Origin: Dermatophagoides farinae
Lineage: Eukaryota > Arthropoda > Arachnida > Sarcoptiformes > Pyroglyphidae
Reading direction: 5' to 3'
Length of the DNA stretch: 64,000 nt
Assembly (NCBI RefSeq): GCF_024713945.1
Contig: NC_134684.1
Span: 2,709,001 to 2,773,000, forward strand
Positions 1-64,000 of the stretch are shown here, in pieces. Within the stretch, counting starts at the first letter, position 1. Each line of letters opens with the position of its first letter. A program made the translations under genes and the position numbers. The notes under the pieces are model-generated. The model saw only the letters and a list, made by a program, of their open reading frames with translations, did no database searches and was not told where the DNA came from.

Positions 1-53
1 TTATTCCGAAAATTTTTATCTTTCATTAGATTTTGTGCAAATAATCACAACAG

Positions 54-155
54 ATCATCATTATAATCTCAAGTGAAGCCAGCTACCAGAATCCTAAAGC
101 TGTTTTTGATCCGGCATCTAATAATGATCATTTTCAATTATTAATCAACGATTGA
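54..155 (+). CDS. possible last exon of an upstream gene (partial)
   Basis: A short open segment follows a CAG acceptor at 51-53 and ends at TGA 153-155. It encodes about 33 residues, including SYQNPKAVFDPASNNDHFQL, which is not low complexity. The same frame has stops at 27-29 and 42-44, so any exon must begin after them. The stretch also lacks the T-runs typical of the surrounding non-coding DNA. I do not recognise the protein, and it could be chance or untranslated sequence. Confidence 0.25.
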   Translation: MIIIISSEASYQNPKAVFDPASNNDHFQLLIND

Positions 156-3100
156 TTGCTTTTCATTATTATCAATTATTATTTAGAAATTGTTTTTCTA
201 TTTTCTTTTCTGATGATTAATCTCAAATTTTCTTATGATGATGATTACTTGATTACAATCAATTTATAATCGAAACTTGTTAAGCCAACTTTAGGAATTA
301 TTCTGCACGATGATGAAGAAGAGAAAGAAAAAAATGGAGAGGTGAAAGCATAAAGCATTAATAACCATTTGATGACATTCTTCATTGATCAAAAAAAAAT
401 TTTATTATCATGTAATTTTTCATCACTTGGGAGCTAAAGTTTATTTCATTTTTTTTTTGCTGTTTGCTAGGCAAAATGGACGTAAAAAGAGAATTAATTT
501 TCAATTTTTTTTTTTGTTGAACGAAAACTACAATTAGTTATCCAACTTTTCCAATGTAATAAAAAAAAATTGTTTCTGAAACTTTTTTTTGCCCGTATGT
601 AATATGTAATATCAGTGAGAATCATTTTTTTTTATTCTCCACTTTTAACGACATGAAAAAATGTTTAAATTCTTGTGAATTGCAAACAGTGGAAAAAAAA
701 GTTTGCACCCGATTCGTATGAAATTGTTAATAAATTTCATTTTTTTTTCCAAATAGAAATTTGTAAAATTGATTTGACTTTGTCAATCACAGACCAGAGG
801 AGGAAAAAAAATCAAATACCGATAAGAAAATAAGATTTTCAAATTAGACTGAAAGCTTTATTTTTTGTTTCTCGGTAAATCATTTCAATTTTTTCCCAAT
901 CATTTTGTGAGGACTCTACGAATGTCATTTGGACGTTTTTTTTTCTTTGTTGCTGTCAGAAATCTGCTTATCGTTTTGAATCATCATTATATGTATGTAT
1001 GTATGTCTTTTGCAATTTATTTCATTACATGACAGAACCGTGGATTCTTTATTCATCGCTAACGATAGAGATTTAGATCAGTGATCACTAATCAGTATGG
1101 CCAATTTATAAATAAAAAAAATCATGAAGAATTAAGAAATATTGGAAAAAGAAATATATCATAGATAGGTTAATTAAATTCCAACCCAATGACAGATAAA
1201 ATCCAACAACAACAACAAATGTACATCCAACAAAAAAAAATCCAACGAAAATCTCATCTTTATATTCATTTTTTCTCTGGTGTTCCACCAACGAGAATAA
1301 CAAACAAACAAAAAAATGATTCAATATTTAGTTTAGTCAACTTGAATCTTTAAAAATTTTTCATCATCGATGACAATATTTGGTGATGGTGATGATTTAT
1401 ATCTTTTAATTAAATCAATTCACTTTCCGATTGAAATTCCGATTGAAATGCTGTTGTTTTTTTTTGTTTTTCAACAATTCATTGAATTCTTATCATAATC
1501 TTTTCGTATGAACAGTTTGGTATGGAAAAAAAGGATTGAAATAATATTACAATATCCATTGTGATTCATTGGAAAAATTTTCCATACATTTTTTTTTACC
1601 ACTTCAGTATGTATTGTGGAAAAAAAAAATTCTTTACGGTTTTGATACAATGACAACGACACTGTTTTAGTGGTGATGATGGCAATATATTATTGTTTTA
1701 AGAAGATTGTTTTCATAAAGAGAGAAAAAAAAATTTGAAGCCAAAAAAAAAAATTGGAAAGTTTCTCCGAATCATATCATAACTATTATCTTTTTCTGAA
1801 ATAATTTTTTTTCCAGTTTTTTGCCGTTATCTTCATTCGACCAGAGACAGAACCAGGAGAACCAGATGATGTGGTTTTAATTTTTGCGGTTTTTGTCCTA
1901 AATTTTTTTTTTTCGTTTCTTCTCAACTTTATCGTCTTGTGTTTTCTTTACTGTATTTTTTTTGTGGTTGTCATCATTGTAACTGCCATGTGTGTGTGTG
2001 TGTGTGTGTGATTTTTTCGTTTGGTTTGTTTGTGTTAATTTTTTACATTCAATCACTTGATAATGATTATGATGATGTTCCGTTTTCTTTCATTCGAATT
2101 TATTTTTTTTTTTCATTCTTCCTGTCAAGCAACTGTGGAGCAGATTAAATTTTTTTTTCTCTCTCTTTCTCTCTTTTTCTTTGTTGCATTTTCCTTTTCA
2201 TCATTTTCTTATTTTTTAGGTTTCAGTATTTTTTATCATTTTTTTTTCTATTTCAACATGTGATGATAATGATCCAGTTGAAATTGATCAAAGCACGGTC
2301 GGTGTCTATTTTGAACCAATAATGGATGGAATTTCCTATTTTTTTTTTGCTTTTGCTTTCACTATGTGTTTGTTAGTTTGTTTGTTCCCGGCCCAAAGGA
2401 AAAAAAATAGAATTTTCTCTTACTTGGTCAAATCGGATGTCCTTTTTCTTGTGTGTGTGTGTAAGTTATTTTCAAAAAAAAAAAAATTGAATGACATGGT
2501 GTTCAGAATAAAGATACGCAATAATGAATATAATGGGCCGAAAAACCAAACCAAACCAAAACAAAAAGTCAGTTGAAAGAATGAAAAAAAAATTGGAAGT
2601 GAAGAATAATTTTTTAGCAATTTAGATCATCATTATATTCTGTCTTCTTGTTGTTGTTGTTGTTGTGTGTTTGTTTGTTGGGCACCACAAGAAGAAATGA
2701 TGATGGAAAAAAAATTTTCTGTTTTTTTTGGTAAAGTCAATTTTTTGAATAGTCAGATCACGTAAAATAAATGTGTGTGTGTGTGTGTGTGTGTTGTAGG
2801 TTGTAGGCTCGAGTTTTTCATTTTTTTTCTCTTCTCATACGATACAATATTTGTGTGTGTGTAGTATATGTCACGATACGGGAATCCATTGGCAAATTCC
2901 ATAATTTTCATGTTTTTTTTTTGCTGTCTGTATGTAACCATCATCATCATCATCATCATCATCATTATTATTATTATCATTTCGTTAGTATTATTATCAT
3001 TATTACCGTACTATTCTGTATACAGAATTTGATTATGTTTTTTTTTCTCTTTCATCCGGGTCAATTCTATATCATGTGTAAAACATACATACATATCTTT

Positions 3101-4411
3101 TAATATGTTACCAGTGTTTTTTTTTGGTTTTATTTTGTTCATTCAATCTTCAATGTCAGGTGATCTTTTGAACATTTATATTCATTTATCTTCATTATTC
3201 TTCTAGAATTTGTTGAATATTCTTAATTTCAGTAAATTCTTATTCATACATCATCTTGCAAAAACAAAACAAAACAAAACAAAAAATCACGAAAACAATA
3301 TATGAAAATCAATCAAATTCCATTAACCTTATTGATTTTCTTCTTACCCTATGCTTATTATTGGGTACATCAAAAAAAAAAAAAAAAAAAATTCGGGGCG
3401 TTTACCGATAAATATTTGTTTTTTTTTTGTTTTTCTTTGGTTTTCATATATGTTTTGCATACAACGTTTGAATTATTATTCGTGTGTGTGTGTGTGTGTG
3501 TGTCATTATTTCAATTATTGTAATTTGTAATGTTTTGTTGTTTTCATGCCAAAATTATTTCATCATTTCTCGTGCTTTTTTTGATGGATAGAATCAATGA
3601 TGATGAGGACGGTTATTCAAACGGATTGTTTTTTCATTCATTCATTTTTTTTGTTCGCTTGATATTCGATCGTTTCAGATCATTTTTTTCCTTTCTCTCT
3701 CACTCTCACTGTGTTCAATGTAGCTTGACATCGATGGCATATAGTGTTTGAAACTGAATAATGATTAGATGGAATGGCAAATAAGGCAGAAAAAAAACCG
3801 TTGGAAATATTTCAATTAAAATAATTGTCTCAAACTACTCGATACATAAAACGGTAATAACGATTCGAAAATATATTTTTCATTGCAAATTATCAATGAT
3901 GAAAATAACGAAACGAATTCTACTAAAATTAGAACGAATACAGAACATGTTGACAGTGCACATGTATTATTGACAAATTGTACAATATATTCAATATAAT
4001 GAAAAAAATAGGAAATGGATCAGCAAAACTGGCGGCTATAGGGTTGGTAAAGCCAAAAAAAATTTTTTTTTTTGTATGCGTGCGTTCATTCGAATAAAGC
4101 ATTTAAATTGTGTATATCATGCGTTCATCATGTAGTAGGCATGTTTATTGTTGGTATATGAAACATTTACCCGGCAAACTCAACTGCAGACCTATTGAAA
4201 GTAATGTAAACACTTTGGATCGTTTGAACTGGTTGTCAGTTGAAAAAAGTCAGCCACTAGATTCAGATCGAAAAAATTGAATGTTTTTTTTTTTGTACAA
4301 AATTCTAATGCGTATGTGCGCGTTTGTGTGTTTATTCGTGTGTTTGTCTTGGCAATTTTTTTAGAATTGGCGGCAAAATTAATAATTAAAATAACAAAAA
4401 AAAAATTCTGA
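156..4411. other. non-coding flank upstream of the WAP/Sushi/Ig gene
   Basis: I see no convincing exon here. The stretch has many T8-T10 runs, (TG)n at about 1988-2010, 2770-2793 and 3481-3503, an ATC run at about 2938-2980, and an A18 run near 3371. From about 3750 to 4200 the long T-runs thin out, which would fit a proximal promoter or 5' leader, but I cannot identify a core promoter element. Confidence 0.6.
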
Positions 4412-4955
4412 ATGATCATTCACATAATAATGATGTTGAAATATATAATTCCATCATCTGTATCCATATCATCATCATCATCATCATCATTACAAATGTT
4501 TAGAACGTTTCAATTAATTCTAATCATTTGTTGTATCATTCCATTAATTTCATCATCATCATCATCATCATTATCAACATTAGATCATTCACAAAAACAT
4601 TATCACAATAATCATCATCACATTAATGAACACAAACTGCATCATCATCGACAAACTGATGATTATTCGACAAATATCGTTAGCCATGGTCATTCAATTC
4701 GATATTATGATGATGAAGATGATGATAATAATAATAATAAAATCTATAAACGAATACGTAAACATTCACGTTCATCGTTGATTGACGATGATTCAACATC
4801 ATTACCAATAAGTGGTGATGATCATGAATCAAACATACCAGTTTCGGATATTAGTGTGCAGCCAGAATTATCATCATCGATAATCGATTTCAATTATATA
4901 ACTAATGGTGAAAATAATAATATTACCGATCATTTGTCAACAATCGATGGTGAAG
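4412..4955 (+). CDS. exon 1: signal peptide and acidic/His-rich spacer
   Basis: An in-frame TGA at 4409-4411 immediately precedes the first ATG at 4412, so the protein begins at or after it. The ATG at 4496 gives a cleaner signal peptide: MFRTF, then a hydrophobic core of Leu/Ile/Cys, then Ser. I think 4496 is the likelier start. The remainder is low complexity: Ser, His/Asn, Asp/Asn, plus a short basic stretch KRIRKHSRS. The exon ends in GAAG before the consensus donor GTATGT at 4956, phase 1. Confidence 0.8.
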
Positions 4956-7900
4956 GTATGTGATGAATTTTTTCTTGTTTTTTTTTTAGTTATAGTACGA
5001 CAAACAATGTGGATATATTAATATTATTAAATTAATTTTAAACATCATACAGAACAAACAAAAATGCCAGGTGAACATATTTATCATTTTATTTATGGAA
5101 TTTTTATTGTCTTTGCAAATATGTTGAATGGATTGAGGCAACAACAGAAAAAAATGAGAATCGCAATAGAATTCCGTGAAATAATCACTGGAATTCTTTT
5201 CAGATTTTTTTTCTTCGCTTCGAGCATCTGTCTTTTGTTTTCTCAATATAACTCGATCATTTTTCCATGATTGAAATTGAATGAAAATTAAATTCATGTG
5301 TTCATGATCATGTTTTCCTTTGGGCGATTTTTTTTCTTCGCTTGCCATTATTTCATAATTTATTCTGTCTGTTGATATACATATCATTCATTCATTCATT
5401 CATTCATCAGTTATGTGACCAATTATTCTGCCTTTTTTTCCAAATATTAACACTTGTTTTTTTTCCTTCAACCATCAACAACCATTGATTCTTTATGGTC
5501 GTCTCTTTTTTTATTTGGATACAAAATTTCAATGTTTCCAAAACAGTGAATGTATCAATTACGATGTACAGAGAGAGAGAGAGAGAGAAAAAAAAATTCA
5601 ATAAGATTTTTTTCAATAAGTGCAAAAAAAAAGTTAAAACTAGAAATAAAATAAAAAATTTGCAATTCAAATCCGTAACAAAACAGAATAAAAAAAAATG
5701 CCAAACACAGTACTTTTTTTTTGTTTTTCGTATAAATAATCACGGGTGAAAACCAAAAATGGAGAAATGAAAAAAAAAAATTCTACTAAAGTTGAATGAA
5801 TCTTGAAATTCTAAAGAAAAAAAAACTACAGTGGTATTATTTTTTCTTTGTAGAATATCATGCTTGTTTGATATATACAATATTAAAATAATGATGATGA
5901 TGATGATGATGATTTGAATATGGTTTCTTCCCCCCCGCACGATTTTTTTTTCTTCTTTCAAAACATAAAGTATCAAAGCAGCGGAAAAAAACTTTGTTGT
6001 CATTTGAACAAGTGACAATGATGATGATGATGTTGGTGCCCGATAGTTTTCGATCATTTGTTGAACAAATTTTTCATTGTCGTCAGAATTCTTATCATTC
6101 GGCAATGGGGGGAGGGTTGTGAAAAAAGTCTATTCAAATCCCTAAAACAAACAAAATCATTCACTTCTTTTTGTTTCTACAAACAAACGAATATTTGCAT
6201 GAATTCTTTTGGTTCTCGCCTCTTTTTTTTACTGCGAAAAAAAGATCAGAAATCATAGAAAAAAATACCGAAGAAAAAGTTTTCGTAATGCATTATTTGA
6301 TGCCCAGAAAAAGGAATAACCGTCTTTTTTCCAATAATCATTATAAAATTGATTTCTGCAATATTAACGGTAAAACAAAACAAAAAAAACAGAAAAACTC
6401 AACAACAGGATTGATTGAAAAATGTATTGAATTTTTCAGGAAAAACAAAATCATAATTCAAAATTTAAAGTTATTTTTTTTTTGCTCGAATCAAACAAAA
6501 TAACCAGAATTGGCAAACATACTTTTTCAGATATATTTTTCATTTAATTTTCAATTTTTTTTTCCATTTTACGTTTTGTTAACAGTGAACGATTTATTTT
6601 ATGAAAATGGATTTTTGTCATCATCATCACCATCACCGTTGCAACATTGTGCTGCTGTTGTTTGTCGTCGATTTTTGTTTTTCGTTTTTTTTTTTTTTTT
6701 TGATACTTTAAAGTTTGTACAAAATCTTTCAGTCAAATCTAGCTTTCTGATGATGGTGACATATATAAACGGTTTTTTTTTCTCTTCAATAATGATATTA
6801 CTAACATTGGTTATACACCATCATTATCACACACACACACACACAGAATTTCAAATGGTATTCGCTAATTTGTTTTATTCTCTTTACCACTTTCATTGGT
6901 ATTCACATTTATTCATCGGCATTTGCCTTTTGATGGTGATGGTGATGATTTTGGTGAAAAAGCTACACTAGCAGCTTGAACAAGAAATGTTGTTTGCATC
7001 CATGAAACAAAAAAGTCCATTTTGAAAGTCATTAATGAAATAATATACAACAATGGTGACATTGATATGGACAGGAAAAAAAACCATTTTTTTTTCTCTC
7101 ACTCAACGCTTCATCTACAAAATGAATATGAAAATGTGAAAGGTAGACGATAAATGTATCCAAAAATAAATCCATTTATGAGAGAGAGTGAGAGAGTGAG
7201 AGAGAGAGAAAATGAACAAAAGCAGAATCCATGATGGAACCAATTAGTTGTTGACATTGTGACATTGTTTCGACAATGGTAATGTGTGTGTGTGTGTGTG
7301 TTGTTTAATGTGTTTTTGTTTATCACTATCCAGTGGTTTTATTTTACTTGTTAAATGTCATTTTATATATTTATATTTATATTACACTGATGACAAGATT
7401 TTATCCATTTTTTTTCTTCACATCTATTGTTTAATGAAAAAATTCTTTTCAATGTTAAAATCACAGTTTTTATTTTCCATTCAATGGAACTTGTTATGGC
7501 GTTTGGAAAAAAAACCATCATTAATTTTTCCTCATCATCAATTTTCATAGTCATCATCATCATCATCATCATGATCATTATTGAATTGAATTTTTTTTTT
7601 GTTCGCCACAATTGTTAAAATACCGTTTTGAAATCATTTTTTTTTTTTTTGATTCAAGAATCGACATAATAATACCGTTCCATTTATTGATGATTCAAGT
7701 TTCACACTTCATTCACTTTATCATCAATTTATAGGCAATATATTTAGACTTATTTATTCACTTACGCCCATAAAAAAATAGAATTTTTTTTCGTATACAA
7801 TTGAAACAATCTACGAATCGAAAAATGAAGCTAAACAAAAAAAACAACAACAACAAGAATCGATGAAAGTATTTCAAATCTCTTAGTCAAATAACGTTTG

Positions 7901-10900
7901 TTTTTTTTTCTTGGTTTGATGATTGAAAATAATTTGATTTTTATTGCCATTACCATCTCATCATCATACGCCTTGTATAGATATTATTGTTGTTATTGTT
8001 GTTGTTATGATGATGGAACCTGATTCATGAATCATAGTAGAATTTTATTGCATTTTGATATATAATGGTTCGTTTGCCATTCTTAACTTAGTTTTTATCA
8101 ATTTTTTTATTGCCCATCATCATCATTCCAGTCTAAATATTGGAATAGAAGAAAAAAGAAAGAAATTTTCATTGCACAATGATGATGATGATGGCCAAGA
8201 AGAATTTAACAATGGCCACAGTAGTTTTGAATTTGAGAATATCATAAAAAAAATGAATTTTTAACACAAAAAATTTCAAATTCAATTTCATTTTTTTATT
8301 CATTCCTTGCTGCTAAGATTTTTGATTTTGTTTTTTTTGTTCCATTCGTTTTTCATCTTACCATCATCATCATAATCGGGATTCGTTTCGAATGCAAAAA
8401 AAATTGCCTCTTGGGAAATGTTTCTTTACTCTCAAATGACTAGGTATTGTTGTCCGTTATTTTTTTCCGATGTTTTTTTTCTGATATCCACATTGATTGA
8501 CTATCGACTACGTATATATATTGTCCGGATTCGAATTTTCATTTTTTCAATACCAAAAAAAAAAAATTGCTCATCTTTTTTTTCTGAACAAGCAAAAAAA
8601 AAAATCCCAATCCAAAGGTGAATGAAAAATTCAATTGAATCATTAATGTTCTAAAAATAGGAAAAAGCAAAAAAAAAAAAAAAAGATTTCTACTCTCTTG
8701 AGAACATTTTGATTGGTTTGTTTTTTGGCCTTTTTTTCCACTAGCTGTTTCACGTGGAATGCACCTTTTTTCTCTGAAAAAAATGTACATCACATTGGAT
8801 TTAAGATTTTTGATGGTCAAAATTTCTCAAAAGATTAAATTCCGCTTATCGAATCCATCTATATCAACATTGATAGAGAATAACATAGAAACATGTATTG
8901 AGTGGTGAAAAAAAAATAAAAAAAAATACAATGTGTATTTGAATGGTCGTTTATCATTTACACATGGTCGATTTGTATTTGCATTTGTTTTTTTTTATTG
9001 TATAACAAACAACAAGAATGGTGTGTGTGTGCGAGTTATTCTTTCGAAGAAAATCATTCTCACTAGAATTGACTTTGATTACAATGAACACGAAACATTT
9101 GTTACTAATAGTTATTTTTTTTCTGCTTCATTTTCATCATTCCACATCATCATGTGGACCATTATTTGTGGTAATGTTTTTTTTTCTTCTTTCAATTCTT
9201 TTTTTTCTTTGCAATCATATACCACAAATACCGGAAAAATGTTCATTGAGTTAAATGGTCATTTAACCAGGGAAAAAAAATTGTCACTAACTATGACAAT
9301 CATACTATGATACGTAGCCGGTCAGTAGTTTCACTCTCTAGATTCAACTCGATTATTATTGAATCCTCTTGTTTTTGTTCATGGCCAATATAATAATTCA
9401 TGGCCTTGTTCCCGTGGGCAACTATTAGCTTCTTTTTTACCTATAAAAAATTTTTTTTTCTGTCACATTCTCAATGCTTGTTGATGATGTTTTTTTTCTA
9501 TGATATGTGAGGCTAGAATAATTTTCACCAGAATCCATTGCTCTCATCATGTTTCTTCATTCCGAATTCTGTGGAATTTGTTCCATTTTTTATTTTTTTT
9601 TTCACAAAATTCATGTCGTTTATTATGAAAAATATGGACAACAAATGACTCACATATATATATATGAGAGGCAATAGATCATTTATTCCAACTTGAATCA
9701 GTCGACAATGATGAAACGAACCATACATCATATATAATAACATCGATGACAACAAAAAAAAATCGAGACATTTGTATTGAAAATAAGAATACCTGGCCAT
9801 AATAATATTATTAATGGACAGAATATTCTACTTTTGCGCTTGTGTGTGTGTGTTGAAGATGATAGTGAAAGGGAAAAAATGAATAGTGGAATTTTTTTGT
9901 TGTTGTTGTTGTTGAACAACAAAAATAGAATCAAGTGGCTTATTGAAGTTTTTTTTCAGCCTGGTTGATCAGATGATTTTTAGAGAATTTCATATACAAA
10001 GTTTTTTTCTTCTCAAACAAAACAAAATTATATCCAAATGATGATGATGATGATGGTGTTGATGAAGATAAATTGTTGTTGGTAACTATAGAATTTCAAT
10101 CTTTTTCATTTTTTCATTTTTTTTTTTTTGGTTGTAATGGACGCATTTCGTTTGTTTGTTTGTTGATGATGAACGATGATGACAAAAATTTTTGTCATAG
10201 CAATTTTTTTTTTTACAAAAATACATAGTTGCATGAAAAAAAGGGGCTATGAGTAAGAGAAAAAACTCTGGAATTTTGGATTCTGGTTGTTGTACAGTGT
10301 ACATATCGTATGTATAGCCTCTGGGTTCATAAATGAATGTGTGTGTGTGTGTGTGCGTTTTTGTTTGTTCTCATTTTGTAATGAGCGAGAAAAAAAATTT
10401 CACTATGGTTGTCCGGTTTTTATCTGCATTTATTCATTAATTCATTTTCATTCATGCCTCACACAAAAACATTTTGTTTGTATGTCCAGTGACCGGATTT
10501 CCGTTTTAACCAACGAAAAAAAAAATAAAAATACTTTTTCTGCCATCGGGTACATTTTTTTTTTTTGCTTTTCATAATTTTTTTTCCCTTGATTTTCTAG
10601 ATAATTCTCAAGAATTTTTTCTCAGGAAAACCACAAAAATATTATTTGCTTCGATTATTTCTTTGAATAGTTTCACTACTGATGATGATATTTTTGTCAA
10701 AAAAAAAAAAAAGTTTTCAATTCAAGTATCATTACATTGAATCGTTGTTCATACAAAATTTTTTTCCTCTACCATCATCAAACGAAAATATTCAATGACA
10801 AAATTTGTACCATGAAAAATTCTTGTCATTTTGTCATACCATAATATTAACGTATTTTTGATCGATAATCATTTCAACAAATTTCATAAACTTGTTACCA

Positions 10901-13900
10901 GAAAAAAAATCATCATCATACTACATTCTGACCTTTTTATTCAGACATGTCAAATCATTTTTTTTTCTCACTTCTATTACGAGAAAAAAAAATGTTTTGT
11001 CACACACACAAACATTGATTTAGATATGTTTCAGAATTTTTTTTTTCTTCGTTTCTTATAACAACTTCGTGGTTGTCATCGCGTTTGTCATTGATTTATG
11101 ATGACATAAACATTGAATGTTACAATACAGAATTATTTTTTTTTCTGTCTAGAATGATGGCCAAAAAAAAAGTGAAAATCAAATCGGTCCACAACTAAAC
11201 CGAAGACAATATATCTGACAAACTTGTTTTTTTTTTTGGTGATTGGATTGGACACATGCATATGATGATGGAAAAAAATTCGTTCCCATTGAAATTAGTT
11301 ATTTTTGATGGATTTTTTTTTCATTATTTATAGAGTCGATAAAGCTTTGGATAAAATCGATTCTATCATATGAATATATCGATTCTCTGTTTCCGCAGAT
11401 TTTCATATTGAATTTTTTTCTTTTTTTTTCTCTCTATTTGACGTACAAAATATAAATTCACGTTGGCAATAGGTAAAGCTTTGCCAAATTTTTTTTTCTT
11501 CAGTTCCGCGATGGGCTCTATTTTTTTTTTTTTTTTTTTTTGTTCGGTCCGTTGGTTTTGCATGAATTGATTGATCGTTCACGTTGATCTAAACATCGAT
11601 CAGAATTGTTCGTGTCACTTTGTGTGTGTGTGCGTGTGTGTGTGTGTGGATTCAAAGTGATTACATAGCTTTAATCATGAAAAATAAGTTAATTCCTGTG
11701 AAATTTAGTTTCTCTCCAATTACATGATTGCTGGTTGACTAGGCAAAAAATTTAAGATGAATATTACGATCAACATTACGGAAGAGAAGTGTATATTCAA
11801 TATTAATGTATCTGGATCTTCTTTTCCATTTCTTCTGCTGGTTTTTTTCTATTCTGGATTTTGTTTTCACTATTTTTTTTTCATTATTCATAGATGATAC
11901 ATCGATAACATATGATGATCGTCTATGTCCAAGAGATCGTGAAGAAGCTAAAGCACGTGGCCAATCATGTTTACGTAAATGTAATTCACATAAAGATTGT
12001 ATATCATCAAAACGTCGTTGCCTTTGTGATGGTCTTTGTGGTTGGAGCTGTATACGACCCGGTATGTAATTGGCCAATTCTATGTTGTTTTTGTTGTTGT
12101 TTTGTTCCAGAATATTTTCACAATTCCCAAATTTTTTTGCATGATGTCATTTTTTTTCTTTCTTTCTTGAATCCATTTTTTTTTCGTTGTTCGAAACGAA
12201 AGGTTTTTTTCCAGATTGTTTTGTACTCCTGAATCAATTCAGTTTTTTTTCCCCTATACCTTTTGCGCATTTGTTCCTGTCTGAACATCTGAGTCTGAAT
12301 TAAATTCAATTTGAAATTCAATTCAATTCAATTTTATGCTTATTTTTTTTTCATTTTCCTATTTCACGCCATCGGGTTTGGATACGGTGCCCATTTTTTT
12401 TCCTCTTTGCCACTGCTGAATTATATTTGGATCGCAACAACAACAACAACAACAAAATTCCTTCAACTGATGATGTAATTCAATTCAGATTTAAATTGTG
12501 AAGAATTACCAGGCGTCGCTAACAGCCGTTACACATTAACGAATGAAAATTTTTTCCATTCAAAATTGATTTACGAATGTGACCCCGGTTTTATTATGTC
12601 CGGCACTGGACGTGAACGTATTTGTCAAGGTGATGGTTCCTGGAGTGGTTGGCCACCACAATGTAAAACTAGACGTATGTATTCATTTTTTTTCCTGTGG
12701 AATTTTCTTTCCTATACTAAGGAATTTTTCATTTTTTTCCAATAATGATGATAACAAAATTTTCTTGCCATTTGCTTCTACATTCAAATTGATTCTCTCA
12801 TGAATTAATCATTTTTTTTTCGATTCTTTTTTTTGATTCCATCCACCGCCGTTGCCATTATCATCATCATCATCATTGATAAATTTGTCTTTACTGGCCT
12901 ATTCAATTCATTTACTTTCGACAACAAACAATAATTTTCTCTTCTCTTCTCTTCTCTCGACAGCTGTTTGTGGAACACCACCATTCATACCACATTCAAA
13001 ACATTCAGATTTAGTTGGCACCGAATTTGAGCTAAATAAAACCGTTATATATGAATGTTTCAATGGTTATGAACCAAATGGTTCAACTGAAGCATTATGT
13101 GTCCATCGTAATGATACAGTATTTTGGTCGATCGATTTAATTTGTGTTCGTATGTATTTATTCATCATCATCATCATCATCATTTCATTATTATTATCAT
13201 CATGATCATGATTATTATAAATTCTGCATGAAATTTTGTCTATTCCTATTCTGATGCACATTATTATCAAAAAAAAAGAAAAAAAATTTTCATTTTCTAC
13301 TCATTTTATTCAATTTTTTTTTATTATGATCATAAAATTGAATTACAATGCAATTCGAGAATTGAAATTGAATTTTTTTTTTTTGAAAATGAACTCGACT
13401 GTAGAATACAATTGAAAATTTAATTTTTTTTTCTTTTTGCCAATGATAATGTTCATTTGTTCATTATACAATGTAAAATTGCCTTTTCTTCTTCTTTATT
13501 TGGCTTTTTCACCATTATTCTGTATTATTTTTTTTCTACTACTATTTTTGTCAGGTAAAAATTGTGGTGATCCAGGTAATATTGAAAATGGTTATAGAAA
13601 AATATCTGGCTATGTATTCACATCGAGTGTTAATTATTTTTGCAATGATGGCTACATATTGGCTGGACGTGCATTACATTATTGCCAATCCGATGGACAT
13701 TGGGGCGGAGAATTACCTGTATGTAAACGTAAGTTTCAGTCAATGATCATAACAATTTTTTTTTATTGATAGTGATTCAGGAAAATCAAATTCGTTAGAA
13801 ATTAGTTGAATACAAAATTCAAAAAGAAATTTCATTTTCTGCCCACAAATTCTTGGAAATTACTTGTGATTAGTTTTGATTTATAACAAGATAGTTTACT

Positions 13901-16900
13901 AATAAAAACTTTTTGTATTTTTTTTCTTTTTTTTTTTGGTGTTGTTGTTGTCGTACAAATCATGTGCTGTGGTTTAACTTTTTCTTTCAAAAACAACAAC
14001 AACAACAACAACAACAGCTGTTAAATGTAGCCAACCAAAAGATCCACAAAATGGTCGAGCTTTCTATGACAATTATACTTATGGTTCAATAGTTAAATAT
14101 CAATGTAAAAGTAATTTTAAACTACATGGACCACAGAATCGTACTTGTCAATCGAATCGTGAATGGTCGGGTGATGAACCTGAATGTAAAAGTTTGTGAA
14201 AAATTGAAAATACAACAATTTTTAAAAACCAAAAACGATTGATTTATTTGATTTGGCTCTTTCTTTCAATATATATAGTAATTGATTGTGGCCAACCGGA
14301 TCCATTTCCAAATGGTTACATTGAAATACAATCAACAACAATTGGTTCGACAATTTATTTCTATTGTTTTGATGGCATGATTTTCGATGGTCAATATACA
14401 AATAGTACTTGTACAATAAACGGTACATGGAATCCATATCCATTTCCCAAATGTTTGGGTAAGTAGTTCCTTTTTTTTCCTATCCATTTTCAATTGTTTT
14501 CTGTTACCCCTTTTTTATCCGTTGTTGTTGTTGTTGTTTTTTCGGATTATTATTCTTGTCGTCATTGGCTTTATTGTTGCTGTTGTTGTTGTTGGTTCCG
14601 GGAATATAGAATTGCAAATCATTATTTGTATGACGGAACACAAGAAATAAAAAATAGAAAAAGAAAAACGCAAGCTTGGCGCAAACAAAAAAAACAAATT
14701 GGATTTTTTTCCCATTTGCGGTTTATAAAATAATGATGTTTCAATTACCATCACCATCACCGATGATCATTAATATCGTTTTTTTCCATTCTTTTTCTTT
14801 TTTTTCTCTTTTGTATTTGTTTTCATTGTTTGGTACATTTCCAAAATACACATACCATATTGGTCATTTTGGATAATTTCTTTGGAATACTTCATATTCC
14901 ATAACAATATAGCACCATGTTCGATACCGCAAATTATCAATGGTATGGTTGAAAATCTACCACCACGTACAAAGATTCAACATGGCCAACCAATAAACGT
15001 GACATGCATAACAAATTATGATCTAGCATATCAATCTAATCCAATTGTTTGCTATAATGGTAGCTGGTCACAATCACCGACCTGTGTGCCAGGTTTGTTT
15101 AGTATTTTATTTTTTTTTATTCAACTTCATTGTGTTAAAATTGAAATAATAATTTTTTCTAGCACGATGTAAAAAATTGCCAACACGACCAAACAATGGT
15201 TTTGTTGTTGCACCAAAAACTGAACATGGTATGCGTGCCCTTTTCATATGCAATGATGGCTATATATTGGAAGGACCAAATATTACATATTGCCATTTTG
15301 GTGTTTGGAATATTTCATCGCCAACCTGTAATCCAAGTAAACGAATAAAATATTTTTTATAAAAAAAATTGATGTTAATTTCTATATAATATTCAAACAT
15401 AAATCATTTATGATAATGATGACTATCATATCAGATTGTAATAATAATTTATTATATTTCCTTGTTTATTTATGGTGTAGTTTATTGCCAATTTCCTGGC
15501 TATATTGAAAATGGAAAAGTAATGCTTGTTGGCCATATGGGAATGTATGATTATCCACCATATGTTAAACATGTAACCAATAATAAACAAATAATATTTG
15601 AATGTGATCGTGGATATCATATTGTTGATGGACCACCGGGTGCCACTTGTGTGGATGGCCAATGGTCACCATCTAAATTACCAAGATGTGAAATTTATTC
15701 ACATCCAAAATTATTACGATGGAATCGTTCAGTGAAAACATTGATGCGATATAATGAAGAATTGGATACAAATGAACGTTTTGAACAACAACAGGAATCA
15801 ATGATTGTCAAATCAACATCATCACAACAACAACGGAGACGAAAACGTCATCATTCTAAACGTAAGAATATGTAATTTCAATCAGCTAAAACGCAATCAT
15901 AATGATGAATTTTTATTTTAATTTCATAGCTTCTTGTGCACGATTACCGGAAAAAAATTGGATGACAATTTCAATTGTACGCCTTGGAAATGGTAATAAT
16001 ACATATCCACATGGTACACGTATACGTATAGCCTGTGATGATGGTTATGTAACGACGAATCCAAATCGTACTTTGATAAAATGTGCAAAAGGCCGATGGA
16101 AACCAGAATTACCGGATTGTATTCCAGCTCCATGTATAACACCGACAGTGCCAAATGCACGTTTTCATCTTCATCGTCGGCTTTTACAACCAGGTGAATT
16201 GGTTAAACATGAAAATCGTATTGAATTTATTTGTGAAGATGGCTATCATGAACCAATACCATTAACTAATGTAACATTACGTTGTTCATATGGTTCATGG
16301 GATTCATTTTCATCCAGTCAGATTTGTGTACCAAAACCATGTCGGCTACAACGACGTCATCTACCAAATGGTTATTATCTTGATCTTACATTCGATACGG
16401 ATGGAACATTTATCGACCATGATAGTGCAGTATTATTCGAATGTTTACCTGGTTTTAAATCGAATAAAACCGGTGAATATCGATGTTCATTTGGAAAAAT
16501 TGATCCAGAATTACCGCAATGTGTGCCAGAAAATTCCAATAATATTGATCATTCAACACCGTCTCCACAATTTTATAATGATGGTTCCATATCGAATCGA
16601 TGTCGATCACCGGAAAAGATTGAAAATGCACTAATTTATTTTGATCAATTACTTAGCCAACGTTTAACATTGATTGGTGTTGCACAAGTAGATCATTTAA
16701 TGTCTACATATGATGATTTTAATTTGACAAATGGCCGGAACTTGGACTATCGTTATGTTCAACAATCACCATTACCGTTTGAATATGATCATGGAACAGA
16801 AATTGTATTCCGTTGTGTAACGTATGCTTCTAAAATGGCCACCAAACCCATTAATAATGATGATGAATCGGTTACGGCTAACCAAACAACATCGACACGT

Positions 16901-19000
16901 AGTACATGGATTATTCGATGTGAAAACGGTAACTGGATTGGACGATCATTTGAATGTGAAAATGATTTCATAGAAATGGAACCTGAAGAGAAAGAAGAAC
17001 TAATGATGTTGAAAGAATCAAATGATTTGAATCTATTCCATGGATTCAGTGGAAATGGTTCATGTATGGCTTACACAAATGATTCGAATATTCGAATGTA
17101 TAATGGTGAACAGATCATTTTGAATGGAACATTCGTCGTACATGGAACGGCAATTAAAATAAGTTGTTCAGATATTGGCCGTTATCAATTGATTGGATCA
17201 AAAGATCGTATCTGTCATAATGGTATCTGGTCACGTAGTGATCCATATTGTGCCGGCCTTTCACAGGAATATGATTATTCTTGTAAGTTTTTTTCTTTAT
17301 TAATAAATTGATTCAAGAATGAGAAAAATCTGAAATTTTTTTCCTCTTCATTTTCAGTGGATAAATCACCAACAATATTATTTCGTAATCAACTTGGACC
17401 AATAGCTCAATCATATCAAGGAAAATTGATTGTTTATCCTGGAACAATTTTACATCTGGATTGTTTATGGAAACGTAAATATGGTACACCACAATGGTCA
17501 TGGAAATTGGCACAACGTCAATATCTTCAATGTGAGAATTGTTTCTTTGTCCAGTATTACAATGGTTGATTGTTCTTTTTTTTTGAAAATCAAATAAATA
17601 AAGATTGGACAACGGACTCTTCGTTAGAATATCGGTTGACCATATTTCATGCACAGGAAAGTGATTCCGGCCTATATACATGTCAAACTCCTAATCTACA
17701 TATACATACGGTTGAGATTAAAGTTCGAGGTATGTGCAAAAAAAATCGATCAATCATTATCAATCTTTAAATCTACATTTATTTTTTCATGTAAAAAATA
17801 TATAGCGATCCATTGTCCTAATTTAAATCTAACAACAACAACAACAACAACAACAATGGCCAATAATGTTGATTATATGGATGATAGTAATGATGCAAAT
17901 TCAACAAATCCAACAACAACATCAATACCGACAATGTCAACATCGTTATTACGTATAGCTGAAACAATAACTAATGGAGAGAATAATAATAAAATGGGTA
18001 CAATCATCCATTTTGAATGTACACTTGGTACGATTTTGGTTGGCCAACATTCAATACAATGTCTACCAAATGGACAATGGTCAGATTCCATTCCCACTTG
18101 TAATGGTTAGTTGGTAATGTTGTTCATAATTTTTTTTTTAAAAAATTCTTTCTTTTTCATTAAATTAAAACAAGTTACACAATGTTATGATCTAACATCG
18201 AATTTGACAACCATTGTACAGAGGCAAAGGAATCAATCTGATGATGATGTAGAATCACAAACATTGCAAAGAAATTCACCAAGAATTGAATCAGCACAAA
18301 TTGTCGAAATAAATCGTACGATTGGATCAAAAGTTATATTCACATGTCCACGTGGTTATGGCCTAAAAGGTAGTAATCATGAATTAGAATGTTTACCATC
18401 TGGTCATTGGTCTGGATCGATTCCATATTGTCAAGGTATATTGTTGATCAATTTTTTTTTTTTGATAGATGAAATTTTGAATTTCAATCTTTATATCTCA
18501 AATAGAAGTTCGTTGTGGTGATCCGATGATACCAAAAAATGGTTACATTGAAGGCATTTCAATGGATCAACAAATGAATGTATATTTTGCTGGTGATATT
18601 GTCCAATATGCATGTAATGATGGATACATGATCGATGGGAATCCAATATCGATTTGTCAAGAAAATGGACGTTGGTCAGGGCCGATTACAAAATGTATGT
18701 GATAATTTGTATCAAAAAAAAAAGAAAATTTAATTTCATTTTCAATTGTCCACAAAAAAAGGTAAACCTTCCTGTAATTATCCTGGTCTAATGCATGGTT
18801 CAAGATTAGTTTCGGAAGTAAAATTTTTCTACGAAGTCAATGAGACTATAAATTTTGAATGCTATGAAGGTACACGAGTGAAAGGAAATCGTTCCATTAA
18901 ATGTATATCTAGTGGCCGTTGGAGTGGTCCAATACCGGAATGTATTCCTATCAATATGAATTTAGATCAAAATGATGATAATATTGATATCTATCATTAA
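4412..19000 (+). CDS. secreted WAP + 17 Sushi (CCP) + Ig protein, LEV-9/Hasp-like with Hig-like tail
   Basis: A 17-exon gene with exons 4412-4955, 11894-12061, 12489-12674, 12964-13149, 13555-13728, 14018-14191, 14279-14458, 14913-15092, 15163-15336, 15481-15861, 15930-17282, 17358-17531, 17604-17729, 17806-18105, 18175-18435, 18506-18694 and 18762-19000. All 16 introns are phase 1 and the joined frame is open, giving 1662 residues from 4412 or 1634 from the ATG at 4496. Domain order is signal peptide, His/Asp/Ser-rich spacer, WAP-like domain (about 192-235), CCP1-13 (about 240-1230), Ig (about 1240-1333) and CCP14-17 (about 1334-1650). There is no membrane anchor at the C-terminus, so it should be extracellular. 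WAP plus CCPs is the architecture of C. elegans LEV-9 and Drosophila Hasp, which organise receptors in cholinergic synaptic clefts. Ig followed by CCPs is that of Drosophila Hikaru genki. A synaptic-matrix role is inferred from these families. Confidence 0.88.
4956..11893 (+). other. intron 1 of the WAP/Sushi/Ig gene (6.9 kb)
   Basis: The donor is GTATGT and the acceptor is TTCATAG at 11887-11893. It contains only T-runs and simple repeats: ATG repeats at about 5890-5912 and 10036-10056, CA at 6829-6845, GT at 7283-7300, 10338-10354 and 11619-11648. I found no additional exon-like segment, but a small alternative first exon could be missed. Confidence 0.7.
11894..12061 (+). CDS. exon 2: WAP-like four-disulfide-core domain
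   Basis: The exon carries eight cysteines spaced C-x13-C-x3-C-x5-C-x6-C-x-C-x3-C-x3-C and ends in CIRP. This fits a WAP domain, except that the usual adjacent CC pair is CLC here. It has phase 1 boundaries on both sides, as expected for a shuffled module. The upstream hydrophobic-looking reading in the same frame lies inside the intron and ends at the TTCATAG acceptor. Confidence 0.85.
12489..15336 (+). CDS. exons 3-9: CCP/Sushi domains 1-7, one per exon
   Basis: Seven exons (12489-12674, 12964-13149, 13555-13728, 14018-14191, 14279-14458, 14913-15092, 15163-15336), each 174-186 bp and phase 1-1. Each encodes a single Sushi domain of about 58-62 residues with four cysteines, the Gly-Tyr/Phe element after the second Cys (for example CNDGYIL) and the Trp before the last Cys (for example GSWSG). 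Introns range from about 70 to 405 bp and mostly have GTATGT, GTAAGT or GTTTGT donors. N-glycosylation sequons such as NKT, NRT and NIT occur in several domains. Confidence 0.9.
15481..15861 (+). CDS. exon 10: CCP8 followed by polybasic linker
   Basis: The first half is Sushi domain 8 (YCQFPGY to LPRCE). The second half is a charged, Gln-rich linker of about 60 residues. It ends in QQQRRRKRHHSKR, which matches the proprotein-convertase consensus R-X-K/R-R. No other linker in this protein is like it. It sits between the eight single-domain modules and the large multi-CCP exon, so processing here would separate the WAP-CCP1-8 part from the CCP9-Ig-CCP17 part. Confidence 0.85.
15930..17282 (+). 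CDS. exon 11: CCP domains 9-13 in one exon
   Basis: A 1353 bp exon encodes five consecutive Sushi modules without introns, beginning at SCARLPEKNW, CITPTVPNA, CRLQRRHLPNG, CRSPEKIENA and GSCMAYTNDS. CCP12 is greatly extended, with more than 60 extra residues between its first and second cysteines and an NDDE/TANQTT insert, so it is divergent. This contrasts with the one-domain-per-exon layout before it and suggests intron loss. The exon keeps phase 1 at both ends. Confidence 0.88.
17358..17729 (+). CDS. exons 12-13: immunoglobulin domain
   Basis: Exon 12 (17358-17531) carries the B-strand Cys in HLDCLW and the core Trp in PQWSWK. Exon 13 (17604-17729) carries EYRLTIFHA and the F-strand DSGLYTC. 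I placed the internal intron at 17532-17603 (donor GTGAGA, 72 bp). An alternative donor GTTGAT at 17565 would give a 39 bp intron, keep the same phase and add 11 residues including two extra cysteines. Trp-Ser-Trp, YRL.I and DSG.Y.C fit an I-set type Ig like that of Hikaru genki. Confidence 0.8.
17806..19000 (+). CDS. exons 14-17: CCP domains 14-17 and C-terminus
   Basis: Four exons (17806-18105, 18175-18435, 18506-18694, 18762-19000), each with one Sushi domain. CCP14 and CCP15 have long inserts after their first Cys: a Thr run plus Asp/Asn-rich segment, and a QRQRNQSDDD segment. All four show the GxWSxxIPxC end motif. The last exon finishes with a short acidic tail (DQNDDNIDIYH) and TAA at 18998-19000, with no membrane segment or GPI-type hydrophobic tail. 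The four introns before these exons are only 67-76 bp. Confidence 0.88.
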
Positions 19001-19216
19001 TCAAAAAAATGGATGATGAAGAAACAAAAAAAAAACAGCAAATAACGCAATCATTTGAATCGATTTGTCGTGCCTTCACCAATCACCATCAATTATCATC
19101 AACATCATAATCATAATCATCATCATTATCATTATGATTGATTCAGATACAATTACCATTTATATGGAAATCAATTTGTACAAACAAACAAACAAAAAAA
19201 AAATTTTTCTTGATTT

Positions 19217-19222
19217 AATAAA
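19217..19222 (+). terminator. candidate poly(A) signal of the WAP/Sushi/Ig gene
   Basis: AATAAA lies about 217 bp after the TAA stop, in a sequence running into A9. It is a plausible 3' end, though AATAAA is frequent by chance in DNA this AT-rich. Confidence 0.4.
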
Positions 19223-20864
19223 AAAAAAATTATACCACAAAGTTTTTTAAATCTCACCCAATAGATGGCGTCTGTATCGATTGGTTTGAGTACAACCGAA
19301 ACACTTGAAATCAATCAAGAATCATCATCAAAGGATTCTTGAAGAGAAAAACAAAAATGATGACGAATAAAATCATTCGCGTCATCATAGATTATGGTAT
19401 AAGAAAAGAAAAATTCTCGAAGATTCCAGTTTGAAGAAATTGTATTCAGAAAATAGTTTTTTCACCCCAAACATCATTATTCAAGTGCATTAATCATCAT
19501 TTTTATTTATTTACAACAACAACAACAACAACAATGACAAAACAACAACCAAAAAACACAATTTGTTGTTTGCAGTAGTAAAAGTTGTTGTTGTTGTTGT
19601 TGTTGTTTGGACCATCAAATCATTATCATCATCATCATCATCAAATCATCATCGAATGATTCCATAAGGATGGATTGAAATAAACAAAAAAAAATTTTTT
19701 TTTTTTGGTTTCTATTCTCCATCATACACTCCAATTAAATGTTGATGAGGATTTTTTTTTCTAAGAAAATTGATATGGTCGTTAATTGTTTGTCGTTTTT
19801 TTCTTTTAATATTCATTTAGACGTTATACTCATCCGTCTATCATTGTTATCTCTGTTTTTTTAAAATAGGATTTTTCAACGATAATAATTATGAACAACA
19901 ACAACAACAACAACAAAAAATGAAAATACAATGTTGTTCCGGGAACGATGCCATTTTCTATAGAAGAAAGAAAAAAAAAATCCTGACAAAGAATAATTCA
20001 AGGTTGACCAATCAATTTTTTTTTGTACAGAATTATAATTAATTATGATGAATTTATTATTAGGAATTTTGTTCAAATGTTGATTGGATTTACATTGCTT
20101 AACATGGAATGATGATGATGATGATGATGAATTGGCTGATAAAAATAGTACCAATTATATAAAATTCAGATTCAGAAATGTCAAAATCATTTCATCAATT
20201 TCATTTCCATTTTCATCATGTACGTGTTATTTTATTAACAACAACAACAAAAAAAATCAAAAAATGGACAAAAAAAAATGTCAACCTATAATGAAATTGA
20301 AAAATTATGAGGCAAACAAACAAAACAAAACAAAACAAAAAAAATACCCATTTCCAGTTGAAAAAGGCGATTTTTTTTTTTACTTTTTAATGTCTTTTGG
20401 TTTCCTTCCTTTTCAGTTCATCGTGTGTTTGTGTGTTTGCAAAGACATTTACTTTTTTTCCACTTTGTTTTTTTTTCTTTTGGTCATAAATTTTTTTTTT
20501 TTTTTTTGCTTTCGTCATATATCGAATTATTATTATATACATCGTTTCGAAGATGATGATGATATGAAGGTAAGTAGTAGTTGGTTATGTTAGAAATTCT
20601 GGTATAAACTAGTTATTTTGATTTAGGGTCGGATGTTTCTCTCTGTCTCTGTGTTTGTTGTTGAAATAAAAATCCTTAGCCTTTTATTTTTTTTTCTCGG
20701 GGTCTTGTTCATTTTATTCATACATAAATATGTTTTAGATATGACCAAAGAAGATAAAAAAAAATACGAATTATCCAGACAATAAGATAAACAAATCTTA
20801 ACAGACCACATGGGTGTATCGGTGTGTGTGTATGCTGTTGTTGTTGTTGTGTCAACCATCATCG

Positions 20865-20873
20865 TCAAGGTCA
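20865..20873 (+). promoter_or_regulatory. perfect FTZ-F1/NR5A-type site TCAAGGTCA upstream of ftz-f1
   Basis: The sequence matches the monomeric NR5A consensus YCAAGGYCR exactly, about 2.85 kb upstream of the ftz-f1 start codon. Binding is inferred from the motif and location only. Confidence 0.35.
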
Positions 20874-21448
20874 AATGACGACTCTTTGGTTCCAATAAAA
20901 TTAAAAAATAAAAACATCTGTCTTTCAAGGACAATCGGATGCTAGTATTTTGCTACATAATTTCGAGTTTGCGTTCATTTTGTAATTTGAATCAAGAATT
21001 CAAAACATTCGAAAAAAAAATTCGTCATGCGTAATTTAGATGTAGGAATCGGATTTGTTTTGATTTTTTATTCTGGGTCAGAATAAACACACAAACACAA
21101 ACACATGTTAAATTGTTTACACATTACAAAGAATTTGGCTTTCACTTTCAATGTATAAATCGGTCACAATTTCTTATGCAATTGTTTTAAACATACAAGT
21201 ACCTCCCATTGTAACAACTTTCACTGTGAATTCCTCACCCTTAAAAATGATGAGGGTGAGGAATTTAACTTTAATGCAATGTGAAAAACAATTTCTGATA
21301 CCACTACCATTGTTGAATGTATCGGTATTTTTTTTTTTTTTTTTTTTCTCCATGACCAAGTTCTAAATCTGGGTCCGTTTAGGATTCAAAGAGTTATTAT
21401 AATCATTAATATTCATCATCATCATCATCATCCAAATCAACCTGGTTG

Positions 21449-21475
21449 TTTTTTTTTTTTTTTTTTTTTTTTTTT
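21449..21475 (+). repeat. T27 homopolymer
   Basis: The longest uninterrupted T tract I noticed in the window. Other long ones are at about 36267-36287 and 39546-39568. It may be length-uncertain in the assembly. Confidence 0.85.
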
Positions 21476-23719
21476 GGTAAAATTTCATCCAGCAAATTAT
21501 TAATCAATCTTTTTTTTAATTTTATCTCGAATAAATTTTCCATTTGCTTCATCACCAACATTACAATGCACCTCTACTTTCAAAAAATGATATCACAATT
21601 CTTATCATTCAAAAACGTTTACCACTTCTTTTTTGTTGTTGTTGTTGTTGTTGTTGTGTATCTATTGATTGTTGTGAATCGATCCGTGTGTGTGTGTGTG
21701 TTTTTTTTGTACAACAACACACACAATAATAACAAACCAACCACACTATCATACACAGCAACAACATATCTCCAAACTCCAAGCAAAAAAAAAAAAAATT
21801 GAAATGAGATGAAACTGCCCCTCCTCAAAAATATAACTTTCTCTTTTCAAATTACAATACTTCCAATGTGTGTATGTGTGTATCTCTCTCTCTTTTTTCT
21901 TTGCCATTACTTTCTTACTCTCTCTCTCTCACACGCATGTTTAGCAAAACGAATGAAGATTTTTTTTTTTTTTTTGTTGGCTTTCGCCGTCGCCGTCTTC
22001 ATCTTCTTTTTCTTCTTCTCTTCCATATGAATTGACCTCGACCGACATAAGGACATTATAATAATCACACAAACAAATCAAATCATAATAACAACAACAA
22101 CAACAACAAAAAATCAACAAACGAACAACCAAGATTATTTGATGAAATCCAGTAATAAAATAATGAAAAACCAGAAAAAATTTTCATTAGATAATCATCA
22201 TCGATCGATCATATATATGATTTTTATCTGTTTTGTTTTGCATGTTTTTTTTTTGATGGTGTTTTGGTGACAGTGCTGGTGGTAAACAACGTCGTCGACA
22301 ACAACAACAACAACAAAAAAATCTAGAAAAATTTTAGAATCCAGTACGCGTAACCTGTGTCCATGTCCATGTGTGTTCACAAAGTGTATCATCTTTGGTG
22401 TTCAAGAATGTCTTGAATCTTTGTGTGTGTGTGTGTGTTTGTTTGAATGTTGAAAATCATTATTCAATCAATATTTGAGAATTTTATTCTAGTTTTTTTT
22501 TGTTTCATCAATTCAATGTATCATCAGTGTGATTAAAAATTTTTTCTTTTGTTTTCAAAATCAAAATCACAACCGCTTGTCAATGTTTTATGTGTTTGAA
22601 TTTAATTTCATCAATTTTTAGTGGTTAATTCATAAATGAATGAATTTTATAAATTTTACCTGTAAATGGATTTTTGGATCAATTTATTAAAAATTTTGAA
22701 TGAAAATCATATCCTTGAAATACAAACATACATATTATCATATCATATCATCATTATTATAGACAAAATTCGACCGACTTATTGAATTATATATTGAAAA
22801 ATGATATAATCCAGAAAACAACGAAAAATAAAAATTCATTTACACACGTAAGAGACACAAAAAACACACTAGCACACACACACACACACATAACATCAAT
22901 ATAAAATATATATACGAATCCACCCGTTTTTTTCTCTTTTTGGCCCAAACAAATTTTGCTCTTTTTCTCTTTTATTGTGTGACACAATCCTCCCAAAATT
23001 ATTACACACAACATTGTACTCGGTTTACACTTGAACTTGAAATAATTTTTTTTTCGTCTCTTTTTTTGTTGAAACAAAAAAAAAACATGAATGTCAATTT
23101 TACTTTTGGATTTTTTCTTTTCTTCTTCTTCTTCTTCTACTTTCACTGATTCGAGGACAAATCGACATTGACTGATATATATTGGTTGAACATCGTTTAT
23201 TCGTTTTTTTTTTGGAACAACAGGTCAGCCATCATCATCATCATCATCGTCATTATCATCAACAACCGTAGAAATTTTGCCATTTCATCAATTGTGTATG
23301 TGTGTGTGTGTGGGATTTCGGTCCTCGTGTATTTCCAGTGTGTGTGTGTGTCTATTATGCGTGTTTATATTTATATGTTATAAAAAAAAGTGTTGTGCAA
23401 CATCTATTGCAACGAAGTAAAAAAAAAGCTTTTTTTTGCCATGTCATGATCATGGCCATGGCCGTTAGCAAAAAAAAAATAATAATTTTTTTTCCACATT
23501 GATTTATTGATCAATTGAATGATCTCTTGTTACATTTATCATCGTTCAATTCGATTTCGTTTCGATGTTTTTCCGTTTATTTGTGAAAGTTCCATCGCGT
23601 CAATTGAATAAGTTTTACACTTTCCGGCCAATAAGAATTGAATTTTTTTTTTGGAAAATTATTTTCAATCAATCAAAGATTTTTATTTCTTTCGATATTC
23701 ATAAAATTGTGATTAGAAA

Positions 23720-24578
23720 ATGGCATCAATGACCACAACAACAATGTCCGCTGATGATTGCGGTGTTGTTGTGGCAACCGTTTCATCAAATCATCATCAT
23801 CAACAACAACAACAACAACAGGATAATGATCATATGAATTTAGAAAATTCACCAACAACAACAATGATGATGATGGATTCAAATAATAATCCACAACATC
23901 AACAACAACAGCATGATCAACAATCATCGAATGTTCAACGAAAAGAATCTATCGATGATGATGATGATGATACAATGATGGATGAATCATCAACTTCAAT
24001 TATAACATCAAGGGAAATGAAATGTATAGACAATTCTATTATGAATCAACAACAATCACTAATCAAGAATACCTCAAATGTTGGTGATCATTATTGTTCT
24101 TGTCCATTTAATTTGAATGATGATGATCATCATCATAATAATGATGATGTATCAAATGATATGAATAGTCATCATCATCATCAGACAGCTTTACAATCAC
24201 AATCATTGTGTCGATTCTGTGGATTAAATATTCAATCTCGAATCAATGATACTAATGAACAATTATTATTAAATAATAAAACCAATAATGAAAATGAACA
24301 AGAAAATATTGATCAAAAATTACCATCATCCTCATCATCAAATGAATCACATTTGATTAATAATAATAATGATAACCAATCGTTAATTACTATTCAAGAT
24401 AATAATGCTAAAAGAAAATCCATCACAATGATTGATACTCATCAAAATCATCATCAACATATCGATGATGATGATGATGATAATAATAATAATAATAATA
24501 ATAATAATCCCATTGAAAATAATCATCAAAATCATAGTAATACCAATAATAATAAAAATAGTGATGAAATGTTATTTG
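23720..24578 (+). CDS. ftz-f1: ftz-f1 exon 1 (candidate alpha-type N-terminus)
   Basis: The start ATG has a good context (AAAATGG) and an in-frame TAG two codons upstream, so the start is well fixed. The exon encodes 286 residues rich in His, Gln, Asn and Asp, with CAA, GAT and AAT codon runs. Inside the low-complexity sequence lie two cysteine pairs, YCSCPF and LCRFCG, about 40 residues apart. The donor GTAAGT at 24579 leaves one base, which joins in phase to AA at 46812-46813 to make Glu. I do not recognise the N-terminus. It could in principle belong to another transcript. Confidence 0.65.
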
Positions 24579-27500
24579 GTAAGTATTGTAATTTTTGATT
24601 TTTTTTTTTTTTCCAAGAAATTTTGACTATTTCCTGTTCTTCAGTAGTTTGAATCCGTCATACCCATGCGTATCATCATTTTTGTTCCAGATTTTTTTTT
24701 TTTTGTTTCTTTGTCATATTATGTGGATGTTTTTGTCCACATTTCATTAATTTTTCAATCATTGATCAATGATAGAATAAACTCTAGAATTAGGTTACTC
24801 AATTCTTTCGGTCAAATATACCAGATTGATAGTGGATGGTGAACCGCCACCACTTTTTTTATGTTATAGGTGTATGCACCTGATACTATTTTTTTTTTTT
24901 TTTTTTTATTTCTTGGAAAATCAAAACATAAAAAGGAAGCTAAAAAGTGAGAAAATAAATAAAGCTCGTGTGCGCGCACGTTTTTTTCTGGTTGTTGTTG
25001 TTGTTGTTGGTCTAATTGTAGATATTGAATTGAAAATTGAATGAACCCAATATGTGTGTGTGTGTGTGTGTGTATATATAGAGAGATTTTGGTGAATTTC
25101 GTTTTCTGGAGCAAATATTATTATGGAATAAATGATGGTTACTGTTGCTGTTATTTGGTGTAGTGGCCATGTGAACTAAATCTTTTGCAATTTTTTTTGT
25201 TGTTGTTGTTTTGTTCCACTTGATAATGATAATAATGTTTGATGTTTGTGTGTGTGTGTGTGTTTGGATATGGAAATTGAAAAATAATAAACGAAAACGA
25301 CAAGCACGAGTCTGTGTATATGCAATTTTCTCTCTGTAACATAGTGAACACCATACAATCATTTGGATAGAATGTAGGTCAGAGTTCGACATAGTTTTTT
25401 TTTGGTCATACTGAAGACATGTATATATTTTTTTTTTATGTTGCCTCTGTCTCTTTTTCTTTTTTGTTCTCGTTTTCTCGATGTGTGTGTATGTGTGTGT
25501 TGTGTATATGTAAATAGAAAGAGCTGGTTGTTAGTCGTTTTCACTTTCTTCCATATATTGGCATTAGGATATATAGAAGATTTATATTATGCATGTGAAT
25601 GTGAATGTGAATGTGAAATTCACTAGAAAATGAAAATGAAAGCAAAAAATTTTTTCTTTCTTTCTTTCTTTCTAATTATTTTAGGTGAACCTGAAAAAGA
25701 GACCTATGTGTGTACATGAAGAAGCATGTGAGAAAATAGCCAAATAAAACAACAGACAGATGGTTCAATTGAAGGACCTAGCTCACTATGGTGTTTGTTG
25801 TGTGTGAATGCGGAACAGAAAAAAAAATCATTGATAACAATGTAAATGTTTCCCACACACACACGCACATCAATGAATAAATGAATGGAAAGAAATTCGT
25901 CTTACGAATTACGGTAGCTTTTGATTTCATTTTTGGTTATCAAATACAACAACGACGACAAACAGTGATGATGATGATGATATAACGCTAAGAAGAAGGA
26001 AGAAATTTTTTTTTTTTGAATTTGAATTTGAATAAGATGAATGACATATGAACCACTGGCTGGGTCTTAGAAAAAACTAGCCGGTGACCAGAAAACATTT
26101 CTGTGTGTAACAAAGAGACAATCCTCCTCTTTCTTTCTTTCTTTCATTAGAATGGATCGATTGATCCCTTATATAATAAAAAAGTTTAGTTTGATCTGAT
26201 TTTTTTTTCTTATGATCTCGATTTAATATTGACATCTTAAAAAAGTATATATATGAAAAAAAACAAGAAAAGACGGTAATATAATAATGATAAATGTCTT
26301 TTTAAAATGTGTACAATGTGTGACCTGACAGGTCATCGAACATACACACACACACATGTATTACATTTTTTTTCCAATACACACGAATAGCCAAAAATGA
26401 CATACTAAAGAAGAATGAAAGACGAAAAAAACCAGACACCCTCATTGTATCAGATTTTTTGAATCTGTGTCACTAGGACCAATATTTTTTTGAAGGTTTT
26501 TATATGAAATTTTTCGATTCCGGATGAATGAATATTGATAATTGACAATGATGATGATATTTAAATCAATTTCTAGAAACGAAAATTTGTTCTGTATGTT
26601 TTTTTTTATAAAATTATCCACAAAATTTTTCCTATTAAAATAAATTATCGTTCCAACAACAGGTGTGTGTGTGTGTGTGTTTGATCCAATTCAATAGCGC
26701 ATTGGTCTTGCAAACATTTTGATAATTAGACCACTGTGTGTTCAGTGTGTGTCTTGTGATCTCATTTCTCTCAATTGATCTTGAATAATGGAAAAAAAAA
26801 CTTTTCATTTTTTTTCCTCAAAGTCCGTCACTTTGTATATACAGCCAATACCATTCATCAACATCAATGTTCAGATGTCAAAATTTTATGTTTTCTGTTT
26901 TCATATCGATATATGTGTTCCTGGATGAAAAACCAACAAAACCATATAATAAATATATACATTGTGGATCGACACTTTTTTGTTTTGTTTTGTTTTGTTT
27001 GTTTGTCAAGACTGGTTAATGTGGATCACCTGTCCAACGAATATATATATGTATAATTTGAATATAAATCCATCAAATTCAGTTTCACGTGAATTGAGAA
27101 AATTTTCTTTTTTCTTTCGAGTTTTCATTTGTTTTTTCTTGAGAAAGAAACTATTAGGATTCGTTTCAGGTTTCTGTTGCCCAGCCTGTGATTATGATTG
27201 ATGGATTTTTTTTCTGTTGGTAGCATCACCAGTTTTTTTTCAGATAATAATATAACACCTATTAGGTCAAGATTTCTATTACTTTGTTTGAATCCTGTTT
27301 TTTTTTCTTTTTGCTTTCATTTCATTTATCACTGATCCCTGCCCTTTTTTTGTCGATTCGATTCGATTCGATTGGTTTTTGTCATCGACACCACAAAATA
27401 TTATTCAAACTAACAACAACAACAACAACAACAAAAAATAAAACACCGTCATGTGTCATATACCGGATCATATTTTTTTCCTTGTTGTCGTCGTCACCGC

Positions 27501-30500
27501 CGCCACAGTATATAGACCGTTGTAACCGTAGTAACACATTATTGGGCGCCATTTGTATAGTTTTAGCTAACATTTTTAGATACTGGATATTAATAATAAT
27601 GGATTTTGATTCAATATAAATTGACGATCAACTAATCCGTTTAGTTTGACCTAGATTAATAATCATCATGCCCAACAAAAAAAAATATCGAAATTGAATT
27701 GAATTGAATTTAGTGTGTGTGTGTGTGTGTGTGTGATAAAAACATTAGAATAAGTAGAAACAAAAAAAAACCAAAACATTACGATGATGTTGGTGGTGGT
27801 AGTGGTGGTTGTATTGTTATTGGTGGTCGATATCTTCTTTTTTTTGATTTGATTTGAATTTTGTTTTGTTTTGAATCGTAATTTATTACATATATTTATC
27901 ACATAAAAACTTTATACTAGTGACCTAAACGATAATGATGATGATGATGATGTAGTTGTATGGAATTATCATCCATTTTGATATATATATATTCAATGTT
28001 TATATTGATTCTATAATATTAGATGTACATGTTTCTTGTTTTTGGCATTTATTTTTTTTTTGTTTGTTGCTATGATTTATTAATTAATTAATTAATTAAT
28101 AAAAAAAATGCTTGATTCGTGTTTCAACTTTAAACGTTGTTTTTTTTCACAAGATGATGATGACGAAGAGATGCCAAAAAAAAGGAAAATATCAATTTTC
28201 GTTTAAATTTTATATGTATATTTGGAATTTTTGTTTTCGTTTTTGTTGTAATGTATGTATGTATGTATGTGTATGATTAAAGATTTGCGATATATACAAG
28301 TCATGAGATTATTAATTTTTTTTTCATTCATTCATTCATTTGGATTTGTTTGGTAGTGTGGTAGTTGTTTGGACACTACCAATATATGGATACGATGTAT
28401 GGGTTGATAGTTGAAAATGAATGCAGAAATATGTTTTTTTTTGTCTTTCATTTCCAGAAAATTTTCATTTTTTTTTTTATTTTGTTTTGTTGAAAATTTA
28501 ATCGATCAAATGAGTGATGAACGATGCCATTCGCTTTTATATATAGCTGTGTGTGTGTGTGTGTGTGTGCACATGGAAAAAAATGTACATTTATATACAA
28601 AACATAAAAATGAAAATTCATGAAGAAAATTAATCTTTTTTTTTTCTTCTGGACATACAAAAAAAAAGTTGTTTGTCCAGTTTTTTGTTGTTGTTGTTGT
28701 TTTTGTTATTGCTTTCAAATTCATTTTTGTATTCTCATTTTGTTGTTGTTGCTGTTGTTGTTGATGTTATTATTATTGTTGATATTTTGAATATATATAT
28801 GATGATTATATGATGATGATTGGAGAGATGACATAAAACGGCACCATCATCATCATCATCATAATCATCTTGGTTGGTTGATTTTCTGAATGTTGAATTC
28901 ATCTATACATACACACAAACATTCATCGATTCGTTGATTGGCGAAATATAATAATAATAATAAAATATGATGATGATGATGAAAAGACACGCCAATGGCT
29001 TCCAAGGTCAAGATGACTTGGTTTCTTTTTTTTCTTGATTTTTTTTTCTCTCTCTTTCTCTTTTTTTGGCTTGAAATTTTTTTTTTTGACGGGCGCCGTA
29101 TCTAATACTATTGTTACTTGATGGATTGAATCAATTTTTTGTGTGTGTATGTGTGTGTGAGGGAGAAAAAGAGAAAATAAAAGAGAAAAATTCAAGTAAA
29201 AGTGCTGGTTCTTCTATTCATCATTCATATAACGAACAAGTTTGGCCACTTTTTGTTTCAGTTTGCGTGTGTGTGTGTGTTTTGGGTTCCAAACAAGGAA
29301 ATTATGCTTATTAATCGTGAAATAATGTTGTTTGTTTGTTTGTTATGATGATGATGATTGGAATAAAAAAAAAATAAAGCTCATTTTCTGGTAAATACGC
29401 GCCAAAAATAATGTTTAGAGAGATATTGATTTCACACACACACACACACATAGAAAATATGATATATCCATGACCATAGCGACATCTGTCGGATTCGTTT
29501 AGAACGTTGGCTGATCGTCGTTTTCTAATATGGAAAATGTTTTTTTTTTCTTTTCTTCCTATATACTAATGAATATTGAAATTGACCTAGAAATTGAATT
29601 GTTTTTGTTTCATTCCATCACCACCATCACCACCACTGCCACCACCACCCACCCCCCAGTCGAATTTATTTCTATGTCAAAAAAAAAATACAATTACAAT
29701 AACAAATTAATTATTGAAAAAATAATTTTTCCACATACACGACACACACGCACATAACCAATATAGAATTGTGAAGAAAAAAAAAAGAATCGAATCTTCA
29801 ATATCTTTTTTTGTATTTTTTTTCGTAATTCTGTATTTTTGCTTTTTTTTTGTTTTGTTTTGTTTTGTTTCGCAAATGATGACGATGACTACTACGTATA
29901 TATAACCTGACCTAGTTATTATTTCTGTATATATAGGCTAGCTATAGAATAGTTTTTTCGAATACATATATTTGTCTTAAAATTGAATATATAACCACCC
30001 AAACTATTTCATTTCATTTGGTTTGTTTATACACTGTTGTTGTTGTTGTTGTTGTTGAAAAGAATTTGGGTCAAAATATTTCACTAGATCACTTTGTTTC
30101 TCACACATCTACTCACAAATACACGCACAAAAAATACATATACTGAATTTTAAAGAATTTATTCTTGGGAATTTTGTTGATTATTGATCAATTATTTTGG
30201 TGGCTTCAATTTTTTCTTCATCTTTATTGCTGTGAGCTAGCATTTTTTCATGTCAATTGTATCACTTGTGAACGATAGATGTCACTGGTGTTGATAATTG
30301 AATTTTTTTTTTCAAAATTCATTAATTGGCGCTTTTTCTTTTTTTTTTTGCCATCTATTCTAATATTTCTATTCTATAGCTTTCACCTAGATTCTCGAAA
30401 TTCTTTGTACAACTAAGAGAATGGCAAAAAAAAAACAAATTTATCATTTCAATCAAATTCTTTGAATGTTTTTCATGTTGAACTAATTTTTTTTATTTAT

Positions 30501-33290
30501 TTTTTTTTTTGCTGAATGATAAACATGACGATGAAGATTTTTTTTTGTTTATCGTTGATATTGAATCAAATTCATATTTTTATCATACCGATTCAACTAA
30601 TTTGAATATGTCATTTTTGTTTGTTTGTTTTTTTTCAATATCTAGAGATGATGATTAAAAGAATTTATTATAGTTTTTATTTTGCAAAAAAAAACAACAA
30701 CAAATTCTATAGAATCAGTGTCGGTAACGGTGTGTGTGTGTGTGAGGATCATGATCATGATCGTTATGAATAAATTCTTGTTCACATGAATGAATGAATA
30801 AATAAAAAAAAATTGAAAACAAAACCCTGACCTCGTTCTACATCATCAGTTGATCCGAATACTATGAATTTTGTACAATTTTTTTTTTGTTTATTTCGGG
30901 AAACGATTGGATTTTTTTTTCGTTGACAATTTTAATGCAATCGTTGACGACTAAATAATGATTTATTTTCATTTTTTCATTTTTTTTCTGCCAACAACAA
31001 AAATTCAATTCAATTTTTGTTGTTGTTGTTATTTTGAGTTTGTTGAAATTTTACCAATCAAAATAATGACGATGATGATGATGATGATGCTATTGCACTC
31101 TGATGACATTCATTGTTACTGTTATATTCCATATAATATTTGAATGAATGAATGAATTTTTCTTCTCTCTTTCTTTCTTTTCTGTTTGTTACAATATGCA
31201 TCTCGTGATCTTCCTCATCATCATCATCATCATCATCTTCCTTATTATTATCCTCGAGATTTTCTTTTTTGTTTATTTCTTGTTTCTAAAAATTTTCTTT
31301 TTTTACAATTTTATTTTCAATGTTTTTTTTTCTTCAGTCTTTTTTCATTGTTGCATTAATGTTGATTGTTTGTTTGTTTGTTTGTTGATCAATCGACAAA
31401 AAAAAAAATTTGTTTTTCCGATCAAGATGCATAGTAGAAAAGTAACTGAATTGATTGTGAAGTGACAATTGCAATATTGCAATTGATGATTATATGTGTA
31501 TGCAATATATATAGATATATAGAAATGAAAATGAAAGTAACCTAGTTTTTTTTGGCTATTTTGTAAATGAAAATATCCATCTCATTTTTTTTTCTTTCTA
31601 ACAAACTATGTGTAGTTTGTTAATTGAATTTAGTTGTATTTTGTATACAAAATATCAATCGTTAATGAACATTTGTATATATACAATCTGTATGTGTGTG
31701 TGTGCACAGTTGTTTTGAGATATTGTGACACTTTTTTTTCTCACTCTCCTTTCGTTTGTTTTTATAGTCATTTATATCACTAAACTGTATTTTGATCATC
31801 GTAGTAGTTTGTAATGGTGGTTTCGGTTGTTAGTCTTTTATAATTTGAATCCAAATTTAGATTTAAAAACTTTACTTCATTATCACTTGATGATGATATT
31901 TCTATTACAAATATATATACAGATTTATTGTTTTTTGTTTTCTTATTTTTCGTATTAGTTAATGTATTTGTTGTTGTGTTGGTGGTGATGGTGGTGGTGG
32001 TGGGAGTATGTTTATGTTTACTTGATTGGTTTTTTTTCCAGTGTATATAATAAATAAAATGAATAGCGGTAGATATATTGTTTTTGGTTTATTTTCTTTC
32101 TATCTCTCTTTCTCTCTCTCTCTGCTATTTCACAATGTAAATGTGAAAAACAAAACAAAACATATGACATTTTTTTATATAGAAAAAAATATATTGGATA
32201 ATACGCGCCTAGGTTTTCAATTCCCGGCACAAACACATACACACACACACACATGATTGTATACAGGATTGATGCCTCATCCTACGACACACAAACAAAC
32301 AAACAAACAAACACACACACATACACACTCAACCTATGTCATTATCATGACCTCCAATTACATTTATTATATCACATTTATGTTTGTTTGTTTGTTTGTT
32401 TTTTAAATGGTATTTAGTGCCATTACCAGAGTAAAAGGTTAAGGTAATGGTGTCGAGATTTGTTTGATTTTTTTTTTTTTTTTTTTGGTTTTGGTTTTTG
32501 GTTTTTGGTTTATCTTCTCTATAGCCTTTTTCCATTTGTATGGATGTTTGATTAATTTCAAAGAAGCCAGATAAAATCAAATGTAAAGGTCAAAGTCACA
32601 CACGATAAAGATAGTTTAGTTGACAATGATTATTTTTTATTTTCTTTCCATTTTCTCATTATCATTCATAATCATATTCTACTAACTAGTATATATAGTT
32701 ATGTAATTTTGGCAGAAACAGAATTTCTCTCATCTCTCTCTCCCACAACAGAGATTCAATGGATTGAATTTCATGGATTGTATAGATGAATGAAATATTA
32801 TTATGGTGCAGAATTCAATGTCCTAAATTTATTGTGAATCATGCATTTGAAATCCATTTTTTTTGTTGTTGTTGTTGTTGTTTTGCTGGTAATAATAACC
32901 TAGGAAACACAAAAATTGTAAATTTTTGTTGCTGTTGTTGTTGTTGTTGTATTTCATATCATAATCATGTCACGCATACTCATACACTATCTATCTTTTT
33001 TTTCTTCAATATCAATCATTGATATATATCATTTGTCTGTCAATACTAATCATCATAATCATAATATATGAAGATTATGTCGTTGTGTTTGTATGATGAT
33101 CATGGATTTTCTTTATTTTATATAGCTGAAATAATAATAATAAAAAATAACAATTACTTTTTGTGATACCAAAAACAATATCATCATAATCATCATCGTC
33201 ATAATTATCATATATATATCTAAAATTGATGATGATTATCAGTGAAAAAAAAACCAAAACCAAACCATACATAAATTGTCATGATAGGGC

Positions 33291-33321
<31 letters not shown>

Positions 33322-36300
33322 ACAATGACCCAATTTTTTTTTTTTTAATTTTTTTCAATTTTTTTTGCCATGGACTTTTTTTTCCTCCTCCTCCTCATTC
33401 CTGGTTTTTTGTTGTTGTTGTTGTTGTTGTTGCTATTTTGCTTTGAATTTGTTTCTGGTAGTTACATGGCCAATTTTTTTTTGTTACCGCTAAAATCAGT
33501 CACTAATTTGTTCGTAAATCCAAAATTATATTGCTGTATATATGTACAATGTTGGTGGTTTGATTGTTGTATGGATTGAGATTGAAATTGACCCAATTAA
33601 TTTTTTATTTTCATTCATTTTACGGATTACAGTTGTTGAAATTCGTTTTTTTTTTTTTTTTTGATATTGGCCATGGTTTTTTTTCTGTTGGATTGTTAAA
33701 CTTTTTTATTTTTTTTTTGCTCAGGAATCAAACTTTTTTTTTGTTGTTGTTTATTGGAATTTTTTTCTTGTATATTCGATTTAGCAGTAGTGACTAATTT
33801 TTAGTGATTGTATCTATTTTGAAATGTAGAAACTTTTTTGTGTGTGTGTGTGTTTGTCTTGTTATACCTGTATAATCTTGTATATAAATATTCGTTTCAT
33901 TTGTATGGCCAAGTGGCGATGTCGTTGATGGTGATTTTTTTGTTTTGTTTTCTTTTGTTTTTTTTTGTTTGTATGGTATTGCGTAAACCTTAAATAGCGT
34001 CTTGTATGTATTGATGATGTCTATACATGAATGTGATTTTGCATGCGATCACATCATCATCATCATCATCATGATCATTATATTTCGTGGGCACCATGTG
34101 TTATGTGCAATTTTCATTTTCATTTCATTTTTTTCTTTTTTTTACTCCTATTCGAACATATTAACAATGAAATTATATACAGGATGTCCGTATATATGAA
34201 AAAAAAATAATGTTGCAAACATTTATAAATATGTGTATATATATTGTATAGATAATAATAATGTAATGTAATGTAATGGTAGTGGCGCCTTATATCATAT
34301 GTTTGTGTGTGTGTGTTAGTGAAAGTGAGTGAGAGAGAGAGTGGGAACATGAAATGACGAAGATGATGATGATGATGATGATCCATGACCTAATTTTTTT
34401 TTCTTTCAGTGTTTGTAAAATTTTTTTTTCTTGTTTGTTTGTTTGTTTGCCTCATCGTTTTTTCGTTCCGTTTTGATTTTTTTTTCTCCACTTTTGTTGT
34501 TGTCGTCATTTCATCGATGTTGTTGTTGTTGTTGTTGTTGTTGTTATTGTTATTGTTATTGTTGTTGTTGTTTTTGTTGTTGTTGATTCACGTGTATTCA
34601 TAATATAATATATCATCATTATTTTTCAATGTGGAAATCTTTGCTCATGAAAGAAAAAAAATGATGATAATTTTGAAAATAAAGGAACAACAACAACAAC
34701 ATCGAAATGCAATTTGAATATATAAATCTAAATGCGGAATAAAAAAAAATGATGATGATGATGATGATGATGATAATATCTTTATACAAACAAAATATTT
34801 GTGTCTGTGTGTGTGGTGATGATTGGGGGATCGTGGGGGGGGAAAGGAAAAAAAATATGAAAATATGTACCAAGTGATGAAAATAAAAAAAAAATCAAAC
34901 AAACATTATATCTGATAGAGAATAAAGATCAAAACAAGCAACGAGACGATATATATTTATATTCAACTATGGACTATGGATATTTTTTTTTTTAATCAAT
35001 TTTTTTTTCTTTCATTTTCAAGGTAAATTATCGAATTATAAACACAAACGGAATACGTGTTTGTGTGTGTGTGTGTGTGTTTTTTTTTTCTTCCCATCAT
35101 TGTATCTCTCTCTCTGTCTCTGTCTCTGTCAGTGCATGTGATTTGTTGACAAATTTTTTTTTTTTTTTTTTTTAGTTAACTCTGTGTTCAACAGTTATTT
35201 TTGTAGAGAAAAAAAAACTATAATGAATGGATCCATTTAATGGATCGATGGACTTGAAAATTTTCTTTATCGTGGTTATACTTGAATTTAATTAATTGAA
35301 ATTGAATTGTAAAAGGAAAAAAAATTTAAAAAATAAAAAAATACAACAGTGATTGATTGATTCTTATCGCTAGATTGATCCAGTTGTTGTTGTTGTTGTT
35401 GTGTGTGTGTGTGTGTTTTTTTTTGTCATTTCAAGTTTTCACTTGTTGTTTTTATTTTTATTTACTAGCCACGTGTTGCCATTTGTTTACTTACCTATTT
35501 TCTATTTTAATGTATATATATGCTATATATATGCAATGTAAATAGAAAATAATGTAAACAATCATCATCATGGACATTGAAAATAAATATGGCCATATAT
35601 AATAAACAATTTCCATATAGAATATAATAATCAAAATCAAAATAGATACCTTAAATAGAAATTCATATCTTGAAATATAATGTTTGTTTGAGGAAAAAAA
35701 ACTATACGTTATGGTGGCGGTGTTGGTAGTAGTTTTGGTCCGAATCATATTGGAGACAAATTGCAGAAAATTGTTATTGATTCAAGATGCACAACTCATG
35801 TGGGTGTGTTGAAGTTTGTTCCAAAAAAAAACCAAAAAAAAAATCTCGATCATTATGCTATTCATTGAATGCTGACTTTATTTGGCAACAAACAAACTGA
35901 AAAAAAAATTCCAATTCCAAACATTCATTTGTTCCAGATTGTAAGATTCTACAATTGTTGCGTGTACTGAGTGGATTTGTCATTTTTTTTTTTTTAATTC
36001 TCAGTTGGAATTCATTCATTCATATTTCAGATTATTAATTAATTAATTAATAAAAGTGGCAATATGGCTATTTTTTTTTTTTTTTTTGGATATTGCGTTT
36101 TTTTTCTTGGTTTTTTTTATCTCTCTGTAAATTATGATAATTATTAACTAACGTTGAAATATTAGTCTTTTTTTTCAGTACACATTGCGTGTGTGTGTGT
36201 GTGTTGATTATGCAATTTTTTTCCACTTTCCTTTCCATTGTACACTTTGTATATGTGTGTTGTTCATTTTTTTTTTTTTTTTTTTTTGACTACAAATTTT

Positions 36301-37127
36301 CTGTGGTTATGAAATGGATCCATTTGTGAAATTTATACCGCACGCGGGCGTGAAATATCTTTTTTCTTTGCATCTTTTTATTATTTTATTTTATATTTCA
36401 ATTTACACCAGAATATGGTTAAAATTCTCAGATGAATAAAATGAAATTTTTTTTTCGTTTGTTTGTTTATGTGGATTATGTCCATTGTTCAATATTGGAT
36501 TGAGTAAATATTTGATCATAATCTTTTTTCGATTGATTTTCGGATTTTTTTTTCTCCTTTGTTCAAAGGATCATTGTCCCTATGGAGATTGTTATTTATT
36601 ATTTCTTTACAATTTTTTTTTTGGTTCTTTTCCACTGAATCACCCTTAAATTGTTTTTTTTTGTTTTTTTTCTGGTTTTCTGAGAAAATTACACATTACG
36701 TCCAGATTCTCGAATTGACGCAAACTCATTTCATATTCTGTGTGTGTGTATGGATGAAATTTTTAGCTACACAACATACGCATACATATATATATATGGT
36801 AGGATGTGCAAGAATGCTACAAGATATTTTTTCTTTCTTCTTATATTAATTTGAATCATATAATTTTGGATACTTTTTTTTTTTTTTGGTTGTTCCATTC
36901 TTTTATTCTTTTATTCTTATTCTAAAATTTAATAATCACATTCAGTTTTGTTTTGTTTCCACTATTAAAATGATGCGATTGTGTGCGCGCGCACATTGTC
37001 ATGGATTTTATTTTGTTTTTGTTTCTACAAATCTAAATCATATCACATTCATTTCCCACCATATATATATTGATGATATATACAGACAACTTTTACAATC
37101 CATACAAATGCTGCTAGTGTTGCTGTG

Positions 37128-37174
<47 letters not shown>

Positions 37175-40100
37175 TTGGCTTTGGATGATTTTTCATTTCT
37201 AATGAACAAATGCACAATGCTTTTTAATTTCATTTCGACCAGAACAACAAAAAACAAAAACAAAAAAAAAAAAGTTTGTGAATCAGAGACCGAGCGAGAG
37301 AGAGAGAGAATGATGGAAAGAGAAAAAAAAATAGACAGACGATAGAGATAGTGAAAGTGTTTTTCCAACAACAGAAAAAAAATTAAAATAAAATAAAAAA
37401 AAATGAAATGGAATTCACTCCCACCATTTTCATCATCATCATCATCATCATTCATTCATTCATTCAATCAAAAGGAAAAAAAAATTTTTTTTTATCCATC
37501 CTCCACTGCCGTTTACCGCTGCCGTGTCTACTAATTTATGTGTGTTTGTACTTTCAATTCAATGTTTGTTGCAAAATTTTTCTTTTTTTTTCTTTTTTGT
37601 TTTGTTTTTCTTCATAAAATCTTATGTATGGTGATCCTGAATTGGATATGATGATGATGATGATGTTGATGATGATAATAATAGAAAGAACGGTTATTAT
37701 TATATTGTGAATAGTGGTGGTGAATACCTATTTCAAACAATTTTTATTCAGCGTCAATGTTTGTTTGTTTGTTGTTGTTGTTGTTTTGTGTTGTACACAG
37801 TTTGCCGCAAACAATCATGATGATGATGATGATGATGATAATATTCGTTTACATACAAAATTAAAATGAATAAAGAAATTTGAATTTTTTTTTTTGCCGC
37901 GACAGTTCAGTGATCACCAAGTTGAATTGTAGTGAATTTATATATCTATAATTCATTCTTGTGTTTTTGTGAGTGCGTGTGAGTGTTTTTTTTTTTTTTT
38001 TTGCTTGTTTGTTTTGAAAAGTGATTTTTCGCAAAAAAAAGGCGACAACGTTTTTTTTCATTTTGTTAAATCATAATCAAATTGCTGAATGTCCACGTTT
38101 CTTTGGTGTCTCTCTCTGTGTGTGTTTGTGTGTGTTGCAAATTGATATTTGTGTCTTTTTTTGAAATCTAGAAAATTCTTGGAAATTTAGATTTTTTTTT
38201 GTTTTGTTTTTGTTCATCATTCTGAATTCTTCATGGAATTTCGTGTAATCATTGTGAATTGTAATAATGATCTTTTGGGACTGATTTCAATGAAATTGAA
38301 TGGATATTTTTCTACTTTATTATTGTTGATGTCTTGTTGTTCCACTAAACTAATCATCAGATGATGATTCAATGTTTCTTGGTTTGAATGTTTTTGTTTT
38401 GTTTTTTTTTTTTTTTTTTTTTGGTTAATTAACCAGTTTGAAAATAATGTTGATTTTCGTTTTACTTTAAAGCTTTTGATGATCAATCTGCAGATACTTG
38501 ATGTGTGTGTGTGTGTGTGTATGATTGTGTGTTGGTGGGTATTTTTGTAAACATTTCAAACATCATCAACACCATCATCATCATCATTAATTTGATTCAT
38601 TGTAATTGAATATTGTGATCCACCCTTTTTGAGTCAACAAAATCATCAAAACAATCAACGATGATCAATGATGGTGAACAAATGATGAAAATCACGCGCT
38701 CATTATTCATCTCAATATCATGATTGATCTATCATCTTATGGTTTTTTTTCCGTTGTTGTTGTTGTTTTGAATTCTCTTCTGTTTGATTTTTTTTTGTTT
38801 TGTTTCAAACAACCAATCAATTGTGATTGAAATTGAATTTTTCTTTTCAAATTTTCCAACTACCCTCTAATTTTTTTTCACTGAATTAAGGCAGGTAAGC
38901 CCATATTTTTAACGATAATAAGAGTGAACAAAAAAATTTATCAGATTATCAAAATTTCTACGCTGTTTTGTTGTTCATTGCATCGTGTGTTAACGGAAGA
39001 AAAAAATTTTTTTTTGTTCTCTTACTTTATTGGATGCATTATTGATATGTAATGAAATTTTTACCATATTTTCCATGAATAGAAAAACAAAAATTATTTC
39101 GAAAAAAAAACAAAAAAAAAATCCCGTTATATGTCATCATCATCATACAATTTAATGGTACAGTAAATTGCAGCAACAGCAAATTACACACACACTTACA
39201 CTATAAAAATGAAACAACGACGACGATGACCGTGACCTGAATCTTATTATGGCTATGTTGCTATTCACAGTTATATCCCATATATACATTCAAGTAATGT
39301 TGGTGTTTGGCTCCAAGATACCATAAACACACACACACACACATACACACATATCAGATGATAGAGAGACAAGTTTTTTATATATTTTATATACCACTAC
39401 ACACACACACATACATACAAGCGGCATGTTTTTTTTTTGTCTATGATATGATATGTACATGTGACGACAATGATAAAAATTGGGTCGTCGATTTCTTTTT
39501 TGTTGTTGTTGTTCATTGGATTTTTTTTCCTGTGTGTGTGTAATATTTTTTTTTTTTTTTTTTTTTTTGAAGATCCATAGTTTTGAATTTTTAATTTTTT
39601 TTTAATTTTATAATATTCCTGAATGATGATGATGATTGAAGAAGGAAATGATGCTTGTTTGTTCATTTGACTATTCAATGTGTCTATTGAAGATGATAAT
39701 AGTAATAGTAGTATGGTATGGTAGTAGTTTAGTAATTATCCATTGATCCAAAATGATAATTAGTATAAACGTGATTCATTTGTCCATTTATAAGTATGTT
39801 GTAAATATTTTGATTGCGACAAAATTAAACAAAAAACAAAACAAAAAATGTTGTTCCATGTTCCATGTTCCATCATCTTTTTGTTTATTATGTTGAATCA
39901 AACAATCAACGTTTTTTTTTTCTCTCTCTCTCTCTCTTTTTCTATTATTTTTTTTAGTTGTAGAAAACAAAAATATTCACCTGTGGCTTGTATTTGTGGT
40001 GATGTTTTTTTTTATTTTTTTTTTTTATTTTACAACAAGAGAATGAAATATATTCATGTTCATATATAAATAGAAAATATTTCGTAATTCTTTTGCTTTG

Positions 40101-43100
40101 TTTTCCTATTTGTTCATTTCCTTTTGCTGTTTTTTTTTGTTTCTATTTTCTATTTTGCCAATGGAATGATGATGATGATGATGATGATGATGATAATAGT
40201 AATCTAATATATCCACCGATATTCGAGGTCAAGTTTTTATAAATCATTTATTTATTCATCCATTTCCATTTGAAATCTTTCGTTGTTTGGCTTTTTGTTT
40301 TCTCTTTCTGTTTCTTTCCATTTTTGTTTTTCACTTTATTCTCTTCCTTTATGTACTCTATGCTTTTATCTTTTTTTTCCCCACAAACTTATTTATTTAG
40401 AATCCTGTTATTCATGATTATAATGATAAAATGTACCTATCTACGTGTTTTTCTTGATTCAATTGATTGATGGATTAATGTTGTTTATTCATCGTCGTTA
40501 CATTATAATGGATAATGATAATCATGATGATGATGATCATCATCATCATTCAATCGATTCAATATTCAAGTCATCATCATCTTCATCATTATTAATCGAT
40601 CGATGTCGTTGTCATCAGACAACTATGACGATGGCATTAAATGAATGTGATGATGATGGTGGAGTGCAAAACAAGCCATAGAGACAGAGAGAGAGAGAGA
40701 GAGAGAGTAGTTAGCATTGGCCTACTTTACATTGTTTACAATGCTTTTTACTTTCATCTTTCATTCATAGTCACACACAAGCACACACATGTACACATTT
40801 GACGTTTCATCAAAATGGCAAAAAAAAAGAAGGGATGGATATATGAAGAGAAAATGAATGAAAAGAAAAAAAAAATATATTGCGATAGTGAAAATTCATT
40901 CACATGTGGATTGAAAAGATGTGTATTGATGAAAGTGAAATGTGAAATATAAAACGCATAATATGAAAAAAAAAATTTCATTTCTAAATACATTGAATAA
41001 GTTAGTTTAAAAAGAGAGAGAGAGACGATATTAGAAAAAGTAGGTCATAGCTTATTGGAACACTTACACACACACACATGTTGTCGTTGTATACATGTAG
41101 TTGTGTGTGTGTATGATTTAAGTTTCTAAAGTTGGCGCCATAGGCTCCATAAATAAATACTGTGTTTGTGCGTATGTGTGTGAGAGAGAGAATTGATTTG
41201 ATGATGTCGCAATCATCATCTTTATAATCATCATACAAACGCTTGTTGCTTCCCAAATGTGTATTGTAAGATCCTAGGTATAATAATAATTTCTGGCTGC
41301 TTGTTTTTTTTTCTTGTCGTTGTTGTTGTTGTTGTTTGACCTCCAACACCATTCACGGCTTATGCTTCACAATGTGTTGGAAACTACGGAAGATAAAACA
41401 ACAACAACAACAGCGACAACGAAAAAAAAATGCGAAAATTGGCCACGAAATGAAAGTGGAATGAAATATGAAACGACAACAATTACGACATTTTGTGGTT
41501 TTGTTTCTTGTTCTGTTTTTTTGTTTATTTATTTGTTTAGGATTTTTTTTTCACTTTTTTTTCCCCCAATAAACATTTACATTCAGATCGATTACGGCAA
41601 TAATAAAAAAGATTGTATGTATTTGGAAATGGCTAAAATTGAAAAAGTGGTGTATTTTTGTTAGAAGTGGGGAAAAAAACAACGGAAAATCATTATTATG
41701 TAATGTATTCATAAATATTTGCATATTTAAAAATCTTGAACCCTTTTTTTCCTGTACAAATTTCAATCATTTTTTTTGTTGTTTGAAAAAAAATCCATTT
41801 TGTTTGCGCTTCAACAAGCATGTCATTTTTTTTTGTTTTTTTTTCATTTCATTTCAGACGTTTTTTTTAATGTGTCGAAATTATTATATTATTAGTATAA
41901 TCTGTGTTACGAATGAATGGGGAAAAATAATTACAATTCTCGTGCTATTGACCGTTGGCTTTGGTTCAATCATTCGAGACGTTTTTGATTTTTTGAATGT
42001 GAATTTTATTTTTCAAATTGTAAACCCAAAAATATAATAATGAAATTTGTATATTTGTAATCGGTCGGATGAATGTGTGTTTGTGTGTGTTGAAAAAGAT
42101 TTCAAGTTCAAATTTTCAGATTTTTTTTTTTTTTTGTTCGTTTCTTCACCTAATTCGCGTATGTATGGCTTATGGATCAGATTAGATTTTTTTTGTTTTT
42201 AGATTAATTCTGATGAAATTTTTTTCTTTTTTGGAACAACAACCTGTTGAAAAGGATTTACAAAATTTGTTTTTTTTTTGAAAATTTCACAAAATCATAA
42301 CACTTCCTTGATTTTTGAAAATTTTTCTTATGAAAGATTTTCCCTGGAATTTTCATCCATCGATTTTATTATTAAGAGGGAAGAAATTTTTTTTTTTTTT
42401 TTGTTTCTTAATTTCAAACGTGTGCGTGTGTGTTTGTTTAGTTTTTTTAAATGAAAATTTTTTTTTTGCTAGTTATTATTATTGTGAAATCATTAGTGGT
42501 CCATCATCACATCAAATGATGTTCATGATCATCATTTTTCTTGTTTAATGTCCAAAAATAATATAATATGGATGGATGCTTTATTCGTGTATTAATGATT
42601 TTGAGTAGTTCTTCCATATCATCGTTGCTTATTTGATTGCGTAAAACACGCATTCATTCATTCATTCATCATGATTATTGTCATCAACAATTGATGGTAA
42701 TGATGAATGAATTTTTTTTTCATGTTTTTCTAAAATTTTTTTAGAAATCTTTTCCGACACAGCAACAGCAGCAACAATTTTCTTTCCATTCCATATTGAT
42801 CAACAAAATGAAAAAAAAATTGATCAATGAAAAGATCTGCCAATAAAGAATGGATCATAAATCTATTAAAATTCATCATGATGATGATGATAATTAGAAT
42901 AAATCCCATTTCTTTGCATTTTTTTTTTCTTATTTTGTAAACAAAAATTAAAAATTCAGCCTGTCCTGTTCCTTGTTCCTATTACAATTATCATCTCATC
43001 ATCATCATCAATTATATCTGTGCGGATCATATGATGATCATCGATGATTTTATTTTTGGATGATTTTTTTTTCTTTATTTTTAACTTTCAGTTTCCATTT

Positions 43101-46100
43101 TTTCATTTTTCTCTCTCTCTCTCTCTCTTTCCAATCATCTATTCAACATTTCATTTACGAAATTTATTTTTTACTGTTGATGATGATGAAAAAAAAGAGA
43201 AATGAAAATCCGTACTTGTTTGTAGAACAATAACAACAACAACAACAACAAAAAGAAACTGAAGAGAGAAAAAAAATTTCCAAGGTCAAACAGGTGTGTT
43301 TATGAGTGAGTGTGTGTGCGTTTTTTTTTGTTCTTCATTCATGTATTCAGTGTATTTTTTTTCCCAAAATGAATGATGATTTTCTGTATGAAAAAAAAAA
43401 ATTCATTCCGGTAGTTTTTATTTGGTAATTCATTTTTTTTTTAATTTTAATTCCAAAAAAAAAAAGAAAAGTTGAATCACAATCGATTCCTTATTATTAT
43501 CATACATAAGAATCCAATTTGAATTTTTTTCTTTCCATTTTCATATATCCAAATCATATGTCTATATTTATCATGAATTTTTCATTACCAAATATTTTTT
43601 TTCATGATCTAATAGCGAAAATCTACACATTTCGTTTTTTTTCGTTTTTTTTTTTTTTGGTTAAAATTGTAATACTCAACGATGGTTTGTGTCTCAGTCT
43701 CATTTCTATGTTTTTTTTTCTACCATTGGTAATTGAAAAAAAAATGGGCGATATGATGATGATGATGATGAAAAAAAACATGTGAGAGAAGAGAGGATCC
43801 TAGCGATAGTGAAATTTTTTTGCTATACACGCACATTGAAATTTTTTTTTTGTATTATAAAAAGAGAAATGAGGTCACTGAGTCGAGGTCTCCATTCATT
43901 CACATTTATCCATTCATCCACACACACATGGAGCCCAGTCATTTTATATTATCCCATATAGCCAGACGCCTGCAATTTAGATCTCATTGAATTTTTTTTT
44001 TTTTTTTACTACAAGCCATTATCATTGATATTGCCGCTAGCTTTATACATATATAACACTAATCTAATGTTCCACTATCTATTTGTCTACATCTATCTAT
44101 CCATTTTTTTTTTTAGACCCAAGGTCAATCATTTATGTGTCTCTCTGTGTGTGTTTGTGTGTTCCGTTCATTTAATGTTCCGATGTCTTTTTTTTTTACT
44201 TTGGTCCCTTTTTTTGTGTCATACTGTAATAGAATAAATGGCGCCATAAAATGATGATGCGCATTTTTTTTTACCAAATGATTCCAAAAGAAAAAAGTAC
44301 ACGTGTGTTTTATGTTGATATAATAAACGACTTTGTCTTGTCTGGCCATGTTTCAAGCATTTATTTGGAATTTTTTTTTCTTGTTTTTTTTTACATTTCT
44401 AGGTCACACAAATAACAACCAACACTCCCTCCCCCCGTCCAAAAAAAATTTATATTTCCAGAATAAGAATAAAAAAAAAATTGGAACACTAATGAATGAT
44501 GATTGTTTTTTTTTTTTTTTGGTTGCTGTTGCAAACACGCAAATTTGGAGCACTTGTAAAACCACACACAATACCTCAAACAAAATAAAGAATAATAATG
44601 ATGATGATCATGATGATGGCTGTGATCATCATCATAATCTGATTCTTTCATATACACATACATTCAATATAGAATTCAGAACGATTTAGAATATAAAATA
44701 CTTTTTGTCATAGTTTGTTGTCGTAGTTGATGATGATGATGAGCAATTTACTATGTTGATTGGTAAAAAAGATAAAATGGGTCAACAATATTGCAACCAA
44801 CATACATACATTACCGATTGATGATAATGATGATGATGATGATCAAATTGTATTTCTATTTAGCCGTGTGTGTAAAGTAACTAACAAATTTTTTTTTTTT
44901 TTTTTTGCTATCCATAAAGCCATATCCAGATTATTGAATTTGAATTGAACATCAACAGTATTCTTTTAGCATTTATTTTTTCATCATTTATCCATCCATA
45001 TATACGCGTATAAGTGTTTATTTTTTGGTGTCCTACTGACACATTGACTGAGTGAAAGTGTAAAAAAATTATCGTGTAAAAAATTTTTCAATTTTTTTTT
45101 TTTGAAATTTCTCCAAATGGACTCATAAATTACTTTCGTTTTTTTTTTGATTGAAAAATTTGCATTTTTTGTAAATTCGTTTTTTTTGGTATTGAAAAAA
45201 TATTAGGTCCCTTATCTCTTTTGTTTTTCATTTCATTTTTTCATGTCTTGAGAATTTCCATTATGTGTGTGTGTGTGTTGGTGTTTGCTAAACGATCCAA
45301 AATGTGTTTCATCCATTCATTAATAATCGTGAATGGTGGTCGTGAATGTGATTTCAAAACTATATTGGATGAGAAAAAAAAACAAAAAAAATGTAGCAAT
45401 ATATATGTAGCTCACTGTAGTTGGAATGTAAATCAACTCGTGCGCATTTTTTTTCACTTATAAACCTCAAAAAAAAAAAATAGCAAGAAAGAAAAACAAA
45501 ACAAAACAAAAAACAATCGAGGATACTTGTCTAAAAAAAAAATTGTATATTTATATTAACGCGCGCAATATATGAGAAAAAAAAACGATTTGGTCTCAGT
45601 CTCAATATATATATATATGTATGTATGCGTCTGCTATATGTTGTATCTATGAATGGCTCCCTTTGAACAAAAAAAAAAATTGGTGGCAAAATATTATACA
45701 TGGAGCAACGAGAAAACATACATTCACATTCACATTCACATTTTATTTTATACACACTTAACAGACTACAAAAATAAAATATAAAAAAAAAATCTCGCGC
45801 GCGCGACTTAAGCCAACACTTTATATATTTTTTTTATTTTATTATTATTATTACAAACAATGATTGTCATCATCATCATCATCATTTTGTTGTTGTCGTC
45901 GTTGCCGTTGCCATCACGAGTCCTCGATTCAAATTCAATATATATATAACAAATCTATGTCTATGTCAGTAGACATAGAGTGAGATAGAGAGAGAGAGAA
46001 AGAGATACACATTTTTTTACACACACACACACACATATCATTTATACCACCAATATCATCATCAAAATAATCATCATTCATTATTGAAAATTACTATTTC

Positions 46101-49100
46101 CAGCATCCGCACGCATACACACACATACACACGCAGCATCTTCATATTTTTTTTCTCCTTTTTTTTCTTATTTTTCCCAATATATCTGTGTATGTACACA
46201 TGTATGTGTTGTTTGTTTGTTCCAGAAGACAAGACAACAACAACAACAACAACAAGAAAAAATTCACAAAACTCGCGCGTTTGTTTCAACATACACACAA
46301 GACAAAAAAAAAAAAAAATGAATCAAATCGATTGATACTTGTATTTGAATAAGACAAACAACAAAACTGCCATTTGACACTGCCATCATCATCAATCACG
46401 TTATCATTCATCGATCGATATTATCGATCCATATAATTATAGATATATTGTTACATTTTAATTATTATGGTGATTATATAATTCTAGTCAAAAATATTCT
46501 TATATCGAAAATTCTCTATTCTAAATTCTTGTGTGTGGGTGTGAGTGTGTGTGTGGTATTTGTGTATCAAAATTCAACAATATTCATGATGGATATGATA
46601 AAGAATGAAAAATTATTAATGATACGTTGTTGGACTCGTTTTTGGCTTTATTATCGTTGTGTTACTGATTAATCAATTTAATATTCTGAACATTATTTGT
46701 TTTTAATTTTGGTGATTAGAATCATTGCAAAAAAAAATTCCTCATCATAGAATATTTTTCATTTCATATCTCATATTTTTTTTTATTTTTTTTTTCTTTG
46801 ATTTTATAAAGAAAAATCAACATTGGCCAATAATTCTAGTGACAATAATCAAACGATATCGATAACGAATTTGAATTCATCGGCTTCTTCATCATCTTTA
46901 TTATTATCATCTTCATCTTCATCATCATCATCATCATCATCACCACCACCACCACCACAACAACAACCACAAGCACCAGCATCATCAATCACATCTTTTT
47001 CTTTGTCTTCATCATCATCATCATCGTCAACAAATATAGCTGATGATAATATTAGTAAAAATGATAATAATCAAAATAGGTCTCCAACATTGTCAATTTT
47101 AACAACATCAACAACAACAGTATCGTCAATTCTATCAGTGTCAACAACGACCTCAAATTCATCATTATCAACGACATTGACATCTACACAATCGACATCA
47201 TCTGTATCATTGAATTCATCAATAACACCAATAACGACGACTGCGACAACATCTTCGATTATAGTTAATAATAATAATACGGACCAAATCATTAATTTTA
47301 CACAGCCAACAATAATATCGGCTACAAACGTTACGGTATTATCAACTACTGCTACTGCTGCAACAACAGCAACAACAACAACAACAACAACATCGACAAC
47401 GAATAATAATAATAAATCAAAAAATTCAATGCTCCCTCCACAATCAACACCTAATATTTTATTAAATATTAAATCTGAACCGGAATCACCGCCGGATAAT
47501 CTGAAAACTGCGAAAAATAACACTGCCAATCGTTTGAATCAATCACATCATAATCAACAACAGACACAACTACAGCAACAACAACAACAACATATTCAAC
47601 ATCAAACACAGCGACAATTAAGTTCCAATTCCGAAACATCGACTGAAAATAATACTAATCCCAGTCCACCAGCACCTTCATCATCATCATCATCATCTAC
47701 GGCATCTCAATCACCAGCTAATAATCTCAATAATTCAAATAACACTGCAAATACAGTATCTGGCACCATGTTAGCCTCAAGCGGTCCCTTAACCGCTAAT
47801 ACTCCAAATAATAATCATATGATGGATTATCATACCCAACAACAACAACAACCACCCCCACCACCTTCATCATCATTGACCAGTGGTCATCATCATCATC
47901 ATCATCAACAACAACAACAACAACATCATCAACCACAAATGGGTGGTGGCCAACATCCAAATCTAACATTAACAACACCACAACAGCAACAAACAATGTT
48001 ACCGTTAATGGGTAATAATAATCAACAGCCAACAATAAGTGTTGCAGCAGTTGTTACTGCCGCTAGTTCATCACCAAATTCTGATCCAAAAGATTGTATT
48101 GAAGAATTATGTCCAGTATGTGGTGATCGTGTTTCCGGCTATCATTATGGCCTATTAACATGTGAATCATGTAAAGGTTTCTTCAAACGTACTGTACAGA
48201 ATAAAAAAGTTTATACTTGTGTTGCTGATCGTAATTGTCTTATTGATAAATCACAACGTAAACGATGTCCGTATTGTCGTTTTCAAAAATGTCTTGACGT
48301 TGGCATGAAGCTTGAAGGTATTATAAATATTATAACTTTCTATTTTTAAAAATAGCCATTTATTATTTTGACCTTGAATTAATTGATTACTTTATTAACA
48401 TCATGAAAATAATTATAGCTGTTCGTGCTGATCGTATGCGTGGGGGACGGAATAAATTCGGACCAATGTACAAAAGAGATCGAGCTAGACGGCTACAAAT
48501 ATTACGACAAAAACAATTGTCAAAAGCACATCATGTTGTTGGTGGTGGTAATAGTCTAGGACCTCCTACTACAATATTACCTGGATCTGCTGCTGCTGCA
48601 GCAGCCGCTGCAAATGAAGCCCTCAATTTTTTAAATGCCGCACCTGGTTCACACGGTGGCTCCATATTCGATGGAGTAAAACCAGAATTAATACAAATTC
48701 CGCAATTATCTTCATCAACATCATCACCGGATTCATCACCATCGCCAGGATCAACAGCCGGTGTAGCTGCGGCTGCTGCAGCTGCAGCTGCTGCTGGACA
48801 ATTACCAAATGCTGTTGCAGCGGCCGCTGCTGCTGCTGGTCATCCACATTTCATGTCACCTTTGGTTCCATCCACCCTACAGCAGCAATCATCAAATCTG
48901 GCCGGTGCCAATCTATCACAATCAATGATGAGTGCTGGTGATCAACATGTAATGAAATGGGGACCAAATGGCCCTGGTCCAAGCAATATGAGCGCTAATA
49001 ATACAGGTCCAAGTGGAAAATCTGGCCTACAACAACAACATTACGATACCAAATTGGTGATGCCACCATTGATTAGAGAATTACAATTATCAATGTTGGA

Positions 49101-50037
49101 TGATAAAGAATGGCAATCACAATTATTTAGCCTATTACAAAATCAAACTTATAATCAATGTGAAGTAGATCTATTTGAATTGATGTGCAAAGTTATTGAT
49201 CAATCATTGTTTGCTCAAGTTGATTGGGCTCGTAATTCCATATTTTTCAAAGATTTAAAGGTTAGCTTTGATAATGTTTGTTTTGTTTCTAATATTTATT
49301 GATGTATGGATTTTATTATTTAATTCAGGTTGATGATCAAATGAAATTATTACAACATGCCTGGAGTGATATGTTAGTTTTGGATCATATACATCAACGG
49401 ATACATGCCGGTCTGCCAGATGAAACTACACTACCGAATGGACAAAAATTCGATTTATTATCATTGGCATTATTAGGCGTACCACAAGTGGCCGATCAAT
49501 TACATCGAGTTACGGCACGATTACAAGAACTTAAAGTCGATACTAATGATTATATTTGTCTTAAATTCTTATTGCTACTCAATCCAGGTGAGTTTAATAT
49601 AATTTTTTTATTTATTTTTCAATCTAATTGTTTTATTTCTTTTCATTTTTTTTTTTGGACAACAATATCAATTTAATAAACACAATAAAAGCCGAAGTTC
49701 GTGGTTTAACAAATTTCAAATTAGTTCATGATGCACATGAACAAACTAAACAAGCATTATTGGATTATTGTATCAATTTTTATCCACAAATTACGGTAAA
49801 CAATTTTTTTCTAAATCCTAAATATATAATCTGTTTACGAATACAATTGATTTACATCATTTTGTTTTTCTTTGTTCATCACCAAAATAGGATAAATTCA
49901 ATCTTCTATTAGCATTGATGCCCGAAATACATTCACTTACATTAAGGGGTGAAGATTTTCTTTATTATAAACATATGAATGGTTCAGCACCAACGCAAAC
50001 ATTATTGATGGAAATGTTACATGCAAAAAAGAAATAG
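23720..50037 (+). CDS. ftz-f1: nuclear receptor FTZ-F1 (NR5A family)
   Basis: Six coding exons: 23720-24578, 46812-48317, 48419-49260, 49329-49587, 49692-49795, 49891-50037. Intron phases are 1, 1, 0, 1 and 0. The joined frame is open, 3717 bp and 1238 residues. The two-zinc-finger DNA-binding domain (about 720-785) has the NR5-type P-box CESCKGFF and is followed by the FTZ-F1 box ([20 protein letters not shown]), which separates FTZ-F1 from HR39. The ligand-binding domain spans about 1000-1238 and ends in the AF-2 helix LLMEML. It should act in the nucleus as a monomer on YCAAGGYCR sites; in insects it is a mid-prepupal competence factor in the ecdysone cascade. Most of the N-terminus is Ser/Thr/Asn/Gln-rich low complexity. 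The link to the first exon 22 kb away rests on phase and strand, not transcript data. Confidence 0.93.
26321..26335. promoter_or_regulatory. everted repeat TGACCTGACAGGTCA (ER3 nuclear-receptor motif)
   Basis: Two perfect AGGTCA half-sites diverge from a 3 bp spacer. It is a candidate dimeric nuclear-receptor element in the first intron of a nuclear-receptor gene. The bound receptor cannot be told from sequence. Confidence 0.35.
29002..29010 (+). promoter_or_regulatory. FTZ-F1/NR5A-type site CCAAGGTCA
   Basis: An exact YCAAGGYCR match in ftz-f1 intron 1. It is followed after AGA by TGACTTGG, so the site is embedded in an imperfect inverted repeat (CCAAGGTCA-AGA-TGACTTGG). Confidence 0.35.
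29908..29917 (-). promoter_or_regulatory. HR3/ROR-type element (AACTAGGTCA on minus strand)
   Basis: It matches the ROR/HR3 consensus WWNTRGGTCA. Related copies in the same intron are at 27260-27269, 27647-27656, 29583-29592, 34386-34395, 41038-41047 and 44397-44406. HR3 is the known activator of ftz-f1 in insects, which makes these plausible; occupancy is inferred. Confidence 0.35.
34518..34590 (+). repeat. (TTG)n/(TTA TTG)n microsatellite
   Basis: An almost uninterrupted TTG array grading into TTATTG and TTTTTG units, within ftz-f1 intron 1. Confidence 0.85.
37134..37172 (+). repeat. (GT)n microsatellite, longest dinucleotide array in the window
   Basis: An uninterrupted TG array of about 39 bp inside ftz-f1 intron 1. 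Confidence 0.9.
40508..40681 (+). CDS. possible alternative first exon inside ftz-f1 intron 1
   Basis: An ATG opens a segment with the same texture as exon 1 (Asp/His/Ser runs) plus a more complex part, [19 protein letters not shown], ending at TAG. A weak donor, GATG|GTGGAG near 40660, would leave a phase 1 end able to join exon 2 at 46812. It lacks T-runs, unlike its flanks. The donor is poor, so this may be chance. Confidence 0.18.
   Translation: MDNDNHDDDDHHHHSIDSIFKSSSSSSLLIDRCRCHQTTMTMALNECDDDGGVQNKP
43280..43288 (+). promoter_or_regulatory. FTZ-F1/NR5A-type site CCAAGGTCA
   Basis: An exact match to YCAAGGYCR about 3.5 kb upstream of the DNA-binding-domain exon. Confidence 0.35.
44119..44127 (+). 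promoter_or_regulatory. FTZ-F1/NR5A-type site CCAAGGTCA
   Basis: A second exact YCAAGGYCR match 0.84 kb from the one at 43280. An HR3/ROR-type element (TTCTAGGTCA, 44397-44406) lies 270 bp downstream, so the three could form one regulatory cluster. Confidence 0.35.
46812..48317 (+). CDS. ftz-f1: ftz-f1 exon 2: low-complexity activation region and DNA-binding domain
   Basis: Residues about 287-788. The first 430 residues are Ser, Thr, Asn, Gln, Pro and His runs. Around residue 506 lies IKSEPESP, an exact match to the phosphorylation-dependent sumoylation motif (hydrophobic-K-x-E-x-x-S-P). The zinc-finger domain starts at Cys 720 ([14 protein letters not shown]); all eight zinc-binding cysteines are present and the second finger reads [17 protein letters not shown]. 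The exon ends GAAG before GTATTA, a non-optimal donor at 48318 that is nevertheless required to join AVRADRM in frame. Confidence 0.95.
48369..48377 (-). promoter_or_regulatory. FTZ-F1/NR5A-type site (TCAAGGTCA on minus strand) in intron 2
   Basis: TGACCTTGA lies within the 101 bp intron between the DNA-binding exon and the FTZ-F1-box exon. It is an exact monomeric NR5A site in the gene's own body. Confidence 0.35.
48419..49260 (+). CDS. ftz-f1: ftz-f1 exon 3: FTZ-F1 box, hinge, start of ligand-binding domain
   Basis: It opens with the FTZ-F1 box ([20 protein letters not shown]) that extends DNA contact beyond the zinc fingers. The hinge contains [10 protein letters not shown], a second sumoylation-type hydrophobic-K-x-E site, followed by [11 protein letters not shown], and three polyalanine blocks (A8, A10 and A7). 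The ligand-binding domain starts near residue 1000 ([10 protein letters not shown]). Ala/Gly codons make this one of the most GC-rich stretches of the window. Confidence 0.95.
49329..49587 (+). CDS. ftz-f1: ftz-f1 exon 4: ligand-binding domain core
   Basis: It contains the nuclear-receptor signature region [20 protein letters not shown] (helices 3-5) and continues to LKFLLLLNP. Splice sites are TTCAG and GTGAGT, both strong. The exon ends in phase 1. Confidence 0.95.
49692..49795 (+). CDS. ftz-f1: ftz-f1 exon 5: ligand-binding domain
   Basis: It encodes [18 protein letters not shown] to YPQIT, joining LLNP-A on the left and DKFNLLL on the right. Acceptor AAAAG, donor GTAAAC, phase 1 to 0. 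Confidence 0.93.
49891..50037 (+). CDS. ftz-f1: ftz-f1 exon 6: final ligand-binding helices and AF-2
   Basis: It encodes [20 protein letters not shown] to the AF-2 coactivator helix [11 protein letters not shown], then TAG at 50035-50037. The intact AF-2 core indicates a transcriptionally competent receptor. Confidence 0.95.
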   Translation, partial: DKFNLLLALMPEIHSLTLRGEDFLYYKHMNGSAPTQTLLMEMLHAKKK

Positions 50038-50693
50038 ATGATGAAACTGAAATTTTTAAAAAAAAAACAAGGATACATATTTTTATAGACAAAAAAAATA
50101 TAATTTTGTTATTAATTGATTATCATGAATCTATTGATATTGAATTCTATGTGTATAATTAAATCCAGATTAGATTGACAGTTATGTGCTCATCATCATC
50201 ATCATCATCATCAAAAATGTTCATTAACACATGTTCATCAACATTATGACATTGCCTACCATTGAATTTTTTTTTTAAAATTTTAATTTAATAATAAGGT
50301 GTGTGTGTGTTGTTTTTTTTTTTTGTTTTCTATAAGAATTTATGTGTGAAAATTGAAAAATTTTATGTAAAAAAAAAAATATTTCTCTCTTTTCGAGTGT
50401 TTACTAAATTCTGTCACAGGTGTTCATGACATTTATTATACACACACGCCCACATGAAGAATATTTTTTTTTCCTCTTCTTCTTCTTCTTCTTTGTTATT
50501 ATAAATGTTGTTGTTGTTGTTGTTGTTGTGTTTACTTGCACATAACGGTTTTTTTTCTTGTTCAAGATTCTTTCTCTTTATAATTAATATTTTTGTTTCA
50601 TACAGACGAAAAGAATAATTTTTCACTTGATTTCGAATAAGAAAACGCCTTGAAAATTAACCATGATTACAGAAATAACAATAATGAATGAAT

Positions 50694-50699
50694 AATAAA
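50694..50699 (+). terminator. candidate poly(A) signal of ftz-f1
   Basis: AATAAA about 660 bp after the stop. A second one lies at 51196-51201. Either would be compatible with a long 3' UTR. Confidence 0.35.
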
Positions 50700-52264
50700 C
50701 ACTGGTATATATATATATTCCCTTCCTTTTCTATCCACCGTTTTTATTTGGCCCAAAAATTTTTACTACGTATTCATCAATCAATGTATTGAGAATAACC
50801 TTTCAATCGGAGAAAAAACAAAGCAAATCAACAAACATCATCAACATTGCACAAACACAATACCTATCTGTTTCTGTTGTAAAAAAAATCATCATCATCA
50901 TCATATATTTTATAATTATCCATCGATATATACTATATTTTTAAACAGATGAATTATGAAACAAACGAGAGAGAGAAAGAAAAAAAAATTTTCAATCAAT
51001 TCATTAACTTTTCACATATACTGAAAAATATCAACATCATCATCAATACACTGATTTCGTAACACTGTCTTGTTTTGTTTTGTTTGTTTAGCTTGGTTGT
51101 GTTTTCTTTCCATTTATTATTATATATGTAAATTGTAACAAAAAAAAAACGTAAATTATTTTTATTTTGGGGGGAGAGGGCCTAAAAAAAGGGTTAATAA
51201 AATCCATACACACACACAAACACACACCACTTCCTCTAAATAGTCTATCATTCATTCATCATCTTATTTGCCTCTTCTCATTCATTCCAAAGTGAAAGCA
51301 CATTTTCTTTATTGATCCATCCAATTTTAAAATTTTACAAACAAACAATATATGAATATTGTGGTTAGGAAAAAAAAATTAAAATGATGAATCTTCATGT
51401 GACAAACAAACAAACAAACAAAAAAAAAATCTATTTTTTTATAATTTTCAACAAAACACAAATAAATGATTTTGGAAATCTGTAAAATGTTATTATTATG
51501 ATTGTTACTAATTATAAAACATAAAACATACTCTTTAATGTTAACAAACACACACACACACACACACTCATTCTTAATGATGTATGATTGATATCATTCG
51601 ATTATCATCATCATTATCATCATCGACACATCTTATCAATATTATCATCATCATCATCATCATTAATCATTAATCATTAATAAATCATACCAATTGTAAA
51701 TTTGGCTAATTTTGGCTCTATCCTTTTTTTTTATTTTGTTGTTTTCATTTTCACAGTTTATTACTGCACACACACACACCCACTCACTAACAATCACTAG
51801 CAATTTGACATAATTTAATCTATATACATGAAATCAAATGGAATTTTTTCTGGTGTGTGGTTATTATTATTATTATTTGAATTGTATACACAAATCGAAA
51901 ACAAAAAACAGAAACAAAAACAAAAATATTCATTCTATATGTAATAAATAGACTATTTTTTGGTCTATTTGGATTTGGCATTTTTTTTTTAAATTTACAA
52001 TTATTATAATCACCTGTAAAATGAATTCTGTTAAACACGCTCATCATCATCATCATCATCATATTCACAGACACACGTACGAAATCATCATCAAATGAAT
52101 GAATGTTTTTTTTCTTGTTCTCTTTATTGATTTATTATCGATTCTGATGATTATTATTATATTTAAAAAATCTATTTTTGAAATAAATGATTTTAATGGA
52201 TAAATTGATTGAAACCATTCATACATAAACACACACACACACACAGACACAGAGAAAAAAGCAT

Positions 52265-52610
52265 GTAGTGTACTATTCGATTTGGTAGTGTACAAATGGT
52301 AGTGCACACTACCAAATGTATAAGTACTTAACAATTAGGTAGTGTACTATTCGATTTGGTAGTGTACAAATGGTAGTGCACACTACCAAATGTATAAGTA
52401 CTTAACAATTAGGTAGTGTACATTACTAGTTGGTAGTGTGCAAATGGTAGTGCACACTACCAAATGAATAAGTACTTAACAACTAGGTAGTGTGCAAATG
52501 GTAGTGCACACTACCAAATGAATAAGTACTTAACAACTAGGTAGTGTACACGACCTCAGCTAGGTAGTGTACACGACCTCAACTAGGTAGTGTACACTAT
52601 CATTTTTGAA
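52265..52610. repeat. 74 bp minisatellite with internal hairpin
   Basis: Copies of GTAGTGTAC begin at 52265, 52339, 52413 and 52487 (period 74 bp), then 52541 (54 bp later), 52564 and 52587 (23 bp steps). Each long unit contains TGGTAGTGCACACTACCA, an 8 bp perfect inverted repeat with a 2 bp loop. The 54 bp unit is a 74 bp unit lacking one 20 bp sub-block. The last two units carry ACGACCTC. Confidence 0.92.
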
Positions 52611-53455
52611 AGTAGTTTACAACAATTTAAAAAATTACAACATTATAACATTGTCTATGAACGGCATTAAATATATTTCATACATGTATTGACTTATAAT
52701 TGCAACAACTATAAAAATGCCCAATCATCATTCTCTGTTTCAAAAAATTTCAACATTGAATTTTTTCATGTTCGAAATGTTTAACTTTGATATTTTTTCT
52801 ATTTTTTTGCCATGGTAAATAGTAAGTAGCTGATTGATTTTTGGAGCAAATATGTAACAATGTTTTGTTGTTATTAAACATATTGTAAAATATTGGGGCA
52901 TTTATTCATTTATTTATTAAAATAATAAGATGCGAAGTGTCATGCACTATTGCATCATTTTTTTATAAAAAATCAATTAATTAATATTTTTACAAATATC
53001 TCTAATATACGTAGATTAATATTGTTTTTTGGAAAAAGATAAAATATTTGAACAAGTTCTGGTTTCCTAAAAACGAAATGAATATTTTATCGTTTTTGAT
53101 TTCATATATGTTGAAATTAAAGACGTGACTTTTTTCCCATTAAATCCAAGAGTATGAATAATGGTATGTATCTGAATTGATTAATGATAACGACAAATGT
53201 CTTTTCGTTTAGTATTTGAGTCTTAGATCGAATTCAATATCGGCTAGATTTCAATCAAAGAGAACCAGATAAGTTATGTTTTTAAATCATGCTAACAACT
53301 GATTTTTTCTTTACTATGTGTTGTAGATTGATTGTTCAATAATTATTTGAACTGTTTGTTTTGTGTATTTCAATACGAACGTGTTAAGTATAATATAACT
53401 ATTTTTATTTTACTATTAAAAATTCTTCCTATTTTCAAGTCATAATCAGATTCAG

Positions 53456-53551
53456 ATTTCCGTCGATGTTGATGCATTGAATCTCAACCAATTTCAATTT
53501 ATCAATGACCACGGAAATCAAATCACGTTTGAATCATCGATACAAACACAG
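53456..53551 (+). CDS. unassigned exon-like segment between the minisatellites
   Basis: It is bounded by a TTCAG acceptor and a CAG|GTATTT donor, 96 bp, open in phase 0. It encodes 32 non-repetitive residues beginning ISVDVDALNLNQFQFINDHG. No start codon or partner exon is visible and I do not recognise the peptide. It could be a relic of an inserted element or chance. Confidence 0.18.
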
Positions 53552-54112
53552 GTATTTTTATTTATATTTTTTTCTAATATTTTTAACTTATTGTAATTTG
53601 TTGTTGTTTATTTTTTTTCTTTTTCTTTCTCTTTTTTTTTGTAATATTTACATGTTTTTTCCCCTTTTTTTGTTAAGATATAGGGGTAAATAAAGTTTAT
53701 TTAAAAAAACAAACAGGTATGTAATTGAATTGAAAATCCACGGTTACAACTAATCCTTTTCAATTATTTAGTATAATGCCATGTAGTCAAATCTCTCAAT
53801 GCCGCTGATATGATTCGAATTGCAATATTAACATATTTTTGGGATTTGTAAACTCGGACATTGTGTTGAAAACATTTAGAACTTGGAGAACGGAACAATA
53901 TATCTTTTCTATTGGACAACAAAAATTCATACCATAAAATGTTGGATTTTGGATCAGCATAATACAATTTGTGCATTATCATGATATTTTGTTTTTAAAA
54001 ATAATTTATAATTTATTTATATTCATTTAATTTTACAATAAAATTTAAATTCAATACAAATAATGAAAAGGAGGTCGAAAGGGTTAAAAAGGGGGAGAGG
54101 TCAAAAATCAAA

Positions 54113-54346
54113 GTAGTGTACTATTCGATTTGGTAGTGTGCACTATTTTGGTAGTGTACTATTCGATTTGGTAGTGTGCACTATTTTGGTAGTGTACTAT
54201 TCGATTTGGTAGTGTGCACTATTTTGGTAGTGTACTATCGATTTTGGTAGTGTACTATCGATTTTGGTAGTGTACTAGCTGATTTGGTAGTGTACTATCG
54301 ATTTTGGTAGTGTACTAGCTGATTTGGTAGTTTCGCCACTCCACTA
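54113..54346. repeat. 38/20 bp minisatellite related to the 52.3 kb array
   Basis: Units begin at 54113, 54151, 54189 and 54227 (38 bp period), then 54247, 54267, 54287, 54307 and 54327 (20 bp period). The basic 20-mer is GTAGTGTACTATCGATTTTG. The junction with the first array's unit (GTAGTGTACTATTCGATTTG) is nearly identical, so both arrays share an origin and run in the same orientation. Confidence 0.92.
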
Positions 54347-54774
54347 CGATTTAGTAGTGTACACACAAGGCTATTTTTTTTTGTGTGGACACACGAATCA
54401 ACTACACAGAAACGGCATTATTGTTAATTATTTGATTGATTGATTGTTTTTATTTTATTAATTTGATTCGATTTTGGATTATTATAAACATATAATTATA
54501 ATATAATATATATAAAATTAATATTAATGGCGAGAATTAATATTTTTCTGTGTGGTTTTGTTTTTGTGTATGGTTGAAAAATTGAGTAAAAATTATATCA
54601 AATTCAAAATGCATTGAATATGCAAATACGACGTGTAGATGGCAGCACTTGAATGAATTGAAGAAAGAATTCGAAAAGTTTTTTTTTCTTCTGATTGATT
54701 CATCGAGAAAACAATGTCGACAGGATCAAAATCATCATCAATTGTTTTATTGTTAGTGGAATAAATGAAAAAAT

Positions 54775-54780
54775 TTTATT
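54775..54780 (-). terminator. candidate poly(A) signal of lipase 1
   Basis: TTTATT on the plus strand (AATAAA on the gene strand), 40 bp past the TAA stop of lipase 1. Confidence 0.4.
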
Positions 54781-54819
54781 TAATCTTTTTTTTAAGCTAA
54801 TATTTTCATTTCATTCATT

Positions 54820-56576
54820 TTAATTGTCTACTAATCGAAATCTAGAAGCTTCAAGTGTATTGACAAACATTTTTGAATCTTTTTCGGTCATTGGTGCCAA
54901 TTGTGATGATAACTGTTGACGTTGACTATTGAAAGAAATAAGTATTAGTAAGAATAACATGTTGATAATAATAAACGATTATATTAATCATAAAATTTGT
55001 ATTATTATATTCACATACCTTTCAGAATAACCATTCATATAATTGACTTTTACATTATCAACAATGATAAAGGCAGATTCTTCAGATTCTGTTTCTGATT
55101 CATCATCATCATCATATGATATTTTCATATTGATCGACTGGATCATTCCAATTGTTTTTTCCACAAGAAATAAATGTGTATAGATTTTATTCGGTTCAAA
55201 TATTGCTTCTATTGTGGCTTTTGGTGAATAATCTGATCTTAAACTTCCAGTTATGTTCATTGTCAATGTTGCATTTATCGATTCAAATCCATTGGCAGTT
55301 TTAATCATAATTTGATAATGGAAATATGAATATGGCTCAATATCACGTGTTTCAACAAAATATTTTATTGGTTCAGTCCAAGTTTCGGATAATTTTTGTT
55401 CTTGCCAATAATCAAACCAGCCACCCCATCGTTTACAATCATCCAATTCATTACATTCACCACATTTACCGGCAACGAAATCATTATGATTATTACAACG
55501 ATATGCTATACTCTGAAAATCATCATATTTTGATTCAAAATTGCTAAACAATAGATAAGCTCGCCGATGTGAACATGCAAATGTATCGGTCAATCCAATT
55601 CTTATACCATGAAGCAATATATTGAGTACACCTCGTACAGGTTCACACCCATTTTGATTCTCGCCACCATTCGGGTAAAAAGAATAATGACCTGATGGTT
55701 TTAGAATACCAAATCCGTTGGCAATATTTTTCCCACCATTGGTATGAATCGATATAACTAATTGAGCATCATTCGGATTCAGACAACTTTTTTCAGATAC
55801 ATTGCTAAATGCTGGTCCAGCCGGATCTAAACCAATTATAAGACGTAATTTTTCAGGTGTTTGTAAATTTTTTCCAACAAAACCAGAAATTTGTCCACCC
55901 AAACTATGTCCAATGACTGTGAAATGATCATTGGTCGTTTCATAAACTTTATTCAATTTTTTGATCATTGATGCAACAACGAAACCAACTAAACGAGTGT
56001 TTGCAACAGCTTTTAAATAATTTTGAACAATTGAACCACCTCGCCAATCAACAGTGATAACATTAAATCGGCAAGGTTCCATAGTTAGTATGCCATCCTT
56101 TAGATTGCCCATCCAATTAAATTGATCATAAAAATCAGTGAATCCATGTATGATGAATATCGTTCGTAGGTTTCGATCATAATTTAAATTTTTCATTTCA
56201 TCTTCATTCGCTTTATACGATAATATTGATGGATTGTATCGATTTTTACAAGAAAACACATAGAATGTAATGTTTTGTTTTTCCGGTGGTTCCGGATAAA
56301 AACTCATCAGCTTTGTTATTGGCCATTCAGAACCTATTTCAGATGCATTGTAACATCCAAAATTTTCATAACATACCTCGCCTATTTTTTTTTTTAGAAT
56401 TTTTTTTCAAATTAAAATTCTGTAATCACCATAATATTTTTTTTTAAATATATACCTTGATTAATTGGTAAATTTTTCAATAAATGGTTATTTTTCAATA
56501 AATCACCAAAACCAGAACCATTTGCCATCAAAATGGGTAATACAAAACAAAACGACAAAATAGTGGTTATTTTCAT
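54820..56576 (-). CDS. secreted pancreatic-lipase-family enzyme with PLAT domain (lipase 1)
   Basis: Three exons on the minus strand: 56576-56456, 56381-55019, 54925-54820 (phases 1 and 2), 529 residues. A signal peptide starts MKITTILSFCFVLPILMANG. The alpha/beta-hydrolase catalytic triad is Ser200 (GHSLGG), Asp226 (GLDPAGPAF) and His312 (CSHRRAY). The lid loop lies between Cys286 and Cys310 with 23 residues, the length found in classical pancreatic lipases rather than the short lid of phospholipase A1 relatives. The C-terminal PLAT/LH2 domain spans about 390-495 and has an Asp/Glu-rich insert (DDDDESETESEE). Probable activity is extracellular triacylglycerol hydrolysis, presumably digestive. 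It is a tandem paralog of the gene at 56926-58950. Confidence 0.92.
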
Positions 56577-56925
56577 TGTTGATTTTCGGTCTAAATATTT
56601 TTACACACTGGATATGAAATGAACAGGTAAATTGTTTTTGTATCACAAATTGACTAAGAAAAAAATGATAATATCATATTGCTTTTTATGTAGAATGATA
56701 ATAATAATAATAATAGTTTATAATCTACCTATCTAAATTTAACCTTTTTTTTATAAGTCACACAAATTCATGTTATGTTATGTATATTGCATATACAATA
56801 TACAATATTCATCATGGTTGGTTGACAATCATTGACAAATAACAGACAATCATTGAAACTGAATGCCATAATCTTTCAACATATGATATTTATAAAAAAA
56901 AGAAATTATTTTTTCGATCCAAATT
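56577..56925. other. spacer between the two lipase genes
   Basis: 349 bp holding the 5' flank of lipase 1 and the 3' end of lipase 2. It includes an (ATA)n tract near 56700 and a CATAAAAAGC box (minus strand) near 56683. I see no other feature. Confidence 0.6.
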
Positions 56926-56972
56926 TTAATTGCGATTAGTTTGATTGATTACATTGCCACGGTTGTTGTCGT

Positions 56973-57019
<47 letters not shown>

Positions 57020-58950
57020 TTGTTGTTGTTGTTTCTGTTGTTGTTGTTGTTGTTGATGCCGTTGGTATTGTTGGTCGGCCGTTGTGGACGATTGTTTGTC
57101 CTGTTTTTGCTACCATTATCATTATTATTGTTTGTGGATGGCTGAAATGTAACAATTTCATTTGCTGTAATAATTGTATTTGGTTTTCTCATAATGGCCG
57201 ATAATTGTCGACGTTTACTATTATTCAATTAGAAATATAATATTCATAATAATTAATTTTCCATTACAAACAATACACATACCTTTCTGTATATCCATTC
57301 ATATAATTAATTTGAATCTCATCAACAATAATGTTTTGTTCTTTTTTCTTTCCAACTGCATTGCCAATTAATTTTTTAATTCCGGATTTTTGTTCAACTT
57401 TGTCTTGTAGTTGAGCATCAATTCTTATTATTCGTCCTAATGATTTGAATGATTTATGTAAATAGGTATATTGTTGATTTGGTTCAAATCTATGTTCCAT
57501 ATTAATATTTTCGGCAAAATCGTTTCGTAAAGAACCAGTTAAATTCATTTCCAAACGTCCATTATAGCTATCGAAATTATTGCCTGTTTTTACCTAATAA
57601 AAATTCAATTTGTTGAAAATTCACAACAACAACAATAACAATGCCACATTTACCCTGATTTGATAGAAAAAATATGAATATGGCATTTCGTTTCGTGTGT
57701 CTACAAAATAGACAATTGGTGATGTCGATTCTCGTGACGGTTTTTGTCTTTGCCAATAATCAAACCATCGTCCAAATGGTTTACAATCATCTGAACCATC
57801 CCGACAAATTCCACATTTACCAGCTTCAAAATCCGTATAATTATCACAACGATAAGCATTGGTTTCAAAATTATCAAACATTTGTTCTTCATAAGTCATC
57901 AATAAATATGCACGTCTATGTGAACAGGCAATAGCGTCTGATAAACCTTCGGCAAGACCATTTATTAAAACACCCGGTATACCATGTACTGGTTCACAAC
58001 CTGGTACAAAAAAAATTAAAAAATTAAATTAATTAAAAATTAATTAAATTTACCTGGTTGGTTTTCGCCACCATTTGGTACAAAGCTATAATGACCAACA
58101 GGTGTTAATATTCCTAATCCATCCAAAACATTGATGCCTCCATTTGTATGTACCGAGAGAACCAATTGTGCATCATTCAGATTCAGACGATTCTCTACAC
58201 TTACATCACTGAATGCTGGACCAGCTGGATCAAGACCAATTATTAATCGTGCTTTTGGTTGCCGTAAACGTTTTCCAGTGAAACCGGCAGCTTGTGCACC
58301 TAAACTATGGCCAATAATTGTAAAATGATCATTGGTTGTCTGATAAACCTGATTCAATCGATTAATGAATGATGCTACCACAGCGCCAACTACTCGTACA
58401 TTAGCTGCTGCTTGTAAATAATTTGGAGATGTTTTTGATCCACGACTCCAATCGACTATGATTATATTTAAATCACAAGATTTCATCGACAAAACATGAT
58501 CTTTTAGATTGCCCATCCAATTGAATTGATTATAAAAATCCGTATAACCATGTATTATGACAATTGTACGATTTCTTGGTTCATAGTTCATGTTTCTTAT
58601 TTCATTTTCAATAACATCATATCTCAACACTGTTGGATTATATCTATCTTGGCAGGAAAATAAATTAAAAGTTACATTCTGTTTTTCCGGTGATTCAGGA
58701 TAATGTCCAATCTGATTTTTTGATGGCCAATCTTTATGAATTTCAGATTTATTAAAACAACCATATTCACCAAAACAGACTGGCCCTTAAAAAAAAAATT
58801 CAGTCAGATTAATAATGAATGACAAAAGTTCAAATTCAAACATTTCAAAACATTACCTGTATCTTCTGGTATTGTTGAACACACATGGATGATTAAAATA
58901 AAAAGGACAAAGGTTAATAAGCTCATATTTTGTAACATTTTCATTTTCAT
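56926..58950 (-). CDS. secreted pancreatic-lipase-family enzyme with PLAT domain and Asn-rich tail (lipase 2)
   Basis: Five exons on the minus strand: 58950-58857, about 58786-58054, 58000-57654, 57593-57283, 57217-56926, about 591 residues. The start ATG at 58950 opens MKMKMLQN and a hydrophobic signal core. The triad is Ser about 192 (GHSLGA), Asp about 217 (GLDPAGPAF) and His about 303 (CSHRRAY). The 23-residue lid between two cysteines is conserved. Exon 4 holds most of the PLAT domain. The final exon adds about 96 residues that are polyasparagine encoded mainly by AAC with AGC/AGT interruptions, absent from lipase 1. Compared with lipase 1 it has two extra introns, of 53 and 60 bp. Like lipase 1 it is presumably an extracellular triacylglycerol lipase. 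Confidence 0.88.
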
Positions 58951-59464
58951 AATGTTTTAAAATGTCACATGTATACAATTAAAATCTTAATGTCGTTGAA
59001 TGTTGAAGAGAGAGAAAAAAATAGCTTTGATTTGTTCGTTCTTATGCCAAGGTCGTCAACAGTCCACAACATTAGACAATTTTATATTTATATATTGACA
59101 ATTTTATTATTGAATTTCATTTTTTTTATCGCTCTTTCTGTGGTGAAAGTGCATTCTTTTTTTTTTTTGGCAAAATCAATTGCCTTGATCAATCAATGAT
59201 GATAAATATTTGTGAATTTGTCATGATCAGTTGATAAGAAATTAATAATAACTTTCTGAATGAAATGTTTAGTATTTCTGAGAACGAAATTTTTGCAAAT
59301 ACTTGAATAAAACAAAACAAAACAAAAAAAAAATTCAAAAGAAAAATTTTAATTTATCAAATCATTATACATACAGTCAACCAATTAATCAATCAATCAA
59401 AAAGTAAAAAAGATATATGAGGAACCAAACAAAAAAAAAATCAATATAGTTGATGATAATATAG
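58951..59464. other. spacer between lipase 2 and the ABCG gene
   Basis: It holds the lipase 2 upstream region and the ABCG 3' end. A TATATAAATA box on the minus strand at 59085-59094, about 135 bp upstream of the lipase 2 ATG, is a weak TATA candidate. A/T runs occupy the rest. Confidence 0.5.
59085..59094 (-). promoter_or_regulatory. possible TATA box of lipase 2
   Basis: TATATAAATA reads on the gene strand about 135 bp before the start codon. Such strings are common in AT-rich DNA, so this is tentative. Confidence 0.25.
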
Positions 59465-60078
59465 TCAATTTTCATAATTTTCATTTCGATAAAATTTTTC
59501 CTGATATTTTTCAATTTGTGTTACACGTTCACGGCGATTAATTAACGGATTAAATTTGATAATTAATAATAATAATGCCATTACATGATAGAATATGACC
59601 AAAACGATCAACATTATTATGGCCATAAAAAATGTTTCTTTTGTATTCGGTATCATCAATAATTCCAATATTGATTGTATCTCATATGGTTGACAACGTT
59701 CGCCACCAAAAACAAGATAAAAATTTGCATTATTCAAATAATGTATTGGTGAAAATGTAGCCAAAATTTTCGTTATTAATGGCATTCGTATGACTGGATT
59801 GAAAAAATTCGATGTCATTACAAAAATAGCGATGCAAAAGAATAGACAAATCATCAATGGAATGAAAAGACCATTGGTTAATAGTACAACAATATGACTA
59901 ATTGCATGGAATATATTGCCACCTAAAAATAATACGAAAACTTTCCAAAAATAAGATCCGTTTGGTGAATTATCGGCATTGAGATCAATAATGTAAATGT
60001 ACATCATCATAATCGGAATCAATGGTATGGTTTCGAAAATGAATTTCATTGCATAGAAAGCACCACTACTATACCAGC
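59465..60078 (-). CDS. ABCG exon 4: rest of TMD2
   Basis: It begins GWYSSGAFYAMKF, parallel to GWYSLGTFFWAFQ in TMD1, and includes several hydrophobic helices and a Cys-containing extracellular loop (GGERCQPYE). It ends with a charged cytosolic tail and the stop at 59465-59467. Confidence 0.88.
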
Positions 60079-63000
60079 CTAAAAAAAATGGATAAATTCA
60101 ATTCAATTAAGAATGTATGGATAAAAAAAGAAAAAAATGAATGAATGAATGAATAAACGTAAATCCGATCAAAGTTATTATAATCTCATAGTTTGGCCAT
60201 TTTTTGATCATTGATTTGAGCCAATATTCATCAAACACATAAAGACATAATAAATAAATAAACATACCATTACGATGTTCGCTGGCAAAGTACTTTAATT
60301 CATTTCCGAATGCAAACATTGATTGCATCGATATAACAAAACCAATTACAGCCACAGGGATTAATATGAAATTGATATTGTTGACTATCTGGATCTCTTC
60401 TAATATTTTGGCATCGGATTTATTCGTACAGTATGATTGAAAATCGTCTTCAATATTTATACAACCATTTGGTTCAGCAATGGATTTGTCAAAAACATTT
60501 ACTGTTAATATTCCGGTCATAAAATATACGAATAAAAATGTAAGCCATTCTTTCCATTGATGTCGAATTGTATACATGCAATAACGTTGACATAATATGG
60601 CAATTGATAGTAATGAAAATCTTGTACGATTATATTGTACACCTTCTGGAATAGCAACAGTATCGATTAGTAATTCTTTATCCGTTTGTTTGATTTGTTT
60701 TTCAGTTTGTATCACTAATCGTTGTACAATTGGATTCATATAACCAGTACAAGAATATTTGATCAATGTTTCAATCGGAAAACGTGTATAAAATGATGAA
60801 TCGGGTATATCTTCTAGATAATTTTTGATTTGATTTGGTGGCCCAGAAAATATACAAACACCATCACAAGCAAGAACATAACATTGATCAAACATCATTA
60901 ATTGATCGGTATTTGGCTGATGTATACTGGCAACGATTGCAATATCTTGATGTCGATAAACAAATTGTTTAAGACATTCAATGACTAGATGAGCTGAATT
61001 GGAATCCAAACCACTAGTCGGTTCATCGATACAGATTAAATTTGGCATTCGTAATGATGTTAATTCTAATGCAAGAGCAATACGTTTTCGTTGACCACCT
61101 GAACAATTCTGCACTAATGTAGTGGCTGCATCGGTCATGTTCAATTCTTTCAATAGATTCCAAGCAAGTTTTTCATGATCAATTTTTTGTTCTTCATGAC
61201 AATTTTTTAATTTTGAAGCATAAATCAGACTTTGCATTGTAGTAAGTCCAGGCATTAAATGATTTGATATTTCTTGCGAAACAAAACATGTACGTAATTG
61301 TTGAAATTTACTAAGATAGAACATTGTTGATTTTGGTATGCGGATTTTTTTACGGCCATTCAACACTTTCAATAATGTTGTTTTACCGGAACCAGATGGT
61401 CCCATTAATGCATTTAAGCTGCCAAAATGAATCTGTCCATTAAGATTTCGCAATATTAATCGTTCCGAAGACAATTGTGAATGTAATGATTTTGGATGTT
61501 CACGAATTTCATAGATAGAATTGGATTCAAATAGGCTTAAATTTCTCCAACCAATTATATAACGTTGATTATAAAAGCTATTCTGCGGTTTTTCGAGACA
61601 TTCAGATTTGAAAACAAAATTATCATTTACATTGTTGATCGGATTAATTTCAATGCTTGTTGAATAATTATAATCGATTGCAATAAATTTCGATGAAAAT
61701 GTAGATGTATTTTTACCGTTCTTCAATTGAATGCTGTTTGTTGGGAATCGATATTTATAATACATAACAATATAGGTGATGAAACGTGATATGATGCAAT
61801 TAATAACCGATGGTAATAGATTCCAGTAAATCAAATCTGGATTGATAAACAATTTTTTCAATTGTAACGATTCTTCACTGTCAATATCACAACGATCAAT
61901 ACCATAGAATGTATAATAAAGACCATGAATGATTGATCGATATCCAAACATTTGAGCAATGACCAATAAAAATGGCCGATTCATTATTTCCAATGATGAA
62001 TATAAACCACTGAGCATAGTTATTATGACGAATAAAATTGTCAATGCTGTAGCCATTAATTGGACATTCTTTGCATATATAACACCCCATACTTGTGCAT
62101 ATGATTGCATTAATACTGTCAATAACCATACGAATAGAATTTGATGTGCAAATCGATTCCAGTTAATCATATAGTTATCCAGTATATAATATTCCGATAG
62201 TACATAGCCAATAAATGCTTGATTGAATGCAAAAAAGGTCAATTCAATCAAATGAATAATTTGGAATGCCCAGAAAAAAGTACCCAAACTATACCATCCT
62301 ATTAATGTGATGAAATTACCTTTTAATAAATATTTCAGAAACAATACAATACTTACCATTTTTATGTTCATTACAGAATACTGAACTCAATTCAACGACC
62401 AATATGGAACTTAGACCAATCGAAACTAATGTCGTTGTAATGGCCATTGCTAGCTGATAAATCATAAATGATCCATCAATCAGTGATTCTTTTAATTTTT
62501 CATTACAAGTATGATTAAATTGTTCCATCGAAACAATGTGACATCCACGTGATTTGATCATATCTTCATAGCTGGTATAACAGACAAAACCAACACAGAT
62601 TCCTTGTAGTAATAAATAACAAAGAAAATATCGAATATCGGCAACAAAAATTAATCGAAATAATCGTTGTAATTGTATAAGTAGATCGTCGAAAGAAAAT
62701 AATTTCGGATAACGTGCAATTCCATTTGGATTCCATTCATAGTTTTGATCATTGAAATTTTCTTCCAATTTAAAGCGACTAGCTTCTTCTTGTAGAGTAT
62801 TGTCAGCTAAATCACGTACCAATTGGTCATCAATACCTTTGAAAAAATATTTATTTATCTTTTTTTGGATATTATCAAATTGAAAAAAAACTTACCATTA
62901 TTTGCAATCCTTAAATATTCTTCGATTGGAGAGCGATCATCAGCTATTCGATGTTGTTGTACACATTCTAAACGGAATGACATTTCAGCCGGTGGACCAG

Positions 63001-63811
63001 AGAAGATACAAACGCCACCTTTGGCCAATATATAAAGATTATCAAATAGACTTAAGATTTCTGAACTAGGAGCATGTATCGAAACAATGATAGTTATTGG
63101 ATTATGATTGGCCAATTTTCGAAGGCATCCCATAACAACCAAAGCAGCTTCACTATCTAAACCGGTAGTTGGTTCATCCACAAATAAAAACGGCGGTTTT
63201 GATTCATAAGCCATTAGTTCTTGTGCAATGGCTACACGACGTTGTTGGCCACCCGAACATTGAATGAAAGGTGTACGTAATACTTTTGGATCGAGCATCA
63301 ATTCTTCGATAGTTGATTCGATATGAGCTTTAGCTTTATGACGATTTTCATATAGATTTTTAAAACGAAATGAATAATAAAGAATTTCTTCAACCGTAAA
63401 CCGGCCAAATATGATTTCATGAACAGATTGAGGAACAAAACTAACTAATGGTACACGGCTATTTCCTGGTATAATCATTCTATTTAAATAGATTCCAGAA
63501 TCTGAGGAAATGTTTTGAGTGGATACATTTCCAGTAAGACATTTAATCAATGATGTTTTGCCCGCACCAGATGGACCAAGTAAAGCATTCATACTATGAT
63601 GACGAACAAAACCATTCAAACGTCTTAAGATAACTTTACGTTGTTTAATTGGTAGCCAACTGCGATCATTTTCAAAATTCCATTCATCAACATCATATTG
63701 AAGATTTTTCCACAATAATGATACCGGTTGATGAATCGATCTGAATGATGAATGTTGTATTTGATTATCATTTTGTTGTCGATGATCATCATCATCTAGA
63801 CCATTGGCCAT
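59465..63811 (-). CDS. full-length ABCG-type ABC transporter (NBD-TMD-NBD-TMD)
   Basis: Four exons on the minus strand: 63811-62896, 62836-62357, 62319-60268, 60078-59465. All three introns are phase 1, the frame is open throughout, 1353 residues. The order nucleotide-binding domain then membrane domain, twice, is ABCG-type. NBD1 has Walker A GPSGAGKTS (79-87), Gln128, signature CSGGQQRR (185-192), Walker B FLFVDEP and His246. NBD2 has Walker A GPSGSGKTT (772-780), Gln814, signature CSGGQRKR (871-878), Walker B LICIDEP and His932. Both sites look catalytically complete. Each membrane domain has about six hydrophobic segments. Exon 3 alone runs from mid-TMD1 through NBD2 into TMD2, so this is not two neighbouring genes. 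Animal ABCGs are normally half transporters. Substrate unknown; lipid or xenobiotic export is typical of the family. Confidence 0.9.
60268..62319 (-). CDS. ABCG exon 3: rest of TMD1, NBD2, start of TMD2
   Basis: A 2052 bp uninterrupted exon. It begins NFITLIGWYSLG (TMD1 helix 3), passes four more hydrophobic segments and a roughly 100-residue linker, then NBD2, and ends at ASEHRNG, the repeat of the EHKNG element. The exon boundary therefore falls at the same point in both halves. Confidence 0.9.
62357..62836 (-). CDS. ABCG exon 2: linker and first membrane helices of TMD1
   Basis: It continues from NBD1 through RDLADNTLQEE to hydrophobic segments around FLCYLLLQGICVGFVCYTSY and IGLSSILVVELSSVF, ending in EHKNG, the conserved ABCG element after helix 2. 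Confidence 0.88.
62896..63811 (-). CDS. ABCG exon 1: NBD1
   Basis: The start is taken at ATG 63811 (MANGLDDDDHRQQN). An upstream GTG in the same frame at 63844 is not a eukaryotic start. The exon contains the whole first ATPase domain and ends AATG before GTAAGT. Confidence 0.88.
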
Positions 63812-64000
63812 TATTTTATAAAATAAAATATGATTTAAACACACAATATATTTTCAGCACAACAAGCAATGATGAATAAGCAGATTTTTTTTTTAGAAGA
63901 AAAACCACCAACAATTTGACAACCTTTTTATATTTCTGTTCATCCATTTTTATAATACCGTCGAACTTTTTTTCTCTATCTATTTTCACAGCATTTGTTT
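63812..64000. other. 5' flank of the ABCG gene
   Basis: A/T-rich, with a T10 run near 63885. I see no exon or recognisable promoter motif in this short end piece. Confidence 0.5.

Follow-up and report, generated by a model that had tools for sequence, protein, structure and literature searches.

The window (the whole 64,000-nucleotide stretch analysed here) contains on its minus strand (63811-59465) a gene for a full-length ABCG transporter, which is one member of a family of about 30 among the matches listed for this mite genome and which very probably arose by duplication of a half-transporter gene, a single fusion and subsequent multiplication of the fused gene. The initial annotation had described one gene, for which it favoured duplication and fusion over transfer of a PDR-type gene. 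The family now extends beyond that single-gene view, and the proposed origin is supported by the sister relationship of the two halves, by topology tests and by an intron at the NG^WY site. Metazoan ABCG half transporters are single chains of one nucleotide-binding domain (NBD) and one transmembrane domain (TMD), which must dimerise.

The gene model encodes a single protein of 1346 aa with the order NBD1-TMD1-NBD2-TMD2 in four exons (1347 codons with the stop codon, no internal stops), which confirms the earlier observation of two complete ABCG halves in one frame. All three introns (59, 58 and 189 nt) are GT-AG and phase 1. Exon 1 (62896-63811) carries the start codon and NBD1 with its Walker A, signature, Walker B and H-loop motifs, and is separated by intron 1 (62837-62895) from exon 2 (62357-62836), which encodes the end of the NBD1 region and the front of TMD1 and closes with the residues EHKNG. 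Intron 2 (62299-62356) interrupts the N-G^W-Y motif of TMD1. Exon 3 (60268-62298) completes TMD1, crosses the linker and NBD2 and closes within TMD2 with EHRNG. Intron 3 (60079-60267) lies at the homologous N-G^W-Y site of TMD2 and is followed by exon 4 (59465-60078), which encodes the back of TMD2, the C-terminus and the stop codon. Introns 2 and 3 thus bear out the previously noted homology of exon boundaries in the two halves. Exon 3 had been given as a single exon of 2052 bp; its span from TMD1 across NBD2 into TMD2 stands, but a length of 2031 bp is preferred. The reading frame is kept with either of two acceptors, at 62320 and 62299, and the resulting exons differ by 21 bp. The acceptor at 62320, which implies a 37-nt intron 2 and the 2052-bp exon, was set aside because in the paralogues the junction lies at NG^WY. 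With the acceptor at 62299 the junction reads N-G^W-Y as in TMD2, and introns at this site in the paralogues measure 48-70 nt. The transporter gene is closely followed on the same strand by a lipase-like reading frame (58040-58786, recognised by eye from GHSLGAQAAG).

A strict pattern scan of the window protein matched the Walker A, signature, Walker B and H-loop motifs in NBD1 as well as in NBD2, and the Walker A lysine, the Walker B DE pair and the H-loop histidine are kept in each. Hydropathy analysis (window 19, threshold 1.4, clusters grouped by eye) yielded six clusters per TMD and one additional peak within NBD1. For structure prediction, the N half of paralogue L042 was folded from alignment A4, which contains a stray residue at position 5 in the exon-2 rows and a row for L039 with a 60-nt intron read in frame. 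The predicted fold of this half is the ABCG fold, with the best VIA-align Z obtained with ABCG1-type half transporters. The alignment of this model to ABCG structures and the clusters grouped by eye agree with the ABCG order, in which the NBD is N-terminal to a six-helix TMD.

Searches of the same genome (62.4 Mb, 22 contigs) with the N half and the C half listed 74 and 76 matches, respectively, which represent the best candidates (63 of 162 scored for the N half and 69 of 178 for the C half). An N-half match followed in tandem by a C-half match on the same strand was counted by hand at at least 29 places, including the window, with identities of 34-69% for the N half (the window itself excluded) and 43-60% for the C half. 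One further place (C3:813470-817121), beside a normal member, contains a divergent N-like/C-like pair with 33% and 39% identity. Among the matches listed, six full-length ABCG genes form an array at C3:5613714-5643750 of this genome (G000) and four form another at C9:2008615-2039538, one of them on the opposite strand; two more are located at C9:545941-561549. The genome also contains three matches to the Blo-t-5 family (best 2.6e-53), which points to astigmatan mites, and 24 cuticle-domain matches; the mite is thus probably astigmatan. In total, 28 loci were read: the window gene, 20 whole paralogues and seven partial loci. Spliced alignment of the window protein produced a four-domain protein of 1289-1358 aa at all 20 whole paralogues, and the partial loci span NBD1, TMD1 and the linker and reach the start of NBD2 (window residue 761-780; 1047 in L033). 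Frameshifts were required in L044 and L054 (two each), L050 (one) and the partial locus L036 (one), which are either decaying genes or assembly errors.

Intron 1 recurs at the same codon and in the same phase in five of the 20 whole paralogues. In TMD1 the NG^WY intron sits at a constant codon in 19 of the 20 whole loci (48-70 nt; absent in L042) and in five of the seven partial loci, being displaced by two codons in L036 and missing from L035. Its counterpart in TMD2 keeps its codon in 19 of the 20 whole loci and is shifted by one codon in L054. Of six half genes examined, five (L001, L002, L003, L006 and L007) have no intron at the NG^WY site, and the sixth, L008, carries one three residues upstream of it in a different phase. 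A phase-1 intron common to both halves of the fused genes and missing at this site in five of the six half genes therefore most plausibly descends from a single half gene that was duplicated.

A phylogeny with NBD1 and NBD2 as separate entries, which the initial annotation had suggested as a check, comprised 58 rows: 21 N-NBDs, 21 C-NBDs, eight NBDs derived from PDB entries, six half ABCGs and two ABCH-like NBDs, the last two sets from this genome. The ABCH-like label was assigned by eye, and these two rows served as the outgroup. All 21 N-NBDs fall into one clade (100/99) and all 21 C-NBDs into a second (100/100), with a sister relationship between the clades (100/99), in a tree that includes the frameshifted L044, L050 and L054, has a small reference sampling and carries a long-branch warning. 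Outward from this pair, four half ABCGs of the genome join (97/88), followed by human ABCG1 (97/86), and the PDR C-NBDs branch further out; the grouping with human ABCG1 and the mite half ABCGs (97/86) places the fused NBDs among the ABCGs. The TMDs (48 rows, without PDR sequences, rooted on one half gene) again form two clades joined at 100/99, a result that counts because the NBDs seem to have swapped sequence.

An ancient full-length ABCG of animals, retained here and lost elsewhere, is a very unlikely alternative. The N and C halves are well diverged, with a mean NBD identity of 37% between the halves of one gene, and one animal genome was searched, both of which would suit such retention. 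The fused clade, however, adjoins half ABCGs of the same genome. No mite full-length ABCG report was found by title or abstract start among the literature matches listed, a set to which one astigmatid comparative genome paper that may bear on such genes does not belong. According to PMC3724490 (2013), reports from metazoans concern only ABCG half transporters, and all 23 of the 23 ABCGs of T. urticae are half-size; PMC4649718 describes the full ABCG structure as lost in metazoa. Dating of the fusion to within the mite lineage is thereby based on one other mite, T. urticae, as given in PMC3724490. Oyster and shrimp 'ABCG full transporters', which count against a general absence from animals, are mentioned via citations in PMC4247197. 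Two Psoroptes ovis genes appear in a passage of PMC12364353 as 'ABC transporter G family member 20', with their architecture left unstated, and PMC8290562 gives a median of 3.5 ABCG genes for arachnids, far from the number in this genome.

Horizontal transfer of a PDR-type full-length gene from a fungal, plant or protist donor, with later expansion in the mite, would account for the identical four-domain order, yet it is highly unlikely in light of the phylogeny, in which the N and C clades are sisters beside the mite half ABCGs. The AU test rejects the grouping of the N halves with PDR N-NBDs (p 0.0018) and of the C halves with PDR C-NBDs (p 0.0007), as well as N with the mite halves without C (0.016), C with the mite halves without N (0.013) and N with L007 (0.0002). 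Both halves together with PDR C-NBDs (p 0.066) or with all PDR NBDs (p 0.074) are not rejected at 0.05. The rejections therefore indicate a fusion independent of that in PDR proteins, although both halves may have a remote link to PDR-C-like NBDs. Pairwise NBD identities to the N and C sets discriminate weakly (28-35% for mite halves, 32-33% for ABCG25 and 25-30% for PDR C-NBDs). By whole-sequence score, the fungal PDR transporter CDR1 is the top PDB match for both halves, which would favour transfer. For the C half, however, this rank results from the sum of two domains (53.9 and 64.8 bits), each below the score of the single NBD of ABCG1 (104.4 bits). The top NCBIfam match of both halves is TIGR00955, though below its cut-off, and it exceeds the PDR model TIGR00956 in each (164 vs 112 and 172 vs 101 bits); the 112 and 101 bits compare with a TIGR00956 cut-off of 1959, which is hardly reachable because the halves were scanned separately. 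PF01061 scored 22.1 in TMD1, below its cut-off of 26.9, and 27.5 in TMD2. PDR-specific Pfam domains include PDR_CDR, PDR_assoc and ABC_trans_N; none was present among the 10 and 13 families listed for the two halves at E up to 0.1. Furthermore, the catalytic residues are present in both window NBDs, whereas the compared PDR N-NBD has GRPGSGCT, WDNAT and IYQ.

A misreading of two neighbouring half-transporter genes as one, or a collapse of separate genes in the assembly, is highly improbable, since the one-chain reading, which does rest on gene models and is accompanied by an AATAAA or ATTAAA hexamer within the linker-coding sequence of seven of 21 loci (the window not among them), is borne out at all 28 loci read by a single stop-free exon running from TMD1 to NBD2, without an intron or stop from the TMD1 NG^WY site onwards, and in L042 by a 1186-aa ORF unbroken from NBD1 into TMD2. 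A start codon between the halves, named in the initial annotation as evidence against a fused protein, was not found in the window protein: no methionine occurs between residues 644 (in TM6) and 764 (beside the Walker A of NBD2), and a linker ATG could therefore not yield a complete second half.

Duplication and fusion of a half gene, the preferred origin, would have been followed by uneven divergence along the fused genes. Across the whole gene, dN/dS ranges from 0.21 to 0.62 in the 37 of 210 pairs whose dS is below 1. Constraint is weakest in the linker, where dN exceeds dS in one pair, L039/L041 (0.347/0.271). Among pairs with a synonymous difference under 0.55, this difference is lower in NBD1 than in TMD1 in 33 of 37 and lower in NBD2 than in TMD2 in 32 of 37. 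Identical runs of at least 25 codons occur in 24 of 210 pairs; the midpoint of the longest one falls in NBD1 in 14 pairs, in NBD2 in seven, in TMD2 in two and in TMD1 in one. The longest of the runs described here involve L055, L056 and L057 (C3:5.62-5.645 Mb) and fall mostly in NBD1: L055 and L057 share 172 consecutive identical codons (window residues 172-343) at 85% overall identity, and L055 and L056 share 152 (window residues 85-236) at 79%. This pattern looks like gene conversion focused on the NBDs.

The progenitor of the family would have been an ABCG1-type half-transporter gene in which the phase-1 intron at NG^WY was already present. Such a gene was very probably duplicated head to tail, its copies fused via a coding linker, and the fused gene multiplied afterwards. 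Mechanistically, the two halves would fold as a built-in heterodimer with canonical residues kept at both ATP sites, and ATP binding and hydrolysis would power the export of a hydrophobic substrate. Expression as a single chain, the direction of transport and the type of substrate are what we infer from sequence. The NBDs are strongly conserved, in part by apparent gene conversion, while the TMDs diverge, which would fit the use of one engine for different substrates. We lean, with modest confidence, towards the broader reading that a PDR-like full-length ABCG was re-invented in mites apart from fungi and plants. In this reading both ATP sites would work, and the family of some 30 genes, its ATPase domains kept similar by gene conversion and its substrate-handling TMDs diversifying, would parallel in an animal the PDR efflux repertoire of fungi. 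With a large animal family that goes back to an independent fusion, the costs and benefits of joining the halves become testable beyond fungi and plants, and the family members provide a natural paralogue series with common NBDs and divergent TMDs. Bare counts of 'ABCG genes' hide architecture, and inventories of mite transporters and studies of xenobiotic handling may therefore have missed fused ABCGs.

Among known systems, ABCG1-type half transporters (human ABCG1 and L001, L006, L007 and L008 of this genome) resemble the mite family in their NBD-then-TMD order, in the WY motif after TM2 and in their position in the NBD tree. They consist of a single NBD-TMD chain, whereas the modelled mite gene joins two differing halves. 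Land-plant full-size ABCD transporters likewise arose late in a family whose other members are half-size, but they belong to the ABCD rather than the ABCG family and are confined to plants in the survey PMC4649718. The fungal and plant PDR transporters (Pdr5, CDR1) share with the mite protein the arrangement NBD-TMD-NBD-TMD in one chain, with 1501-1511 aa in the PDB chains compared to 1346 aa. The mite halves do not group with PDR proteins half by half and score lower against TIGR00956 than against TIGR00955, in keeping with a separate fusion. Furthermore, one ATP site, the first, is degenerate in fungal PDR transporters, whereas the mite window protein has canonical residues at both.
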